Source of the DNA: Streptomonospora salina
GTDB taxonomy: Bacteria > Actinomycetota > Actinomycetes > Streptosporangiales > Streptosporangiaceae
Length of the DNA stretch: 64,000 bases
Assembly (NCBI RefSeq): GCF_014204715.1
Contig: NZ_JACHLY010000001.1
Coordinates: forward strand, 3,494,501-3,558,500
Reading direction: 5' to 3'
The notes beneath the pieces were generated by a model. The model saw nothing but the letters and a program-made list of their open reading frames with translations, did no database searches and had not been told where the DNA came from. Below are positions 1 to 64,000 of the stretch, one piece after another (position 1 is the first letter of the stretch; each line of letters opens with the position of its first letter). The position numbers were made by a program, and so were the translations under genes.

Positions 1-850
1 CGCCAAGGTCACCGCGCGGCTCGTCAAGGACCGGCTCGACCGCGAGCTGGTCGGCAACGTCAGCCTGCGGGTGCTGCCCACCGAGCGCCCCGACACCTGG
101 GAGGTCCAGGGCCGGGGCGAGCTCGCGCTGGCGATCCTGGTCGAGCAGATGCGCCGCGAGGGCTACGAGCTGACCGTCGGCAAGCCGCAGGTGGTCACCC
201 GCGAGATCGACGGCAAGCTGCACGAGCCGGTCGAGCGGCTCACCGTCGACGCGCCCGAGGACTACCTGGGCGCCATCACCCAGCTGCTCAGCGTCCGCAA
301 GGGCCGCATGGAGCACATGACCAACCACGGCACCGGCTGGGTGCGCATGGACTGGCTGGTGCCTTCGCGCGGCCTGATCGGGTTCCGCACCGAGTTCCTC
401 ACCGAGACCCGCGGAACCGGCATCGCCCACCACGTCTTCGAGGGCTTCGAGCCGTGGTTCGGCGACCTGCGCACCCGCCCCACCGGTGCGCTCGTGGCCG
501 ACCGCACCGGCAAGGCCATGACCTTCGCGATGTTCAACCTGCAGGAGCGCGGCGTGCTGTTCGTCGACCCCGGCACCGAGGTCTACGAAGGCATGATCGT
601 GGGCGAGAACTCCCGCGCCGACGACATGGACGTCAACATCACCAAGGAGAAGAAGCTCACCAACGTCCGCTCGGCCTCGGGCGAAGAGCTGGAGCGGCTG
701 GTGCCGCCGCGCCGGCTGTCGCTGGAGCAGGCCCTGGAGTTCTGCAGCGAGGACGAGTGCGTCGAGGTGACGCCGGAGTCGGTGCGTATCCGCAAGACGG
801 TGCTCGACTCCAAGGAGCGCGGCCGTATGGCCCACAAGAAGCGCGGCTGA
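1..850 (+). CDS. typA: TypA/BipA ribosome-associated GTPase, C-terminal part (5' end outside window)
   Basis: The frame is open from base 2 and gives 282 residues ending in a Lys/Arg-rich tail. It matches the C-terminal half of TypA/BipA, a translational GTPase that binds the 70S ribosome and helps 50S assembly and stress adaptation. Visible are the domain III/V segments '[17 protein letters not shown]', '[19 protein letters not shown]' and '[19 protein letters not shown]', followed by the BipA-specific C-terminal domain with '[19 protein letters not shown]'. Full TypA is about 610-630 residues, so the G domain lies upstream of the window. A short GC hairpin follows the stop codon. Identification is very secure; only the missing start limits it. 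Confidence 0.96.
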
Positions 851-854
851 GCGA

Positions 855-872
855 CGGGGCCGCTCCGCCCCG
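855..872 (+). terminator. Possible terminator after typA
   Basis: A 6-bp inverted repeat (cggggc / gccccg) with a 6-nt loop sits 5 nt after the typA stop codon. There is no T-run, as is common for actinobacterial terminators. The stem is short, so this is only a candidate. Confidence 0.35.
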
Positions 873-1100
873 GTACCGCGTGCCGGACCCGGCCGCCCGG
901 TCGGTTACGGCACGCGGCTCCGGAGTCCGGGGCTGGAGCGGGCCGGGCGGCCCCGCGAGCAGGGCCGCCGCACCCGGGCGTCCACAGGATCGGGCATTCC
1001 GTAGCGCCGCCGGGCCGTCGGCTCTAGCCTTGGAACCGACCACGGTTCCGCGCAGGCCCGGCCTCGGGACCGCAGGCGCGATTCCCGGAGGGGCGAGCCC

Positions 1101-2270
1101 ATGGCACAGCCGCACGCCGTCGTCGTCGGAGGCGGAATCGGCGGCTTGGCCGCGGCGCTGGCCCTGCACCGCGACGGCTGGGCGGCCACCGTCTGCGAGC
1201 GCGCCCCCGGGATCGACCCCGCCGAGGTCGCCCTGGCGCTGGCCCCCAACGCCCTGCGCGCCCTCGACACCCTCGACCTCGGCGAAGACGTCCGCAAACG
1301 CTCCCCGCACCAGGGAATCGCCGCGATCCGCCGCAGCGACGGCCGATGGATCCTGCGCGTGTCGGCCGAGCGCACCCGCGAACGGTTCGGCGACGCCGTG
1401 TGCGTGCTGCGCCGCAGCGAACTGTGCACCATGCTGCTGGATCGGCTGCCCCCCGACGCCGTGCGTACGGGTGCCACGGTCACCGCGGTCGAGCCCGGCG
1501 ACACCCGCCGCCCGGCCCGCGTGGTGACGAGCGCGGGCGAGCACACCGCCGACCTCGTCGTGCTGGCCGACGGTGCGCGTTCCGCGCTGCGCACCGAACT
1601 GTTCCTGGAACACCCCGGCGCCGTCTACGCGGGCTTCGCCTGCTGGAGCGCGGTCGTGCCGCGGCCCGATCCGGCCATGGCCTTCGGCGAGACCTGGGGC
1701 CGCGGCGGAACGGCCGGGATCCTGCCGCTCAGCGGCGACCGGGTGTTCTGCTACGCCACCGGAAACGCCCCTGCCGGCGGCAGCAGCACCGACGAACGCG
1801 CCGAGCTCGCGGCGCGGGTGGAGGGGTGGCACGACCCGCTGCCGCGCCTGGCCGGGGCCGCGAGCCCCGAATCGGTGGTGCGCTCGGACGTGTGGCACGT
1901 CGACACCCCGCTGCCCGCCTTCCACAAGGGCCGTGTGGCGCTGGTGGGTGACACCGCACACGCCATGACCCCCAACCTCGCCCAGGGGGGAGGCCAGGCG
2001 CTGGAGGACGCGGTCGTGCTGGCCCACCACATCAGCGGCTCGGTCGCCTACGTCCCCACCGCGCTGCAGCCCTACTCCGACACCCGGCTGCCGCGCACGA
2101 CCGCCCTGGTGCAGCGCTCGGCCCAGTTGGCCGAGGCGGTGCAGAGCCCGTCGCCGCTGGCCGCCCGCGTGCGCGACACGGCGGCGGCCGCGGTCGGCGC
2201 CGCCGCACCCGCACTGCTGGCCCGCTACACCCGCCCCGTCGACGACTGGCAGCCGCCGGGAGTCCGGTAG
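1101..2270 (+). CDS. FAD-dependent monooxygenase (PHBH/salicylate-hydroxylase family)
   Basis: 389 residues, starting at an ATG 7 nt after a strong GGAGGGG ribosome site. The N-terminal dinucleotide-binding motif GGGIGG is at residues 10-15. The DG-type motif 'LADGARS' (Asp about 157) and the flavin motif 'GDTAHAMTPNLAQGG' (Asp about 284) follow in the order expected for group A flavoprotein hydroxylases. Such enzymes use NAD(P)H and oxygen to hydroxylate or epoxidise small aromatic or polyene substrates. The substrate cannot be read from sequence. It is not overlapped with its neighbours and is probably a single-gene unit. Family assignment is firm; metabolic role is unknown. Confidence 0.88.
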   Translation: MAQPHAVVVGGGIGGLAAALALHRDGWAATVCERAPGIDPAEVALALAPNALRALDTLDLGEDVRKRSPHQGIAAIRRSDGRWILRVSAERTRERFGDAVCVLRRSELCTMLLDRLPPDAVRTGATVTAVEPGDTRRPARVVTSAGEHTADLVVLADGARSALRTELFLEHPGAVYAGFACWSAVVPRPDPAMAFGETWGRGGTAGILPLSGDRVFCYATGNAPAGGSSTDERAELAARVEGWHDPLPRLAGAASPESVVRSDVWHVDTPLPAFHKGRVALVGDTAHAMTPNLAQGGGQALEDAVVLAHHISGSVAYVPTALQPYSDTRLPRTTALVQRSAQLAEAVQSPSPLAARVRDTAAAAVGAAAPALLARYTRPVDDWQPPGVR

Positions 2271-2443
2271 CGGTCGCGGTAGACGGCCCCGCCGCAGGGT
2301 ACGCGGCCGGACCCGGCCACCGGGCGTTACCGAGTTGTGTTTCCGCTCGGGGAACCTGGAAGCATCCCCGAACGCCTGAATCGCGAGGTCTGCGGCGAAT
2401 GGCCGCCGACCGATCCGTCCCCCGACTGGAGAACCGTGCGCAG

Positions 2444-3049
2444 ATGAGCCCGTCGATGCTGTTCGTCGTGATGCTGGCCGCCGTGATCGTCGCCGCGGCC
2501 GCGGTCGTAGTGCTCCGCGCGAGGCGCCGCGCCGCGCGGACGCAGGCCCCGTCGTCCCGTCCGGCCGACCCCTTCGCCGACATCGGCGAGACCGAAGGCG
2601 ACCCGCTGCGCCTCAAAGCCGGGGACATGCTCGATTTCGGCGCCGAGCGCACCTGGATCCGGGGCTCGCTGCGGCTGTCCGAGGGCGGTGCCGTATGGGC
2701 CGAGCACTTCCTGGAGGTCGAGGGCGAACGGCGGTGGCTGTCCGTCGAGCAGGACCCGGACCTGCAGATGGCGCTGTGGACCGGCCGGCCCGACCTGGAA
2801 CTCACCCCCCACGGCCGCGAAGTCGAACTCGAAGGCGTGCGCTACCGGCTCAGCGAGCGCGGCAGCGCCTCCTACCGCTCCGAAGGCACCACCGGGCTGC
2901 GCGCCGAGGGCGGCATGGACTACGCCGACTACGAGGCCGCCGACGGCAGCCTGCTGTCGTTCGAGCGGTTCGACCACGGCCGGTGGGAGCCCTGCACCGG
3001 AACGCCGGTGGGCCGCGCGGCCTTCACCGTCTACCCCTCCGGGAGCTGA
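2444..3049 (+). CDS. DUF4178 protein, membrane-anchored
   Basis: 201 residues from the ATG at 2444, which has GGAG about 13 nt upstream; an in-frame ATG at 2399 would add 15 residues ahead of the membrane segment and is less likely. Residues about 3-22 form one transmembrane helix, followed by an Arg-rich cytoplasmic stop-transfer stretch. The remainder is a beta-rich DUF4178-type domain ('LKAGDMLDFGAERTWIRG', then 'FLEVEGERRWLSVEQ'). DUF4178 genes usually sit with DUF350 and spermidine-synthase-like genes, as here. First gene of a tight five-gene operon (2444-6050). Molecular function is unknown. Confidence 0.82.
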   Translation: MSPSMLFVVMLAAVIVAAAAVVVLRARRRAARTQAPSSRPADPFADIGETEGDPLRLKAGDMLDFGAERTWIRGSLRLSEGGAVWAEHFLEVEGERRWLSVEQDPDLQMALWTGRPDLELTPHGREVELEGVRYRLSERGSASYRSEGTTGLRAEGGMDYADYEAADGSLLSFERFDHGRWEPCTGTPVGRAAFTVYPSGS

Positions 3050-3052
3050 CCC

Positions 3053-3589
3053 GTGCCGACCGCGCTGTCCGCGCCCTTCGTCGACACCAAGGCCGCGGAC
3101 CTGACCTGGACCCTGGACGCGCCCGCGGCGCCCGCGCTGCTCACCCGCACCCGCCGGCTGGCGGGCTACCGGGTGGAGCTGCGCGTGCTCGGCGCCTCCC
3201 ACCAAGTGGCGCTGTCCGACGGCGCAGCGGTGCTGACCGAGACCGTGGCCTGCCTGCCGGGCGTCGACGCCGATCTCCCGGTCCGGGCCCGGCCCGCGGT
3301 GGCGGGGCTGGACTCCTACGAATTCACCAGCAGTGTGGCCGTACTGGATCGCGCGGCTTTCGCCGAACAGGTGGAGGGCGTGCGCGCGCGGGTCGAACGC
3401 GACCCGTGCGGCGTGGCCGCGGCCTTCCCCGGCGATCCACACGCCGTCACGGCGCTGCTGCCGCAGGCCGCCGGAACCGGTGTGCGGTGGCGGACCTGGC
3501 ACGCCTACCCGCAGACGGCCGAGCTGGTGACCACCACGACCATCTGTGAACGGCCCGTCGGGCGTCACCAACCCGGAAAGGACGCGTGA
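3053..3589 (+). CDS. DUF2617 family protein
   Basis: 178 residues from a GTG 3 nt after the preceding stop codon. The protein is soluble, with no signal peptide or membrane helix. It resembles the DUF2617 family of actinobacteria, small alpha/beta proteins encoded next to DUF4178 and DUF350 genes. Features visible include 'LGASHQVALSDGAAVLTETV' and a conserved-looking 'WRTWHAYPQTAELV' stretch near the C-terminus. Its place between DUF4178 and the aminopropyltransferase-like gene suggests it acts with that membrane protein, but no function is established. The next gene starts on top of this stop codon. Confidence 0.75.
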   Translation: MPTALSAPFVDTKAADLTWTLDAPAAPALLTRTRRLAGYRVELRVLGASHQVALSDGAAVLTETVACLPGVDADLPVRARPAVAGLDSYEFTSSVAVLDRAAFAEQVEGVRARVERDPCGVAAAFPGDPHAVTALLPQAAGTGVRWRTWHAYPQTAELVTTTTICERPVGRHQPGKDA

Positions 3590-3966
3590 GTGCCATGTCC
3601 GAAGACGGCAGCGCAGCCAAAGTAGGAAAGTACATCCTGATCGTCGGCCTCTTCGTGGGCGTGCTCGTGGTGGCGTTCGCGCTCCCCTCGTCCGGCTCGT
3701 CCTGCGGTGACTGGGACGAGGCGGACATCGGGGACCGCCTTGAAGGCGACCGCATCGAGGAGGGCAACGACGGCCGGTCCTACGAGTACGAACCCGACGA
3801 CGGCGAGTACCGCAAGACCGGCCCCGGAGAGTTCGAGTACGTCGGCTGCTCCGACGGCTCCAGCCACTACAGCGGCTCCAGCAGCTCCAGCAGCTCCAGC
3901 GGGTCCAGCGGGTCCAGCGGGTCCGGAGGCCTCTTCCGCGGCGGAGGCCCGGGATCGGGCAAGTGA
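3586..3966 (+). CDS. Small membrane-anchored Ser/Gly-rich protein
   Basis: 126 residues from GTG 3586 (4-nt overlap with the previous stop) or 123 from ATG 3595. A GGAAAGGA ribosome site at 3574-3581 fits the ATG slightly better. One transmembrane helix (about residues 14-33) is followed by an acidic extracytoplasmic region with two cysteines ('SSCGDWD', 'VGCSDGS') that could form a disulfide. The tail is a low-complexity Ser then Ser/Gly repeat. In related operons a small membrane protein (often called DUF4247) occupies this place; I cannot confirm that family here. Function unknown. Confidence 0.65.
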   Translation: MSAMSEDGSAAKVGKYILIVGLFVGVLVVAFALPSSGSSCGDWDEADIGDRLEGDRIEEGNDGRSYEYEPDDGEYRKTGPGEFEYVGCSDGSSHYSGSSSSSSSSGSSGSSGSGGLFRGGGPGSGK

Positions 3967-4041
3967 GCCCGCACCCGCTGCCGCCGTCCGCGCGACCGAC
4001 TTACCACCACCCCCGACCGTCGCAGTAGACAAGGAATCAGC

Positions 4042-4464
4042 ATGTCCGTCCTCCTCTACGAATCGGGCGCCAGCCTGGCCTACGGTGTCCTCGGCATCGT
4101 GCTCATGGTGCTCGGCTACCTGATCGTCGATGTCCTGACCCCCGGCAAGCTGCACGAACTCGTGTGGGTGCAGCGCAACCGCAACGCCGCACTGCTGGTG
4201 GCCTCCAACCTGCTGGGTGTGGCCGTCGTCGTGGCCACGGCCATCTACATCAGCACCGGCGCCCTGGCGATCGGCCTGGCGAGCGCCGCCGCCTACGGCA
4301 TCGTCGGCCTCGTCCTGATGGCGCTGTCGTTCGTGCTGATCGACATGTTGACGCCGGGCAAGCTCGGCGAGGTGCTCACCAGCAGCGAGTCCCACCCCGC
4401 GGTGTGGGTCAACGCCTCCGCCCATCTGGCCATCGCACTCATGGTCGCCGCGGCCATCTCCTGA
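4042..4464 (+). CDS. DUF350 integral membrane protein
   Basis: 140 residues, ATG start with AAGGAA upstream. Four transmembrane helices form two copies of a two-helix unit. Each copy contains the signature 'DVLTPGKL' or 'DMLTPGKL' in the loop after the second helix, the hallmark of DUF350 (UPF0719) proteins. These accompany spermidine-synthase-like genes in many bacteria. The stop codon overlaps the ATG of the next gene (TGATG), indicating translational coupling. Acts in the membrane; biochemical role not established. Confidence 0.87.
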   Translation: MSVLLYESGASLAYGVLGIVLMVLGYLIVDVLTPGKLHELVWVQRNRNAALLVASNLLGVAVVVATAIYISTGALAIGLASAAAYGIVGLVLMALSFVLIDMLTPGKLGEVLTSSESHPAVWVNASAHLAIALMVAAAIS

Positions 4465-6050
4465 TGACCGCCGTGGACGATTCCGCGGCCCCGATCGACA
4501 GCGGCCCCCGGCTGCCGGTGCGGCCCCGGCTGGCGCGCCTACTGGTGCTGTTCGCGGTGTTCGTGTGCGCCGCGTGCGGCCTCGTCTACGAGCTCGCCCT
4601 GGTCGCGCTCGGCAGCTACCTGCTGGGCGATACCGTCGTGCAGGCCTCGGTCGTGCTGTCGGTGATGGTGTTCGCGATGGGCGTCGGCTCGGTGCTGTCC
4701 AAGCGGCTCACCGACCGCCCGGCGTTCTGGTTCGCCATCATCGAGGGGACGCTGTCGCTCGTCGGCGGGCTGTCGGTGCTGGTGCTGTACTCCGCCTTCG
4801 CCTGGTTCTCGCTGTACCAGCCGGCGATGGTACTGCTGGCCTCGCTCATCGGCGCGCTCATCGGCGCGGAGATCCCGCTGCTGATGACGCTGATCCAGCG
4901 CATCCGCCGCCAGGAGGCCGCCGACGCGGCGGCGGACATGTTCGCCGCCGACTACGTGGGCGGCCTCCTGGGCGGCCTGGCGTTCCCGTTCGCGCTGCTG
5001 CCCGTGTTCGGGCTGCTCAAGGGCGCGCTGGTGGTGGGAGCGCTGAACGCCGTGGTGGGCGTGTGGGTAGTGCTGTGGCTGTTCCGCGGGTCGCTGTCGC
5101 CGCGCGGCCGGATTCTGCCCGCCGTCGGCCTGGTCGTGGTCCTGGCGGTGCTGGCGGCGTCGTTCGCGCTGTCCGGCCGGTTCGAGGTGAGCGCCCGTCA
5201 GGCGCTCTACCGCGACCCGGTCGTGCACGCGCAGCGGTCGGAGTACCAGCAGATCGTGGTCACGCAGAAGGTCTCGGGCGCCGACACCCGGCTGTTCCTC
5301 AACGGGGACCTGCAGTTCAGCTCGCTGGACGAGTACCGCTACCACGAGTCGCTGGTCCACCCGGCGATGAACGGCCCGCACGGCGACGTGCTCGTTCTGG
5401 GCGGCGGCGACGGGCTGGGGGTGCGCGAACTCGCCGGCTACAGCGACGTCGAGTCCGTCACCCTCGTCGACCTCGACCCCGCGGTGACCCGGCTGGCGCG
5501 CACGATGCCCGAGCTCCGCGAGCTCAACGACGACGCTCTGGCCGACCGGCGCGTCGACGTCGTCAACGCCGACGCCTTCACCTGGCTGCGGGACAACGCC
5601 CGCCGCTTCGACGTCGTCCTGGTCGACATGCCCGACCCCGACGACACCGGGACGGCCAAGCTGTACTCCACCGAGTTCTACACGCTGGCCCGGCGCGCCC
5701 TGGCCGAGGACGGCCGCATGGCCGTGCAGGCCGGGTCGCCGTACTTCGCGCCGGAGGCCTATTGGGGCGTGCGCGCCGGGCTGCGCGAGGCGGGCTGGAG
5801 CACCGCCGGCTACCACGTGGACGTGCCGAGCTTCGGCGACTGGGGGTTCTTCCTGGCCGTCCCCGACGAGCGCGGGAAACCCGACGTGGCGCTTCCCGAG
5901 GACCATCCGCCGCTGCGGTTCCTCGACGGCGCCACGCTGCGCGCCGCCCAGTCCTTCCCGAAGGACCGCCGACCCACCGGATCGGAACCTTCCACGCTGC
6001 TGCGGCCCCGCATGCTGGACTACGAGCGCGGCGCCTGGGAGGGCTACTAG
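4464..6050 (+). CDS. Membrane-bound polyamine aminopropyltransferase-like protein (SpeE family)
   Basis: 528 residues. The N-terminal half has about seven hydrophobic helices. The C-terminal half is a spermidine-synthase-type Rossmann domain: 'VLVLGGGDGLGVREL' near residue 312 is the decarboxy-SAM-binding loop, 'LVDLDPAVTRLAR' follows, and 'VLVDMPDPDD' near residue 388 corresponds to the catalytic Asp loop. Known relatives with membrane domains may transfer aminopropyl or other groups, but their substrates are unproven. Its ATG overlaps the DUF350 stop, so the two proteins probably form a complex. Last gene of the operon, convergent with sdhB. Confidence 0.85.
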   Translation: MTAVDDSAAPIDSGPRLPVRPRLARLLVLFAVFVCAACGLVYELALVALGSYLLGDTVVQASVVLSVMVFAMGVGSVLSKRLTDRPAFWFAIIEGTLSLVGGLSVLVLYSAFAWFSLYQPAMVLLASLIGALIGAEIPLLMTLIQRIRRQEAADAAADMFAADYVGGLLGGLAFPFALLPVFGLLKGALVVGALNAVVGVWVVLWLFRGSLSPRGRILPAVGLVVVLAVLAASFALSGRFEVSARQALYRDPVVHAQRSEYQQIVVTQKVSGADTRLFLNGDLQFSSLDEYRYHESLVHPAMNGPHGDVLVLGGGDGLGVRELAGYSDVESVTLVDLDPAVTRLARTMPELRELNDDALADRRVDVVNADAFTWLRDNARRFDVVLVDMPDPDDTGTAKLYSTEFYTLARRALAEDGRMAVQAGSPYFAPEAYWGVRAGLREAGWSTAGYHVDVPSFGDWGFFLAVPDERGKPDVALPEDHPPLRFLDGATLRAAQSFPKDRRPTGSEPSTLLRPRMLDYERGAWEGY

Positions 6051-6125
6051 GGCGCAGGGCCGGGGGAGCGGACCGCCGCCCGGAGACCGGACCTCGGAGA
6101 CCGGAACCCGGCGCCCCGCCCCGGA

Positions 6126-6146
6126 GCCGCCCCTGCGCGGGGCGGC
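6126..6146. terminator. Bidirectional terminator between the SpeE-like gene and sdhB
   Basis: A perfect 8-bp stem (gccgcccc / ggggcggc) with a 5-nt loop lies between the convergent stops at 6050 and 6157, so it could end both transcripts. Confidence 0.55.
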
Positions 6147-6156
6147 CCCGGGCCGC

Positions 6157-6960
6157 TTACCGCTCCGGAGCCGACGCGGGGGTGCGGGTGTTGGGCGGGA
6201 GAGGCGTGTCGGCGCCGGTGCGCAGGCCGATCTTGGACCCCAGCCACACCACCGGGTCGTACTGGCGGTCGGCCACGCGCTCCTTGAGCGGGATGAGCGC
6301 GTTGTCGGTGATGGCGATGTTCTCCGGGCAGACGTCGGTGCAGCACTTGGTGATGTTGCAGTAGCCCAGACCGAACTCCTCCTGGGCGATGCTGCGGCGG
6401 TCGGCGGTGTCCTCGGGGTGCAGCTCCAGCTCCGCGGCGCGCATCAGGTACCGGGGACCGGAGAACGCCTCCTTGTTCTCCTCGTGGTCGCGGATGACGT
6501 GGCACACGTCCTGGCACAGGAAGCACTCGATGCACTTGCGGAACTCCTGGGAGCGCTGCACATCGGCCTGGGACATCCGGAAGTCGCCGGGTTCGGAGCC
6601 CTCGGGCGGGGTGAACGAGGGGATCTCGCGCGCCTTCTGGTAATTGAAGGACACGTCGCACACCAGGTCGCGGATCACCGGGAAGGTGCGCATGGGGGTG
6701 ACCGTGATGCTCTGGTCCGGTTCGAAGCTGCTCATCCGGGCCATGCAGGACAGCTGCGGGCGGCCGTTGATCTCCATCGAGCACGAGCCGCACTTGCCGG
6801 CCTTGCAGTTCCAGCGCACGGCCAGGTCGGGACACTGGGTGGCCTGGAGGCGGTGCAGGACGTCGAGAACGACCTCGCCTTCGTTGGCTTCGACCTCGTA
6901 TCGGGTCAGGCCGCCGTCGTCGCCGCCGCCGCGCCACACGTGGAACGTCCGCTTGGTCAT
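6157..6960 (-). CDS. sdhB: Succinate dehydrogenase/fumarate reductase iron-sulfur subunit (Sdh1-type)
   Basis: 267 residues from the ATG at 6960, which overlaps the sdhA stop (TGATG); longer upstream extensions in this frame lie inside sdhA and are rejected. The N-terminal ferredoxin domain carries the [2Fe-2S] ligands 'CKAGKCGSC' plus a later Cys. The C-terminal domain has 'CIECFLCQDVC' and 'CNITKCCTDVCPENI', ligands for the [4Fe-4S] and [3Fe-4S] centres. It passes electrons from the flavoprotein to the membrane anchor and menaquinone. The operon order (272-residue anchor, SdhA, SdhB) matches mycobacterial Sdh1 (Rv0249c-Rv0247c). Last gene of its operon. Confidence 0.93.
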   Translation of the reverse strand: MTKRTFHVWRGGGDDGGLTRYEVEANEGEVVLDVLHRLQATQCPDLAVRWNCKAGKCGSCSMEINGRPQLSCMARMSSFEPDQSITVTPMRTFPVIRDLVCDVSFNYQKAREIPSFTPPEGSEPGDFRMSQADVQRSQEFRKCIECFLCQDVCHVIRDHEENKEAFSGPRYLMRAAELELHPEDTADRRSIAQEEFGLGYCNITKCCTDVCPENIAITDNALIPLKERVADRQYDPVVWLGSKIGLRTGADTPLPPNTRTPASAPER

Positions 6961-8897
6961 CAGTTGTCGTCCTCCTTCGCGGTGTCGGGGCCGTCGGACC
7001 GGTTCGCCGGCGGCAGCTCCTCCTCGGTGAGGTATTTGCCGAGCTCGTCGCGGTCGAACAGCTCCATCAGGTCCGGGCGCAGCGGGTCGAGCGGCCGGCG
7101 GTCCAGACGGATGCGCCCCTCCCGCAGCGAAACGACCAGGTTCACCCGCCGCCACTCGGCCGACATCGCGGGGAAGTCGTCGCGGGTGTGGCCGCCGCGC
7201 GACTCCTCGCGTTCCAGGGCGGCCTTGGCGACGGCCTCGGAGACCAGCAGCATGTTGCGCAGATCCAAGCTCAGGTGCCAGCCGGGGTTGTAGATCGTGC
7301 CGCCCTCCGCGCGCACCTCGGCGACACGTTCGCGCAGCTTGTCCAGTGCCTCCAGCGCCTGCTCGATCTCGGTGCCGCGCCGGATGATCCCGACGAGGTC
7401 GTTCATGATCTGCTGGATCTCCTGCTGGAGCCCGTAGGGGTTCTCGCCCGCCTTGCGCTCGAACGGGGCGGCGGCTTCGCGCCCCAGCCGGTCGATCACG
7501 GCGGGGTCGGTGGCGGGCCGCTCGTCGCCGAGCCCGTCCAGGTAGGCGGCGGCGCCGAGGCCGCAGCGTCGGCCGAACACCAGCAGGTCCGACAGCGAGT
7601 TGCCGCCCAACCGGTTGGAGCCGTGCATGCCGCCGGCCACCTCGCCCGAGGCGAACAGTCCGGGCACGGCCGAGGCGCCGGTGTCGGGGTCGACGTCGAC
7701 GCCGCCCATCACGTAGTGGCAGGTGGGCCCGACCTCCATCGGCCCGGCCGTGATGTCGACGTCGGCCAGTTCCTTGAACTGGTGGTGCATCGACGGCAGC
7801 CGCCGCATGATCTCCTCGGCGGGAAGCCGGGTGGACACGTCCAGGAAGACCCCGCCGTGCGGAGAGCCGCGCCCTTCCTTGACCTCGTTGTTGATGGCCC
7901 GCGCCACTTCGTCGCGGGGCAGCAGCTCGGGCGGGCGCCGGTGCCCGGCGGGGTCGGCGTACCAGCCGTCGGCCTCGTCCTCGGTCTGGGCGTAGTGTTC
8001 GCGGAACACGTCGGGCACGTAGTCGAACATGAACCTCCGGCCCTCGGAGTTGCGCAGCACACCGCCGTCGCCGCGCACCGACTCGGTGACCAGGATGCCG
8101 TTCACCGACGGCGGCCAGACCATGCCGGTCGGGTGGAACTGCACGAACTCCATGTTCAGCAGCCTCGCCCCGGCCCGCAGCGCCAGGGCGTGGCCGTCGC
8201 CGGTGTACTCCCAGGAGTTGGAGGTGACCTTGAAGGAGCGGCCGATGCCGCCGGTGGCGAGGACGACAGCGGGGGCCTCGAACACCAGCAGGTCCCCGGT
8301 TTCGCGGACGTAGCCGTAGGCGCCGGAGACGCAGCTGCCCTCCTGGCCGGGTTCGCCTTCCAGCAGCAGTTCGGTGACGGTGGTCTCGGCGAAGACCCGC
8401 AGCATGGCCTCGGGGTGGCCGTATTCGGCGGCGTCGGCCTGCTGCAGCTGCACCACGCGCTGCTGCAGGGTGCGGATCATCTCCAGGCCGGTGCGGTCGC
8501 CGACGTGGGCCAAGCGCGGGTACTCGTGCCCGCCGAAGTTGCGCTGGCTGATGCGGCCCTGGGCCGTGCGGTCGAACAGCGCGCCCCAGTACTCCAGCTC
8601 CTTGATGCGGTGCGGCGCTTCCTGGGCGTGCAGCTCGGCCATGCGGGGGCTGTTCATGAACTTGCCGCCGCGGACGGTGTCGCGGAAGTGCGTCTGCCAG
8701 CTGTCGCTGCTGTTGACGTTGCCCAGCGACGCGGCGGCGCCGCCTTCGGCCATGACGGTGTGGGCCTTGCCGAACAGCGATTTCGAGATGACGGCGGTCT
8801 TCTTGCCCTGTTCGCGCGCCTCGATCGCGGCGCGCAGGCCGGCGCCGCCGGCCCCGATCACGACGACGTCGTAGCTGTGCCGTGTTGTCTCGGACAT
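6960..8897 (-). CDS. sdhA: Succinate dehydrogenase/fumarate reductase flavoprotein subunit (Sdh1-type)
   Basis: 645 residues. FAD-binding motif GAGGAG at residues 15-20; 'KAHTVMAEGG' contains His46, the expected site of covalent FAD attachment. Later 'HPTGM', 'GGIGRSFKVTSNS' and 'HGSNRLGGNSL' form the capping and active-site regions seen in SdhA/FrdA. It oxidises succinate to fumarate, or the reverse, at the cytoplasmic face. Encoded between its anchor (gap about 100 bp) and its Fe-S partner (1-nt overlap). A second, distinct SdhA lies at 11917-13857. Confidence 0.95.
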   Translation of the reverse strand: MSETTRHSYDVVVIGAGGAGLRAAIEAREQGKKTAVISKSLFGKAHTVMAEGGAAASLGNVNSSDSWQTHFRDTVRGGKFMNSPRMAELHAQEAPHRIKELEYWGALFDRTAQGRISQRNFGGHEYPRLAHVGDRTGLEMIRTLQQRVVQLQQADAAEYGHPEAMLRVFAETTVTELLLEGEPGQEGSCVSGAYGYVRETGDLLVFEAPAVVLATGGIGRSFKVTSNSWEYTGDGHALALRAGARLLNMEFVQFHPTGMVWPPSVNGILVTESVRGDGGVLRNSEGRRFMFDYVPDVFREHYAQTEDEADGWYADPAGHRRPPELLPRDEVARAINNEVKEGRGSPHGGVFLDVSTRLPAEEIMRRLPSMHHQFKELADVDITAGPMEVGPTCHYVMGGVDVDPDTGASAVPGLFASGEVAGGMHGSNRLGGNSLSDLLVFGRRCGLGAAAYLDGLGDERPATDPAVIDRLGREAAAPFERKAGENPYGLQQEIQQIMNDLVGIIRRGTEIEQALEALDKLRERVAEVRAEGGTIYNPGWHLSLDLRNMLLVSEAVAKAALEREESRGGHTRDDFPAMSAEWRRVNLVVSLREGRIRLDRRPLDPLRPDLMELFDRDELGKYLTEEELPPANRSDGPDTAKEDDN

Positions 8898-9000
8898 CTT
8901 CCTGACTTTCGGTTGCGCCGGTACCGGATTCCGCCGTGTGCGGTGCGGTGCGCCGGGTACCCGCGGTGGGGGTGCTTGCTGCGGTGCGGTGCCGCCGGGC

Positions 9001-9819
9001 CTAGTTGAAGATCCGCGGGTCGGCGATGGTGCCGCCGGCCACCAGCGCGACGTAGAGGTCGGTCAGCACGAGCGTGCCCAGCGTGATCCAGGCCCACAGC
9101 ATGTGGCGGGTGTTGAGCCTGCTGATCCGCGTCCACAGCCAGTAGCGCACGGGCCGGCCGCCGAAGCTCTTGAGCCGGCCGCCGAAGACGTGCCGGCAGG
9201 AGTGGCAGCTGAGCGTGTAGAGCCACAGCAGCACGACGTTGGTGAACAGGACGAGGTTGCCGAGCCCGAGTCCGAAACCGCCGTCGCTGCCGTGGAACAG
9301 CGCGAGCACCGCGTCGTAGGTGTTGACGAGCGAGATGGCCACGGCGGCGTAGAAGAAGTAGCGGTGCAGGTTCTGCCCGATCATCGGGAATCGGGCCTCG
9401 CCGGTGTAGCGCCCGTGGGGCTCGCGTACGGCGCAGGCGGTGGGGGCCTGCCAGAACGACCGGTAATAGGCCTTGCGGTAGTAGTAGCAGGTGAACCGGA
9501 ACAGCAGCAGGAACGGCAGGCTGAACAGCGCATAGGGCAGGAACCAGGGGAACTCCCAGGGCAGGGTGCCGAAATGCGCCGATTCCGGAATGCACGAGGC
9601 CGATACGCACGGCGAGTAGAACGGTGTCAGGTATCCGTAGTCGGCCACCCAGTAGTGGTCCTGCTGCAGTACGCGTACAAGGCCGTAGACCAGGAAGGCC
9701 GTCAGGCCCAGCACGGTCCACGCCGGTCCGGACCACCAGCGGTCGGTGCGCAGGGTCCGGGCCCGGATACGGGGGCGCGCGAGCCCGGCCGGCTCCGGCG
9801 GGGGAAGCGTCGATGTCAT
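9001..9819 (-). CDS. sdhC: Succinate dehydrogenase membrane anchor subunit (Sdh1-type, Rv0249c-like)
   Basis: 272 residues with about five transmembrane helices. It differs from classical SdhC/FrdC: it is longer and carries paired cysteines ('CVSASCIPES', 'LSCHSCRHVFGG') plus several His residues that may hold haem or another redox centre. This length and place match the single-anchor subunit of mycobacterial Sdh1. It docks SdhAB to the membrane and presumably reduces menaquinone. First gene of the minus-strand operon; it is followed at about 100 bp by sdhA. Function follows from context and overall match more than from clear motifs. Confidence 0.85.
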   Translation of the reverse strand: MTSTLPPPEPAGLARPRIRARTLRTDRWWSGPAWTVLGLTAFLVYGLVRVLQQDHYWVADYGYLTPFYSPCVSASCIPESAHFGTLPWEFPWFLPYALFSLPFLLLFRFTCYYYRKAYYRSFWQAPTACAVREPHGRYTGEARFPMIGQNLHRYFFYAAVAISLVNTYDAVLALFHGSDGGFGLGLGNLVLFTNVVLLWLYTLSCHSCRHVFGGRLKSFGGRPVRYWLWTRISRLNTRHMLWAWITLGTLVLTDLYVALVAGGTIADPRIFN

Positions 9820-10190
9820 GTCGCAGGGTCTCCATCTCGGCGCGGGCGGCCCCGGCGATGGCGGAGCGCGGGGCGCGCGGGCCGCTCCCGCAGCCGTTTG
9901 CTCAGGCAGTGCGGACGGGTCAGGGGTGCCACATTAGGTGGCGTCGATCACAAATTCAGCTCGGAAATTGCGCGAATTGAATGTGAAAAATGCCACTGAC
10001 TCGTTCAGTGTCCGAGCTTTTGTGCGGGAATGCGATGGAATGAGGTGTATGGGGTTTATGTTCCCATCGGGGTAAATGAAGATTTATGCCCGCTATGACT
10101 GTTATGCGAAACTAAGTCGAGCCTTCATGAAGACAACTTATCGAATTGTCGGGGTGGTGCGGTTCGCCGGGGCCGCCGGGGTCCGCCGCG
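9820..10190. other. Intergenic region upstream of the Sdh1-type operon, partly AT-rich
   Basis: 371 bases without a gene between the LysR stop (10191, minus) and the anchor start (9819, minus). Bases 10001-10140 have about 46 percent GC by hand count, far below the surroundings. A 6-bp inverted repeat (cactga / tcagtg, 9994-10010) and a GCCAC/GTGGC dyad around 9928-9942 lie here. The Sdh1 promoter must be inside, but I cannot assign -35 and -10 boxes confidently. Confidence 0.5.
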
Positions 10191-11141
10191 TCAGTCGTCG
10201 TGCAGCGACGCGATGACCTCCAGGTCCTCACCCAGCTCGTCGCGCGTGAGGTGGGTCAGGTAGGCCATGAGGTGGCGGCGGAACGCCCGCGCCGTGTGCG
10301 TGGGGTCGACGTCCTTGCGGTGGGCCAGCGCGATCGTGCGCAGGAGCCGCGGCTGTGCCAGCGGGGTGCCGCGCAGGCCGGGCCGGTTCTTCAGCACCAT
10401 GCTGGGCACCACCGCGATGCCCAGGCCGGCTTCGACGAAGCGCAGCACCGCGTCCATCTCGCCGCCCTCCACGGCCAGCCGGGGCTCGAAGCCTGCGGTA
10501 CGGCAGGCGTGCAGGGTCGCTTCGCGGACGTCGTAGCCGTGCCGGAACATCACCAGCGGCCGGTCGCGCAGCTCGGTCATGCGCATCGACGCGCCCTGGG
10601 TGGGCGGCGGCGCGTCGGCCGCGTGCACCACCACCAGGTTCTCCCGCAGGATCGGCGTGGTCGCGAACGCGGGGTCGCTGCTCTGCAGGGGCAGGATGAT
10701 CAGCGCCAGATCCAGTTCGCCACGGCCCAGCGCGCGGATGAGGTCGCGCGATCCGCTCTCCTCGACCTGGAGGTGGACCCCGGGGAAGCGGTCGTGGAAG
10801 CCCGCCAGCGCCTCGGCGAGCAGCCCCGCGCACAGCGAGGGCGTGGCGCCCAGCCGCAGCCGCCCTCGGCGCATGCCGGCCAGTTCCTGCACCTCGTGGC
10901 GCGCCGTCTCCATGTCGGCGACGATCCGCTGGGCCAGCGGCAGCAGCGCCTCGCCGGCGGGTGTGAGTGTGATATTTCCCCTGGCCCGGCTGAACAGCGA
11001 CGCGCCGAGCTCCTCTTCCAGGTTGCGGATCTGTCGGCTCAGACTCGGCTGTGCGACGTGTGCAACCTCGGCTGCGCGGGTGAAATGGCGCGTCTCGGCC
11101 ACCGCGAGGAAGTACTCCAGCTGCTGAAACTGCATGGCCAT
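10191..11141 (-). CDS. LysR-family transcriptional regulator
   Basis: 316 residues from ATG 11141, or 314 from the second ATG at 11135. The N-terminal winged helix-turn-helix (residues about 3-62, 'TRAAEVAHVAQPSLSRQI') is textbook LysR, followed by the periplasmic-binding-protein-like co-inducer domain ('RLRLGATPSLCAGLL', 'FVEAGLGIAVVPSMV'). It lies between two sdh operons, divergent from sdhCAB with only 73 bp between the starts. A T-N11-A dyad at 11140-11154 overlaps its own start, so it likely autoregulates and controls sdhCAB. The effector is unknown; a C4-dicarboxylate would fit the context. Confidence 0.92.
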   Translation of the reverse strand: MAMQFQQLEYFLAVAETRHFTRAAEVAHVAQPSLSRQIRNLEEELGASLFSRARGNITLTPAGEALLPLAQRIVADMETARHEVQELAGMRRGRLRLGATPSLCAGLLAEALAGFHDRFPGVHLQVEESGSRDLIRALGRGELDLALIILPLQSSDPAFATTPILRENLVVVHAADAPPPTQGASMRMTELRDRPLVMFRHGYDVREATLHACRTAGFEPRLAVEGGEMDAVLRFVEAGLGIAVVPSMVLKNRPGLRGTPLAQPRLLRTIALAHRKDVDPTHTARAFRRHLMAYLTHLTRDELGEDLEVIASLHDD

Positions 11142-11154
11142 AGCGTAGGGCTAT
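11140..11154. promoter_or_regulatory. LysR-type operator (T-N11-A dyad) between lysR and sdhC
   Basis: ATAGC-N5-GCTAT is a perfect 15-bp dyad containing T-N11-A (T 11141, A 11153), the consensus recognition pattern of LysR regulators. It overlaps the lysR start and is 60 bp upstream of sdhC. A direct repeat GACTTA (11173-11178 and 11197-11202) lies between it and sdhC. Confidence 0.5.
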
Positions 11155-11200
11155 CGACACCAGCACTCTGATGACTTAGACGTTCTTCTTTATCAAGACT

Positions 11201-11206
11201 TAAAGT
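11201..11206 (+). promoter_or_regulatory. -10 box for a leaderless sdhC transcript
   Basis: TAAAGT fits TAnnnT and is 8 nt before the GTG at 11215. No Shine-Dalgarno sequence is present before that GTG. A weak TTAGAC at 11176-11181 may be the -35, with long 19-nt spacing. The geometry suggests transcription starts at or next to the start codon. Confidence 0.45.
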
Positions 11207-11214
11207 GACGAGCT

Positions 11215-11916
11215 GTGGCGAACAGTACCCTGACCAGACAGCGATCGGAGGCACTCGGCTCCACGGTGGCCCTCAAGTCCGCGATGGCGGTCACCGGTGT
11301 GATCCTCGTGCTCTTCCTGATCGCGCACATGTACGGCAACTTGAACGCGTTCGCGGGCCAGGAGGCCTTCGACACCTACTCCCACCACCTGCGTGAGCTG
11401 GGCGAACCCATGCTGCCCCACGGCGGCTTCCTGTGGATCATGCGCGTCGTGCTGCTGGCGAGCGTCCTCATCCACATCTACGCGGCGGTCGCGCTGTGGC
11501 GGCGGGCCGCCCGTGCCCGCCCGGTTCGCTACCAGGTGACCAAGCGTGTGCAGCGGAGCTACTCCTCCTACACCATGCGGTACGGCGGGATCCTGATCGC
11601 GCTGTTCACGGTGTTCCACGTGCTGCATCTGACGACCAACACCATCCACCCCGGCGGGCGCTCCGAGAGCCCCTACGAGCGGATGGTCACCGGCTTCCAG
11701 CCGGAGTTCTGGTACGTCACCCTCTTCTACGTCGCCGCCGTCATCGCCGTGGGCTTCCACCTGCGGCACGGCATCTGGAGCGCGCTGACGACGCTGGGGG
11801 CCAATCGGCAGAGCCGGCAGCGCTCGCTGAACATCATCGCGACGGTGATCGCGGCGGCCCTGACGATCGGCTTCCTGCTCACGCCGCTCTCTGTGACTTT
11901 CGGGCTGGTGACTTAA
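11215..11916 (+). CDS. sdhC: Succinate dehydrogenase cytochrome b subunit (type B SdhC)
   Basis: 233 residues, GTG start. Five transmembrane helices are visible, with His residues in helices ('LIAHMYGN', 'LIHIYAA', 'FHVLHLTT', 'VGFHLRHG') placed to ligate two haem b groups, as in the Bacillus/Corynebacterium/Wolinella single-anchor type. It binds SdhAB and exchanges electrons with menaquinone. The stop codon is immediately followed by the sdhA ATG. First gene of sdhCAB, divergent from the LysR gene and probably its target. Confidence 0.93.
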
Positions 11917-13853
<1,937 letters not shown>

Positions 13854-13857
<4 letters not shown>

Positions 13858-14603
13858 ACATCACCCTGCGCGTGTGGCGCCAGAAGGGCCCCGACGACAA
13901 GGGTCGGATGGTCACCTACAAGGTGGAGGACGTGTCGCCGGACATGTCCTTCCTGGAGATGCTCGACGTCCTCAACGAGAACCTCATCCTCGAGGGCGAG
14001 GAGCCGGTGGCCTTCGACCACGACTGCCGCGAGGGCATCTGCGGCGCCTGCGGCGTGGTCATCGACGGCGAGGCCCACGGTCCCGAGACCACCACCACCT
14101 GCCAGCTGCATATGCGCAGCTTCTCCGACGGCGACACCATCACCGTGGAGCCGTGGCGGGCCAAGGCGTTCCCGGTGATCAAGGACCTGGTCGTGGACCG
14201 CGGTTCCTTCGACCGGATCATCCAGGCCGGCGGCTACATCAGCGCGCCGACCGGCACCGCGCCCGACGCCCACGCCAGCCCGGTGCCCAAGGCCGACGCC
14301 GACCGCGCCTTCGACGCCGCCACCTGCATCGGCTGCGGCGCGTGCGTGGCCGCCTGCCCCAACGCCTCGGGCATGCTGTTCACCGCGGCGAAGGTCACCC
14401 ACCTGGGCATGGTCCCGCAGGGCCAGCCCGAGCGGGAGGCCCGCGTCATCCAGATGGTGAACCAGCACGACGAGGAGGACTTCGGCGGCTGCACCAACAT
14501 CGGCGAGTGCGCCGCGGTCTGCCCCAAGGGCATCCCGCTGGACACGATCTCCCAGCTCAACCGCGACCTTCTGGGCTCGCTGTCCAGCGGTTCGGCCGAG
14601 TAG
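13854..14603 (+). CDS. sdhB: Succinate dehydrogenase iron-sulfur subunit (type B SdhB)
   Basis: 249 residues from a GTG overlapping the sdhA stop by 4 nt. [2Fe-2S] ligands in '[10 protein letters not shown]' and a following Cys; '[12 protein letters not shown]' and '[15 protein letters not shown]' bind the [4Fe-4S] and [3Fe-4S] clusters. It connects the flavin to the di-haem anchor. The N-terminus starts directly at the first beta strand, as expected for this subtype. Last gene of the operon, followed by a strong hairpin. Confidence 0.94.
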
Positions 14604-14611
14604 CGGAGTAG

Positions 14612-14638
14612 CCGGACGACCGGCGGCCGGTGGTCCGG
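14612..14638 (+). terminator. Terminator after sdhCAB
   Basis: A hairpin 9 nt after the sdhB stop: ccggac-g-accgg / ccggt-g-gtccgg with a 3-nt loop, 11 paired bases and one mismatch. No T-run. Confidence 0.55.
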
Positions 14639-14761
14639 CGGCCGGGCGGGCGAACCGTCGGCACCGCCGGGCCGGCGGATCCGGTGTCCACCGTCAGGGC
14701 CGTCCCGTACCGCGGGGCGGCCCTGAGGCGTTTCCGGGGGCGGGGCGCGTGCGGTCGCGCG

Positions 14762-15448
14762 TCAGGGGCGCTGGTGGAAGACGTGGGCGCGGATCCAGGC
14801 GTGCATGGCGACGGCGGCCGCCGCTCCCGCGTTGATCGACCGGGTGGAGCCGTACTGCCCGATGGACAGCACCGGTTCGCACACCGCCCGGACCTCGTCG
14901 GACAGCCCCGGCCCCTCTTGGCCGAAGACCAGCACGCACGCGCGCGGCAGGGGGCAGGTCTCCAGCGGCACCGCCCCGGGAAGGTTGTCGATCCCGATCA
15001 GCGGGAGACCGCGCTCCTGGGCCCAGGCGACCAGGCCGGCACTGTCGGGGTGGTGGTGCACGTGCTGGTAGCGCTCGGTGACCATGGCCCCGCGGCGGTT
15101 CCAGCGGCGCCGCCCCACCACGTGCACGGCCTCGGCGGCGAAGGCGTTGGCCGTGCGCACCACGGATCCGATGTTGAAGTCGTGGTCCCAGTTCTCCACG
15201 GCCACGTGGAAGGGGTGCCGCGTGGTGTCGAGGTCGGCGACGATGGCGTCGCGCCGCCAGTACCGGTAGCGGTCGACGACGTTGCGCCGGTCGCCTTCGG
15301 CCAGCAGTTCGGGGTCGTAGTGCTCGCCCTCGGGCCAGGGGCCCTGCCACGGGCCCACGCCGACCCGGCCGCGGTCGGCGGATCCGTCTGCGGAGGCGGG
15401 GGCCGACGGGTCGGGCGTCGACGGGTCGGGAAGGGCCTGGTCGGTCAC
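14762..15448 (-). CDS. TrmH/SpoU-family RNA 2'-O-ribose methyltransferase
   Basis: 228 residues from GTG 15448. The three SpoU (SPOUT) motifs are present: motif 1 'NIGSVVRTANAFAAEAV', motif 2 'LVFGQEGPGLSDEV', motif 3 'SIGQYGSTRSINAGAAAAV'. These enzymes use SAM to methylate ribose 2'-OH in tRNA or rRNA through a knotted fold. The N-terminus is a Pro/Ser/Asp-rich linker of about 35 residues. The target nucleotide cannot be told from sequence. A TAAGCT box (15455-15460, minus) 6 nt before the start suggests a leaderless transcript, though a G-run also lies there. Faces sdhCAB convergently. Confidence 0.88.
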   Translation of the reverse strand: MTDQALPDPSTPDPSAPASADGSADRGRVGVGPWQGPWPEGEHYDPELLAEGDRRNVVDRYRYWRRDAIVADLDTTRHPFHVAVENWDHDFNIGSVVRTANAFAAEAVHVVGRRRWNRRGAMVTERYQHVHHHPDSAGLVAWAQERGLPLIGIDNLPGAVPLETCPLPRACVLVFGQEGPGLSDEVRAVCEPVLSIGQYGSTRSINAGAAAAVAMHAWIRAHVFHQRP

Positions 15449-15492
15449 GCCCCCAGCTTAGAGGCGCACCGGGTCCGCCCGTCCCAGGGGTT

Positions 15493-16245
15493 TCAGGCGC
15501 GCGACCGGACGCCGCCCACCATGCGCTTGGCCTTGCGGCGCACGCGCTGGACGGTGGTGCGGGGCGACGCGACCCGGCGGTACTCGGCCATCCGCTGGCC
15601 GCGGGGGTGGCCCCAGTCGCCGATGTTGCGGAATTTCCAGCCGGCCACGTTGGCCGCCCACTCCATCTCGTAGGGCCGGTACTGGAACGGGTCCTGCTCC
15701 GGGTAGCGCTTCTTGAACGGCTTGTCGAACGGCTCGTCGGCGGGGGCCTCGAAGTAGGTGGCGAAGAACCGTCCGCCGGGCGGCATGACCTTGGCGACGC
15801 GGAACAGGCACAGCCGGATGTGGTTCAGCGGCAGGTGCGTGAACACCGACTGGGCGAGGGCGAAGTCGAACTTCACGCCGAAGTCGGCGTTGAACCGCGT
15901 GGTGACGCGCAGGTTCTCCTCGGGCAGGCGGTCGCTCAGCCCCGCGGAGGGCAGCTCGTACTCCAGGCCGGCCTTCACCAGCGCCGGGTCGACGTCGACG
16001 CCGTAGTAGTTGCCCTGGTCCAGGTAGCGGATGAAGTGGATCCCGCCGCGCAGCGATCCGCAGCCCACGTCGAGAAGCGTGGATCCGGGCGTGAGGCCCT
16101 GCTTGACCAGGAAGTCGAACTGGAGCTTCCCGATCTCGTCCCAGTAGGCCCCGACGCGCTTGCGGTGCGCGCCGGCGGCGATGTCTTCCGGGGTGTACTC
16201 CTCCAGGTGGCCGTACTTGTTGATGGCGCCGGTCGGTTTGGGCAT
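15493..16245 (-). CDS. SAM-dependent methyltransferase (class I)
   Basis: 250 residues from ATG 16245, chosen because GGGAGAGG lies 8 nt upstream; the frame stays open upstream to 16536 but without a better start. The core contains motif I 'LLDVGCGSLRGG', then 'YYGVDVDPALVKAG' and 'FDFALAQSVFTHL', all typical of class I methyltransferases. The C-terminus is basic and may contact a polyanion or membrane. The substrate is unknown. Upstream DNA has a tandem 11-bp repeat (16375-16396) that could be a regulator site. Confidence 0.85.
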   Translation of the reverse strand: MPKPTGAINKYGHLEEYTPEDIAAGAHRKRVGAYWDEIGKLQFDFLVKQGLTPGSTLLDVGCGSLRGGIHFIRYLDQGNYYGVDVDPALVKAGLEYELPSAGLSDRLPEENLRVTTRFNADFGVKFDFALAQSVFTHLPLNHIRLCLFRVAKVMPPGGRFFATYFEAPADEPFDKPFKKRYPEQDPFQYRPYEMEWAANVAGWKFRNIGDWGHPRGQRMAEYRRVASPRTTVQRVRRKAKRMVGGVRSRA

Positions 16246-16608
16246 CGGATACCTCTCCCGGTCGTCGATGTGCCAGCGTTTCGCGTCCGCGGCGGCGGAT
16301 CGGCCGTGGACCCGCGGGACCGGTCCCATGTACGGATTCGGAACGACCGGAGGCGAAACCTGTGAGGACCCTGTGTATATCCTGAGTATAGCCTGAACGT
16401 CCAGTCGCTGGGGCGAGTTCCCGACGACGAACCGGTGTCGCGCGGCTTCGTCGGCGCGTCGGCGGGTGCAACCGGGGCGGGCGCGTATACCGGGTTCACG
16501 GAAGACGGCTCGCCGGGGCGGGCGCCGTCCTGACATGCCGGGGGTCCTCCCGTCGGCCGTGCCGGGGAGACCGGAAGGCCGGGGAGCCGAACGGAGGAGC
16601 CGCTTGCC
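16246..16608. other. Intergenic region with tandem repeat upstream of the methyltransferase
   Basis: 363 bases with no supported gene between the methyltransferase start and the DUF3054 stop (both minus). Bases 16375-16385 and 16386-16396 are tandem 11-bp copies (gtata-t/g-cctga, one mismatch) holding TATACT-like and TATACA-like boxes on the minus strand, so the methyltransferase promoter is probably here. Confidence 0.5.
16375..16396. repeat. Tandem 11-bp direct repeat, candidate operator
   Basis: Two adjacent copies of gtatancctga differing at one base; the 11-bp period puts both on the same DNA face. About 130 bp upstream of the methyltransferase start. Confidence 0.5.
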
Positions 16609-16989
16609 CTACTCGGCCGCGGCGCGCCGGCGCGCCGCGGCGAGCAGTGCGAGACCGCGCCAGCCCAGCAGCGTGACGCCCAGGAAGGCCGCCGTCACGA
16701 GGAAGAACGCGAACGGGGTGCCGTCGCCTGCGGCGTCGCGCAGTTGCATCCCTCCGCAGACCGTTACCAACCACACGATCCAGCCGGTCGTCAGTAGGTT
16801 CTTCGGCGTGCGCCACGGCCGCCACGGAAGCGTCGCCAGCCATCCCCCGACGAGCGCGGCGGCGAAGGGCCAGAGGGTGAGTGCCACCCCGGCCGGCGTC
16901 AGCCCCTCCGCGTGGTCGGCGCGTCCGATCACCACGAAGGCGAGGACGCAGACGGCATCGGCGAGGAACGCGGAGAGGGCGAAGCGCAT
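16609..16989 (-). CDS. DUF3054 integral membrane protein
   Basis: 126 residues from ATG 16989; a GTG at 16995 would add two residues. Four hydrophobic helices with the pattern of DUF3054 proteins: 'ADAVCVLAFVVIGRADHAEG' in helix 1 and 'LVGGWLATLPW' then 'GWIVWLVTVCGGMQLR' in later helices. DUF3054 is common in actinobacteria and some archaea; no function is known. It stands alone. Confidence 0.82.
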   Translation of the reverse strand: MRFALSAFLADAVCVLAFVVIGRADHAEGLTPAGVALTLWPFAAALVGGWLATLPWRPWRTPKNLLTTGWIVWLVTVCGGMQLRDAAGDGTPFAFFLVTAAFLGVTLLGWRGLALLAAARRRAAAE

Positions 16990-17311
16990 GGTCACAGTCT
17001 AGGAACGGAGCGCTGCGCTGCGGCCGGGGCGCGGCGGCGCGGAGCGGGTCGCTATACCCCTCGGGGGAGCCGGCCGGCGTTCTCGGGGAATGGATGCGGA
17101 TGGGAGACGCCGGCCGGCCTCGCGCACCCGGGCGTAGCGATGCGCGAGACTCCGACGCCCTTGTCGGCGCCGGAGTGCTGGTGGAGCCGCCGGAGGGAAG
17201 GCGGATGCCGCGCGACCACCGGATGCGGTGCTCTCTGCGGCGCGTCCGCGACAATTCGGGCCGTTCCCGGCTTTCGTTGCATACCGACGAGCTTCAGCGG
17301 CAGCCTAGCCG
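16990..17311. other. Intergenic region without recognised features
   Basis: 322 bases. Short frames on both strands look like random GC-rich ORFs with no ribosome site or recognisable product. It probably holds the DUF3054 promoter; I see no clear -35/-10 pair. Confidence 0.4.
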
Positions 17312-17704
17312 CTAGGGAGGGCCGAGCCGAACCCCGGTGGCGACCGGATCGGCGAAGCCGCGGGGGTTCTCGCGTTTCGCGGGGGAGCGCTCGTCCGGGG
17401 TCGCGGCGCCCGCCGGCCCGGTGCTGCCGGACTCCGGGCGGTCGTCGGCGACGGAACCGGCGAGGCGGATGCGGAGCGGAGCGGCGTGCGGGACCGGTTC
17501 CGGAGCGGGAGCCGGGGACCGGGCCGTATCGGAACCCCTCGGCGGCGCCGCGGCCGCGGAACCGGCGCCTCCTGCGGACTCCGCGGAGACGACGATGTCT
17601 TGGGGTACGGCGGTGTTCTGGGCGGTCGACGCGGCGCCGCCGAGGACCAGTCCTACGGCGACGGCCGCGGTGCCGAGTGCCCAGGTGCAGAAGGATTGGC
17701 GCAC
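17312..17704 (-). CDS. Small secreted Ala/Pro-rich protein of unknown function
   Basis: 130 residues from a GTG. The N-terminus is a signal peptide: a short polar start, the hydrophobic core 'ALGTAAVAVGLVLGGAA', then likely cleavage near 'ASTAQN'. The mature part is low-complexity, rich in Ala, Pro, Gly and Ser, with no domain I recognise. The ribosome site (GAAAGAG) is weak. The 140 nt upstream can fold into strong alternative hairpins, suggesting a structured leader. Coding status rests mainly on the signal peptide, so confidence is moderate. Confidence 0.5.
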   Translation of the reverse strand: MRQSFCTWALGTAAVAVGLVLGGAASTAQNTAVPQDIVVSAESAGGAGSAAAAPPRGSDTARSPAPAPEPVPHAAPLRIRLAGSVADDRPESGSTGPAGAATPDERSPAKRENPRGFADPVATGVRLGPP

Positions 17705-17734
17705 TGCTGCTCTTTCAGGCTCGCGGAAGAAGGC

Positions 17735-17771
17735 GGGTCCCCGCCGAAGAGCGGGGGCTCAGCGGGGACCC
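17735..17771 (-). promoter_or_regulatory. Mutually exclusive hairpins in the leader of the secreted-protein gene
   Basis: gggtccccgc (17735-17744) pairs perfectly with gcggggaccc (17762-17771). The ccccgc inside the first arm (17739-17744) can instead pair with gcgggg at 17751-17756 around a 6-nt loop. The two stems cannot form together, the logic of an attenuator or riboswitch-like leader. It lies 31-67 nt before the GTG at 17704. Confidence 0.4.
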
Positions 17772-17825
17772 GGCCATCGGCCGGCGGCCGCACGCAAAGG
17801 AGAGGGACACAGGGCCGCCGCGCCT

Positions 17826-17846
17826 GCTCACCGACCGTCGGTGAGC
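17826..17846. promoter_or_regulatory. 21-bp palindrome, candidate operator or leader stem
   Basis: gctcaccgac and its exact reverse complement are separated by one base, giving ten perfect base pairs. There is no following T-run on either strand. It could be a repressor operator or the first stem of the leader of the secreted-protein gene. Confidence 0.45.
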
Positions 17847-18197
17847 GTCGGGAAACCATAGGTCATCGGCGCCCGGTGCGACAGGTCGCCCCGGCGGTCG
17901 CGGCATCACCCGGCGTCGCGAACGGCGCCGCGGCGTAGGGGCCTCCGCGTGTCCCGGGGGCCGGTGAACGGGCCGGACGCGCCCCGTGGCCGCGGAACCC
18001 TGCGGTTGCGGGGGCCTGCCAGGACCGGTCGCACACCGTAGCTTGCGGCCGCGTGAGTGGCCGGATCCGGTCACCATTGTATGTCAACCGAAGTCGGTCC
18101 CATGCGACGTTCGCGATCCCTATGGCGGCCGCCGGCCGTCCGGTGCCGGCGCCGCGCCTGCGGCCGGCTCCCGCCCGTACGGCGGGTGCCGGCCCCG

Positions 18198-20420
18198 TCA
18201 CCCCTCGGACCGGTGCGCCCCCAGCGACCGGTGCAGGAACTCCACCTGGAGCAGGAGGAGATTCTCGGCCGTCGTCTCCTCCGAAGCCATGTGGGTGATG
18301 CCCGACAGCGGCAGCACCGAGTGCGGACGCCCTGCCGCCAGCAGCGCCGAGGACAGCCGCTGGGTGTGGGCGAACACGACGTTGTCGTCGGCCAGACCGT
18401 GGATGAGCATCAGCGGCCGCGCGGGATCGGCCCAGCCCTCCAGCGCCGAGGAGCGGACGTAGGCGTCGGGCCGCTGCTGCGGGGTGCCCAGGTAGCGCTC
18501 GGTGTAGTGCGTGTCGTACAGGTGCCAGTCGGTGACCGGAGCCCCCGCCACCGCCGCGTGGAAGACCTCGGGGCGGCGCAGCACGGCCAGAGCCGCCAGG
18601 AAGCCGCCGAAGGACCAGCCGCGGATCGCCACCCGGTCCAGATCCAGGCATCCGAAGCGCGCCGCCGCGTCGTGCAGCGCCGCGACCTGGTCCTCCAGCA
18701 CCGGAGCCGCCAGGTCGCCGTGGACCGCCCGCTCCCACTCGACGCCGACGCCGGGCGTGCCGCGCCCGTCGGCGATCAGCACCGCGAACCCCTGGTCGGC
18801 GAACCACTGCGAGGTCGAATACGCCGAACGGCTCCGCACTACGCGCTGGGCGTGCGGACCGCCGTAGGGGTCCATCAGCACCGGCAGGCGCACATGCGAA
18901 TCGGGGTCGTACCAGGACGGCAGCACCAGCGCCGCGGGGATCCGCCGCTCGCCCGCCGCCCAGAACCGGACGTCGGGACGGGGGAGGTCGGGCACCTGTG
19001 CGTAGCTGTCGACGCCGCCGGACTCCTCGGCCGCCACGGTGCCGCCGTCGGCGCCGACGCCGACACCGGTGAGCACCACGGTGCGCACGCCGTAGCTGTC
19101 CATGTCGCGGCGCTGCAGCACCAGGGTGCCGCCGCGGAGCCGGCCCGCGACCACACCGCCCCCGGACCCGCCCCCGGCCGTCTCCGGCGCGTCGACACGC
19201 GCGGTTGCGCCTGTTCGGGTGTCCAGCAGCCACAAGCCGACCTCGCCGGGCGAACCGGCCGGCGAGGCCGAGTAGAGCACCCGGTCGCCGTCGACGTCGG
19301 CGACCGACCGCAGGTAGCAGCCGTCGGCGGGGCCCGCCTCGCGGCCGCCGACCAGCAGCACGCGGTGGGCGTCCCGCTCGCCGCCGCCGATCCACACCGT
19401 CTCGCCGCCGGCGGTGAAGGCGGGAACCCCCGGCATGATCTCGACCCAGGCGGGGTCGGTCTCGGTGCGCTCCCGCCGCACCCGCCCGGTGCCCGCGTCG
19501 GCGCGCATCAGAACGAGCGTGCGCTGGTCGCGGCTCTGGGCGGTGAATACCACCTCCGGCGCACCGGAGTCCTCGGCCGACCCGGCCGCACCGCCGCCCC
19601 CGGTCCAGCCCGCACGGGCCAGGTAGGGCAGCGCCGCGCGGTCCCAATCGATCCAGCGCGGCTCGGCCGCTCCGTCGCCGTCCAGGCTGAGCACCGCCAG
19701 ACGCACGTCGGCGTCGCCGGTGCCCGCCGCGGGGTAGGCCGTGGTCTGCGCAGCGGCGCCGGGGTTGGCGGGGTCGCTGATGGTCCACCGGTCGACGGGT
19801 GCGTCGTCCACGCGCGCCGCGAGCAGCGCCGAACCGTCGGGGGCCCACCACAGCCCCCGGTACCGGCTCATCTCCTCGGCGGCGATGAACTCCGCCAGGC
19901 CCCAGGTGACGTCGTCGCCGTCCGGTTCGGCCAGTACGCGGTCGCCGCCGCCGTCCAATCCGACGACGTGCAGCGCACCGCCGCTGACGTAGGCCGCCGC
20001 CCCGCCCTGCGGCGAGATCGCGGGGTCGACCACGGGCGCGACCGCGTCGGCGACCTCGCGCGGCGCGCCGCCGGCGTTCAGGTCGACCGTGTACAGCCGT
20101 CCCGACAGCGTGAAAGCGGCGCGGGAGAACGCGGCGTCGACCGTGTAGGAGACGATGCCGCCGCCGGTCTCGCGCAGCCGTTCGCGGCGGGCGCGCTCCT
20201 CGGCGGGCAGGTCCTCGTCGCCGGTTCCGACGGTGCGCGGGTCGGCCGCGACGCGCTCGTGCCCGCTGTCGGCGTCGCGTATCCACAAGCAGGTCGCGGC
20301 GTCTTCGCCGTCCCTGCCGCGCAGGAACGCCATGCGCCGGCCGTCCGGGGAGATCTGGAACGCGCGCGGGACACCGATGGTGAACCGCCGAGTGCGGGCC
20401 TGTTGCCGGGGAAAACTCAT
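18198..20420 (-). CDS. S9 family serine peptidase (DPP IV/prolyl oligopeptidase-like)
   Basis: 740 residues, ATG start, no signal peptide, so cytoplasmic. The N-terminal half is a beta-propeller of DPP IV type ('EEMSRYRGLWWAPDGS' resembles the Glu motif binding the substrate N-terminus). The C-terminal alpha/beta hydrolase domain carries the catalytic triad: Ser603 in 'GWSFGGF', Asp678 in 'HGLADDNV' and His710 in 'GITHMAS'. It likely cleaves dipeptides, probably X-Pro or X-Ala, from peptide N-termini. Divergent from mshB with 119 bp between starts. Confidence 0.92.
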   Translation of the reverse strand: MSFPRQQARTRRFTIGVPRAFQISPDGRRMAFLRGRDGEDAATCLWIRDADSGHERVAADPRTVGTGDEDLPAEERARRERLRETGGGIVSYTVDAAFSRAAFTLSGRLYTVDLNAGGAPREVADAVAPVVDPAISPQGGAAAYVSGGALHVVGLDGGGDRVLAEPDGDDVTWGLAEFIAAEEMSRYRGLWWAPDGSALLAARVDDAPVDRWTISDPANPGAAAQTTAYPAAGTGDADVRLAVLSLDGDGAAEPRWIDWDRAALPYLARAGWTGGGGAAGSAEDSGAPEVVFTAQSRDQRTLVLMRADAGTGRVRRERTETDPAWVEIMPGVPAFTAGGETVWIGGGERDAHRVLLVGGREAGPADGCYLRSVADVDGDRVLYSASPAGSPGEVGLWLLDTRTGATARVDAPETAGGGSGGGVVAGRLRGGTLVLQRRDMDSYGVRTVVLTGVGVGADGGTVAAEESGGVDSYAQVPDLPRPDVRFWAAGERRIPAALVLPSWYDPDSHVRLPVLMDPYGGPHAQRVVRSRSAYSTSQWFADQGFAVLIADGRGTPGVGVEWERAVHGDLAAPVLEDQVAALHDAAARFGCLDLDRVAIRGWSFGGFLAALAVLRRPEVFHAAVAGAPVTDWHLYDTHYTERYLGTPQQRPDAYVRSSALEGWADPARPLMLIHGLADDNVVFAHTQRLSSALLAAGRPHSVLPLSGITHMASEETTAENLLLLQVEFLHRSLGAHRSEG

Positions 20421-20526
20421 AGGTCGATTGTGGCGTATCGGCCGCGCCTGCCGCGGACGCCGCCGAGGACGCCCGGCGTCGCGGCCGGGGCGGCGCGCGA
20501 TGCCGTGTCCGCAGACCCGGCCGGGG

Positions 20527-20532
20527 TATCGT
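20527..20532 (+). promoter_or_regulatory. -10 box for a leaderless mshB transcript
   Basis: TATCGT (TAnnnT) is 7 nt before the mshB ATG, and no Shine-Dalgarno sequence is present. Confidence 0.4.
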
Positions 20533-20539
20533 CCCCACC

Positions 20540-21403
20540 ATGAAAGATCGGCGATTGCTGCTGGTGCACGCCCATCCCGACGACGAGAGCATCGTCACCG
20601 GCGCCACCATGGCCAAATACGCCGCCGAGGGCGCCGAGGTCACCCTGGTGACCTGCACGCGCGGCGACGAGGGCGAGATCATCCCGCCCGGGCTCGCGCA
20701 CCTGGGGTCCGACCGCGACGACACGCTCGGTGCGCACCGGATCGGCGAGCTCGACAAGGCCTGCCTGGCGCTGGGGGTGCGCGACCACCGATTCCTCGGC
20801 GGTCCGGGCCGCTACCGCGACTCCGGGATGATGGGCGCGGCCACCAACGACCACCCCGGCTGCTTCTGGCAGGCCGACGTCGAGGATGCGGCGCACCTGC
20901 TCGCGTCGACGATCCGCGAGGTGCGCCCGCACGTCGTCGTCACCTACGACGACAACGGCGGGTACGGCCACCCCGACCACGTCCAGGCCCACCGCGTGAC
21001 CGTGCGCGCATTCGAGAAGGCCGCCGAGCGCGCCCTTCCGGGAACGCCGTGGCAGACCCGCAAGCTCTACGCGATCGCCCAGCCCCGGTCGGTGCTGGAG
21101 GAGTCGGTCGAGCGCCTGCAGCGCGGCCCCGGGCCCTTCACCGCGCCGCAGGAGACCGGCGACATCGCGCCGGGCACGCCCGACGGACTCGTCACGGCCC
21201 GCATCGACGCGTCGGCGCACTGGGCGGCGAAGGCCCTGGCGATGCGCGCACACGCCACCCAGATCAGCGTCGAGGGCGAGCTGTTCGCGCTGTCCAACGG
21301 CGTCGCCCAGGAGATCCGGGCGGTCGAGTACTTCACCCAGATCGGGGGAGCCGCGGCGCGGCGGCGCGGACCCGAGGGCGTCGAGACCGACCTGTTCGCC
21401 TGA
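20540..21403 (+). CDS. mshB: GlcNAc-Ins deacetylase MshB (mycothiol biosynthesis)
   Basis: 287 residues, typical MshB length. The zinc-binding signature 'AHPDDES' (His12, Asp15) and '[14 protein letters not shown]' (His144, His147) identify the PIG-L/LmbE deacetylase fold, and '[15 protein letters not shown]' is characteristic of MshB. It deacetylates 1-D-myo-inosityl-2-acetamido-2-deoxy-alpha-D-glucopyranoside, giving the substrate of MshC for mycothiol, the main actinobacterial thiol. The related deacetylase Mca shares the motifs, but the C-terminal region and the DUF6113 neighbour favour MshB. Confidence 0.92.
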
Positions 21404-21521
21404 AGCCCCGCCGCCCCGGAGACGCGACGCGCGTCCGGCGGAGCCGGCGCGGCCGCAGCCCGCCGGAATCCGCGACCGCCCCGCGTCCGCCGCCCCCACG
21501 ACACCGGAAGGAAGCACCGCC

Positions 21522-21989
21522 GTGTCCCCACCTCAGCATCCGCCTCCCCCGCCGCAGGCGCCGGCGGCCGCCGGCGGACCCCCGCGCCGCGCGTCGGCGG
21601 CCGCCCGCTTCGCCGATCCCGTCGTCACCGCTCTGGGGTATGCGGTGCTGCTCGCCGCCGGGGTCGCCGCCGGACTCGGCGGCACGGTCGCGGCCGGGTG
21701 GCTGTCCTATCTGTGGCGCGCGGGCGCGGCAGGGCAGGCGGTGGCCGCGGTCGCGCTGCCGGTCCTGCTGGCCGTGCTCTTCACCGGATGCCGGGCGGCG
21801 GGCTGGGGGATGGGTTCGCGGTTGGGGGCGGGCCTGCCGGCGATCGGCTGGGGCGGATCGGTGTTCGCCCTCATCGCGGTGACCTCCGGCGGAGACATGG
21901 TGCTGACCTCGACCGCGATCGACTACTGCTACCTCTTCGGCGGCCTCACCGCGGTAGGCGTCGCCGTCGTCCTGACTGAGCCCGGCTGA
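21522..21989 (+). CDS. DUF6113-like integral membrane protein
   Basis: 155 residues from a GTG preceded by GGAAGGA. A Pro-rich cytoplasmic N-terminus (about 30 residues) is followed by four hydrophobic helices. Small four-helix proteins of this kind (DUF6113) are found directly downstream of mshB in streptomycetes and relatives, which is the main basis of the call. No motif suggests an activity. Convergent with the site-2 protease gene, 28 bp apart. Confidence 0.7.
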   Translation: MSPPQHPPPPPQAPAAAGGPPRRASAAARFADPVVTALGYAVLLAAGVAAGLGGTVAAGWLSYLWRAGAAGQAVAAVALPVLLAVLFTGCRAAGWGMGSRLGAGLPAIGWGGSVFALIAVTSGGDMVLTSTAIDYCYLFGGLTAVGVAVVLTEPG

Positions 21990-22017
21990 CCGGGGCCCGC
22001 ACGCTCCGGCCGCCGGG

Positions 22018-22887
22018 TCACGATGCCCAGAACCGCAGCAGTACCTCGCCGAATCCGACGTCGATCTGCGGCATCCCCAGTCCGGCGAACACCTGCATCA
22101 GCACCCCGGGCACCTCGACGTTGACCTGCGGAACCCACAGCAGGGCGAAGACCGCGATGACGCCGAACACGCCCCACGGGCGCATGCGCTTCTCCGCGTC
22201 GCCCGGAAGGTGCGGCGCGATGACGCCGAACCCGTCCAGGCCGGGGATCGGCAGCACGTTGACCAGCGCCGCCGTGACGTTGAGGTAGCACAGGTACATC
22301 AGTCCGCCGAGCATCCAGTTGTCGGTGTACATGTCGGCGGGAACCAGGACCGCGACGGTTGCGGCGGTGGCCGCGGCCACCGCCAGGTTGACGGCGATTC
22401 CGGCGGCGGCCACGAGGCTGCGCCGGCCCCTGCCCGGTACGGCGGAGGGGTCCAGGTAGGTGGCCGGTCCGGTCAGGCCGACTCCGCCCAGGAGGACGAA
22501 GGCCACCGGCATCAGCAGACCCGCGAACAGCTCCCGGAAACCGAACGGGTTGAGCCGCAGGTAGGCGCTGCCGCGCAGGGACCGGTCGCCGAAGCGGTAG
22601 GCGAGCACGGCGTGGCCGTACTCGTGCAGGGCCAGCGAGACGATCCACCCGGCGAGGATGAATACGAACGGCAGGTAGACGGTGGAGTCGTCACCGGTCC
22701 AGTCGACCTCGGCCCGGGTCCAGGAGAACCAGCCCGCCAGCCCGGCGATCCCCAGTAGCAGCACGAAGAACGGGCTGGGCATCAGGTCGGCGATGCCGCG
22801 GGCCGTCCCCCGGCCGCCGGAGTCCCCCGCGGCGTCGGGCCCCTGCGCGGCCGCTTCGTCCCGGTCGGTGGGTTCAGGCGCGGACAT
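22018..22887 (-). CDS. Site-2 protease family membrane metalloprotease (M50)
   Basis: 289 residues from ATG 22887, which has CTGGAG 5 nt upstream; the frame is open further upstream but overlaps the next gene. Six or so transmembrane helices. Zinc ligands are in 'ALHEYGHAVLAY' (HExxH), with the third ligand in 'NVLPIPGLDGFG' (NxxPxxxLDG). These intramembrane proteases cleave membrane-spanning segments, for example anti-sigma factors. The substrate is unknown; it resembles the compact group lacking PDZ domains. A charged N-terminal arm of about 35 residues precedes the first helix. Confidence 0.87.
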   Translation of the reverse strand: MSAPEPTDRDEAAAQGPDAAGDSGGRGTARGIADLMPSPFFVLLLGIAGLAGWFSWTRAEVDWTGDDSTVYLPFVFILAGWIVSLALHEYGHAVLAYRFGDRSLRGSAYLRLNPFGFRELFAGLLMPVAFVLLGGVGLTGPATYLDPSAVPGRGRRSLVAAAGIAVNLAVAAATAATVAVLVPADMYTDNWMLGGLMYLCYLNVTAALVNVLPIPGLDGFGVIAPHLPGDAEKRMRPWGVFGVIAVFALLWVPQVNVEVPGVLMQVFAGLGMPQIDVGFGEVLLRFWAS

Positions 22888-23066
22888 GGTGCTCCAGCTC
22901 GTGGGAAGACGGGTCACAGCATCCGTATCCGTGCGCACCCGCGGTGCGCGGGGGATCGGCGGCGGCGTCCCCAGGCTATGGGCACTCGGCGCGGACCGTG
23001 CACCGGCCCCGTCCGCTCCGGACGCGGCCCGCGGGGGACCCGCGCCGGGTGCGCCCGGGCTCGTGT

Positions 23067-24395
23067 CTACAGCGAGGTCGGGGGAGTGGTCGCCGACAGG
23101 TGCATGGAGGTCAGTGAGAACGCGTGGCCGGCCTTGGTCAACTGGCGGCTGCCGCCTTCGCCCAGCAGGTCGCCGCCGACGACCAAGCCCAGGGTCTCCA
23201 ACAGCCAGGTGACGGTGATCAGCACCGAGCCGACCTGCTGGGTGTCGGGCAGTCGGCCGTCGCTGCCCCATCCGGCGTCGGCCAGCACCAGGCGGGCCTC
23301 CTCGGCGATGTCGGTGCAGGTGTCGCGGGCGTGGTTGCCCGTCGAGCGCGACGACAGCGACAGCAGCAGCCCCAGCAGGGTCTCGGTGGCGGCCTGGGCG
23401 AAACCGTCGGTGTCCAGCACGCTTTCGGCGACGGCGCGCCACAGCGCCTCGGTGTCGCCGTGCAGCCGCCGCCCGCGCCGCGTGAGTACCAGTCGGCGGC
23501 CCGACCGGCGTACCGCCCGCATGGTGCGCAGCAGCTTGTGCAGCGCGATGAGCTGAGTGGAGTCGGTTTCGCTGCGGGGCGGCGACGGCGAGGTCTCCCA
23601 GTCGAACTCCGCGCACAGCTCGCGCACCACGCTGGGCGAGATGTAGCCGATCTGGGTGAGCCCGATGCCGTCGTCGGCATAGTCGAGCAGCCGCACCACC
23701 GGCGCCAGCACGGCGGCGGCGTCAGGCGGGGTCTCGGCGCCGCTGATCAGTTGGCCCAGCAGCGGCCACAGCCGCTGGCGGTGGGGGTGGGAGGGCGAGG
23801 AGAGCCACGCGCGTACACGCTCCTCGCGGACCCGGTCGAGCCTGCTGCGGCCCTGGGAGTCGGGCTGGGTCAGAAACGCCCGGGTCTGCTGCTGCTGGGC
23901 GTTGCGCCAGGACGGGGTGCCCGGCCGCAGTTCGTCCAGCGCGACGGCCAGCTCCAGCGACGCGGCGGTGGCCTGGTACGCGGAGATCTCGGCGGAGCCC
24001 AGTGTGCTGCCCCAGGTCAGCTCGGGAAGGTCGGGCGGTTCGACACCCGAGGCGCGCATCGCCCGGCGGTAGGCCTGGCGGCCGGAGTCGTGGCTGACCC
24101 GGTGGTTCTCCAGGATCTCGCGGGTGACGCCGGAGGTGCAGATGGCGGCGTAGCGGTCCAACCCCAGCAGGCTGAACAGCCGGCCCAGCGACCGCGCCGC
24201 GAAGTGGTGCTCGGCGGAGTCGGTGGAGAAGCGCGCCGGCAGCACGAACCAGCAGAACTCCTGGACGGAGTGCTGGGTGAGCGCTTCGAGGTTGCGGCCG
24301 TCGGTCAGGGTCGACAGTGCGGTCTCGGCGATCCGGGCCGCGCGGGAGTCCGCGCGGGCGAGCTGGGCGAGGGCGGAAGCGACGGTCTCCTGCAT
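23067..24395 (-). CDS. Hypothetical protein, helical, 442 residues
   Basis: I do not recognise a named family. The protein is soluble, Leu/Ala/Arg-rich and mostly helical, with no signal peptide. The N-terminal region ('RIAETALSTLTDGRNLEAL', 'FVLPARFSTDSAEH') is followed by a middle part with 'RRLVLTRRGRRLHGDTEALW', which looks like a winged-helix wing, then 'GHAFSLTSMHL' at the C-terminus. Large plant-type or UvsW-like helical proteins of this composition exist across actinobacteria. Codon use is like its neighbours. It lies between the site-2 protease and a small orphan-domain gene, all minus strand. Confidence 0.7.
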   Translation of the reverse strand: MQETVASALAQLARADSRAARIAETALSTLTDGRNLEALTQHSVQEFCWFVLPARFSTDSAEHHFAARSLGRLFSLLGLDRYAAICTSGVTREILENHRVSHDSGRQAYRRAMRASGVEPPDLPELTWGSTLGSAEISAYQATAASLELAVALDELRPGTPSWRNAQQQQTRAFLTQPDSQGRSRLDRVREERVRAWLSSPSHPHRQRLWPLLGQLISGAETPPDAAAVLAPVVRLLDYADDGIGLTQIGYISPSVVRELCAEFDWETSPSPPRSETDSTQLIALHKLLRTMRAVRRSGRRLVLTRRGRRLHGDTEALWRAVAESVLDTDGFAQAATETLLGLLLSLSSRSTGNHARDTCTDIAEEARLVLADAGWGSDGRLPDTQQVGSVLITVTWLLETLGLVVGGDLLGEGGSRQLTKAGHAFSLTSMHLSATTPPTSL

Positions 24396-24439
24396 GGCGT
24401 GAACTCGCCACCTCCCCCTTCGACATCAGCGGCGGGCGC

Positions 24440-24703
24440 TTAGCCGTCCGTCGGCGGCCTGCCGGACCCGCGCCTGCGTGTGGGTGGTTGCTGCGGCACG
24501 ATACGGCTCCCCGCGACGTCGTCGGCAGTGACTTCAGTCACACTCCCGTCGCGCCGGCGGAGCCGCAGCAGGCCGTCCTGCCAGGACTCCAGGACTCCGA
24601 CGATATCCTGGAATCCCCCGCCGGGGAGCCGTAGGCGCACGTTGGCGCGCCGCCCGACGTCGTGGGGAGTCAGCTCGGCACTCAAGCGCGGTGCGGAGTC
24701 CAC
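24440..24703 (-). CDS. Small protein resembling the N-terminal beta domain of an fdxA-linked acetyltransferase
   Basis: 87 residues from GTG 24703 (G-run 8 nt upstream); a TTG at 24718 would add five residues. The core 'LTPHDVGRRANVRLRLPGG' and 'DIVGVLESWQDGLLRLRRRDG' is an Sm-like or SH3-like beta domain. In streptomycetes I recall a GNAT acetyltransferase next to fdxA that starts with such a domain. Here the acetyltransferase part is absent and the protein ends in a basic tail. It is divergent from fdxA. Function unknown; the domain relationship is inferred from memory. Confidence 0.55.
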   Translation of the reverse strand: MDSAPRLSAELTPHDVGRRANVRLRLPGGGFQDIVGVLESWQDGLLRLRRRDGSVTEVTADDVAGSRIVPQQPPTRRRGSGRPPTDG

Positions 24704-24876
24704 GGGATCGACCCCCAATTACGTAAGAACGCTCGGTAGACGCAATACTGGATAGTGCGAATCGTGTGTCAGATGCCCGGCGGTTCCGCTCCGGGCTCTC
24801 CGGCATCGCCCAGGCTATGTGACAGCGAAGACACTTACACGCGGTCAACGTGGCGAAGACCGAGGAGGAGTACGAC

Positions 24877-25197
24877 GTGACTTACGTCATCGCGCAGCCC
24901 TGCGTCGATGTGCTCGACAAGGGGTGCATCGAGGAATGCCCCGTCGACTGCATCTACGAGGGCAAGCGCATGCTCTACATCCACCCGGACGAGTGCGTCG
25001 ACTGCGGCGCCTGCGAGCCGGTGTGCCCTGTGGAGGCCATCTACTACGAGGACGACCTGCCCGAGCAGTGGTCGGAGTACTACAAGGCCAACGTCGAGTT
25101 CTTCGACGAGATCGGCTCGCCGGGAGGCGCGTCCAAGGTCGGCCAGCTCGACACCGACCACTCGGTGGTCGCCAAGCTGCCTCCGCAAGCCGAATAA
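24877..25197 (+). CDS. fdxA: 7Fe ferredoxin FdxA
   Basis: 106 residues from GTG 24877, chosen because GAGGAGGAG ends 6 nt upstream and the product then starts 'TYVIAQPCVDVLDKGC' like other actinobacterial FdxA; a GTG at 24850 would add nine residues. Clusters: 'CVDVLDKGCIEECPVDC' holds the [3Fe-4S] ligands with the middle-Cys change typical of 7Fe ferredoxins, and 'CVDCGACEPVCP' holds the [4Fe-4S]. It carries electrons at low potential, for instance to cytochrome P450s. Located directly upstream of dapC as in many actinobacteria; a long hairpin separates the two. Confidence 0.94.
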   Translation: MTYVIAQPCVDVLDKGCIEECPVDCIYEGKRMLYIHPDECVDCGACEPVCPVEAIYYEDDLPEQWSEYYKANVEFFDEIGSPGGASKVGQLDTDHSVVAKLPPQAE

Positions 25198-25200
25198 GGC

Positions 25201-25256
25201 GCGGACCGAGGCCGTGCGCGCGCTCGCGACCGGGGTGGCGCGCACGGCGGGTCCGC
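25201..25256 (+). terminator. Terminator after fdxA
   Basis: A long two-part stem: gcggacc (25201-25207) with ggtccgc (25250-25256), and inside it gccgtgcgcg (25211-25220) with cgcgcacggc (25239-25248). Seventeen paired bases, starting 3 nt after the stop codon. Confidence 0.65.
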
Positions 25257-25422
25257 CGCCGGGGCGGACGCTCAAAGCGGCTTCAGCCGGTGAGCCCGCA
25301 CTCCCGGCCCGTCGGCGGGTTCCGCCGGCGGCGAGACACCAGCCGCGCCGCGGCGGCCGAACCTGCCGCGTACCCGGTGCCGGACCGTGCCGCGCACCGG
25401 CCGAGACCGAGGAATGGACACG

Positions 25423-26538
25423 ATGGCCGACCGCAGGCGCGTGGCGGACCGACTGCCGACTTTCCCGTGGGACCGGCTGGCCCCGCACAAGGCGACCGCC
25501 GCCGCCCATCCCGACGGTCCGGTGGACCTCTCGGTAGGCACGCCCGTCGACTCCGTGCCCGAACGCGTGCGCCAGGCCCTGGCCGCGGCTTCCGACAGCC
25601 CCGGCTACCCCGCCACCTACGGCACCCCCGAACTTCGTGCGGCGGCCTCCGACTGGCTGGCGCGCAGCCACGGTGTCACCGTCGAGCCCTCGGCGGTTCT
25701 GCCGTCGGTGGGCTCCAAAGAATTCGTCGCCTGGCTGCCCACGCTGCTGGGCGTGGGAGCCGGCGACACCGTCGTCTACCCCGAACTCGCCTACCCCACC
25801 TACGACGTCGGCATCCGCATGGCCGGCGCCGACCCCGTGGCCGCAGACGGGCTGACCGCCCTCGGGCCGGCGCCCGTGCGGCTGGTGTGGATCAACTCCC
25901 CGGCCAACCCCACCGGCCGCGTCCTGGGAGTGGAGCACCTGCGCAAGGTCGTCTCCTGGGCGCGCGAACGCGGAGCCGTCGTCGCCTCCGACGAGTGCTA
26001 CATCGGCCTCGGCTGGGAGGGCGAGGAACCGGTCTCGGTGCTGCACCCCGACGTGTGCGGCGGCTCCCACGACGGCCTGATCGCCCTGCACTCGCTGTCC
26101 AAGCGCTCCAACCTCGCCGGCTACCGCGCGGCGTTCGCCGCCGGCGACCAGGCGCTGATCGACGAGCTGCTGGCGGTGCGCAAGCACGCCGGCATGATCG
26201 TGCCGGCGCCCGTCCAGGCCGCGATGCGCGCCGCCCTGGACGACGACGGCCACGCCGACGAGCAGAAGGCCCGCTACGGCGCCCGGCGCACGGCGCTGCG
26301 CGGTGCTCTGGAGGCCGCCGGCTGGGAGATCACCCACTCCCGGGCCGGGCTGTACCTGTGGGCGGCCCACCCCGATCGCGACGCGTGGGGGTCGGTGGAG
26401 CTGCTCGCCGAGCACGGTGTCCTCGTCGCGCCGGGAGAGTTCTACGGCCCGGCGGGGGCCGGCCACGTGCGGGTGGCCTTCACCGCGCCCGACGAGCGCG
26501 TCGACGCGGCGGTGAAGCGGCTGCGCGCCCTTTCCTGA
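25423..26538 (+). CDS. dapC: Succinyldiaminopimelate transaminase DapC
   Basis: 371 residues from ATG 25423 (GAGGA 9 nt upstream; the ATG at 25414 abuts that ribosome site and is less likely). Fold-type I PLP aminotransferase: 'INSPANPTGRVLG', 'VVASDECYIGLGWEG' and the PLP-binding Lys227 in 'ALHSLSKRSNLAGYR'. The actinobacterial DapC form often lies beside fdxA. It converts N-succinyl-2-amino-6-ketopimelate to N-succinyl-LL-2,6-diaminopimelate in lysine and peptidoglycan precursor synthesis. dapD and dapE lie 1-2 kb downstream, supporting the assignment. Confidence 0.92.
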   Translation: MADRRRVADRLPTFPWDRLAPHKATAAAHPDGPVDLSVGTPVDSVPERVRQALAAASDSPGYPATYGTPELRAAASDWLARSHGVTVEPSAVLPSVGSKEFVAWLPTLLGVGAGDTVVYPELAYPTYDVGIRMAGADPVAADGLTALGPAPVRLVWINSPANPTGRVLGVEHLRKVVSWARERGAVVASDECYIGLGWEGEEPVSVLHPDVCGGSHDGLIALHSLSKRSNLAGYRAAFAAGDQALIDELLAVRKHAGMIVPAPVQAAMRAALDDDGHADEQKARYGARRTALRGALEAAGWEITHSRAGLYLWAAHPDRDAWGSVELLAEHGVLVAPGEFYGPAGAGHVRVAFTAPDERVDAAVKRLRALS

Positions 26539-26572
26539 GGCGCGGTGGACCCGCCTTCGCGCCCGAGCCGGC

Positions 26573-26588
26573 CCGCGGGAACCCGCGG
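26573..26588. terminator. Weak terminator-like palindrome after dapC
   Basis: ccgcggg and cccgcgg around two bases, in the gap between the convergent dapC and transglycosylase-like genes. The loop is very short, so this is low-confidence. Confidence 0.3.
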
Positions 26589-26658
26589 CGCCCGCCCGGG
26601 ACGCGGCCGTCCTGGCCATCCGGGCCGCCCGGTGTGCCGGACGCGCCCCGCCGGCGCC

Positions 26659-27516
26659 CTAGTTCAGCACGACCTCTCCGCGCGGTGCGGCGTCGGCCTC
26701 GGGAATCGTCGTCCAGCCCTTCTGACCCGCGGCGGCGCGCCAGCGCTGGTCCTGGTGGGTCACCGATCCGATGCCGTACTCCTTGGCGTTGGCCACCGCC
26801 CACTGCGCCATCGCCCAGCCCAGGTCGCCGGTGGCGTAGGACCCGCCGGGCGGCACCGCGCCGGGGTCGGCGCCGAAGATCCGGGCCATCTCCGCGCGGG
26901 CGCCCTCCAAGTCGGACTCGCCCACCCCGTCGGGCAGCACGCACGACACCGTCGGGCCCGAAGCGCCGGTGAACGCCTCGGCCATCTGCCGCGACACCGG
27001 CTCGTGCTGGTCGTAGGCGAAGCCGTCGGCGCTGCGCTGCACCGCCTGGGCCGCTTCGTAGACCGGCATGTCGTTGTAGTCCGTGATCTCGATCAGCTTG
27101 GCGTAGAAGGCCTCGGAGGCGTAGACGGGGTCTGTCAGCTCGTCGGGTTCGCCCCACTCCTGCGAGGGGCGCTGCTGGAACAACCCGACCGAGTCGCGGT
27201 CGCCGTACTCGATGTTGTAGAACTTCGACTCCTGCCAGACCGTCGCGTAGGCGATGACCACCGCCTCGCGCGGCAGGTCCCGGGCGAAGGCCACGCCGCC
27301 GATGGTCGCGGCGTTGCCGGCCTGGGCGGGATCGAGGGAGTCGGTGTCGCCGTCGGCGGTGAACGTGCAGGCTTCGACGGGGTCGGGTTCGCTGACCTCC
27401 AACGGTTGTACCGAGGTCAGCACGTAGTACCCGCCGGCGAGCAGTGCGCCGCAGATCAGCGTCAACACGACGAGGATCTTGAAGAATGCGGAGACTTTCC
27501 GGGGTTTTCCAGGCAC
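26659..27516 (-). CDS. Membrane-anchored lysozyme-like (transglycosylase-fold) protein
   Basis: 285 residues from GTG 27516; no good ribosome site is visible, and upstream starts (to 27804) would add a low-complexity segment. One N-terminal transmembrane helix ('FFKILVVLTLICGALLAGG') puts the rest outside the cell. The motif 'TVWQESKFYNIEYGDRDSVG' then 'LFQQRPSQEWG' resembles the catalytic Glu and following loop of SLT-type lytic transglycosylases. A C-terminal domain with 'WAMAQWAVANAKEYGI' follows. It probably acts on peptidoglycan. It is divergent from dapD, a diaminopimelate gene, fitting a cell-wall theme. Confidence 0.72.
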   Translation of the reverse strand: MPGKPRKVSAFFKILVVLTLICGALLAGGYYVLTSVQPLEVSEPDPVEACTFTADGDTDSLDPAQAGNAATIGGVAFARDLPREAVVIAYATVWQESKFYNIEYGDRDSVGLFQQRPSQEWGEPDELTDPVYASEAFYAKLIEITDYNDMPVYEAAQAVQRSADGFAYDQHEPVSRQMAEAFTGASGPTVSCVLPDGVGESDLEGARAEMARIFGADPGAVPPGGSYATGDLGWAMAQWAVANAKEYGIGSVTHQDQRWRAAAGQKGWTTIPEADAAPRGEVVLN

Positions 27517-27830
27517 AGGCAGACCGTAGGGGTTGGGGCGCGGGCGGAGCGCGCCTCGGCTGACAGGAGCGGTCTCGCGCGGTATCCGGCCGGGGGAGGC
27601 CGCCGCGCTGATCCGGGAAGGGGATCTGCACGCATAGTAAGGCGTAGCGGAAACCGGAGCCCGACGGCCGCGTGCAGCGGTGGTCCCGGTGCGCTCCGCC
27701 GGGCGCGGCCCCACGAGGCAGGGCGGAACCGGCGGCGCGGCGGGTGGACGGGAAACCGTCCGCACGGCGTTGCGGAGCGCCGCGCGGGCCGGGTTGGGGC
27801 GCACGGCGCCCGGCGGTAGGCTCCGGATCC
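27517..27830. other. Divergent promoter region of the lysozyme-like gene and dapD
   Basis: 314 bases. On the plus strand TAGGCT at 27817-27822 is 8 nt before the dapD ATG. On the minus strand TACTAT (27639-27634) could serve the lysozyme-like gene with a leader of about 110 nt. Nothing else recognised. Confidence 0.4.
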
Positions 27831-28667
27831 ATGACCACCGCGTTCACGAGCCCGCTTCCCGAGGATATCGACACCCTCTGGGAGCGCCGATCCGAACTGA
27901 CCCCCGACCACACCGAAGCGCGCGACGTGATCGTCGGCGCGGTCGACGAGCTGGACACCGGCAAAGCCCGGGTCGCCTTCGTCGACGAGTCCACCGACGA
28001 GGTCGTCGTCGACGAGCGCGCCAAGCGCTCCATCCTGCTGAGCTTCCGCGTCCTGGCGATGGAGGAAGCCGAGGTGGGCGGCTTCCATTACCACGACCGC
28101 ATCCCGCTCAAGACCCGCTTCGACGGCGTGCGCGTGGTACCCGGCGCCGTCGCCCGCTGGGGCTCCTACCTGGCGCCGGGCGTGGTGCTGATGCCCTCCT
28201 TCACCAACTTCGGCGCCTGGGTGGGATCGGGCACCATGGTCGACACCTGGGCGACCGTGGGATCGTGCGCCCAGGTCGGCGAGAACGTGCACCTTTCCGG
28301 CGGCGCCGGCGTCGGCGGCGTCCTGGAACCCCCGCAGGCCTCGCCCGTCGTCATCGAGGACGGCGCTTTCCTCGGTTCGCGCAGCATGGTCGTGGAGGGC
28401 GCCCGGGTGCGCCGCGGCGCCAAACTCGGCGCCGGCACCATCCTGACCTCCTCCACCCGCGTCTTCGACGCCGAGTCCGGCGACGAGTTGCCGCGCGGCG
28501 AGGCGCCCGCGTGGTCGGTGTGCGTCACCGCCAACCGCGTCAAGAGCTTCCCCGGCGGCGACTTCGGTATGCCGTGCCTGCTGGTGCTCAAGCGTCTGGA
28601 AGCCGGTGAGGAGCACGACAAGCTCGCTCTGAACGACCTGCTGCGGGAGCACGGCGTCAACGCCTGA
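27831..28667 (+). CDS. dapD: Tetrahydrodipicolinate N-succinyltransferase DapD
   Basis: 278 residues from ATG 27831; there is no Shine-Dalgarno sequence but a TAnnnT box 8 nt upstream, suggesting a leaderless message. The middle of the protein is a left-handed beta-helix of hexapeptide repeats ('GAWVGSGTMVDTWATVGSCA', 'GENVHLSGGAGVGGVLEP'), and 'RWGSYLAPGVVLMPSFTNFG' matches actinobacterial DapD. It transfers succinyl from succinyl-CoA to L-2-amino-6-ketopimelate. Acts with DapC and DapE. Confidence 0.94.
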   Translation: MTTAFTSPLPEDIDTLWERRSELTPDHTEARDVIVGAVDELDTGKARVAFVDESTDEVVVDERAKRSILLSFRVLAMEEAEVGGFHYHDRIPLKTRFDGVRVVPGAVARWGSYLAPGVVLMPSFTNFGAWVGSGTMVDTWATVGSCAQVGENVHLSGGAGVGGVLEPPQASPVVIEDGAFLGSRSMVVEGARVRRGAKLGAGTILTSSTRVFDAESGDELPRGEAPAWSVCVTANRVKSFPGGDFGMPCLLVLKRLEAGEEHDKLALNDLLREHGVNA

Positions 28668-28692
28668 GCCCGCCGCGGTCCGCCCCCGAGCC

Positions 28693-28721
28693 CGTCCCCG
28701 CCCGGCCGCCGGGCGGGGACG
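28693..28721 (+). terminator. Strong terminator after dapD
   Basis: A perfect 13-bp stem (cgtccccgcccgg / ccgggcggggacg) with a 3-nt loop, 26 nt after the dapD stop. No T-run. Confidence 0.7.
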
Positions 28722-28845
28722 GCTCCGGCGGCACACGGGCGCGGCGCGCACCCGGGGCCCGACTCGGGCGTGCCGCGGACGCCGTGCCCCGACCGGCGCA
28801 GTCCCGACCCGCCACGAGACCCGCCCCGACCCGAAGGCAGCCGAA

Positions 28846-29910
28846 ATGCTGGATCCGACTTCCGACGTCCGCACGCTCACGGCCGACCTCGTCGACACCG
28901 AGTCCGTCAGCGGCGGCGAACGCCCGCTCGCCGACGCCGTCGAGAGCGCCCTGAGCCGACTGCCGCACCTGACCGTCGAGCGCGACGGAGACGCGGTCAT
29001 CGCCCGGACCGAGCTGGGCCGGCAGCGCCGGGTGGTCCTCGCCGGGCACATCGACACCGTGCCCGTCGTCGGCAACGTGCCCTCCCGCACCGAGGACGGG
29101 CGGCTCTACGGCTGCGGCGCCTCCGACATGAAAAGCGGCGTGGCGGTGCAGCTGCGCCTCGCCGCCTCGGTGCCGGAACCGGCGCACGATGCGACCTACG
29201 TGTTCTACGACTGCGAGGAGGTCGACGCCGAGCGCAACGGGCTGCGCCGGCTGGCCCGCAACCGCCCGGAGCGGCTGCTGGGCGACTTCGCGGTACTCCT
29301 GGAGCCCACCGGCGGCGTCATCGAAGGCGGCTGCCAGGGGACCATGCGCGTCGAGGTCATCTCCCGCGGCGAGCGTGCGCACAGCGCCCGGTCCTGGATG
29401 GGGTCCAACGCGATCCACGGCGCCGGGCCCGTCCTGGACGTGCTGCGGGCGTACGCTCCGCGCCGTCCGGTCGTCGACGGCCTGGAGTACCGCGAGGGCC
29501 TCAACGCGGTGTTCGTCGACGGCGGCGTGGCCGGCAACGTCATACCCGACGCGTGCACCGTGACCGTCAACTACCGGTTCGCGCCGGACATGACGCCCGT
29601 GGACGCCGAGCAGCACCTGCGCGACCTGTTCCAGGGATTCGACGTTCGGGTGACCGACTCCGCGGCGCCGGCGCGCCCGGGACTGGACGACCCCGCGGCG
29701 GCCGAGTTCGTCTCGGCCGTGGGCGGCGGCGACGTCCGCGCCAAGCTCGGCTGGACCGACGTCGCGCGGATGGCGGAGCTGGGGGTGCCCGCGGTCAACT
29801 ACGGGCCCGGCGAACCCACGCTGGCCCACACCCGCGACGAGTGGGTCTCGCTGGACGCCGTCGCCGACGCCGAGGCCCGCATGACCGCCTGGCTCACCGG
29901 CGCGGCCTGA
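28846..29910 (+). CDS. dapE: Succinyl-diaminopimelate desuccinylase DapE
   Basis: 354 residues, ATG start. M20 metallopeptidase family: 'LAGHIDTVPVVGN' (zinc His and catalytic Asp), 'GCGASDMKSGVAV' (bridging Asp), 'YDCEEVDAERNGL' (catalytic Glu-Glu) and 'ERAHSARSWMG' in the dimerisation domain. Length and 'NPEPT'-like C-terminal 'NYGPGEPTLAHTRDEWV' match the actinobacterial DapE type. It releases succinate to give LL-diaminopimelate. Part of the dapC-dapD-dapE neighbourhood. Confidence 0.93.
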   Translation: MLDPTSDVRTLTADLVDTESVSGGERPLADAVESALSRLPHLTVERDGDAVIARTELGRQRRVVLAGHIDTVPVVGNVPSRTEDGRLYGCGASDMKSGVAVQLRLAASVPEPAHDATYVFYDCEEVDAERNGLRRLARNRPERLLGDFAVLLEPTGGVIEGGCQGTMRVEVISRGERAHSARSWMGSNAIHGAGPVLDVLRAYAPRRPVVDGLEYREGLNAVFVDGGVAGNVIPDACTVTVNYRFAPDMTPVDAEQHLRDLFQGFDVRVTDSAAPARPGLDDPAAAEFVSAVGGGDVRAKLGWTDVARMAELGVPAVNYGPGEPTLAHTRDEWVSLDAVADAEARMTAWLTGAA

Positions 29911-29992
29911 TCCGCGGCGCGTACGGGTACACGTCCGATTGTGGTCGCGTGCGTGTGGCCTGGGATTCAGCATGCGGCAGCCCGAATCCGGA

Positions 29993-29998
29993 TAGCGT
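29993..29998 (+). promoter_or_regulatory. -10 box for a leaderless LOG-family gene
   Basis: TAGCGT (TAnnnT) is 6 nt before the ATG at 30005; there is no ribosome site upstream. Confidence 0.35.
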
Positions 29999-30004
29999 TG
30001 CGGT

Positions 30005-30823
30005 ATGACGGATTCTCGTAAAACCCGGAGTGCGGGACCGCTCACCTACCGAGGCGACGCGATCCCCGATACGACGACCGACCAGCGCCTCCTGGACCGC
30101 CGCGGTCCGGCCGACTGGGTGCACACCGACCCCTGGCGGGTACTGCGCATCCAGTCCGAGTTCGTCGAAGGCTTCGGCTTGCTCTCGGAGGTCGGCCACG
30201 CGGTCAGCGTCTTCGGATCGGCCCGCACCAAGCCCGGCACCCCCTATTACGAGACCGGCCAGGAGATCGGGACGAAACTGGCCTCGTCCGGCTACGCCGT
30301 GATCACCGGCGGCGGCCCCGGGGTCATGGAGGCGGCCAACCGCGGTGCGCAGAACGCGGGCGGATCCTCGATCGGCCTCGGTATCGAGCTGCCGTTCGAG
30401 CAGAGCCTGAACGACTACATCGACTTCGGCGTCACCTTCCGCTACTTCTTCGTGCGCAAGACGATGTTCGTGAAGTACTCGCAGGCGTTCGTCGTGCTGC
30501 CCGGCGGCTTCGGGACGATGGACGAGCTGTTCGAGGCCATCACCCTGGTGCAGACCGGCAAGGTCACCCGGTTCCCGGTGGTGCTGGTCGGCACCCGGTT
30601 CTGGTCGGGCCTGCGCGACTGGATCCGCGACACCCTCCTCGAAGAGGGGACGATCTCCGAGGGCGACCCGGAGCTGGTGCACCTGACCGACGACCCCGAC
30701 GAAGTCGTCGAGATCATCCGCAAGTCCCACATCGATCTGGCCCGTCGCGAGTTCGAGGCGCAGCGCGTGGCCGACGAGGCGTCCGACCTGCACGCGGCCG
30801 AGGAAGCCTCCGAGTCCTCCTGA
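30005..30823 (+). CDS. LOG-family (TIGR00730) Rossmann-fold protein
   Basis: 272 residues. Nucleotide-binding motifs 'VFGSARTKPG', 'ITGGGPGVMEAANRGA' and 'LPGGFGTMDELFEAIT' (PGGxGTxxE) define the LOG/lysine-decarboxylase-like family. Characterised members hydrolyse cytokinin riboside 5'-monophosphates or other nucleoside monophosphates to the base and ribose 5-phosphate. It occupies the same position after dapE as Rv1205 of M. tuberculosis. A physiological substrate in this organism is not known. Confidence 0.88.
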   Translation: MTDSRKTRSAGPLTYRGDAIPDTTTDQRLLDRRGPADWVHTDPWRVLRIQSEFVEGFGLLSEVGHAVSVFGSARTKPGTPYYETGQEIGTKLASSGYAVITGGGPGVMEAANRGAQNAGGSSIGLGIELPFEQSLNDYIDFGVTFRYFFVRKTMFVKYSQAFVVLPGGFGTMDELFEAITLVQTGKVTRFPVVLVGTRFWSGLRDWIRDTLLEEGTISEGDPELVHLTDDPDEVVEIIRKSHIDLARREFEAQRVADEASDLHAAEEASESS

Positions 30824-30890
30824 CCCCGCAGAACCGCGTTCCCGGCGACCACGGGGTCCGCCCCGGCCGGGGGTTCCCGGGGCCCGGGGG

Positions 30891-31250
30891 TCACGCCAGG
30901 CCGCGGCGGGCCAGGGCAGGGGGCCTGCGGCCGCGGACCGAGGCGACCAGCGCCAGAGCCTGGCGCACCGCTTCCGGATGGGCGGTGGCGAAGACCCGCG
31001 CCCCGAGCCAGGCGTAGACCGATGCCACAGCCACCTCGGCCGCCTCGGCGGCGTGTGCGCCCCCGGCCCCCTCCGGCCCGGAGCCGCTGCCGGAGCCGTC
31101 CGGGGCCGTGCATCGGACGAGGACCGTGCTGCCGCGTTCGGCGCGTTCGCGCACCCGATCGGGGGCGGGGCGGTAACCGAGGTCCTCGGCACCCTCGACG
31201 ATCGCCCCGGGTTCCACCACCCGGCCGTATTCGGTCTCCTCCGGCACCAT
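30891..31250 (-). CDS. Small protein resembling the C-terminal end of dihydropteroate synthase
   Basis: 119 residues from ATG 31250, which has a G-run as ribosome site. The C-terminal 50 residues ('VAVASVYAWLGARVFATAHP', 'VRQALALVASVRGRRPPA') look like the last beta-alpha unit of FolP-type dihydropteroate synthases. The N-terminal part holds a Gly/Ser/Pro linker and no pterin- or pABA-binding loops, so it is not an enzyme. In M. tuberculosis folP2 lies in this neighbourhood but on the other strand. It may be a remnant or a repurposed fragment; moderate confidence that it is expressed. Confidence 0.5.
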   Translation of the reverse strand: MVPEETEYGRVVEPGAIVEGAEDLGYRPAPDRVRERAERGSTVLVRCTAPDGSGSGSGPEGAGGAHAAEAAEVAVASVYAWLGARVFATAHPEAVRQALALVASVRGRRPPALARRGLA

Positions 31251-31360
31251 GGCCCCCCGATCGCTGCGCGGTGTGCTGTCCGGCCGCCCCGCCCGCATGC
31301 CCGGCGCCGGCGGTGTCGGCCGCGGTGGCGCCGTCCGGGCGTGTGGCACCATTGAGGTTA

Positions 31361-31960
31361 ATGTCTCCGATCATCGTCGCCCTGATCGCCCTTGCCGCGG
31401 TGGCCGTGCTCGCCGGCGTGGCGTACGTGGTCATGGGGAAGGGCGGCGAGCTGGCGCGTTTCGAAGCCGACCACCCGCCGTTGGAGCTGCCTTCCGGCCG
31501 GCCGTTGTCCGGTCCCGACGTGAGCCGGGTCCTGCTGCCGCTGGCTCTGTGGGGCTACCACGTGCGCGCGGTCGACGACGTGCTGCGCCGCGTCGTGGGC
31601 GCGCTGTCGGAGCGCGACGCCCGGATCGCCGACCTGGAGCGGCGCTTGGCCGAGGCCGGGCGGCCGGTTCCGCCCGACTCGGCGCCGGGGAGCGGTGCCG
31701 GTGCCGCGGGGGGAGACACCGGGCCCACCGCCGCCTTCCGTGCGGGCTCGCATCCGGGCGCAGGGACCGGCGCCGATCTCCGGGAATCCGGTCGTTCGGG
31801 CCCGAACGCCGGTGCCGCCGGGCCGTCCCGATCCCCCGCCGACTCCTCCGACTCCGCCGGCGCCTTCTCCGGTGCGGACGGTTCCGCCGAGGCCGGAAGC
31901 GCTTCCGGCGGCGGCCGGGAATCCGCAGCGGCCGCGCCGCAGCGGCCGCGCGCGTCATGA
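31361..31960 (+). CDS. DivIVA-domain membrane protein
   Basis: 199 residues from ATG 31361 with GAGG close upstream. An N-terminal transmembrane helix (residues about 4-24) is followed by 'RPLSGPDVSRVLLPLALWGY', then 'AVDDVLRRVVGALSERDARI', the DivIVA-like coiled-coil pattern, and 'ADLERRLAEAG'. The rest is a Gly/Ser/Ala-rich disordered tail. It corresponds in position to Rv1209 of M. tuberculosis. DivIVA-type proteins sense membrane curvature and recruit growth machinery. The stop overlaps the next start (ATGA), so it is translated together with the glycosylase. Confidence 0.8.
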   Translation: MSPIIVALIALAAVAVLAGVAYVVMGKGGELARFEADHPPLELPSGRPLSGPDVSRVLLPLALWGYHVRAVDDVLRRVVGALSERDARIADLERRLAEAGRPVPPDSAPGSGAGAAGGDTGPTAAFRAGSHPGAGTGADLRESGRSGPNAGAAGPSRSPADSSDSAGAFSGADGSAEAGSASGGGRESAAAAPQRPRAS

Positions 31961-32550
31961 GCGTCGACGAAGCGACGGCCCGCCCCGGCCCCGACGGCCG
32001 GCGCCGGTGCCACTGGGCGCTGGGCGACGAGGCGCTGCTGCACTACCACGACACCGAGTGGGGCCTGGAGATCACCGGTGACGGCGCCATGTTCGAACGG
32101 ATCTGCCTGGAGGGCTTCCAAGCGGGCTTGTCGTGGCTGACGGTTCTGCGCAAGCGCCCCGCTCTGCGGGAGGCCTTCGCCGGGTTCGCCCCCGAGGCCG
32201 TGGCCGACTTCGGTGCGGCCGACGTCGAGCGGCTGCTGGGCGACGCCCGCCTGATCCGCAGCAGGGCCAAGATCGAGGCCGTCATCCGCAACGCGCGGGC
32301 GGCACTGGAACTGCCCGGCGGTCTGGCCGCGCTGGTGCGGGGATATGCACCCGAGCGCCACCCGGCGCCCGAACGTGTCACGGACGTTCCCGCCTCCACG
32401 CCCGAGAGCGCCGCGCTGGCCAAGGCGCTCAAGCGGCACGGGTTCTCCTTCGTCGGGCCGACGACCGCATACGCGGCGATGCAGGCGACCGGTGTCGTCG
32501 ACGACCATCTCACCGGGTGCTTCCGCCGGGGGCGGTCGGCGCGTCCCTAG
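31957..32550 (+). CDS. tag: DNA-3-methyladenine glycosylase I
   Basis: 197 residues, 4-nt overlap with the DivIVA gene. Matches Tag: 'RRCHWALGDEALLHYHDTEW' supplies the first zinc ligands (Cys, His) and the conserved Trp, 'FQAGLSWLTVLRKR' is the helix-hairpin region, and 'KRHGFSFVGPTTAYAAMQAT' with 'DHLTGCF' near the end supply the last His and Cys ligands. It excises N3-methyladenine from alkylated DNA. Same order as Rv1209-Rv1210. Confidence 0.94.
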   Translation: MSVDEATARPGPDGRRRCHWALGDEALLHYHDTEWGLEITGDGAMFERICLEGFQAGLSWLTVLRKRPALREAFAGFAPEAVADFGAADVERLLGDARLIRSRAKIEAVIRNARAALELPGGLAALVRGYAPERHPAPERVTDVPASTPESAALAKALKRHGFSFVGPTTAYAAMQATGVVDDHLTGCFRRGRSARP

Positions 32551-32862
32551 CGAGGAGCCGATCACGCCCGCGGGCGTTGTAGGCTCCGGCTACAGGCGGA
32601 TCCGCCGTCCGCGCGCCGCGTCCGCCGACGCGGCGCGCGGCCCGCCGATACGGCGCGGTCCGGTCCGCACCGCACGTCATCCCGTCCCTCTCCGCGGTCC
32701 GCCGCGCGCAGCGGGCGGCGACATGTCCGGCATCGGTATTTTCACCCAGTGTGCTCCACATCACCCCATGTCGGAGGCGGTGTCGGGATCTGTCGCTTAT
32801 TCTCTGTCGCTATAGCCGCGAGCGGACGACGCCTGAGCCCGTACGCTTTGGAGGTCCACGCC
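32551..32862. other. Intergenic region upstream of the anchored-protein/kinase operon
   Basis: 312 bases. A small hairpin (tgtag / ctaca, 32577-32593) follows tag. Two direct copies of tctgtcgct (32789-32797 and 32803-32811) run into TATAGC at 32811-32816, a possible -10. A strong ribosome site at about 32850-32855 serves the leader ORF that follows. Confidence 0.5.
32789..32811. repeat. Direct repeat overlapping a possible -10 box
   Basis: tctgtcgct occurs twice with a 14-nt period, just before TATAGC (32811-32816). A possible activator or repressor site for the kinase operon. Confidence 0.35.
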
Positions 32863-32913
32863 ATGATCACAGCCAACACCCCCGCCCCGGTGCGCCCCGG
32901 GAGCCCGCGGTGA
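32863..32913 (+). CDS. 16-residue leader peptide ORF upstream of the anchored protein
   Basis: ATG 32863 has a strong ribosome site (TTTGGAGGT) 7 nt upstream and encodes a 16-residue Pro-rich peptide (MITANTPAPVRPGSPR). Its TGA overlaps the GTG start of the next gene by 4 nt (GTGA), the usual sign of translational coupling. Whether the peptide itself has a role is unknown; three prolines and a run of Arg/Pro at the end could affect ribosome progress. Confidence 0.4.
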   Translation: MITANTPAPVRPGSPR

Positions 32914-33479
32914 GCGGCCTTTCCAGCGCGGACGCCAAGGGAGACGCCGACGAGAAGGGCGGCTCGCCCGTCCGGCACATCTCGCTGTGGCCGCCGCCGC
33001 GTTCCTCCCGGCACAGCGCCAAGCGCCGCCGGAACCTCGTCCTCGGGCTGGCCGCGGTCCTCGTCGTGGGGTCGGGCGTCGGTTCGGCCGCCGTGTGGGT
33101 GATGCAGCGCGACGGCTCCGCCGGCGGATCGGCCGTGCCGGAGTCGTATGCGGGCACCTGGCGGGGCGAGATGAGCCAGGTGAACGAGAACGGCCGGCAT
33201 GTCGCCGACTGGGGCGCCGAGGTCAAGCTGGAGCGCGGCGAGGAGCGCGGCGTATCGGAGTGGTACACCTTCGACTGCCGCGGCAGCCTCACCCTGACCG
33301 AGCGCTCCGGCGACCGCCTCGCCTTCGACTACGTCGAGACCTACGACCCCGAGGAGCGCTGCGTGGACGAGTCCGACCTCGTTCTGGAACGCGGCGGATC
33401 CGCGGGCACGCTCGACGCCCGCTGGACCGCCGTCTCCCACAACGGCGTCCCGATGACCTCCACGGGGACTCTCCGTTAG
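32910..33479 (+). CDS. Single-pass membrane protein with extracytoplasmic beta domain
   Basis: 189 residues from GTG 32910, chosen because GGGAG lies 7 nt upstream and the leader ORF stop overlaps it. A basic cytoplasmic arm (about 45 residues) precedes one transmembrane helix ('NLVLGLAAVLVVGSGVGSAA'). The outside part begins 'SYAGTWRGEMSQVNENGRHV' and has alternating strands resembling small barrel domains attached to bacterial kinases. Two cysteines ('FDCRGS', 'ERCVDE') may pair. Encoded 60 bp upstream of a Ser/Thr kinase, so it may be its sensor or partner. No named family recognised. Confidence 0.65.
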   Translation: MSGLSSADAKGDADEKGGSPVRHISLWPPPRSSRHSAKRRRNLVLGLAAVLVVGSGVGSAAVWVMQRDGSAGGSAVPESYAGTWRGEMSQVNENGRHVADWGAEVKLERGEERGVSEWYTFDCRGSLTLTERSGDRLAFDYVETYDPEERCVDESDLVLERGGSAGTLDARWTAVSHNGVPMTSTGTLR

Positions 33480-33539
33480 GGTGGTCGCCGCTGAGGTCCG
33501 CGCGCCCGCCGCGCGCGGGACAGGGCCCCTGGAGGGAAT

Positions 33540-35294
33540 ATGACCGGCACCCGGCCCTTGGCCGATGACGATCCCGCGAGCATCGGCGGCTACACGCTGA
33601 CCGCACGTCTGGGGCAGGGCGGCCAAGGCGTGGTCTATCTCGGCCGCGACGGCTCCGACGGCGCGACCGTGGCGGTCAAAACCCTGCACTCCGACGGCAT
33701 CGACGCGGCGGGACTGCGCCGCCAGCTCTCCGAGGAGGTCGAGACCGCGCGCAAGGTCGCGCGGTTCTGCACCGCCCAGGTGCTGGCCGCCGACATCGAC
33801 GCCGATCCGCCCTACGTCGTCAGCGAGTACATCGAGGGCCCGACGCTGCGCGAGGTGGTCCTGCGCGACGGCCCGCTGCGCGGCTCCTCCCTGGAGCGGC
33901 TGGCCGTGGGCTCGCTGACCGCCTTGGCCGCCATCCACCAGGCGGGCATCGTGCACCGCGACTTCAAGCCCGGAAACGTCCTCCTCGGCCCCGACGGTCC
34001 GCGGGTGATCGACTTCGGCATCGCCCGCGCGCTTGAGGGCACCGCCGTCCTCACCAGCCAGATCGCCGGCACCCCCGCCTATATGGCCCCCGAGCAGATC
34101 GCCGGAGAGGCGCTGGGCCCCGAGGTCGACCTGTTCTCGTGGGCGTCGACCATCGTCTTCGCGGCCAACGGGCGCAGCCCGTTCGGGCAGGACTCGCTGC
34201 GGGAGGTGCTGCACAGCGTCGCCGACGAGCAGCCGGAGCTGGGAGAGCTGGACGGGCGGCTGCGCGGGATCGCCGAGCGCTGCCTGGCCAAGGCTCCGAG
34301 CGAGCGGCCCACCGCGGCCGAGACCCTGATGGGCGTCCTCGGCGTGGCCATGTCCGGTCCCGCGGCCGCGGGCGCCGTGGAATCCGACGAGTCCGATGAC
34401 TCCGGCGGGTCCGGTGCGGTACCCGTCCAGACGCTGGCGGCCGGCGCTGTAGCCGCCGCGGCGCCGGAGATGCGCGAGCACACGGCCGCCGGACTGCGCG
34501 ACAGCCTGCCGCAGGACGCCGGGAGCGTGATCGACGCGGACGGTCTCTTCCGGTCCTTCCCGCCCGCGCCGTCGACCGGATCGGGACCGCAGCACCCGCA
34601 CGGGCGGCAGTCCGCTCCCGCCCCGCCGAGCGGGCCGCAGACGCCGCCGGGGGCGCCGGCTCCGCCCCGCGGCGACTGGCGCGCGCCCGGTTCGGGTGCT
34701 CCGACCGGCACCCCGCCCGCGTCGGGCCCGCAGGGGCCCTACGGGGAGCCGCCCGCCGCGATGCCGCCGACCGGCGGTCAGCGGCCCTACGGCTACGGTC
34801 CGCCGCAGTCGGCTCCCGTGTCGGGACCGCAGCCGCCGCAGGCCTCCGGACCCGGCGGACCGGGCCACGGCCGGCAGCCCTACGGCCCGGAAGGCGCGGT
34901 ACCGCCGCCCGGACCCTACGGTCCGGGAGCCGCGCCGTCCCCGACCGGGGGACAGCCTCCGCAGGGCCGGCCCGGTTCCGGGCAGCCGCCTGCGGGTCCC
35001 GGGCCCCGCGGTCCGGGTCCGGCGGCTCCCGCGTCGGGACCGCAGCCGCCCTACGGGCCGAGCGCTTCCGGCGGGCAGCCGCCGGCGCCGTCGGGCCCCC
35101 AAGCCGCCTACGCCCCGGGGCAGGGCGCTCCCGGCTGGGGGCCGCAACCGCCGTCGCCCTACGGGCCCGGCGGCTCCGCACCCGGACCGTCCTCGGGCGG
35201 CAGCGGAGCCGGCGTGATCGTCGGCGTCGTGGCCGGGGCGTCGCTGCTGGTGGTGATCGGGGTAGTGGTCCTCATCATCACGATCGTCGCCTGA
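33540..35294 (+). CDS. Membrane-anchored serine/threonine protein kinase
   Basis: 584 residues, ATG with GGAGGG upstream. The kinase domain (about 15-270) has the Gly loop 'RLGQGGQGVVYLG', ATP-binding Lys47 in 'VAVKTL', catalytic 'HRDFKPGNVLL' (Asp141), 'DFGIAR' (Asp158) and 'GTPAYMAPEQ'. The HRDFKP variant is common in this actinobacterial subfamily. Residues about 300-545 are Pro/Gly/Gln-rich with repeated 'GPQPP' units. A transmembrane helix lies at the very C-terminus, so the kinase is tail-anchored with no sensor outside. The anchored protein encoded just upstream may supply the external input. Confidence 0.92.
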   Translation: MTGTRPLADDDPASIGGYTLTARLGQGGQGVVYLGRDGSDGATVAVKTLHSDGIDAAGLRRQLSEEVETARKVARFCTAQVLAADIDADPPYVVSEYIEGPTLREVVLRDGPLRGSSLERLAVGSLTALAAIHQAGIVHRDFKPGNVLLGPDGPRVIDFGIARALEGTAVLTSQIAGTPAYMAPEQIAGEALGPEVDLFSWASTIVFAANGRSPFGQDSLREVLHSVADEQPELGELDGRLRGIAERCLAKAPSERPTAAETLMGVLGVAMSGPAAAGAVESDESDDSGGSGAVPVQTLAAGAVAAAAPEMREHTAAGLRDSLPQDAGSVIDADGLFRSFPPAPSTGSGPQHPHGRQSAPAPPSGPQTPPGAPAPPRGDWRAPGSGAPTGTPPASGPQGPYGEPPAAMPPTGGQRPYGYGPPQSAPVSGPQPPQASGPGGPGHGRQPYGPEGAVPPPGPYGPGAAPSPTGGQPPQGRPGSGQPPAGPGPRGPGPAAPASGPQPPYGPSASGGQPPAPSGPQAAYAPGQGAPGWGPQPPSPYGPGGSAPGPSSGGSGAGVIVGVVAGASLLVVIGVVVLIITIVA

Positions 35295-35315
35295 ACCGCC
35301 CTCGGAATCCGCCGG

Positions 35316-36179
35316 CTAATGGCCCTCGAACTCCGGCCGCTCCTTGTTCAGGAAGGCCACGGTGGCGTTGATGTGGTCGCGCGTCTCGGCGCACTGGTCC
35401 TGCAGGCTCGCCTCCATCTCCAAGGCGTTGGCCAAGTCCAGCCCCGAGCCGAAGGTGAGCTCGGCCTTGACGGCCGCGTAGGCCACCGTCGGGCCGCCGG
35501 CCAGGCGTTCGGCGAGCCGGCGTGCCGACGCCTCCAGTTCGTCGTCCGGAACCACCTTGCTCACCAGCCCGATGTCCAGGGCGCGCGTGGCGGGGACCGG
35601 CTCGGCCAGCATCAGCATCTCCATCGCGCGGGCGTGGCCCACCAGGCGCGGCAGCGTCCACGACGCGCCCGAGTCCGAGCCCAGGCCCACGTTGGCGAAG
35701 GCCATCAGGAACGATGCGTGCTCGGAGGCGATACGCAGGTCGCAGGCGAAGGCCAGGGACGCGCCGGCGCCCGCGGCCGTGCCGTTCACCGCCGCTACGA
35801 CCGGCTTGGGCATGCGCGCCAGACCCAGCACGATGGGGTTGTAGTGGTCGCGGACGGTGCCGTTGAGGCCGTGCCCCTCGTTGAGGTTCTCGGCGTGCTC
35901 GCGCAGGTCCTGCCCGGCGCAGAACGCCTTGCCGCTGCCGGTGAGCAGCACCGCACGCGCCTCGGTGTCGTTCTTGGCGCGCTCGATCGCGGCCAGCAGG
36001 GCCTGTTTGGTCTGCAGCGTCAGCGAGTTCATCGCGTCGGGGCGGTTCAGGCGGATCGTCGCGACGCCGTCGGTGAGGTCGTAGCTGACAGGGGTGTCGC
36101 CGGTGTCGTCGGCACCGCCGCCCCCGCTGACTGTTTCGTCGTGATTGTCGGTGGTGTCGGCAGTGTCTGATTCGGACAA
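35316..36179 (-). CDS. Enoyl-CoA hydratase/isomerase family protein
   Basis: 287 residues from TTG 36179, selected because GGGAG lies 6 nt upstream; the frame is open further but without a ribosome site. A 30-residue acidic N-terminal extension precedes the crotonase fold. Oxyanion-hole motifs 'AFCAGQDLREHAENL' and 'GTAAGAGASLAFACDLRIAS' are present, and 'GLGSDSGASWTLPRLVG' has an Asp as in PaaG/PaaF-type hydratase-isomerases rather than the two Glu of classical hydratases. It likely acts in fatty-acid or phenylacetate-type acyl-CoA breakdown. Upstream DNA holds paired GGGAAC repeats. Confidence 0.87.
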   Translation of the reverse strand: MSESDTADTTDNHDETVSGGGGADDTGDTPVSYDLTDGVATIRLNRPDAMNSLTLQTKQALLAAIERAKNDTEARAVLLTGSGKAFCAGQDLREHAENLNEGHGLNGTVRDHYNPIVLGLARMPKPVVAAVNGTAAGAGASLAFACDLRIASEHASFLMAFANVGLGSDSGASWTLPRLVGHARAMEMLMLAEPVPATRALDIGLVSKVVPDDELEASARRLAERLAGGPTVAYAAVKAELTFGSGLDLANALEMEASLQDQCAETRDHINATVAFLNKERPEFEGH

Positions 36180-36290
36180 GCGGATCTCCCGATCTGGTCT
36201 GCTACTGGCGCGGTCCCCGAGACCGCGAAAGTGCCCTGCGGCTATAACCTTACTGTCCGGATTCTTCGGGGCCGATGGTCCCGGCACAGT

Positions 36291-36320
36291 CCGATCGTTC
36301 CCAATCGGTTCCCAAAACCG
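36291..36320. promoter_or_regulatory. Overlapping dyads and repeated GTTCCC, candidate operator
   Basis: ccgat-N8-atcgg (36291-36308), cggtt-N5-aaccg (36306-36320) and two gttccc copies 11 bp apart (36297, 36308) lie in the 279-bp divergent gap between the enoyl-CoA hydratase and DUF3117 genes. Confidence 0.35.
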
Positions 36321-36458
36321 AGATAATGGAAGAACAGTGATTCGTTCCCTGAGTCACGCGGATGCGGCACGTCCCCGGACCGGCCGCCCCGAGGCAGGGG
36401 CACCTCCGCCGGAGCGGCCCATTCACCCGCGAGAGTTTCCTATGAAAGGGGATACGGC

Positions 36459-36626
36459 ATGGCGGCGATGAAGCCGAGGACCGGTGATGGTCCGATGGAG
36501 GTCACCAAGGAGGGCCGCGGCATCATCATGCGGGTCCCGCTTGAGGGCGGCGGGCGACTCGTCGTCGAGCTCACGCCGGACGAAGCCGCCGAACTCAAGG
36601 AGGCTCTCGACGGCGTCGTCGGCTGA
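36459..36626 (+). CDS. DUF3117 small conserved protein (Rv1211-like)
   Basis: 55 residues, ATG with AAAGGGG 8 nt upstream. The sequence starts 'MAAMKPRTGDGPMEVTKEGR' and ends 'PDEAAELKEALDGVVG', the near-invariant DUF3117 family of actinobacteria, found in M. tuberculosis as Rv1211 beside tag. It is soluble and probably a small alpha/beta protein. The strict conservation implies an important role, so far unknown. Divergent from the enoyl-CoA hydratase gene. Confidence 0.9.
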   Translation: MAAMKPRTGDGPMEVTKEGRGIIMRVPLEGGGRLVVELTPDEAAELKEALDGVVG

Positions 36627-36740
36627 CCGGCCGAGCCCCGCCCGGCGGCCGCACCGGCAGCCGCCGCACGTGTGCCGCAGCTACCGCAGGCCTGCGAGCC
36701 GCGGCCCTACCGAGAGCCCACCCCACGATTGCGAGCATCC

Positions 36741-38282
36741 GTGCCGATCGCTACGGAGATCCGCCCGGTTCCGGGCACCCTGATCGACTCCGCCGCCGAC
36801 CTGGTGGCGATTCCCGTCGTGCGCGGCGGCGCGGCGCCGACCGCCCTGGCGGCGGGCGCGGGCGTCGAACCCGCCGAGCTGGACGCGCGGCTGCCGGCTC
36901 CGGCGGCCGCGCTGGTCGCGCACTACGAGCTGACCGGCAAACCCGGTGAGATCGCGCAGTTCCCCGCGGACCTCGGTTCGGGCCTGGTACGCGTCGTATT
37001 GCTCGGCGTCGGCGAGGGGGCACCCGCCGACCTGCGCACGGCCGGCGCCGCACTGGCCCGGGCGGCCAAGGGGCACGGCACGGCGGCGAGCACCGTCGCA
37101 CTCCTGGAGCCGGTGGCCGACGGCGGCGCCGGCGCCGTGGAGGCGTTCGCCGAAGGGGCGCTGCTGGCCTCCTACCGGTTCAGCCTGGCCTCGGAGCAGA
37201 AGGGAGCCGCGCCGCTGGAGACACTCCTCCTGGTCGGCGCGGACTCCGCGGAAGCCGCCTCGGCACTGGGCCGCGGCGAGGCCCTGGCGCGAGCGACGGC
37301 GCTGGCGCGCGACCTGATCAACACCCCGTCGTCGGAGAAGGACCCGGCGTGGCTGGCCGCCCGGGCCGGCGTGGTCGCCGCCGAGTCCGGCCTGCACGCC
37401 GAGGTGTGGGACGAGGACCGGCTCGTACGCGACGGCTTCGGCGCGATCCTGGCCGTAGGCGCCGGCTCCGACCGCCCGCCCCGAATGGTGCGACTGGACT
37501 ACCGCCCGCAGAACCCCGCGGCCCACATCGTGCTGGTGGGCAAGGGCATCACCTTCGACAGCGGCGGGTTGTCGCTGAAGCCCAACGACAACATGAAGCT
37601 CATGAAGACGGACATGAGCGGCGCGGCGGTGGTACTCGGCGTGATGTCGGCACTGGCGGGGCTGGGCAGCCGGGTCGCCGTCACCGGTCTGCTGCCCGTC
37701 GCCGAGAACGCCTTCTCCGGATCCGCGCTGCGTCCCGGCGACGTGATCCCCGCCTACGACGGGCGCACGATCGAGGTGCTCAACACCGACGCCGAAGGCC
37801 GGCTGGTCATGGCCGACGCTCTCGGCTACGCGGTGGCCCGGCTGGAGCCGGACGCTCTCGTGGACGTCGCCACCCTCACCGGCGCGGCCAAGGTGGCGCT
37901 GGGTACCGGGACGGGGGCCCTGTTCAGCGGCGACGACGCCCTCGCCGCGGCACTGGCCGAGGCCGGCGAAGCGTCGGGCGAACCGGTATGGCGGATGCCG
38001 CTGACCGAGGAGTACCGCGACGCGCTCCAGTCCCGGGTGGCCGACCTGGCCAACGTCGGCGACGGCGGATACGGGAGCCCCGGGGCCGCCGAGGCCGGGC
38101 TGTTCCTGCGGGAGTTCACCGGAGGCCTGCCGTGGGCGCACCTGGACATCGCCGGCCCCGGGCGCTCGGTGAGCGACGAGGGCGTGCTGAGCAAGGGCGG
38201 CACCGCGTTCTCCACCCGGCTGCTGCTGCGCTGGCTGTCCGCCGACGGTCCGGCCGCGGGACCGGGCGGAGCGTCGGGATAG
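36741..38282 (+). CDS. pepA: Leucyl aminopeptidase (M17)
   Basis: 513 residues from GTG 36741; no strong ribosome site is visible, and this start gives the usual family length. The M17 catalytic domain carries 'GKGITFDSGGLSLKPNDNMK' and 'MKTDMSGAAVVLG' (metal and catalytic Lys/Asp residues) and the signature 'NTDAEGRLVMADALG'. The N-terminal domain ('LIDSAADLVAIPVVRGG') is the regulatory module. It removes N-terminal residues, preferably Leu, from peptides, and Cys-Gly type substrates in some species. Cytoplasmic hexamer. A hairpin structure follows the stop. Confidence 0.94.
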   Translation: MPIATEIRPVPGTLIDSAADLVAIPVVRGGAAPTALAAGAGVEPAELDARLPAPAAALVAHYELTGKPGEIAQFPADLGSGLVRVVLLGVGEGAPADLRTAGAALARAAKGHGTAASTVALLEPVADGGAGAVEAFAEGALLASYRFSLASEQKGAAPLETLLLVGADSAEAASALGRGEALARATALARDLINTPSSEKDPAWLAARAGVVAAESGLHAEVWDEDRLVRDGFGAILAVGAGSDRPPRMVRLDYRPQNPAAHIVLVGKGITFDSGGLSLKPNDNMKLMKTDMSGAAVVLGVMSALAGLGSRVAVTGLLPVAENAFSGSALRPGDVIPAYDGRTIEVLNTDAEGRLVMADALGYAVARLEPDALVDVATLTGAAKVALGTGTGALFSGDDALAAALAEAGEASGEPVWRMPLTEEYRDALQSRVADLANVGDGGYGSPGAAEAGLFLREFTGGLPWAHLDIAGPGRSVSDEGVLSKGGTAFSTRLLLRWLSADGPAAGPGGASG

Positions 38283-38297
38283 GCCCGCTTTCCGGAA

Positions 38298-38347
38298 GGG
38301 ACGCGTCCGCCGGAGAGGCACGTCCGGGGCGCGTCCCGACTATCGGG
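38298..38347. terminator. Terminator-like structure after pepA
   Basis: gggacgcg (38298-38305) pairs with cgcgtccc (38340-38347), and an inner ccgga/tccgg pair lies between. It is located between convergent pepA and the O-methyltransferase gene. Confidence 0.4.
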
Positions 38348-38492
38348 GCCCGGTCCGGCGGGCGCGGGCGCTTCGGCGTCCCTGCGGGGCCGATCCGCCG
38401 CTCCCGGGCCCGTTCCCGGAGCCCGTTCCCGAGGCCTCGGCGGCGGCCGTTCGGCGGCGGGTCCGGTGCGCTCGGCCGGCGCCGAACGGCTC

Positions 38493-39008
38493 TCAGGCGC
38501 TGTCGCGGGGCGCCTCGCGGATCGCCGCCAGGAGGCCCTCGCCGATGGGCAGCAGCAGCGGGATCAGGTCCTCGTCGTCGCGCACCTGGCGGGCGACCTC
38601 GCGTACCGCCGCAGTGCCCGGATCCGGAGCGCTCAACGGCCCGTCGGCGCTCGTGGCGGCCTCCAGCGCGTTGTTGAACACGACGATCCCGCCGGGGCGC
38701 AGCAGCCGCAGCGCCTCGGTGAGGTAGTCGGCGTAGGCGGCCTGCTCGGCGTCGACGAAGACCATGTCGTAGGCGCCGTCGGTCAGCCGCGGCAGCACGT
38801 GCAGCCCCCGCCCCAGGATCAGCCGCACGCGTCCGGCGGCGAAGCCCGCCCGTCGGTAGGCCGACCGCGCGAGCTCCTGGTACTCGGGTTCGATGTCGAC
38901 GCTGGTCAGCACCGATTCGTCGCGCATGCCCCGCAGCAGCCAGATGCCGGAGCTGCCGCAGCCGGTGCCCACCTCCACGACGGAACGGGCGCCGATCGAG
39001 GCGGTCAA
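38493..39008 (-). CDS. O-methyltransferase (class I, Rv1220c-like)
   Basis: 171 residues from TTG 39008, the only standard start in frame. The SAM motif 'VVEVGTGCGSSGIWLLRGM', 'LTSVDIEPEYQELAR' and 'DMVFVDAEQAAYADYL' identify the caffeoyl-CoA-type O-methyltransferase family. It sits divergently before sigE as Rv1220c does. The homologous N-terminal helix region ('DDTLAHTLAHIDQYAVEDAP', then 'LTSAREAGQR') is encoded in frame upstream to about 39160 with no ATG, GTG or TTG, so the true start is probably a rare codon or lost; see findings. Substrate unknown. Confidence 0.8.
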   Translation of the reverse strand: MTASIGARSVVEVGTGCGSSGIWLLRGMRDESVLTSVDIEPEYQELARSAYRRAGFAAGRVRLILGRGLHVLPRLTDGAYDMVFVDAEQAAYADYLTEALRLLRPGGIVVFNNALEAATSADGPLSAPDPGTAAVREVARQVRDDEDLIPLLLPIGEGLLAAIREAPRDSA

Positions 39009-39531
39009 AAAGCGCAGGGCCGCGCCCCCGGAGGCGCTGACGGGCGGGGACTCGGCGCGCTGGCCGGCCTCGCGCGCCGAGGTCAGAGGGGCGTCCTCGA
39101 CGGCGTACTGATCGATGTGGGCCAGTGTGTGGGCCAGTGTGTCGTCTCGGCTGGCGATGGCGGCCTCCCCGCGTGTGGTCTGACATGTCCCCGAGCCGGG
39201 CGGCCCCGTCGCGGGACCTGGCTCGGCCGGATGGCGGGACGCGGCGTGCGCCGGCTTGCCCGGACCGCGGCGCTCCGGGCGAACACCCGGTCACACTGCG
39301 TGCCGGTGCGCTCACCCCCAGGCCGGGTCCAGGGCACAGACTAGCCTGCCGAGGGCCTCTGAGGACGTGTTGGCGGCGCAGGGAACTTAATCACCGTCTC
39401 GCGACGTTGCAAACCGGGTAGGGACGGTTCCGTATCCGAACCGTCGGTGCCGGCCCCGGCACGACCGGCTTGACGACGCAGGGGCGGTGCGCCCGGACCC
39501 CGCGGGCGAACGCGAACCGAAGGGAGAGGCG
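39009..39531. other. Divergent region between the O-methyltransferase and sigE
   Basis: 523 bases. Bases 39009 to about 39160 still read in frame as the N-terminus of the O-methyltransferase. A 12-nt direct repeat (ctggcccacaca/tc on the minus strand, about 39117-39140) lies there. A SigE-type promoter for sigE is at 39382-39408. Confidence 0.55.
39382..39408 (+). promoter_or_regulatory. SigE-type ECF promoter of sigE
   Basis: GGAAC (39382-39386) and CGTT (39405-39408) are separated by 18 nt, in the context gGGAACTT...aCGTTG. This fits the mycobacterial SigE/SigH-type consensus (GGGAAC/CGTT) and predicts positive autoregulation. It is about 124 nt before the GTG start. Confidence 0.6.
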
Positions 39532-40137
39532 GTGGCAGACTCCGACGCTGCCGTGGACTTCGAGCAGTGGGAGCCGCCGAGCTGGGACGAGGTCGTCCGC
39601 GACCACTCGGCGCGCGTGTACCGGCTGGCCTACCGCCTGACCGGGAACAAGCACGACGCCGAAGACCTCACCCAGGAGGTCTTCATCCGGGTGTTCCGGT
39701 CGCTGGCCAGCTATACCCCGGGCACGTTCGAAGGCTGGCTGCACCGCATCACCACGAACCTCTTCCTCGATACGGCGCGGCGCAAGCAGCGCATCCGGTT
39801 CGAGGGGTTCTCCGACAACGCCGACGACCGCCTCCAGGGCCGCGAGCCCTCGCCGGCGCAGTCGTTCGACGACCGCCACTTCGACGCCGACGTCCAGGCC
39901 GCACTCGACGACCTGCCCGCGGAGTTCCGCGCCCCGGTGGTGCTCTGCGACATCGAAGGCCTGTCGTACGAGGAGATCGCCGCCACCCTCGGTGTGAAGC
40001 TGGGGACGGTGCGCAGCAGGATCCACCGGGGCCGCGCGCAGTTGCGCAAAGCGCTCGAACACCGGCGGCGCCTGGCAGCCGCCCGCGAAGCCGAGCTCCG
40101 GGGCGGCGCCGATCGTGGTATCGGGGAGGTGGAGTGA
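39532..40137 (+). CDS. sigE: ECF sigma factor SigE
   Basis: 201 residues from GTG 39532 (GGGAGAGG just upstream). Region 2 ('[20 protein letters not shown]', '[11 protein letters not shown]', '[18 protein letters not shown]') and region 4 ('[19 protein letters not shown]', '[20 protein letters not shown]') are intact, and there are no extra domains. It is followed, overlapping, by a zinc-finger anti-sigma factor and then a RseB-like protein and HtrA, the SigE envelope-stress arrangement. It directs RNA polymerase to GGAAC/CGTT promoters under surface stress. Confidence 0.92.
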
Positions 40138-40139
40138 CC

Positions 40140-40778
40140 ATGGACCATCCGGAAGAGCGCCTGTCCGCTCTCGTCGACGGCGAGCTCGGCCACTCCGAGC
40201 GCGACCGTATTCTGCGGCACCTGGCCGACTGCGAGGACTGCCGGTTCGAGGCCGAGACGCTGCGCGGCCTCAAGCGCCGCCTGCACGGTCTGGATGCGCC
40301 CGAGCCCTCCACCGACTTCCTGGGGCGCCTGACGTCGCTGAGCGGGCCGTCGGCCGACCCGCCGGAACGTCCGCAGGGACCGCCCGGGGGCATGTTCGGA
40401 TCCGCGCCTCCGGGATCCGGCCGGCCGATCGGCGGCGGTCCCTCGGCGGCTGCGGTCGAATCGCCCCCCGCCGCACCGGCGCCCGAGCGCGCCCGCCGCC
40501 CGGCCGCCCGCCCCCGGCCGATGACGGTGCTGCGGCCGCGCTGGGAGCGCACGCGCTTCGCCGTCGCCGGCGCCTCGGTGCTGGCCGTCGCGCTGGGCAC
40601 CGCCTTCGTCGCCGGCGGCGACTCCGCGGACGCGCCGGTGGTCACCCCGCCCGTGGAGGACTACATCGTCGAGCATGCCGTGACCTCCCGCGACCTCCCG
40701 GTGCCCGGAATCGAGAACGCGCGTTCCCAAGTGAGTACGGCGGTCGAGACCGGCGCGCCGACGTCCGCACCGCGGTGA
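40140..40778 (+). CDS. rseA: Anti-sigma-E factor with zinc-finger (RseA type)
   Basis: 212 residues from ATG 40140 (GGGGAGGTGGAG upstream); a GTG at 40134 overlaps the sigE stop. The N-terminal ZAS domain has 'RHLADCEDCRFEAETL' (HxxxCxxC), the redox-sensitive zinc site that clasps the sigma factor. A Pro/Gly-rich linker follows, then one transmembrane helix ('FAVAGASVLAVALGTAFVAG') and about 45 residues outside. It keeps SigE inactive until it is oxidised, phosphorylated or proteolysed. Regulated proteolysis by HtrA- or site-2-type proteases is a plausible but unproven route here. Confidence 0.9.
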   Translation: MDHPEERLSALVDGELGHSERDRILRHLADCEDCRFEAETLRGLKRRLHGLDAPEPSTDFLGRLTSLSGPSADPPERPQGPPGGMFGSAPPGSGRPIGGGPSAAAVESPPAAPAPERARRPAARPRPMTVLRPRWERTRFAVAGASVLAVALGTAFVAGGDSADAPVVTPPVEDYIVEHAVTSRDLPVPGIENARSQVSTAVETGAPTSAPR

Positions 40779-40890
40779 CCGGCGCGGGCCGCCCCTGAGC
40801 GGGCGCGCCCGTCGGCCGCCTCCCTCGAAGGCGACGCTGCGCGTCGTCCACCGCCGCCCACCGGAGACGCTCCGCGTCGGAGGAAGTCCC

Positions 40891-41919
40891 ATGCGGATCC
40901 CGCTCGTCCTGCTGTCGCTGTCGCTGGCCGTCCTCGTGCTGCTGCCGTCCTCGGTGGCGGCCGACGCGGAGGAGGTCCCGGCACCGGGCGGGGACGACGC
41001 CTTGGAGCTGCTTCGCCGGACCGCCCAGTCCCTGCGCGAGGTCTCGTTCGAAGGCGTGCAGTCGGTGACCGCTCCCGGCGCCGGAACCGGCACCGTCGAC
41101 GTGGTGCACCGCGCCGGCGAGGGCACCGACTACCGCTACGAGGCGAGCGTGCTCCCGGGCCGGGGACGCGACGTCATGGTCGGCGCGACCTCGCCCCTGC
41201 TGAAGTCCGACCGTGTGCTCCTGGACCAGCTGGCCGAGGTCTACCGGGTGACCCGTACCGGTCGCGGCCGGATGTGCGACCGGCCGGCCGCCGTGCTCGA
41301 CGCGCTGCGCGCCGACGGCAGCGTCGCCGGCCGGATCTGGGTCGACGAGGCCACCGGGATACCGCTGCGCAGGGAGATCCGCGACGCCTCCGGCCGGATC
41401 GTGCACGCGGTCGAGTTCGTCGAGGTCAGTATGGGCGGCGAGCCCGATCGGCCGGAGGGTTCCGGCGTGCGGGCGCGCCCCTGGTCCGACGAGCTCTCGG
41501 AGGCGCAGCTGGCGCGGCTGCGCGCGGACGGCTGGAGCGTCCCCGAGCGCCCCGCCTGGAACCTGCGGTTGATCCGGGCGTGGACCACGGACACCGACAG
41601 CGGCCGCGCGGTCCACCTGGCGTACTCCGACGGGCTCTCCGTCGTGTCGGTGTTCGCTCAGCGCGGTCGCCTGCCCGGCGAATCGGAAGGAACCGGATCG
41701 GGGGCCGCGAAGGTCGTACCGGTGGACGGCGACGGCATGTCGGGCGTCGCGCAGCAGCGGATATGGGACTCCGGCGGTTTCGTCTACACAGCGGTGGGCC
41801 AGGCGCCCCCGGGACTGTTCGGCGCGGCGGCCGACGGCTTCACGGTTCCGGAGCCGCCCCGGTTCTGGAAGCGGATCCTGCGGGGGTTCGACCACCTCTC
41901 GGCGGCCGTTACCGACTGA
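40891..41919 (+). CDS. Secreted MucB/RseB-like sigma-E regulatory protein
   Basis: 342 residues, ATG with CGGAGGA upstream. A signal peptide (residues 1-23, 'LVLLSLSLAVLVLLPSSVAA') precedes a domain that starts 'DDALELLRRTAQSLREVSFE' and includes 'GRIWVDEATGIPLRREIRD', the pattern of MucB/RseB N-terminal (LolA-like) domains. A second domain follows ('VHLAYSDGLSVVSVFAQRG'). In Gram-negatives RseB shields the anti-sigma factor from proteolysis and senses lipids; its place between rseA and htrA suggests the same logic here. M. tuberculosis, as I recall, lacks this gene at its sigE locus. Confidence 0.8.
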   Translation: MRIPLVLLSLSLAVLVLLPSSVAADAEEVPAPGGDDALELLRRTAQSLREVSFEGVQSVTAPGAGTGTVDVVHRAGEGTDYRYEASVLPGRGRDVMVGATSPLLKSDRVLLDQLAEVYRVTRTGRGRMCDRPAAVLDALRADGSVAGRIWVDEATGIPLRREIRDASGRIVHAVEFVEVSMGGEPDRPEGSGVRARPWSDELSEAQLARLRADGWSVPERPAWNLRLIRAWTTDTDSGRAVHLAYSDGLSVVSVFAQRGRLPGESEGTGSGAAKVVPVDGDGMSGVAQQRIWDSGGFVYTAVGQAPPGLFGAAADGFTVPEPPRFWKRILRGFDHLSAAVTD

Positions 41920-41954
41920 ACAGGGACGATGGTGGACCGGTCAGGTCCGTCATG

Positions 41955-41968
41955 GGGCGTTTTCGCCC
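41955..41968 (+). terminator. Short hairpin after the RseB-like gene
   Basis: gggcg-TTTT-cgccc, 36 nt after the stop; a 5-bp stem with a T-rich loop. May reduce read-through into htrA. Confidence 0.3.
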
Positions 41969-42088
41969 TGCGAAGCGCGCATCCGGGGCATAGGATCCGC
42001 CGGTGGCGCTTCCCCCGACAGGCCACCTAACGGCCGGTTTATCCGAGCTGCTCCACGATTGGGGCGGCCGCGACAGACGGAGAGTTGG

Positions 42089-43855
42089 ATGACCGACGAC
42101 ACCGGACCCCCCACCCCCGACAGCGGAGCGGACCAGAGCCGGGCGAATCCGCACGCGCCGGAGGAAGGGCGGACGGAGGCCGCGCAGGATCCCGCAGATC
42201 CGTCCCCGGCGGCCCCGCAGGGCGAGCCCGCGTCCGGGCACAGCGGCGACGCACCGGCCCCGCAGCAGCCCCGCCCCGGCGACCCCGGGAAGCAGCTCTC
42301 CGGGCCCCACAGCGCGCCTCACGCGCCGCAGAGCGGGCCCGTGCCCGGGATGCCGGGGGGACCTGCGAGTGCGCCCCAGGCGGGGCCGCGGGCGCAGCCG
42401 CCCCGCGCCCCCGCCGCCGGAAGCGGCCGGCGGCCGCCGCAGAGCACGGACGGTCCGGCGCCCGACCCGCCCCACTACGCGGGCCAGGGCGGCCCCGGCA
42501 TGGCCGCCCCATCGGCGGGCGGCCCCGGCGGCCCTCCGCAGCCCGGCGGCCCCGGCGGCCCTCCGCAGCCCGGCGGCCCCGGGGGTCCCGCCGGAACGGG
42601 CGGCCCCGGCTTCCCCCCGGGCCCCGCGGGCGCCGGGGGACCTGCCGGCCCGGGCGGCCCCGCAGGGCCCGGACCCTACGGTCCGCCCGGCTTCCCGCAG
42701 CCCCCGCCCCGCCCGCCCAAGCGGCGCCGCGGCATGCCGCTGTGGGCCGTGCTGGTCCTCGTGGCCGTCGTGGCGGTCGGCTCCGCCGGCGGCGGCGGCC
42801 TGCTCGGCGGATCGCTGGGGGCGCACAGCACCGATCCGCCCGAACCCACCGACTCGCCGCGGCTCAACACCGACTTGCCTTCCGACGCCCCCAGTCGCGC
42901 CCCCGACACCGTGGCGGGCGTCGCCCAGCGGGTCAGTCCCAGCGTGGTCTCCATCCAAGACGGCGGCACGACGATGAGCGGCAACGGCTCGGGCTTCGCC
43001 ATCGAGAACGACCACGTGGTCACCAACAACCACGTCGCTTCGGCGCTGGAGAGCGGCGAGCTGGAAGTCGCCTACAGCAACGGCCGCACCAGCGGCGCCG
43101 ACGTCGTCGGAACCGAGCCCGACTCCGACCTGGCCGTGCTGCGGCTGGAGGACCCGCTCGACGTGCAGCCACTGGCGTTCGGCGGTTCCGGCGAGGTGAC
43201 CGTCGGAGACGAGGTCGTGGCCATCGGCGCGCCGCTGGGACTGGCGGGCACCGTCACCTCCGGCATCATCAGCGCCGTCGACCGCCCCGTGCGCTTGGGC
43301 GAAGGCACTGCGGGCCAGGGGACCTCCATCAGCGCGCTGCAGACCGACGCCGCGATCAACCCGGGCAACTCCGGCGGTCCGCTGGTCGACGCGCAAGGGC
43401 GGGTGATCGGCGTCAACACCGCCATCGCGACCATGGGCGGGACCGCGGGCGAGCAGAGCGGCAGCATCGGCCTCGGCTTCGCCATCCCTTCGGACGAGGC
43501 CGAAGGCATCGTCGCCGACATCCTCAGCGGCGCCGGCGAGGACGGATCCGAGCCCGCCGACGAGGACCGGCCCCGGATCGGCGTCGCCTTGGACGGGGAC
43601 TACGACCAGGGCGCGCTCATCGCGGCCGAGGAGGACGCCGGCGGCGACGCCGTCGAGCCCGGCGGCCCCGCCGACGAGGCCGGACTGCGGTCGGGCGACG
43701 TCATCGTCCGCTTCGACGGCCGCGACATCTCCGACGCCGACACGCTGATCCGGCTGATCGGCGACTACGAGTCCGGCGACCGGGTGGAGGTCGTCTTCGA
43801 GCGCGACGGCCGGCGCAACACCACCGACCTCACCGTGGGATCGGGCCCGGACTGA
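42089..43855 (+). CDS. htrA: HtrA/DegP-like membrane serine protease with collagen-like N-terminal arm
   Basis: 588 residues from ATG 42089 (GGAGAG upstream). Residues 1 to about 215 are a disordered cytoplasmic arm rich in Pro, Gly and Gln with many Gly-X-Y triplets. One transmembrane helix ('LWAVLVLVAVVAVGSAGG', about 220-240) follows. The trypsin-like domain has the triad His315 ('TNNHVA'), Asp347 ('DSDLAVLRL') and Ser428 ('NPGNSGGPL'). A C-terminal PDZ domain ('GGPADEAGLRSGDVIVRFDG') completes it. It degrades or refolds misfolded extracytoplasmic proteins and belongs to the SigE envelope-stress block. Confidence 0.93.
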   Translation: MTDDTGPPTPDSGADQSRANPHAPEEGRTEAAQDPADPSPAAPQGEPASGHSGDAPAPQQPRPGDPGKQLSGPHSAPHAPQSGPVPGMPGGPASAPQAGPRAQPPRAPAAGSGRRPPQSTDGPAPDPPHYAGQGGPGMAAPSAGGPGGPPQPGGPGGPPQPGGPGGPAGTGGPGFPPGPAGAGGPAGPGGPAGPGPYGPPGFPQPPPRPPKRRRGMPLWAVLVLVAVVAVGSAGGGGLLGGSLGAHSTDPPEPTDSPRLNTDLPSDAPSRAPDTVAGVAQRVSPSVVSIQDGGTTMSGNGSGFAIENDHVVTNNHVASALESGELEVAYSNGRTSGADVVGTEPDSDLAVLRLEDPLDVQPLAFGGSGEVTVGDEVVAIGAPLGLAGTVTSGIISAVDRPVRLGEGTAGQGTSISALQTDAAINPGNSGGPLVDAQGRVIGVNTAIATMGGTAGEQSGSIGLGFAIPSDEAEGIVADILSGAGEDGSEPADEDRPRIGVALDGDYDQGALIAAEEDAGGDAVEPGGPADEAGLRSGDVIVRFDGRDISDADTLIRLIGDYESGDRVEVVFERDGRRNTTDLTVGSGPD

Positions 43856-43856
43856 C

Positions 43857-43875
43857 GCCGCCGGGATCCGGCGGC
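43857..43875. terminator. Bidirectional terminator between htrA and the deaminase
   Basis: A perfect 8-bp stem (gccgccgg / ccggcggc) with a 3-nt loop, 2 nt after the htrA stop and 6 nt after the deaminase stop on the other strand. Confidence 0.55.
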
Positions 43876-43880
43876 TCCGC

Positions 43881-44354
43881 TCACTCCGCGGCGCCGGAGC
43901 CGATGTCCTCGTGCCACAGCTCGGGGCGCGCTCGGACGAACGCGTCCATCATGGCGGCGCAGCCGGGGTCGTCGAGCACGACGACCTCGACGCCGTGCTC
44001 GGCCAGCCAGTCGTGCCCCCCGGAGTAGGTGCGCGCTTCGCCGACCACCACCCGCGGGATCCCGAATTGCCGCACCAGCCCGCTGCAGTACCAGCACGGC
44101 GAGAGCGTGGTGACCATGGTCGTGCCGGCGTAGCCGCGTTGGCGCCCGGCGGCGCGGAACGCCGCGGTCTCGGCGTGGGCGGACGGGTCGCCGTCCTGCA
44201 CGCGCCGGTTGCGGCCGCGTCCCAGGACCCGCCCGTCGCCGCCGATCAGGGCGGCGCCGATGGGTACGCCGCCCTCGTCGCGGCCGGCGCGCGCCTCCTC
44301 GGCGGCCGCGGTGAGCCACTGCCGGTAGCGGTCGGTGTCCTCGGACGCGGGCAA
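43881..44354 (-). CDS. Cytosine deaminase, yeast Fcy1-like
   Basis: 157 residues from TTG 44354, supported by GGAGG 5 nt upstream; no other start fits. Zinc motif: 'HAETAAF' (HxE with catalytic Glu) and 'LSPCWYCSGLV' (PCxxC). The arrangement of 'GGVPIGAALIGGDGRVLGRG', 'GIPRVVVGEARTYSGG', 'GVEVVVLDD' and 'LWHEDIGS' follows Saccharomyces Fcy1 rather than the TadA or CodA types. It should convert cytosine to uracil and ammonia for salvage. The gene is monocistronic with a 9-bp dyad upstream (44490-44516). Confidence 0.83.
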   Translation of the reverse strand: MPASEDTDRYRQWLTAAAEEARAGRDEGGVPIGAALIGGDGRVLGRGRNRRVQDGDPSAHAETAAFRAAGRQRGYAGTTMVTTLSPCWYCSGLVRQFGIPRVVVGEARTYSGGHDWLAEHGVEVVVLDDPGCAAMMDAFVRARPELWHEDIGSGAAE

Positions 44355-44489
44355 CGGTTCCTCCGGGGTCGCGGTGTCTGCGGTGCCGGCGCCCCGCCGG
44401 GGCGCGGCGGCGGGCTCCGAGGATACCGCCGGGCGCGCCGCGGCGGCCGGAACGCGGCCGTGCGCCGCCCGCGCCGCGTCCTGCGGACC

Positions 44490-44516
44490 GTATGCCGGCG
44501 CCGTGATCCGGCATAC
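44490..44516. promoter_or_regulatory. 9-bp inverted repeat upstream of the deaminase
   Basis: gtatgccgg and ccggcatac separated by 9 nt, 136 bp before the deaminase start and next to the mrp terminator. Either a repressor operator for the deaminase or a second terminator stem for mrp. Confidence 0.35.
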
Positions 44517-44517
44517 G

Positions 44518-44548
44518 AAGGGGCCGCCGTCGCCGACGGCGGCCCCTT
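44518..44548 (-). terminator. Strong intrinsic terminator of mrp
   Basis: A perfect 14-bp stem (aaggggccgccgtc / gacggcggcccctt) with a 3-nt loop, 34 nt after the mrp stop. The minus-strand 3' arm ends in TT. Confidence 0.75.
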
Positions 44549-44581
44549 GGAGCCCGGTTGCCCGGTGGTCGGTACCGGGTG

Positions 44582-45727
44582 TTACCGGCCGCCGCCGACC
44601 GGCGTGACCCCGAGCTGCATCCCCGACAGGCCCCGCGGCTTGCCGACGAGGTCGCCGGCGATCCCGCTGAGCACCTGCGAGGCGTCGGTGCTGGGCTCGC
44701 TGAGCACGAGCGGCTGGCCCTCGTCGCTGCTCTCGCGCAGGCGCATGTCCAGCGGAACCTGGCCCAGCATCGGAACCTCGGCGCCCAGGGACTTGGTCAG
44801 GCCGTCGGCCACGGTCTGGCCGCCGCCCTCACCGAAGAGGTAGGTGCGCTCATCGCTCCCCGGCGCGACGTAGTAGGACATGTTCTCGATGACGCCGGCG
44901 ACGCGCTGGTGCGTCTGCCCGGAGATGGCGCCCGCCCGCTCGGCGACCTCGGCCGCGGCCTGCTGCGGAGTGGTCACGACCAGGATCTCGGCGCTGGGCA
45001 GCAGTTGGGCGACCGAGATGGCGATGTCGCCGGTGCCCGGGGGAAGGTCCATCAGCAGGATGTCCAGGTCGCCCCAGAAGACGTCGGACAGGAACTGCTG
45101 CAGGGCGCGGTGCAGCATCGGGCCGCGCCACACCACGGGCTGGTTGCCCTGGGTGAACATGCCTACGGAGATGACCTTGATGCCGTGCGACGTGGGCGGC
45201 ATGATCATGTCCTCGACCTTGGTCGGGTGGTCGGAGACACCGAGCATCCGCGGCACCGAATGCCCGTAGATGTCGGCGTCGACCACGCCGACCTTGTGCC
45301 CGAGGTCGGCCAGCGCCGCCGCGAGGTTCACGGTCACCGACGACTTGCCCACGCCTCCCTTGCCGGAGGCGACGGCGTAGACCTTGGTGAGCGAGTTGGG
45401 CTTGGCGAAGGGGATCTCCTTGTCTTCCTGACCGCCCTTCAGCTTCGTCTGCAGTGCCTTGCGCTGCTCGTCGCTCATGACGTCGAGTTCGACGTTCACC
45501 CGGGTGACGCCTTCGACCTTGGTGACGGCGGTGGTGATGTCGCTTTCGATTCGCCCCTTCATGGGACAACCGGCCACCGTGAGGTAGATGCCGACGTTCA
45601 CGACACCGCCGTCGGCGATCTCGACGCTCTTGACCATGTCGAGATCGGTGATGGGGCGGTGGATCTCGGGGTCCTGGACGGTCGCCAGAGCCGCGTTCAC
45701 CTGCTCGGTGGTGGGTGTGGAGGACAT
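44582..45727 (-). CDS. mrp: Mrp/ApbC iron-sulfur cluster carrier ATPase
   Basis: 381 residues, ATG start. The N-terminal MIP18/DUF59 domain ('ALATVQDPEIHRPITDLDMV', 'YLTVAGCPMKGRI') is followed by the deviant Walker A 'ASGKGGVGKSSVTVNLA', the 'LLMDLPPGTGD' loop and a C-terminal P-loop ATPase fold of the Mrp/NBP35 type. The usual C-terminal CxxC is not visible. It assembles and transfers [4Fe-4S] clusters. It stands alone in most actinobacteria near the sigE region, as Rv1229c in M. tuberculosis. Confidence 0.93.
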   Translation of the reverse strand: MSSTPTTEQVNAALATVQDPEIHRPITDLDMVKSVEIADGGVVNVGIYLTVAGCPMKGRIESDITTAVTKVEGVTRVNVELDVMSDEQRKALQTKLKGGQEDKEIPFAKPNSLTKVYAVASGKGGVGKSSVTVNLAAALADLGHKVGVVDADIYGHSVPRMLGVSDHPTKVEDMIMPPTSHGIKVISVGMFTQGNQPVVWRGPMLHRALQQFLSDVFWGDLDILLMDLPPGTGDIAISVAQLLPSAEILVVTTPQQAAAEVAERAGAISGQTHQRVAGVIENMSYYVAPGSDERTYLFGEGGGQTVADGLTKSLGAEVPMLGQVPLDMRLRESSDEGQPLVLSEPSTDASQVLSGIAGDLVGKPRGLSGMQLGVTPVGGGR

Positions 45728-45890
45728 ACCCCCATGGTATGCAAGGAGGTCGCGCTACCCCGACGACCGCAGAGCGGGAGATTTCCCGGCGCCGGACGCG
45801 GCGCTCGGCCCGGGCTGCGCGGCGGGCGGATCAGGGCCGCACACGGCGCTGCACAGCTGAAACCGCGCCATGAATGTGAGGAGAATCACA

Positions 45891-46076
45891 ATGGCCTCGC
45901 CTGGCGTACCGGCCGGTAACGATACTCGCGGCCAGGGGGCCGCCCGTCGGCGGAGCGTCGCCGTGCACCGCGCGCCGCGGCCGGAGCCGGCAGGAGCCGA
46001 CGGTGTAGCGGCGCGGATGCGGTGCGTTCTTAACGCGGGCAATACAACCGCGAACGGTAATCTCGGCAACCGATGA
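45891..46076 (+). CDS. Small 61-residue ORF overlapping the CPBP protease start
   Basis: ATG 45891 has GAGGAG 7 nt upstream, a good ribosome site. The product is 61 residues: a short neutral start, a basic middle ('QGAARRRSVAVHRAPRPEP') and an Asn/Gly-rich end ('VLNAGNTTANGNLGNR'). There is no membrane helix or signal peptide. Its TGA overlaps the ATG of the protease gene by 4 nt (ATGA), suggesting translational coupling. No homolog is recognised. It could be a substrate or precursor peptide, or just a coupling leader. Confidence 0.45.
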   Translation: MASPGVPAGNDTRGQGAARRRSVAVHRAPRPEPAGADGVAARMRCVLNAGNTTANGNLGNR

Positions 46077-47416
46077 GAAATCCGCCGCCGCCATCAGGCT
46101 CGTCCTGGTCGTCCGAACCGCAGGGGCCCGTCGGCCCGGAGCGGTCGGCCCACCAGCACGAGCAGGTCTGGGCGTGGCCGCCGGCGGCGGCAGCCCAGCA
46201 CGCCCCCGCATGGGCGTGGCCTCCGCCGGCCGGACCGCGCCGCCCGGTCGGAACCGCCCGGCCCCCGGCCGGCGCTCCGTACCACCGCCTGGCCCGCACC
46301 CGCCGCCACCGCTGGTGGCGGCCGCCGCTGGCCGTCGGCACCGCCGTGGCGACCGTCGTGCTCGTCCAGGTGATCATCGCGACCGCCGCCGTGGTGGCCG
46401 CGATCGTCGCCGGCGTCGACGGGACCGGCGACGACATCTTCCGCTCGCCGCTGGCCAACGTCGTGCTGCAACTCGTCGTCATCGCGACGATGGCGCCGAT
46501 CGTCCTCGCCGCCGCCTGGCTGATCCAGCGCCGGACCGTGGGGTCGGTGTTCTCGGTGGCCGGGCGGCTGCGTGTGCGGTGGCTGCTGCGGTGCCTGCTG
46601 CCGGCCCTGTCCGCGCTGGTGGTCTCTTTCGGGGTGCTGCTCGGCCTGCACCGGCTCTCCTCGCCCGATGCGCCCTTCGTCGGCGAGTACGCCGGAGGGC
46701 CCGGATTCGCCCTGACCATCGGGTTGTTCGTGCTGCTCGTGCCCTTCCAGGCCTCCGCCGAGGAGATCGCCCTGCGCGGCTTCTTGATGCAGGCCGTCGG
46801 CTCGATCGGGGCCGGGCCCGCCGAGTCCCGCGGAGCGAGACCGGTCTCCCGGTTCCTGCGCACCCCGGTCCTGGGCATCGTGATCAGCGGGACCGTATTC
46901 ACCCTGCTGCACGACTACTCGGACTGGGGCCTGCTCGACGTCGCGGTGTTCGGCGTCGCTATGGCCTGGCTGACCTGGTACACCGGCGGGCTGGAGGCGG
47001 CACTGGGCCTGCACGTCCTGCACAACCTCCTGGCGTTCTCCATCACCGCCTACGAAGGCGGCCTCGACCGCGTCGCCTCCGGCAGCGGTTCGTGGCAGGG
47101 GGTCGTCAGCACCACGGTCGAGGTCGCCGTCTACTGCGCGCTGGTGGTGTGGACGGCCCGCCGCTCGGGTCTGAGCCGGTTCGCCCCCGAGGACGAGCCG
47201 GACGGGGACGCGCCGGGGGACACCGGAGCGCCCGACCAGGGTGTTCCTGCGCAGTGGCTGGAGCCGCGCGCCGACCGGCCCGGCGGCCCCGATGACGCTC
47301 CCGGCGCGTGGTACTCCGCGTCCGGGCATCCGCCCGGCTCTGCCGGCGTCCGGTACCGAGGACCGTCCGGCGGCTCCGGCGGGTCCGAGTGGACCGCGCC
47401 GGGATCGGGGGGTTAG
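46073..47416 (+). CDS. CPBP-family intramembrane metalloprotease (Abi/CAAX-type)
   Basis: 447 residues. A Pro/Trp-rich cytoplasmic N-terminus (about 75 residues) is followed by about eight helices. The conserved motifs are present in order: 'ASAEEIALRGFLMQAV' (EExxxR), 'TVFTLLHDYSDWG' (FxxxH) and 'LHVLHNLLAFSI' (HxxxN). CPBP proteases (Rce1 relatives) act inside the membrane in protein maturation, peptide processing or self-immunity. A Gly/Asp/Pro-rich tail of about 90 residues ends the protein. Translationally coupled to the small ORF before it. Confidence 0.87.
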   Translation: MRNPPPPSGSSWSSEPQGPVGPERSAHQHEQVWAWPPAAAAQHAPAWAWPPPAGPRRPVGTARPPAGAPYHRLARTRRHRWWRPPLAVGTAVATVVLVQVIIATAAVVAAIVAGVDGTGDDIFRSPLANVVLQLVVIATMAPIVLAAAWLIQRRTVGSVFSVAGRLRVRWLLRCLLPALSALVVSFGVLLGLHRLSSPDAPFVGEYAGGPGFALTIGLFVLLVPFQASAEEIALRGFLMQAVGSIGAGPAESRGARPVSRFLRTPVLGIVISGTVFTLLHDYSDWGLLDVAVFGVAMAWLTWYTGGLEAALGLHVLHNLLAFSITAYEGGLDRVASGSGSWQGVVSTTVEVAVYCALVVWTARRSGLSRFAPEDEPDGDAPGDTGAPDQGVPAQWLEPRADRPGGPDDAPGAWYSASGHPPGSAGVRYRGPSGGSGGSEWTAPGSGG

Positions 47417-47584
47417 CCGGGGAAGCGCTCGTCGGAGAGCGCGACCCCGGGACGGCGGTTCCCATGCCGCCGGTTCGGGGCCGCCGCCATCCGGGGCGGC
47501 TCCGGGACCGGCGGCGACAGCGGCGCCATCGCTTCGCCCCGATCGCGTTTCCGCACCGCAGGGACGGGTATCTTCCCGAAAATC

Positions 47585-48241
47585 ATGAGGTCCGATCCTT
47601 CGTGTCCACGCTGCGGGCGCGCCGTCCACGCACCGGGATTGTGGTCGAGTGCGTGGCAGTGCGGCGCTCACGGCCCTGTCGCACCGCTCAATCCGGTGCG
47701 CGCACCCAACGCGGCTTCACTGGAGCTGGTTCTCGCGTCCACCCGGGTGCCCGTCTGGCTTCCGTGGCCGCTGCCGACCGGCTGGCTGGTGACCGGTTTC
47801 GCCGATGCCGGCGACGATCGCAGCGGAGCGCTCGGCACCGCCGTCGCGCTCTCGGGACCGGCGCCGCTGGGCGGCGTCGGCGAGATGGCGCTGGTGGCCG
47901 AGGATCCCGGCATCGGCCTGGGCGCGCGGTTGGCCGGGCTCGACGGCCCCGACCCCGGCAGCGGGTTCGGCGCCGGACCGCCCGACTCCAAGCTCCGCTA
48001 CGACGGCCACGACATCGCGCTGTGGAGCGTCGAGACCGGGAGCGGGCGCGCGGCGTATGCCGGCGAGGCCTTCGCCGACTGGTTCTGGATCGTCTTCAGC
48101 GCCGCCGACACCGCCGTTCTCGTGGCCGAACTGGGCGACGTGCGCGACCTGCGCGACCGCCACGACGGCGGTGCGGCCCTGGAACCGCCCTTCGGCGCGC
48201 CCTCCCCGTTCCTCGCCTCGGCGTTGCAGCCCGCGTCCTGA
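47585..48241 (+). CDS. DUF6758-like zinc-ribbon protein
   Basis: 218 residues, ATG. The N-terminus is a short zinc ribbon ('CPRCGRAVHAPG' then 'WQCGAHGPVAP', Cys-x2-Cys and Cys/His). The rest is a soluble alpha/beta domain with 'VPVWLPWPLPTGWLVTGF' and 'DWFWIVFSAADTAVLVAELG'. Actinobacterial proteins of this layout (DUF6758) occur next to a PHP-domain gene, as here. Function unknown. A TATCTT box 10 nt before the ATG suggests a very short leader. Confidence 0.72.
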   Translation: MRSDPSCPRCGRAVHAPGLWSSAWQCGAHGPVAPLNPVRAPNAASLELVLASTRVPVWLPWPLPTGWLVTGFADAGDDRSGALGTAVALSGPAPLGGVGEMALVAEDPGIGLGARLAGLDGPDPGSGFGAGPPDSKLRYDGHDIALWSVETGSGRAAYAGEAFADWFWIVFSAADTAVLVAELGDVRDLRDRHDGGAALEPPFGAPSPFLASALQPAS

Positions 48242-48286
48242 CGTGCTGCCGACCGGCGGTACGCGGGATCGTGGAATGATCGGCGC

Positions 48287-49189
48287 ATGCGCATCGACTT
48301 GCACGCCCACAGCTCGGTCTCCGACGGCACCGAGCCGCCCGCCGACGTCGTCCGGCGCGCGGCGGCGGCCGGTCTGGACGTCCTCGCGCTGACCGACCAC
48401 GACACCGTCGCAGGCGTCCCCGAAGCGACCGCCGCCCTGCCCGCCGGGACCACCCTGGTCCCGGGCATGGAGCTGTCATGCCTGCACGAGGGCGCGAGCG
48501 TGCACCTGCTCGCCTACCTCTTCTCCGCCGATCACCCCGAACTCGCCGCCGAGCTGCGGCGGATCCGCGACGACCGCGCCGTCCGGGCCCGCACCATGGT
48601 CGAGCGCCTGCAGACCGCCGGCGTCGAGGTCGCGTGGGAGCGGGTCCGCGCGCTGGCGGGGGTCCCCGACACACCCGCCGCCGGCGAGACCGGGCAGGCC
48701 GGCGGGGCCGGCAGCAGCGTCGTCGGGCGCCCGCACATCGCACAGGCGATCGTCGAAGCGGGCGCGGCCGCCGACGTGCCCGAGGCCTTCGACCGCTGGA
48801 TCGGCGCGGGACGCCCCGGCTACGTCGCCCGCTACGCGCTCGACGCGCTGCGGGCGGTCGAGCTGGTGCGCGCCGCGGGCGGTGTCTGCGCCGTCGCCCA
48901 CCCCGCCCGCGGCGAGTCCGCCCCCGACGGAGCGGTGCCGATGCGGCTGATCGAGGAGATGGCCGAAGCCGGGCTCGGCGGCGTCGAAGCCGACCACCCG
49001 GCGCACGACGACGATGAGGCCGCCTACTGGCGCGGTGCGGCCAAGCGGCTCGAACTGGCGGTCACCGGCTCCAGCGACGACCACGGCGATCTGACCGGCC
49101 ACCGGCTCGGTTGCCGGACGACCGCCTTCGAGGAGTACGCTCGCCTGACCGAACCGGCGACCGGATCCGCGCCCGTCACCGCCGAATAG
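48287..49189 (+). CDS. PHP-domain phosphoesterase (RNase AM/TrpH-like)
   Basis: 300 residues, ATG. Metal-binding motifs of the PHP fold: 'DLHAHSSVSDGT', 'LALTDHDTVAGV', 'GMELSC', 'AVAHPARGE' and 'GSSDDHGD'. The layout matches TrpH/YciV, which removes nucleotides from 5' ends of RNA and hydrolyses 3',5'-bisphosphonucleotides. It binds three divalent metals. It follows the DUF6758 gene by 45 bp and is probably co-transcribed. Confidence 0.88.
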   Translation: MRIDLHAHSSVSDGTEPPADVVRRAAAAGLDVLALTDHDTVAGVPEATAALPAGTTLVPGMELSCLHEGASVHLLAYLFSADHPELAAELRRIRDDRAVRARTMVERLQTAGVEVAWERVRALAGVPDTPAAGETGQAGGAGSSVVGRPHIAQAIVEAGAAADVPEAFDRWIGAGRPGYVARYALDALRAVELVRAAGGVCAVAHPARGESAPDGAVPMRLIEEMAEAGLGGVEADHPAHDDDEAAYWRGAAKRLELAVTGSSDDHGDLTGHRLGCRTTAFEEYARLTEPATGSAPVTAE

Positions 49190-49356
49190 GGCGGGTCGAG
49201 CGGCGCGAATGCCGCGGCCGGGGGGCTTATCGGCGGTTTAGCCGCCGAACGGGACACTCGTCAGTCGCCTGGCCGGGTACCCGTACCGCCTGCGGGGCGG
49301 TGACAATGGTCCCGACAACCACCAGTGCTCGAAACGGACAGCGAAGGGTCGGCACC

Positions 49357-50340
49357 GTGTTCTGGAAGCGGAAGGGCAAGAAGAAGGACGGCGATGAGGC
49401 CGAGGGCTCCGGTGCGGAGTCGGCGGTGACGACCACGAGCACCGACACCGAGGACGCCGAAGCCGCCGGGAACGAGCGCGAGGAGGAGTCCGGCGCGGAC
49501 GCTGCGGAGAGCGCGGACGCCGCCGGGAAGGGCGGCGCCGACGCCGACGACGGCGAGCCCGCGACCACCGGGTCCGACGTCGCTGAGGCCGACGCCGACG
49601 AACACGACGACGACGGGGACGACGAGGAGTCCGCCCCGGCCGCGGCCCCGCAGAAGGGCGCGTTCGCCGACGACGGCGAGCCCGAGACCGCCGGCGCTTC
49701 GGAGGTCGACGACGAGGGCGTGCAGCGCCTGCGCTCCGTCGGCGTACTCAAGGCCGAAGACCAGGAGGTCGACGTCGTCAGCAACACCTGGATCGTCGAC
49801 GTCGACGACGAGGGCGTCGTGGTGATCGACCCGGCGCACGACGCCGAGGCCGTCATGGAAGCCGTGGGCGAGCGCGAGGTCTACCTCGTGGCCTGCACGA
49901 ACGGCTACAACACCCACATCGCCGCCGCCGTGGAGGTGGCCGAGCGCGACGAAGCCCCCGTCGCTCTGCACCGGCGCGAGGTCCGCGCCTGGCGGCGGGT
50001 GCACGGCGCCGAGCGCCGGCCCGACCTGGAGATCGAGGGCGGCGGCGCGCTCAAGGCCGGCGACGTCGAGATCGACATCCTGCCGATCCCCGGCACCTCC
50101 AACGGCAGCGTCGCCTTCTACATCTCCGAGAAGGGAGTCGTGTTCACCGGCGACTCCCTGCGCAAGGACGAGGTCGGCACCGTCGCGGGCGGCTACATCG
50201 ACTTCACCCAGCAGCTGCACTCCATCGGCGAGATGATCCTGACTCTGCCGCCGGACACCCGCGTGCTGGCGGACAGCGGCCCGGAGACGACGGTCGGCGA
50301 GGCGTCGGAGAACTTCGACAGCTGGGTCGCCACCAGGTAG
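49357..50340 (+). CDS. Metallo-beta-lactamase-fold protein lacking metal ligands, with acidic arm
   Basis: 327 residues from GTG 49357 (AAGGG 8 nt upstream). Residues 4-11 are a Lys/Arg cluster; about 12-115 are a highly acidic, Ala-rich disordered arm. The remainder follows the MBL fold: 'SNTWIVDVDDEGVVVIDPA', then 'VACTNGYNTHIAAAVEVAER' where THxHxDH is expected, 'IPGTSNGSVAFYISEKGVV' where TPGHTxGS is expected, and 'FTGDSLRKDEVG' with its Asp kept. At least four metal ligands are replaced, so hydrolase activity is unlikely. It may be a binding or regulatory pseudo-enzyme. Confidence 0.78.
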   Translation: MFWKRKGKKKDGDEAEGSGAESAVTTTSTDTEDAEAAGNEREEESGADAAESADAAGKGGADADDGEPATTGSDVAEADADEHDDDGDDEESAPAAAPQKGAFADDGEPETAGASEVDDEGVQRLRSVGVLKAEDQEVDVVSNTWIVDVDDEGVVVIDPAHDAEAVMEAVGEREVYLVACTNGYNTHIAAAVEVAERDEAPVALHRREVRAWRRVHGAERRPDLEIEGGGALKAGDVEIDILPIPGTSNGSVAFYISEKGVVFTGDSLRKDEVGTVAGGYIDFTQQLHSIGEMILTLPPDTRVLADSGPETTVGEASENFDSWVATR

Positions 50341-50538
50341 AGGACGTCCGAGACGGCGCACGTACCGGCGGGTCCGGGCTCGCGCCCGGCCCGCGGGTAC
50401 AGCGCCCGCCGCGGCCGGGCGGCCGGGCGCCGCCATAGCCGGGGACCGGGGGCCCGCGGTCGCTCGCGGCGGCGGGTCCCGCCGGAGATCCCGGCGTGCG
50501 CTCTGCGGCGGGGCGCTCGTTCGGCCGGTCGGGCGCCG

Positions 50539-51426
50539 CTACGCGCCGCCGCGCTCGTCGGCCTCGACCTGGTTCCAGAAGGCGGTCAGCGCTTCGGCCG
50601 TGGTCTCGGGCGCCTCGACGTTGGGGGAGTGGGCCGCCCCCGGGATGACGACCCGTTCGGCGGCCAGGTGGTCGGCCATCGCGGACTGGGCCTCGGGCGG
50701 CCAGGCGTCGTCGTTCTCGCCGTAGAGCACGAGCATGGGCAGCTCGGAGCGGGCCAGCTCGGGGGTGCGGTCGGCGGCGTCGAGCAGCTCCTCCGCCATG
50801 CGGACGAGCGCGTCGGGGTGGTTGGCGACCATGCGTTCACGCAGGAACGCGTGGATTTCGGGGGCGACGCCGCTGGCCCTGGTGGGGGCGTCGAAGTGTT
50901 CGGCCCAGATCTGCTCCAGGCGGTCACGCGTGCGCGTGTGGCCGATGGCCGCCACGAGCCTGCGGGCGTCGGCGGCACGGGTGCCGCCGATGGCCGAGGG
51001 GCCCGAGCTCATCAGGGTCGACGACAGCAGCGGAACCGTCGCCGAGATGACGGTTTCGCGGGTGACCAGCCCGCCGAAGGAGTGGCCCAGCAGGTGCACG
51101 GGGCCGTCGTCCAGTGTCAGTGCGACTTCGCCGACGATACGGCCCAGCCCGACGCGGGTGTACTCCCCGGGGTCGACGAAACCGGGGGACTGGTACTGCC
51201 CCGGCATGTCCACGGCCGTTACCGCGCGCCCCGCCGACGCCAGCGTCTGCAGTAGCGCGATGAAGTCCTCTTTGCTGCCGGTGTAGCCGGGCACCAGCAG
51301 CGCCGGTTGCCGTTCGCAGCCGCCGGCGGCCGGAGTGGCCTGCAGGGCGGCGACGTCGCCCATAGGGGTGCGGATGGTGGTGTGCCGGACACCGGGCGGC
51401 AGGCCCAGGAATCGAGGAGTACTCAC
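50539..51426 (-). CDS. Alpha/beta hydrolase
   Basis: 295 residues from GTG 51426. Catalytic elements: 'LLVPGYTGSKEDF' oxyanion loop, nucleophile 'LLGHSFGGLV', Asp in 'LYGENDDAWP', His in 'IPGAAHSPNVEAP'. No signal peptide, so cytoplasmic. Substrate unknown; related proteins are esterases, haloperoxidase-like or meta-cleavage hydrolases. A TATAGT box (51440-51435, minus) is 8 nt before the start and no ribosome site is seen, suggesting a leaderless message. It sits after the DEAD-box helicase on the same strand with 214 bp between. Confidence 0.87.
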   Translation of the reverse strand: MSTPRFLGLPPGVRHTTIRTPMGDVAALQATPAAGGCERQPALLVPGYTGSKEDFIALLQTLASAGRAVTAVDMPGQYQSPGFVDPGEYTRVGLGRIVGEVALTLDDGPVHLLGHSFGGLVTRETVISATVPLLSSTLMSSGPSAIGGTRAADARRLVAAIGHTRTRDRLEQIWAEHFDAPTRASGVAPEIHAFLRERMVANHPDALVRMAEELLDAADRTPELARSELPMLVLYGENDDAWPPEAQSAMADHLAAERVVIPGAAHSPNVEAPETTAEALTAFWNQVEADERGGA

Positions 51427-51640
51427 GTCGGATCACTATATGCGTCGTATCGGACCTGGGGCGCGCCAGCGTGCGCCTGCGGAGCCGGGCGACGGGGCCG
51501 GTGCCCGCCCGCGGCGGCGGGGCCCCGCCGGCGGTCCTGTTCCCGCACGCTCCGGCCGCGGCTCGCGGTTCGCGACCGGTGCCGGTTCCGCCCGATCCGC
51601 CGCGGTGGCGTCCGGGCGGTCGCTGTCTACTGCCGGGGGC

Positions 51641-53215
51641 TTAGCGGTCCTGGTCCTTGCCGGGCTGCTCGACACCGCTGCGGGTGCGCCGCCGGCGGCG
51701 CCGCCGGGGAGCGGGCGACTCGCCCGACCCGCCGCTCTGGGCCTGGGCCGCGGCACCGGAGCCGGTGTCGGCGCCGGCAGTGTCGCCGGAGGATCCCTTG
51801 GTCGCCGTACCTCCGCCGGTCGAACTGCGGGTGCGCCGGCGGTTGCGGGAGCGTCCGCTCTTGGCGCCGCCCTCTTCGCGTCCGCCCTTGCCGGCGCCCT
51901 TGCCGCCCTTGCCGCTGCGCTCGCCCCGCTGCCCGGTGTCGCCGATGTCTTCGACTTCCTCGGCCTCCAGACCTGCGCGCTTACGCAGATCGGCCGCCAG
52001 CCGCCCCTTGCTGCCCGCCGGGATCCCCATCTCCTCGAAGAAGTGCGGGGAGGTGGAGTAGGTCTCGGCGGGGTCGGAGTGGGCCAGCTCCAGTGCGGTG
52101 TTGATCAGCTTCCACCGCGCGACCTCCTGCCAACTGATGAAGGTCACCGCGGTGCCCGAACGCCCGGCCCGGCCGGTGCGGCCGGTGCGGTGGGTGTAGG
52201 TCTTCTCGTCGTCGGGGCACTCGTAGTTGACCACGTGGGTGACGTCGTCGACGTCGAGGCCGCGTGCGGCGACGTCGGTGGCCACGAGCACGTCGATCTT
52301 GCCGCCGCGGAACGCCCGCAGGGCGCGTTCGCGCTGGCTCTGGCCGAGGTCGCCGTGCACGGCGGCGGCCGCGAAACCGCGGTCCTTGAGGTCGGCGGCG
52401 ACCTTGTCGCAGGCCCGCTTGGTCTGGCAGAAGACCATGGTCAGTCCGCGCCCCTCGGCCTGGAGCAGGCGTCCGAGCATCTCGGGCTTGTCCATGGGGT
52501 GGGTGCGGAAGACGTGCTGGTCGACGTGGCTGATACGGGCCTGGCTGGGATCGTCGTCGTCGCCGGCGCGCACGTGTGTGGGCTGGCGAAGGTAGTTGCG
52601 CGACAGGGAGACGATCTCGCTCGGCATGGTGGCCGAGAACAGCATCACCTGGCGCTCGTCGGGGATCTTGGTGAGGATCTTCTTGATGTCGGGCAGGAAG
52701 CCGAGGTCGAGCATCTTGTCGGCCTCGTCCAGCACGACCGCCGACACGTCGCGCAGGTTCAGGTGCTTCTGATTCTCCAGGTCGAGCAACCGCCCGGGGG
52801 TTCCCACGACGACGTCGACGCCGTCCTTGAGCCCTTCGATCTGCGGCTCATAGGCGCGGCCGCCGTAGACGGTGACGATCCGTGCTCCGATGCGCTTGCC
52901 GGCCGTGCTGAGGTCGGCGGCGACCTGGATGGCGAGTTCGCGGGTCGGGACGACCACCAGCGCTCCCGGGCGCTTCGCCGATCCCGGCACCTGCTGCACG
53001 CGCTGCAGCAGCGGCAGCCCGAACGCGAGCGTCTTGCCGGTGCCGGTGCGGGCCTGGCCGATGATGTCGGAGGCGGAAAGGGCGAGCGGGAGGGCGAGGG
53101 TCTGGATGGGGAACGGTTCGACGATGCCTTCGGCTTCGAGTGCGTCGGCGATGTCGGGGGCGACACCGAGTCCGCGGAAGGTTCGTCGTTCTTCGTTGAT
53201 TTCTGCGCTTGTCAG
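51641..53215 (-). CDS. DEAD-box RNA helicase (RhlE/RhlB-like), apparent CTG start
   Basis: 524 residues if translation starts at CTG 53215. GGAGG lies 8 nt before that CTG, and the frame from there encodes all helicase motifs: Q motif 'EPFPIQTLALPLA', Walker A 'ARTGTGKTLAF', 'PTRELA', 'TPGRLL', 'DEAD' in 'VVLDEADKMLD', 'SAT', and 'HRTGRTGRAG'. No ATG, GTG or TTG exists in frame before GTG 52999, which would remove motif I. The C-terminus is a Lys/Arg/Gly/Ser-rich tail typical of RNA-binding helicases. Function: RNA unwinding in ribosome assembly or RNA decay, often cold-induced. Confidence 0.9.
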   Translation of the reverse strand: MTSAEINEERRTFRGLGVAPDIADALEAEGIVEPFPIQTLALPLALSASDIIGQARTGTGKTLAFGLPLLQRVQQVPGSAKRPGALVVVPTRELAIQVAADLSTAGKRIGARIVTVYGGRAYEPQIEGLKDGVDVVVGTPGRLLDLENQKHLNLRDVSAVVLDEADKMLDLGFLPDIKKILTKIPDERQVMLFSATMPSEIVSLSRNYLRQPTHVRAGDDDDPSQARISHVDQHVFRTHPMDKPEMLGRLLQAEGRGLTMVFCQTKRACDKVAADLKDRGFAAAAVHGDLGQSQRERALRAFRGGKIDVLVATDVAARGLDVDDVTHVVNYECPDDEKTYTHRTGRTGRAGRSGTAVTFISWQEVARWKLINTALELAHSDPAETYSTSPHFFEEMGIPAGSKGRLAADLRKRAGLEAEEVEDIGDTGQRGERSGKGGKGAGKGGREEGGAKSGRSRNRRRTRSSTGGGTATKGSSGDTAGADTGSGAAAQAQSGGSGESPAPRRRRRRRTRSGVEQPGKDQDR

Positions 53216-53901
53216 GGCTCATGCCTCCTCTGGGCGGGCCGCTTCTGCGTTCGTGGCCGTGGTGTATGGCGGACGGGCCCGGAGCGGCCGGGCCGGGTGA
53301 TTCGCGCGGGGGCCCGATGGACGGGCCCGGCCGGCGCGGCTCGGGGGTCGGCTAGGACCTCCGGCGCGGCCCGGCGGCGCGGGTCGATAGCTTTCTTGTG
53401 GCCGTCCGCCGCCTGTCGTGGCGTCAGCGGGGACCGGTAGGCGGGCGGGCGCGTGTGCGCGGAATTGCTGCACTGCACGCTCCTTGCCTGCCGTGGTCCC
53501 GGCAGTCCCGGCACGTTAGGCGGTCGACGCTGACGCTCGCTTCGCGTTCGCGGCGCCGATGACGGTCGTTGTCACGGTTGGCCGCGGCGCCCACCGCACG
53601 GCGGCGGGCGCAGAGGGCCGCGCGGTGACCCCCGCGCGGGACCGTGCAGCAGCCCGCCCGCGCCTTCCGGCGAACGGTGCGGCTGCGGCGGGGGTGCCGC
53701 GCGATGGCCGACTCGCGGCGGCCACTGCGACCGATTCTAACCTGCCGTTCCTCTGCTGGATATGCCGCTTTCGGGCACGGAGCGGAAGAACGGTGTCACG
53801 CTCGCGAAAAGCCGTCCTCGCGCTACAACACGCGCCCGCCGGGGAAAAGTCCCGATCGGCCGCGGCCCGCGGGGTCCGCGCGGGGCGATAACCTGGCCGC
53901 C
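53216..53901. other. Long gap upstream of the helicase: probable 5' leader
   Basis: 686 bases without a supported gene. On the minus strand TAGAAT (53739-53734) is a good -10, which would give the helicase a leader of about 510 nt. An imperfect long inverted repeat spans about 53743-53789 (ccgttc...gaacgg). Several frames of 80-150 residues here lack ribosome sites and are Arg/Ala/Pro shadows. Confidence 0.45.
53734..53739 (-). promoter_or_regulatory. -10 box (TAGAAT) for the helicase gene
   Basis: Minus-strand TAGAAT, a close match to the vegetative -10. No clear -35. If used, the helicase mRNA has a leader of about 510 nt. Confidence 0.35.
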
Positions 53902-53982
53902 ATGACCAAGCGTGCTCGCAACCGAGGGGAGCCGACGGCCCGGGCCGTTCGCGCCGGGGCCGGGACGGGCGGTGCACGGTGA
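53902..53982 (+). CDS. 26-residue leaderless leader peptide ORF before the ferritin-like gene
   Basis: ATG 53902 lies 7 nt after TAACCT (TAnnnT, 53889-53894), the geometry of a leaderless transcript, and has no ribosome site. It encodes a 26-residue basic peptide ('MTKRARNRGEPTARAVRAGA' then six more residues). Its TGA (53980-53982) overlaps the GTG start of the ferritin-like gene by 4 nt. It may deliver ribosomes to the next start, which lacks its own Shine-Dalgarno sequence. Confidence 0.45.
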   Translation: MTKRARNRGEPTARAVRAGAGTGGAR

Positions 53983-54740
53983 GCGAGGAGTGCGGCGCGG
54001 CCCCGGGGGCGGCCGCCCCCTCCGCCGCCGGCCCGGGCGTGATCGACCTGCTGGGTCTGCTGGCCTATGCGCGCCTGGTCGCCTTCTTCCGGCTGGCCGG
54101 CGACGCCGAGTTCGCGCCGACGCTGGCCAGCAAGGGCGCGCTCGCCGACCTCGCCGGCGCCGAGCACGCGAATTACCGGCGGCTGCACGACCGCCTCGCC
54201 GAATTGGGTGTGCAGCCGGAGTCGGCCATGGAGCCCTTCACGGCCCCTCTGGACGCCTGGCACGCGCGCACCGAGCCGCAGGGCTGGGTGGAGAGCCTGG
54301 TCAAGGTCTACGTGGGCGACGGCATCGCCGACGACTTCTACAGCAAGCTCGCCGAGCTGTGCGACGAGCAGACCCACGCGCTGGTGCGTGGAACCCTGGT
54401 GGAGTCGGGGCGCGCCGAGTTCGTCGTCGCCCGGGTGCGCAGCGCTGTCGCCGAGGAACCCGCGCTGGCCGGGAGGCTGTCGCTGTGGGCGCGGCGGCTC
54501 GTGGGCGAGGCGCTGAGCCAGGCGCAGAGTGTGGCCGCACAGCGGCCCGAGCTGGCGGCACTGCTGGCTTCGGGTGTGGGCAAGGTCGCACCGGGGGCCG
54601 GAGCCGACGGATCCGGGCAGGACGAGGGAGCGTCCGCAGCGGGGGCGGAGGCGACCGATCTGGCGACGGTCGGCCGCGTGTTCGCCGATCTCACCGAGAG
54701 CCACACGGCGCGGTTGGAGGCCTTGGGCCTGAGCACGTGA
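53979..54740 (+). CDS. Ferritin-like fold protein (MiaE-like)
   Basis: 253 residues from GTG 53979, which overlaps the leader ORF stop. A four-helix bundle with carboxylate and His residues in helices: 'ARLVAFFRLAGDAEFA', 'LADLAGAEHANYRRLHDRL' (ExxH) and 'LCDEQTHALVRGTLVE' resemble the di-iron ligands of MiaE and ferritin-like proteins. Homologs (Rv3210c) lie beside a DEAD-box helicase and moeZ in actinobacteria. It may bind a di-iron centre; the hydroxylase role of MiaE is not implied since its tRNA substrate is uncertain here. Confidence 0.82.
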   Translation: MSEECGAAPGAAAPSAAGPGVIDLLGLLAYARLVAFFRLAGDAEFAPTLASKGALADLAGAEHANYRRLHDRLAELGVQPESAMEPFTAPLDAWHARTEPQGWVESLVKVYVGDGIADDFYSKLAELCDEQTHALVRGTLVESGRAEFVVARVRSAVAEEPALAGRLSLWARRLVGEALSQAQSVAAQRPELAALLASGVGKVAPGAGADGSGQDEGASAAGAEATDLATVGRVFADLTESHTARLEALGLST

Positions 54741-54905
54741 CCGGACCCGCCGCACGAGTGCCCAGCGCCTGCATTGTCGGCTTTGTAGCGCTGTGTCCAG
54801 CGGTGTCAGGTCTGTGCCCTCTGAAATGGAGCGTCACGATTTGCTCTTGGTTTCGTATATAGTCGGTCGCGTTCTTGTTTCGTCCCCTGTCTGAGGTAGC
54901 TCTCC

Positions 54906-55217
54906 ATGCGTCCTGGGTACTTCGCCGAAGGTCCGCTGGCCCGGCTGACTCGTGAGTTCGGACTGTTCGGCCCGCTGGGCGACTCCACAGAACCCTGGAT
55001 GACCGCTGAGCTGGACCAGCACGCCGCTGCGGTGCGCGATTCGATCGGTGCCGACGGCGACAGGCTGACCGGCCAGGGCCTGTCCCGCTACCTCGACGGC
55101 TTCATGGACGGCTGCCGCGAACGCGGCTGGCACTCCTCCTGCGACGGTTACGACTGGGAGACCCTGCGCGTGCTCGCGGTGCTGAGGCTGGCGAAGGAAC
55201 ACGGCTTCGTCCGCTAG
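54906..55217 (+). CDS. Conserved-looking small protein of unknown function
   Basis: 103 residues, ATG with GAGG 10 nt upstream. The sequence ('LDQHAAAVRDSIGADGDRLT', then 'GLSRYLDGFMDGCRERGWHS', 'DWETLRVLAVLRLAKEHG') is soluble and helical with an invariant-looking Trp, as in small proteins often annotated DUF6401. I am not certain of that family. An upstream TATAGT (54858-54863) may be its -10 box with a leader of about 35 nt. Functions of such proteins are unknown. Confidence 0.65.
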   Translation: MRPGYFAEGPLARLTREFGLFGPLGDSTEPWMTAELDQHAAAVRDSIGADGDRLTGQGLSRYLDGFMDGCRERGWHSSCDGYDWETLRVLAVLRLAKEHGFVR

Positions 55218-55474
55218 GTTTGGTCCCACTCTCACCCGAACCCGGGGACGGGTCCCGGCGCAGCGGCGCCGCGGACCGCGAAGTACCCCGCGGACGCGGT
55301 GACTGAGCGTAGGCTTGACCCTCCGGGGGTGGCCACGCGGCTCTCTGCAGAGGCGCATGCGAACCGGAGCGGTGATCGTTCCGGTGCCGCGGCGCCGGCC
55401 CGCAGCGGCGCGCGAGGGACCGCACTCCGGGACGAGTACGCGCGGTGCCGGGCACCGCAAGAAAGGAAGAGCGC

Positions 55475-55723
55475 ATGGGGAGCGGCCGGCATGGTGCGGC
55501 GCGACCGCCGATCGGCGTCCTGGTTCAGCAGGAGCGCGTCGAATTCTCGCTGTTCACCTCGATCATCGTGACCGCCTTGGCGGTAATGGTGCTCATCGGC
55601 ATCGGCTGGGCGGGCACGGCCTTCTGGCTCGCCGTCGTCCCGGTCGTGATCGCCGGGGTGCTGATCGTCCGCCGCATCAGCCGGCTCGCTCGCGACGAAC
55701 TCGGCAACGACGAGCTGCTCTGA
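55475..55723 (+). CDS. Small two-helix membrane protein
   Basis: 82 residues from ATG 55475 (AAAGGAAGAG upstream); an earlier GTG at 55445 would add ten residues. Two transmembrane helices ('FTSIIVTALAVMVLIGIGWA' and 'FWLAVVPVVIAGVLIVRRI') with a cytoplasmic N-terminus and a short acidic tail ('RDELGNDELL'). No family recognised. Followed by a strong bidirectional terminator. Confidence 0.6.
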   Translation: MGSGRHGAARPPIGVLVQQERVEFSLFTSIIVTALAVMVLIGIGWAGTAFWLAVVPVVIAGVLIVRRISRLARDELGNDELL

Positions 55724-55759
55724 TCCCGCCCGCCGCGCCGGCGGGCGGGAACAAGCAGA

Positions 55760-55790
55760 GGGGGCGGGGCCGTCGGACGGCCCCGCCCCC
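55760..55790. terminator. Strong bidirectional terminator
   Basis: A near-perfect palindrome: gggggcggggccgtc and its complement around one base (effective loop about 5 nt), flanked by A and TT. It lies between the convergent small membrane protein and the mechanosensitive-channel-like gene. Confidence 0.75.
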
Positions 55791-55840
55791 TTCGCGTGCG
55801 TGGGATCGGATCGCCGGCGCACGCGGCGCCGGCGCCGCGC

Positions 55841-56674
55841 TCACCGCTCGGGCGAGTGCGGCGGCTGATCACCGCCGGGGCGGCTGCCCTGCGCGGGGCC
55901 GCCCATGGTCGCGGTGTCCCGTGCGCCGGATTCGCGCGGCGCCTGCTGCGGAGCGCCCTGAGGGCCCTGTTGCATGGCGTCGGAACGTCCGGCGCGGTAG
56001 GAGTCCTCGCGCATCCGCCCGGTCTCCTGTTCGGCGAGCTGGAGCCAGTTGCTCCAGCGCTCCTGCATCGGCCGGACCAGGCCTCCGCCGACACCGACGA
56101 TGACGACACCGGCGACGGTGGCCAGCACGGCGATCAGCACCGGCTGGGTGACGGTGGTGGCCACGCCGATCTGGTTCAGCGCGGCGATCACCCCGAGGCC
56201 CATGATGAAGACCCCGGCGATGTTGCCCAGCAAGCGGCCGTAGCTCACACCGGCCAGAGCGTTGGAGACGATGTCGCGCGCCGCTTTCGCGATCATTCCG
56301 GCCACCACGACGATGACCAGCGCGACGATGGCGAGCGGAATCCACGCGACCACGTCGTTCAGCAGCTGCGTGATCGGGTTGTTCGGCCCGAAGACGCTGA
56401 ACGCGAACTGCAGTGTGACCAGCAGCAGGACGTAGTAGACGATCTTGCCGCACAGTTGGCTCGCGCTGTAGCGGCTGCGTTGGAAGTACTCGCCCACGCC
56501 GCTGCGGTCCAGCCCGCGGTCGAGTCCGACCTTGCCCAGTCCTTTGCCCACCAGCCGACCGGCGATCTTCGAGATGATCCAACCGAGGACCAGGATCACG
56601 AGGAATCCGGCCAGCAGTGGAACGAAGGAGGCGACGGCGCTCCAGGCGTCCGTTAGCCCTTGCTGGATGTTCAT
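55841..56674 (-). CDS. Mechanosensitive-channel-like protein with conserved TM-helix repeats
   Basis: 277 residues, ATG. Five transmembrane helices. The first ('FVPLLAGFLVILVLGWIISK') with 'IAGRLVGKGLGKVGLDRGLD' matches the conserved TM helix (PF05552, CmpX/YhdY-type) found in MscS-related proteins, and the motif is repeated around 'WIPLAIVALVIVVVAGMIAK' with 'AARDIVSNALAG'. It lacks an MscS beta domain. The C-terminus is a Gln/Gly/Pro-rich cytoplasmic tail. Likely a membrane pore or stress-related membrane protein; function not established. Confidence 0.8.
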   Translation of the reverse strand: MNIQQGLTDAWSAVASFVPLLAGFLVILVLGWIISKIAGRLVGKGLGKVGLDRGLDRSGVGEYFQRSRYSASQLCGKIVYYVLLLVTLQFAFSVFGPNNPITQLLNDVVAWIPLAIVALVIVVVAGMIAKAARDIVSNALAGVSYGRLLGNIAGVFIMGLGVIAALNQIGVATTVTQPVLIAVLATVAGVVIVGVGGGLVRPMQERWSNWLQLAEQETGRMREDSYRAGRSDAMQQGPQGAPQQAPRESGARDTATMGGPAQGSRPGGDQPPHSPER

Positions 56675-57002
56675 GCGATTTCACCCCCATGGCGCCCCGC
56701 CGGTACCCGGGTTTCGCCCCGCGTCCGCCCGGCGAAACCGAGACGACTCATACTCACAACGCCGATTACCCGGTTATGGACACGCCGAATCACCGGAGGG
56801 TGACTGGTGAACACATAAAGTAACTTTTTGCCGCTCCTTGGTCGGAATTTGACCAACCGCCACCGACGGTGCGGATGTGCCGCCGGCCGTGCGCAAGCGG
56901 CGCGGAGCCCGGAGCGGACGGCGGGAGGAGCCGCGGACGCGGCTCCGGGAGGCGACGGCGAGGGGGAGGCGGGGCGCGGAGGCCCCGGCCCCGGGCCGCG
57001 CG

Positions 57003-57626
57003 TCAGCCGCGGGTGAGGTCCCAACCGCTGATCCCGCGCCAGGCCAGCCGGGCGATCAGCTGCTCGGCGGCCTCCTGCGGGATGCTGCCCTCGTTGTTGA
57101 GCCAGTACCGGGCGCTGGTCTCGGCCATGCCCACCAGCCCGATGCTGAGAAGGTGGGCCTCCTCGTCGGAGATGCTGGTGTCCTGGCGGATGACGTCGCT
57201 GATCAGCTCGGCGCAGCGCTGCAGCGTCTGCTCGGTCTTCTCGCGCACCGCGGCGACGTTGCGCAAGTCGGACTCGAACACCAGCCGGAACGCTTCGCCC
57301 TCGCCGGCGACGAATTCGAAGTAGGCGCGGAAACTGGCGGCCACCCGTTGGCGGTTGTCGTCGGTGCTCTGCAGCGCCTCGCGCTGCTTGTCGATCAGCG
57401 CCTCGGAGTGCTGCTCCAGCAGCGCCAGGTACAGCTCCAGCTTTCCGGGGAAGTGCTGGTAGAGCACGGGCTTGCTGACGCCCGCGCGCTCGGCGATCTC
57501 GTCCATCGCCGCGGCGTGGTAGCCGTGGGCGACGAACACCTCCTGCGCGGCGGCCAGCAGTTGGCGCCGGCGGGCCATCCGGGGCAGGCGGGTGCCGCGC
57601 GGACGGGCGTCTGAAGGAGCTGTCAC
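57003..57626 (-). CDS. TetR-family transcriptional regulator
   Basis: 207 residues from GTG 57626 (GGAGGG 7 nt upstream). The helix-turn-helix ('FVAHGYHAAAMDEIAERAGV', 'SKPVLYQHFPGKLELYLAL') is typical; the ligand domain follows ('AYFEFVAGEGEAFRLVFESD'). In position and sequence it resembles actinobacterial regulators near moeZ (Rv3208 in M. tuberculosis). The regulated genes and ligand are unknown. The conserved DUF3107 gene normally beside it is not present. Confidence 0.9.
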   Translation of the reverse strand: MTAPSDARPRGTRLPRMARRRQLLAAAQEVFVAHGYHAAAMDEIAERAGVSKPVLYQHFPGKLELYLALLEQHSEALIDKQREALQSTDDNRQRVAASFRAYFEFVAGEGEAFRLVFESDLRNVAAVREKTEQTLQRCAELISDVIRQDTSISDEEAHLLSIGLVGMAETSARYWLNNEGSIPQEAAEQLIARLAWRGISGWDLTRG

Positions 57627-57837
57627 AGCAACACCCTCCGAACTCCTCGCGGCCTGGAGCCTGCCGCGCTCGACGACCTTGCCTGGAACGCCCGTTCGCT
57701 TCCGGATACCTTCGGCCTCGACCCGGCGTACCGCCACTATCTTACTCGCCCGTAGGTTCGCCCCCGCCAACGGCCCGGCCGCGCCCTCGGCGGGGCCGCC
57801 GCACCGACCCGTCCGCGGCGGCCCGCGCGGCGCCGTC

Positions 57838-58035
57838 CTAGCGGTATTCGTCTTCGTCGATCTCGACCTCGCGCAGCTGCTCGACGGCGTCGGCCTCGGA
57901 CACCTCGTCCTCGGCGTCGAGCCGGCCGCGGCGCGTCCAATCCGCCTCCTCGGAGGAGACCTCGGCGTTCTGCTCGCTGAAATCGGCGTCGCCGGTCTCG
58001 ATGGGGCGCTCGGCGTCGTCCTGAGGCTGGGACAC
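57838..58035 (-). CDS. Small acidic protein of unknown function
   Basis: 65 residues from GTG 58035 with AGGGGGAAG just upstream. Very acidic, with the ending 'EADAVEQLREVEIDEDEYR' seen in a family of small actinobacterial hypothetical proteins. No membrane segment and probably disordered. Lies between the TetR gene and the divergent hydrolase. Confidence 0.6.
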   Translation of the reverse strand: MSQPQDDAERPIETGDADFSEQNAEVSSEEADWTRRGRLDAEDEVSEADAVEQLREVEIDEDEYR

Positions 58036-58252
58036 AGCTTCCCCCTGCGTGGTCGGTTGGTGCCAACGGTACTCGCTCTGCGCCGCGCCCTCCCGGTTTC
58101 CGGGGCACGCCGACGCGGGCCTGCAGGCGCCCCTACCCGGCCTTGCACACCTACGCACGCGTTGTGGAGCATAGAGGTGCGGGCGGCAGCGCCCCGCGCC
58201 CGCATGACGAACGGCGAAACCCGCACGCCGGCGATCCGCAGGAGGCCGCACC

Positions 58253-59227
58253 ATGGCCGAGCCCATCGACCTCTGGCCCGGCGAGCCGCTCGACCTGGGC
58301 GGAGGACGGCGGGTATTCGTCCGCCGCGACCGCGCCCCCGCACACGGCCGAGCCCGCCCCCGCGCCGTCTACGTCCACGGGCTCGGCGGCGACTCCACCA
58401 ACTGGACCGACCTGATGGGCATCCTGCACACCGAATGGGCCGGCGAAGCGCTCGACCTGCCCGGTTTCGGGCACTCGCCGCCCCCGCCGGGCGGCGACTA
58501 CACCGTCGACGGCCACGCCGGCGCCGTCGCCCGGCTGATCCGCTCCGGCGAGGAACCGGTCCACCTGATCGGCAACTCCATGGGCGGCTCCGCGGCCGTG
58601 CGCCTGGCCGCCGAGCACCCGGACCTCGTGAAGTCGCTGACCCTGATCGCGCCGGCGATGCCGGACCTGCGGCCGCGCCCGGTGCCGTACCAGATGGCCG
58701 CGTCGGTGATCCCGGTCCTGGGTCCGGCCGCCTACGGGCTGATGCAGCGCCGCCCGCCCGAGGTCCGCGTACAGGACATGTTCGCCACCACCTACCACGA
58801 CCCCTCCTCGGCGCCGACACGGCGCGTCATGGAGGCGCTGGAGGCCGCGCGCGAACGCGACACCCACCCCCACGCCGAGACCGCGGTCCTGCGTTCGCTG
58901 CGCGGGATGGTCGCCGAGTACGTGCGGCGCGGGCGCCGCAGCCTCTGGCGGCAGGCCGCGCAGGTGCGGTGCCCGGTACTGCTCGTCTACGCGACCGCTG
59001 ACAAGTTCGTCGACCCGCGGATGGCCGCCCGGGCCGCGCGCACCTTCCGCCGCAGCCGGCTGGTGCTGATGCCCGAGGCCGGCCACGTCGCGATGATGGA
59101 GTTCCCCGAGCGGGTCGGGCGCGAGGTCGCAACGTTCCTGCGCGGTGTCGGCAGCGGCGGACCCGGCCGGACGGAGGCCGCACCGGCCGCCGCGGCCTCC
59201 GCCGGCGGCGTCCCCCGCCGACCGTGA
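58253..59227 (+). CDS. Alpha/beta hydrolase
   Basis: 324 residues, ATG with AGGAGG 7 nt upstream. Core motifs: 'VYVHGLGGDSTNWTDLM' oxyanion loop, nucleophile 'LIGNSMGGSAAVRLA', Asp in 'YATADKFVDPR', His in 'MPEAGHVAMMEFP'. It is the hydrolase commonly encoded just before moeZ in actinobacteria. No signal peptide. Substrate unknown. The C-terminus is an Ala/Gly/Arg-rich tail. Confidence 0.88.
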   Translation: MAEPIDLWPGEPLDLGGGRRVFVRRDRAPAHGRARPRAVYVHGLGGDSTNWTDLMGILHTEWAGEALDLPGFGHSPPPPGGDYTVDGHAGAVARLIRSGEEPVHLIGNSMGGSAAVRLAAEHPDLVKSLTLIAPAMPDLRPRPVPYQMAASVIPVLGPAAYGLMQRRPPEVRVQDMFATTYHDPSSAPTRRVMEALEAARERDTHPHAETAVLRSLRGMVAEYVRRGRRSLWRQAAQVRCPVLLVYATADKFVDPRMAARAARTFRRSRLVLMPEAGHVAMMEFPERVGREVATFLRGVGSGGPGRTEAAPAAAASAGGVPRRP

Positions 59228-59257
59228 CGTAGGCGGCGCGAACGCTCGGGCCGGGGC

Positions 59258-59285
59258 GGGAATGCGAAAGCCCACCCCGTAGGTT
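59258..59285 (+). promoter_or_regulatory. SigR-type promoter of moeZ
   Basis: GGGAAT (59258-59263), 19 nt, GTT (59283-59285): an exact match to the SigR/SigH oxidative-stress consensus GGGAAY-N18/19-GTT. It is about 98 nt before the moeZ GTG. In Streptomyces, moeZ-type genes are, as I recall, in the SigR regulon. Confidence 0.6.
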
Positions 59286-59382
59286 GGCTATGAGTGCAAG
59301 CTCGTCACGTGCCCGTACGCCCCCGCGTCCACCGGCGACGCCCCGGGGACGTGACACCGAAGAGGAATGCTGAGGAGCTGCT

Positions 59383-60543
59383 GTGTCGCTGCCGCCGCTG
59401 GTCGAACCGGCCGACGAGCTCACCGTCGACGAGGTTCGCCGCTACTCCCGCCACCTGATCATCCCCGACGTGGGCATGGACGGCCAGAAGCGCCTGAAGA
59501 ACGCCAAGGTTCTTGTGGTGGGCGCCGGCGGGCTCGGCTCGCCCGCGCTGCTGTACCTGGCCGCCGCCGGCGTCGGCACCTTGGGCGTCATCGACTTCGA
59601 CGAAGTCGACGAGTCCAACCTCCAGCGCCAGGTCATCCACGGGCAGAGCGACGTCGGCAAGCCCAAGGCCGAGTCGGCGCGCGAAAGCATCGAGGAGATC
59701 AACCCGAACACGAAGGTCGTCCTGCACCAGGACCACCTCGACTCCGACAACGCGCTGGAGATCTTCGAGGGCTACGACCTCGTTCTCGACGGGACCGACA
59801 ACTTCGCGACCCGCTATCTGGTCAACGACGCCTGCGTGCTGCTGAACAAGCCCTACGTGTGGGGTTCGATCTTCCGCTTCGACGGCCAGGTCAGCGTCTT
59901 CTGGAACGAGTACGGCCCGCAGTACCGGGACCTCTACCCCGAGCCCCCGCCGCCCGGGATGGTCCCCTCCTGCGCCGAGGGCGGCGTGCTGGGCGTGCTG
60001 TGCGCCTCGATCGGCTCGATCATGGTCAACGAGGCCATCAAGCTGATCTGCGGAATCGGCGACCCGCTGGTCGGCCGCCTGATGATCTACGACGCCCTGG
60101 AGATGACCTGGAAGACGGTCAAGGTCCGCAAGGACCCCGAGGGCGAGCCGGTCACCGAGCTCATCGACTACGAGGCGTTCTGCGGCCAGGTCTCCGACGA
60201 GGCCGAGCGGGCCGCCCAGGGGGCGACGATCACCGCCCCCGAGCTCAAGGACATGATGGACAAGGACGAGGACTTCTACCTCGTCGACGTCCGGGAGCAG
60301 CACGAGTACGAGATCGTCAACATCCCCGGCGCCGTCCTCATCCCCAAGGGCGAGTTCCTCAACGGCGAGGCGTTCGGCAAACTGCCCCAGGACAAGCGCA
60401 TCGTCCTGCACTGCAAGTCGGGTGCGCGCTCGGCCGAGGCGCTCGGCGCGCTCAAGGGCGCCGGCTTCGACAGCGCCGTCCACGTCGGCGGCGGTGTGCT
60501 GGCCTGGGTCAACCAGGTCGACCCGAGCCTGCCCGCCTACTGA
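59383..60543 (+). CDS. moeZ: Adenylyltransferase/sulfurtransferase MoeZ
   Basis: 386 residues from GTG 59383 (GAGGAG 7 nt upstream). The N-terminal ThiF/MoeB/E1-like domain has 'VVGAGGLGSPALLYLAAAG' (ATP binding) and 'VIDFDEVDESNLQRQVIHG'. The C-terminal rhodanese domain carries the persulfide Cys344 in 'LHCKSGARSAEALG'. Lacks a zinc CxxC pair, like other MoeZ. It adenylates and sulfurylates the C-termini of small sulfur carriers (MoaD, ThiS, CysO types) for molybdopterin, thiamin or cysteine synthesis. Likely SigR-regulated; see promoter. Confidence 0.94.
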   Translation: MSLPPLVEPADELTVDEVRRYSRHLIIPDVGMDGQKRLKNAKVLVVGAGGLGSPALLYLAAAGVGTLGVIDFDEVDESNLQRQVIHGQSDVGKPKAESARESIEEINPNTKVVLHQDHLDSDNALEIFEGYDLVLDGTDNFATRYLVNDACVLLNKPYVWGSIFRFDGQVSVFWNEYGPQYRDLYPEPPPPGMVPSCAEGGVLGVLCASIGSIMVNEAIKLICGIGDPLVGRLMIYDALEMTWKTVKVRKDPEGEPVTELIDYEAFCGQVSDEAERAAQGATITAPELKDMMDKDEDFYLVDVREQHEYEIVNIPGAVLIPKGEFLNGEAFGKLPQDKRIVLHCKSGARSAEALGALKGAGFDSAVHVGGGVLAWVNQVDPSLPAY

Positions 60544-60572
60544 GGTACCGGCTCCCGGCACCGCTCCGTCTC

Positions 60573-60605
60573 CGGGCCGCCGCGGCACCGCGCCGCGGCG
60601 GCCCG
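60573..60605 (+). terminator. Strong terminator after moeZ
   Basis: A perfect 13-bp stem (cgggccgccgcgg / ccgcggcggcccg) with a 7-nt loop, 30 nt after the moeZ stop. Confidence 0.75.
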
Positions 60606-60722
60606 TACGCGTGTCGGGCGCCGGTGCTCCGGCGGTGCCGCGTGGCGGTCCGCCGGTTCCGCGGGCCGCGCGGCGGGTAGGTGCGCGCAGACGACATCCG
60701 ACGAGCATGGAGGTGCGGCGAT

Positions 60723-61103
60723 ATGCGAAGCGCCAGAACATGGGCGGACTGGCTGGCCCTTCTCGCGGGTAGCGCCGTTTCCGTGAGCCACATCTGGCAC
60801 GGCCTGCTGGGAGTCGGGATGGCGGGGCTGTTCCTGCTCGGCGTGCTTCTGGTGTTCCTGTCCTGCCTGGCCGTCATCCACCCGGAGCTGTTCGTCGTCG
60901 AAGCGGCCACGGTCGTGACGGGCCTGCTCCTGATCGCGGCGCCGTGGCTGCTGGGCTTCTCCGGTACCGCCTCGGCGGCGCTGACCGCGTGGATCGCCGG
61001 CGCTGTCGCGGTGGTCACGGGCCTGGCCACCCTGCCGGGATCCGTCGCGCTGTACCGCCGCATCGTCCCGCCGCAGCCCACGGAGCACCTGCTGAGCGGT
61101 TAG
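60723..61103 (+). CDS. SPW-repeat integral membrane protein
   Basis: 126 residues from ATG 60723 (TGGAGG upstream). Four transmembrane helices in two pairs: 'WADWLALLAGSAVSVSHIWH' and 'VVTGLLLIAAPWLLGFSGTA', the latter a clear SPW-repeat motif (PWLLGFS). SPW proteins are common small membrane proteins in actinobacteria and archaea with no known function. It stands between moeZ and the MGMT homolog. Confidence 0.75.
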   Translation: MRSARTWADWLALLAGSAVSVSHIWHGLLGVGMAGLFLLGVLLVFLSCLAVIHPELFVVEAATVVTGLLLIAAPWLLGFSGTASAALTAWIAGAVAVVTGLATLPGSVALYRRIVPPQPTEHLLSG

Positions 61104-61166
61104 ACCGCGCTCCTGCGCCGCCGCCGGGGTGACCGCCCCCGCGCCCGGCGGTACTACGATCGGGCC

Positions 61167-61523
61167 ATGCCGCACGCGTTCACTCGTCACACCGCTTATG
61201 TGGAGCGGGTCCTGGAGGTCGCCGAGGCGATCCCGGTCGGCATGGTCATGGGCTACGGCGACATCGCCGAGTACCTGGGTGAGGGCGGTCCCCGCCAGGT
61301 GGGCTCGGTGATGTCGGCGTGGGGCGGCGCCGTCTGCTGGTGGCGCGTCATCCGGTCCGACGGCAGGCCGCCGCCCGGTCACGAGGTCGAAGCTCTGCAG
61401 CATTACGCGGCCGAAGCCACCCCCATGCGCCCGGCCGGCGACCGGGTCGACATGCGCCGCGCCCGCTGGGACGGCGCAGCCCCGCCGGAGCACACGGACG
61501 TCCGGCCGGAGGGCCGCACATAG
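61167..61523 (+). CDS. Alkyltransferase-like (MGMT-fold) protein with CWWRV active site
   Basis: 118 residues from ATG 61167; a TACGAT box (61155-61160) is 6 nt upstream with no ribosome site. The MGMT-like DNA-binding domain is complete ('IPVGMVMGYGDIAEYLG', 'GSVMSAWGG', then 'AVCWWRVIRSDGRPPPG'). The active-site PCHRV of MGMT is replaced by CWWRV, so the alkyl-acceptor Cys and its His are Trp. It thus resembles alkyltransferase-like proteins (ATL), which bind O6-alkylguanine and recruit excision repair. Corresponds to Rv3204 in M. tuberculosis. Confidence 0.82.
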   Translation: MPHAFTRHTAYVERVLEVAEAIPVGMVMGYGDIAEYLGEGGPRQVGSVMSAWGGAVCWWRVIRSDGRPPPGHEVEALQHYAAEATPMRPAGDRVDMRRARWDGAAPPEHTDVRPEGRT

Positions 61524-62080
61524 GTCCGCTTCCCGGCCCCTTTTTCCCGGGCACCCGGGCCCCGCGCTCCGGGAACGCCCCGGATCACGCCCGGTCGGCC
61601 GATGCAGGCCTACCGCTCCGATTCCATTCCGCGGGAGACGCCTGTTGCATTCGAGGCGCATAGGTGTCGGGACATAGGTTCGTCGGTTCTTTCTTCCGCG
61701 GCGCATGCGGCGGTGCATCCCGGCAAACCCGTCGGGGGTTTCCGATAGCGGCCGGAAGATTTCCGGTGCTCATGTGAACCGCAAAGACGTACGGGAGTCG
61801 GTGCCCCGTCCCCTCCGGTTCCGGTCAGCAGTTCCGTGTTTTCACTGAAGTGTTCGGGGAAGCACTGCTACATTCGTATTCGAACCTGCACGCTAGTCGC
61901 GCACAGCGCCGGTTCCGGGCCCGCGGACGGGCAGCACCCTCATCCCCCCGAATTTCCCTCGGACGCACACGCATTCGGATCGGCGTTCCCCGGTTCGCCC
62001 GTCACTCTCTCGGGCGCCGGTCCATCGGGCGGGGAGCCGGGCTCCGGTCCACGACACCGGGCGCGGTGGAGGGAGTCTGA
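61524..62080. other. Large gene-poor gap before the STAND NTPase
   Basis: 557 bases with visibly lower GC than the rest. A short hairpin aaaccc / gggttt (61725-61741) may be a terminator. A possible -10 (TACATT, 61869-61874) lies about 200 nt before the NTPase start. Frames here lack ribosome sites and look non-coding. The composition shift marks a possible boundary of an acquired segment. Confidence 0.5.
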
Positions 62081-64000
62081 GTGCTTACCGAAAGCACCGG
62101 CCGGATCCACGGCCGCAACGAAGCGGTCGAGGACCTCAGAAACCATATGAGACGCGCAGTCCCGGCGGAAAAGCGGCCCGGTCTGCTGCTGTACACCGGG
62201 ACCGGCGGAAGCGGAAAGTCGGCCCTCCTCGGCAAGTTCGAGGATGAACTCCGTCAGATCGTTCCCTATGCGGCTTTCGATTTCGCCCGTGCCGGAAACG
62301 ACTTCGGCCTCCCGGAGGTGCTTTCGGTTCTGGCGTTCCAACTGGGCCAGCGGTGCCCGGGGTACGGCCGCTTGCGGTTCCACCGGCTCGTGATGGGTCG
62401 GCTGGCGATGAAAGAGAAGGTCGACTTCACCGACCATGCGGGTGCGCGGCGCCACGTCCTCCACGTGCTGCGCAACTACCGCGGGAAAGGCCGGGTCTAC
62501 GACGCCGTATGGGCGTTCACCCGCGAGAGCGCCGGCGGTCTGGCGGGGGCGGCCGGTCTCCCGGAGCCGCTGAAGTCCTCCGTCGGCGCGGTCGCGGCAC
62601 GGGGAATCGACTTCATCGGATCCCGCGAATCGAGCGGTTCCTTCCTGCTGGGCGAGTCCTTCCGCTGGTACGAGCACCGCGGCCGGGGGGACACCGGAAA
62701 GCCGCTGGACTCCCTGGTCAAGCTCAGCGCCTACGCGGGAAATCTCGCCGACCCGGCGAAGCGCGAGTTCGTCGACACGACCCTGATCGAGGCGTTCCTG
62801 GCCGACCTCCGGGCGGCCTTCAGCCGCGGCCTGCGCGCCAAGCCGGGCATGTACGACTGCGTACTCCTGCTGGACAACATCGACAAGGAACTCGGCCAGG
62901 AATTCCGGTCCCGGTTCCTGGCGGCGGTCAAGAGGGAAGCCAACACCGCCCTGTCCCCGGCTCCGCTGGTGGTGGCGGCCACCAGCCGCAGGCCGAGCGT
63001 GGCGGAGACGAACGAGAGCCGGGTACGCGTGCACCCGCTGCGGGACCTCACCGCCGACGAAGCGGCCGACCTGGCACCCACCGCTATGCCCGGCGACGTC
63101 CACCGCAGGTTCCCCGGCCTGGTGCACCGCCTCACAGGCGGCCATCCGGGTGCGACGGCGCTGCTGTTCGAGACCGCGGCGGCCTGGCCGACGGCCGCCG
63201 AAGGCGGGTTGGCCAAGCTGCTGGCCCAGCAGCACCCCCGAGACGACGGTGACGGAAACGCGCAGGCGACCGTCGAGGAGCGCCTGCGGGACGACCTCGT
63301 GCGCGGCCTGTCCGGAGTCCCCGCAGCCGCGGACGTGGACCGCGGGATGCTGGCGACGCTGGCGGCCTTCGCCGCCGCGCGCAGCGACGAGGACGCCGCC
63401 TGGATCGTCTCCGAGTACCTCGGAGGCTCGCTGACCGGATTCATCGGAGCCGAGTCGCTGTGGCGGTCGTGCCTGTGGCACGAGGGCGCCACCACCGGCG
63501 ACCGGGTGCTGCTGCGGCGACTGCTGTTGCGCTGGTCGTCCCAGCAGGGCGACGACCCCGTCCCGCGGCTGCGCGGCCGGCTGCGCGAGCGCTGCCGCAC
63601 CGGCGGCGACACGGTCGGCGAGCTGTACCACGCCCTGGGCGCCGGCGACGTCGCCGCGTGCTCGCGCGGGCTGGCCGAGAAGCTGCCGGAGACGGGCGAG
63701 GAGACCGACTGGGTCGGGCTGCTGCACGCGGTCACCGCGGTACCGCGGGTGGCCGATGCGACCGGTCCGGCGCCGTCCGACCCGCAGACGGAACCGGCGG
63801 GCCGGGTGGGGGACACGTGCGACCACCTGGCCGCGGTCGCCCGCGTCGCCGTCGGCCTGTGGCGCGTCGGCGACCCCTTCACCGTCGACGGCCGCTGGTT
63901 CCTGCACAAGCGGATCGCCCGGGACCTACAGGAACTGGCCAACCACGCGGGCAACCCGATGGCCCTGTACCAGGAGGCCGAGCGACACGGCGAACTCGCT
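62081..64000 (+). CDS. STAND-type P-loop NTPase, N-terminal 640 residues (3' end outside window)
   Basis: Starts at GTG 62081 with GGAGGGAG about 6 nt upstream and stays open to the edge of the window. Walker A 'GTGGSGKS' is at residues 40-47; Walker B 'VLLLDN' at 261-266 (Asp265); sensor 'VVAATSRRP' follows; 'GGHPGA' at 353-358 is the GxP motif that defines STAND NTPases. Between Walker A and B is an unusually long insert (about 160 residues) with 'FTDHAGARRHVLHVLRNYRG'. Residues beyond 400 are helical, perhaps TPR-like. STAND proteins act as signal hubs in apoptosis-like and antiphage responses. Confidence 0.8.
   Translation, partial: MLTESTGRIHGRNEAVEDLRNHMRRAVPAEKRPGLLLYTGTGGSGKSALLGKFEDELRQIVPYAAFDFARAGNDFGLPEVLSVLAFQLGQRCPGYGRLRFHRLVMGRLAMKEKVDFTDHAGARRHVLHVLRNYRGKGRVYDAVWAFTRESAGGLAGAAGLPEPLKSSVGAVAARGIDFIGSRESSGSFLLGESFRWYEHRGRGDTGKPLDSLVKLSAYAGNLADPAKREFVDTTLIEAFLADLRAAFSRGLRAKPGMYDCVLLLDNIDKELGQEFRSRFLAAVKREANTALSPAPLVVAATSRRPSVAETNESRVRVHPLRDLTADEAADLAPTAMPGDVHRRFPGLVHRLTGGHPGATALLFETAAAWPTAAEGGLAKLLAQQHPRDDGDGNAQATVEERLRDDLVRGLSGVPAAADVDRGMLATLAAFAAARSDEDAAWIVSEYLGGSLTGFIGAESLWRSCLWHEGATTGDRVLLRRLLLRWSSQQGDDPVPRLRGRLRERCRTGGDTVGELYHALGAGDVAACSRGLAEKLPETGEETDWVGLLHAVTAVPRVADATGPAPSDPQTEPAGRVGDTCDHLAAVARVAVGLWRVGDPFTVDGRWFLHKRIARDLQELANHAGNPMALYQEAERHGELA

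Follow-up and report, generated by a model that had tools for sequence, protein, structure and literature searches.

A metallo-beta-lactamase-fold protein with an erased metal site, and a candidate family of bacterial pseudoenzymes, in the Streptosporangiales

The HxHxDH motif is called a hallmark of the metallo-beta-lactamase (MBL) superfamily in the cited part of one paper (PMC7785958). In the sections cited of two others (PMC7980224, PMC4819959), the MBL-fold pseudoenzymes described are eukaryotic RNA-processing subunits: INTS9 and CPSF100, MBL/beta-CASP proteins that are paired with active partners. PqsE of Pseudomonas aeruginosa is a bacterial MBL-fold protein whose binding of RhlR is, in the passages cited, separable from catalysis (PMC9715718, PMC12077149); its HXHXDH is retained across the 300 orthologs of one alignment (PMC12077149). 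A search of open-licence papers found no report of a bacterial MBL pseudoenzyme family of the kind described below.

The window analysed here is a stretch of 64,000 nucleotides from the genome of Streptomonospora salina. One of its open reading frames encodes an MBL-fold protein with the following features:

49357..50340, plus strand: metal-site-erased MBL-fold protein of 327 residues (open reading frame; PF00753, 50.8 bits; AlphaFold pLDDT 95.6 for residues 122-327)
49357..49392, plus strand: basic/aromatic leader, residues 1-12 (FWKRKGKKK), with six K/R of 12
49393..49710, plus strand: acidic low-complexity arm, residues 13-118, with 37 D/E of 106 and pLDDT below 50 over most of its length
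49711..50337, plus strand: MBL-fold domain, residues 119-327 (Pfam, AlphaFold, structure alignments)
49894..49917, plus strand: CTNGYNTH (C180-H187) at the expected HxHxDH; by alignment H1 is N182, H2 is Y184, D3 is T186 and H4 is kept as H187
49993..49995, plus strand: R213, near-specific to the family of syntenic orthologs
50095..50097, plus strand: T247 in place of the TPGH histidine (H5), by alignment
50152..50154, plus strand: D266, retained by alignment as the bridging Asp in the GD loop
50212..50229, plus strand: Q286-G291, QLHSIG, signature of the same family
50275..50277, plus strand: S307 in place of the final ligand His (H7), by alignment

The frame starts at a GTG codon, and an AAGGG stretch a few bases 5' of it supports this start. 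Scanning 49150-50600 for promoters and terminators gave no match, such scans being uninformative for a high-GC actinomycete. The PF00753 (Lactamase_B) score stands against a cut-off of 22.7 bits, and a model of the domain by itself (residues 122-327) reaches a pTM of 0.92. In VIA-align comparisons this model matches BLEG-1 (7ev5) with a Z of 27.1 and YcbL (2xf4) with a Z of 26.6, over 192 residues each, and Staphylococcus aureus GloB (7l0b) with a Z of 25.4; scores of 20-27 across the 50 solved entries among the matches listed place it in the MBL fold. These three are also the nearest solved folds by Foldseek, and the sequence profile agrees. Lactamase_B is the sole Pfam family in the protein at E up to 1, and no beta-CASP domain was found in that scan. 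The NCBIfam matches all lie below threshold; that to TIGR03413 (GSH_gloB) scores 44.9 bits, against the 200.8 expected of a GloB equivalog. The protein has the fold of the YcbL/GloB hydrolases and BLEG-1 over the full domain, and they are its nearest solved sequences, but five of the seven ligand positions are replaced. The three structures themselves are presumed to carry the full ligand set.

Ligand positions were numbered by alignment with an intact paralog from the same genome, L002, which reads HHDHHDH. The seven positions in the S. salina protein are N182, Y184, T186, H187, T247, D266 and S307: four His have become N182, Y184, T247 and S307, one Asp has become T186, and H187 and D266 are retained. 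The protein thus has neither the HxHxDH hallmark nor the dinuclear ligand set. There are 16 places with PF00753 in this genome, 11 of them with HxHxDH and four with a partial motif (HYH, HGDSDH, HIHNDY, HGHNDY); only the protein at 49357-50340 lacks the first as well as the second His. The preliminary description of this DNA had given correct coordinates for the frame, and its account of an MBL fold with CTNGYNTH at the THxHxDH site, Thr for the TPGH His, a surviving GD loop and an acidic arm of about 100 residues ahead of the fold is confirmed throughout. Its figure of at least four missing ligands was right but understated the loss.

The gene lies in a conserved neighbourhood, referred to here as its ‘slot’, which in the window comprises:

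47585..48241, plus strand: DUF6758 protein, upstream neighbour (PF20544, 294 bits)
48287..49189, plus strand: PHP-domain neighbour (PF02811; synteny)
50539..51426, minus strand: alpha/beta hydrolase, downstream neighbour (PF12697; synteny)
51641..52999, minus strand: DEAD-box helicase-like neighbour (from a visible VLDEAD motif, not a family search; synteny)

The PHP protein scores best as a 3',5'-nucleoside bisphosphate phosphatase, at 181 bits where the cut-off is 400. DUF6758 is simply listed in the cited part of one paper (PMC13118837). Counting the paralog, relatives of the MBL protein are present in 57 of 60 related genomes at E up to 1e-3 and in 293 of the 297 genomes of the order at E up to 1e-30; with an intact in-slot relative, L031, as query the latter count is 295 of 297 (E up to 1e-40, again including the paralog). 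Genomes of genus g55 often have three relatives, and genome G149 has five. The best 80 loci of the named-genome scan divide into 71 of the syntenic ‘slot family’ and nine of the paralog type; neighbours were checked at these 71 and at some unnamed loci, the remainder being assigned by tree or similarity. DUF6758 is found at 67 of the 71. At one of the other four (L109) the contig has 111 bases ahead of the match, and at L063, L083 and L095 there was no DUF6758 match.

In Nocardiopsis and Thermobifida the order is DUF6758, PHP, MBL, alpha/beta hydrolase (reverse), DEAD helicase (reverse) and a MiaE-like gene. Actinomadura retains DUF6758-PHP-MBL, and Nonomuraea, Herbidospora, Planotetraspora and their relatives have no PHP match within the fetched stretch. 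Gene order and protein are also of the Nocardiopsis type (63% identity, NYPHTDR) in a record titled Glycomyces fuscus, which may be mislabelled. The core match starts 13-68 nt past the PHP stop at ten Actinomadura loci and 23 nt past the DUF6758 stop at five Herbidospora loci, spacings of the kind found within operons. In the window, 167 bases separate the PHP stop from the GTG.

Across the class, 95 of 148 genomes have DUF6758. Among 35 DUF6758 loci that were fetched, 34 came from families other than that of S. salina. Seven MBL queries gave no match (E up to 1e-3) in any of the 34, of which at least four are truncated by a contig end or by the limits of the fetched stretch; the search for a hidden MBL gene also included reading by eye the open frames in seven gaps. 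Both the PHP and the alpha/beta hydrolase genes are present at 13 of these other-family loci, none with an MBL gene, and in 11 of the 13 (not in L174 or L182) MarC (PF01914) lies between the two. MarC occurs in 22 of the 35 fetched loci, and at 12 of the 71 slot loci it lies upstream of the MBL gene, including an intact one (L069). Since the DUF6758 loci of other families gave no MBL match, it appears, as far as sampled, that the gene joined the locus in the Streptosporangiales and that the syntenic family is confined to this order. Outside the order, DUF6758-PHP-MarC (L162-L196) looks like a conserved actinomycete unit.

The state of the metal site was compared across 172 sequences, 156 of them distinct: 137 of the slot family, 17 paralogs and two proteins from f3 genomes. 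The 137 were drawn from the best matches to the S. salina protein, to alignment A1 and to L031, and their clade proportions are not a census. At least one ligand is lost in 135 of the 137 and at least four in 87; by number of changed ligands there are two sequences with none, 14 with one, 34 with three, 34 with four, 49 with five and four with all seven. All 17 paralogs and both f3 proteins are intact. The f3 genomes (L024, L025, L197, L198) hold an intact MBL gene of the same branch, with no DUF6758 or PHP match in the fetched stretch.

The losses take distinct forms in clades that are named here from the genera in record titles, combined with a taxonomy that we assume. The Nocardiopsaceae type, the clade of the S. 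salina protein, is mainly NYTHTDS or NYPHTDR: all 41 sequences retain H187 and D266, N182 and Y184 are 98% conserved, and the D3 and H7 positions drift, with commonest residues at 51% and 46%. The Streptosporangiaceae type (40 sequences) is mainly HLDHVKH, with D3, H4 and H7 kept in 97-100% and D6, the bridging Asp, mostly replaced by Lys. Actinomadura-type proteins read DNH(H/R/K)HDQ (for example DNHHHDQ), with relatives down to NRNIFGS, and a clade mostly of metagenome assemblies reads HH(G/R/A/T)HHDH. HLDHHDH, NYDHADH and SVDHSDH occur as single forms. The lost sites can be disjoint: D3 in the metagenome clade as against H2, H5 and D6 in the Streptosporangiaceae type. The assemblies behind the intact in-slot members are fragmentary or metagenomic: one member (L031) lies on a 3,360-base contig with DUF6758 just upstream, and the other (L021/L069) is from a metagenome assembly.

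How often the site was lost was read from a tree of 78 rows built without the seven ligand columns and rooted on the paralog. Rows were thinned by identity to 93 for a first tree and to these 78 for the second, after removal of the duplicate loci L065, L095, L199 and L200 before the first and of L240 as well before the second. The branching order runs from the intact f3 proteins through L020 and a Thermomonosporaceae-type clade, in which the intact L031 is basal, to the Nocardiopsaceae type and a pair in which the Streptosporangiaceae type is joined with the metagenome clade, whose basal member is the intact L021. In tests of clades that were named only after the first tree had been seen, a single clade of all losers is rejected (p-AU 1e-27), as is a clade of the Nocardiopsaceae type, the Streptosporangiaceae type and the D3-losers (p 6e-4); for one loser clade of the Nocardiopsaceae and Streptosporangiaceae types the test gives no rejection (p 0.41). 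Support is not strong (99/68) where the Streptosporangiaceae type joins the D3-losers. The basal sequences of the Nocardiopsaceae and Streptosporangiaceae types, L018 (NYDHADH) and L019 (HYDHAKH), have the same Y and A at the same sites, so the two types may go back to a single loss. With full regain ruled out, the tree implies at least four separate losses (in L020, in the Thermomonosporaceae type after L031, in the metagenome clade after L021, and in the Nocardiopsaceae with the Streptosporangiaceae types), and five on the best tree. Unordered parsimony costs only three changes, by way of one loss and two full regains, and repeated loss therefore rests on excluding regain.

By the Nei-Gojobori method, dN/dS is 0.054-0.369 in 17 slot-family pairs, which shows that these proteins are under purifying selection; three intact pairs from outside the slot give 0.116, 0.174 and 0.211. 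Absence of the catalytic residues combined with purifying selection is one mark of a pseudoenzyme, and the slot family shows it. The family also has constant residues of its own. Q286 is present in 136 of 137 slot-family sequences, the exception being L020 with Leu, and G291 in 135 of 137; the two positions are I and R in all 17 paralogs and I and S in f3. R213 is found in 136 of 137 slot-family sequences and is Glu in both f3 proteins; since one paralog of the 17 (L207) also has Arg here, this residue is no longer regarded as strictly slot-specific. Both intact in-slot proteins, L031 and L021, already carry Q286, G291 and R213. The signature thus preceded metal loss, and this sequence is the main ground for proposing a role that made catalysis expendable. 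In the model Q286 and G291 are on helix 283-294. The signature residues may form an interface, though they could instead be structural.

The reading we favour, and consider rather likely, is that the gene encodes a bacterial pseudoenzyme with the MBL fold. A hydrolase in origin, it would have been recruited for non-catalytic binding, after which its metal site became expendable; the S. salina protein itself would probably serve as an adaptor or sensor that carries no metal. A YcbL/GloB-type gene would have entered the DUF6758 locus in the Streptosporangiales, and binding would have been the first new function of the family, perhaps through the face with Q286, G291 and R213. The partner would most likely be a product of the same gene cluster, of which DUF6758 is the most constant upstream neighbour. 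With catalysis thereby expendable, the dinuclear site would have decayed separately in several clades. A protein with a non-catalytic role in binding or regulation is expected to show a retained fold, a missing site, purifying selection and synteny; such a role had been suggested in the preliminary description, and the order-wide syntenic orthologs now add to its support. For the family as a whole, the chances seem about even that the binding role was fixed before metal loss and that each clade dismantled the site by its own route. In this same reading, a single slot would hold a natural series from a full dinuclear site to none, with the new function traceable through the constants Q286-G291 and, nearly always, R213.

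That the proteins are still enzymes, through a relocated or single metal or through metal-free catalysis by H187, D266 and neighbouring polar residues, is unlikely. The complete retention of H187 and D266 in the Nocardiopsaceae type speaks for it, as do the conserved D3, H4 and H7 of the Streptosporangiaceae type and the 14 sequences that are just one ligand short, which may still bind one metal. However, no retained ligand is common to all clades: the H187 site is K or R in some Actinomadura-type proteins, and four sequences have lost all seven ligands. C180, moreover, is Leu in many Actinomadura. More doubtful still is a pairing with the intact paralog, in which the slot protein would be the inactive member of a heterodimer in the style of INTS9/INTS11 or CPSF100/CPSF73. 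There is precedent in INTS9, where HxHxDH has become NYHC and the partner INTS11 is active (PMC7980224, in the section cited), and the S. salina genome does hold an intact paralog. But the slot and paralog genes lie far apart in it, and two genomes, G132 and G140 (each 97% complete), have the slot protein and no paralog-like match: their next best matches have 34-36% identity and E of 1e-21 to 1e-22, when paralogs give 7e-66 or better with the same query. These two genomes set the heterodimer back as a main reading.

The drift at D3 and H7 in the Nocardiopsaceae type is what a functionless, decaying gene might show, but dN/dS below 0.4 in all 17 pairs, open frames and synteny retained across the order, and the near-invariance of N182 and Y184 in that same type refute decay and leave it very improbable. 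The chance that the motif is a sequencing or assembly error, or that an intact motif has been misaligned, is practically negligible. The preliminary description had named two findings that would undo its claim, a true HxHxDH elsewhere in the protein and intact orthologs pointing to a sequencing error. No HxHxD motif occurs in the matched stretch, and error is refuted because CTNGYNTH is shared by all five congeners searched, making six genomes of the genus with S. salina itself. It had also raised whether all close orthologs lack the ligands: the congeners do, and intact in-slot orthologs (L031, L021/L069) exist but are distant, at about 45-50% identity in the domain.

If the co-opted binding protein is the right reading, the slot family would work like INTS9, CPSF100 and PqsE and yet be a member of none of these groups. 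Like INTS9 and CPSF100, the S. salina protein keeps the MBL fold and has lost HxHxDH; unlike them, it is bacterial and not known to be part of a nuclease complex, no beta-CASP domain was found, and the ligands have been lost repeatedly within one ortholog family. From PqsE it differs in lacking an intact HXHXDH. The paralog type (L002, 38% identity) is its sister group in the tree and, unlike the slot family, is uniformly intact, with Q286 and G291 absent from all 17 sequences and no DUF6758 neighbour at the nine named loci. A role for the paralog as a mycothiol-pathway hydrolase beside its dehydrogenase was considered and dropped for the S. salina genome; the neighbours of L002, read from sequence, resemble a histidine kinase and a PurE-like protein.

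Such a family would give the common MBL fold a second, non-enzyme job. Intact, one-ligand-short and fully erased orthologs in one locus would also make a general question about pseudoenzymes testable, namely whether the new role comes before or after the loss of catalysis. The usual automatic label, ‘MBL fold metallo-hydrolase’, would mislead for these genes.

In the full-length model the first 110 residues, averaged in blocks of ten, have pLDDT values of 42-55; helices and strands are absent ahead of residue 113, and the arm is predicted to be disordered. FWKRK stands at the matching start in eight Nocardiopsaceae-type rows, with the variant FWKKK in L063; in the remaining rows of this type the stretch compared is short of the start or the motif is not shown. 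In the S. salina genome the start pattern of the leader occurs at a single place. Among 51 rows with an upstream stretch, long acidic arms of variable length are found in the Nocardiopsaceae type and in the distant intact f3 protein L024, and Streptosporangiaceae-type rows begin near the fold. The arm is thus a feature of the Nocardiopsaceae type and not of the whole slot family. This type would have added the leader and a long acidic tether, plausibly holding the protein at the membrane or at a basic partner; a membrane tether would be analogous to the N-terminal region of FtsY. The f3 proteins differ from each other, L024 having a basic-acidic arm and L025 none. Three Actinomadura-type proteins (L208, L209, L212) have acidic low-complexity inserts within the MBL fold, a second route to acidic stretches.
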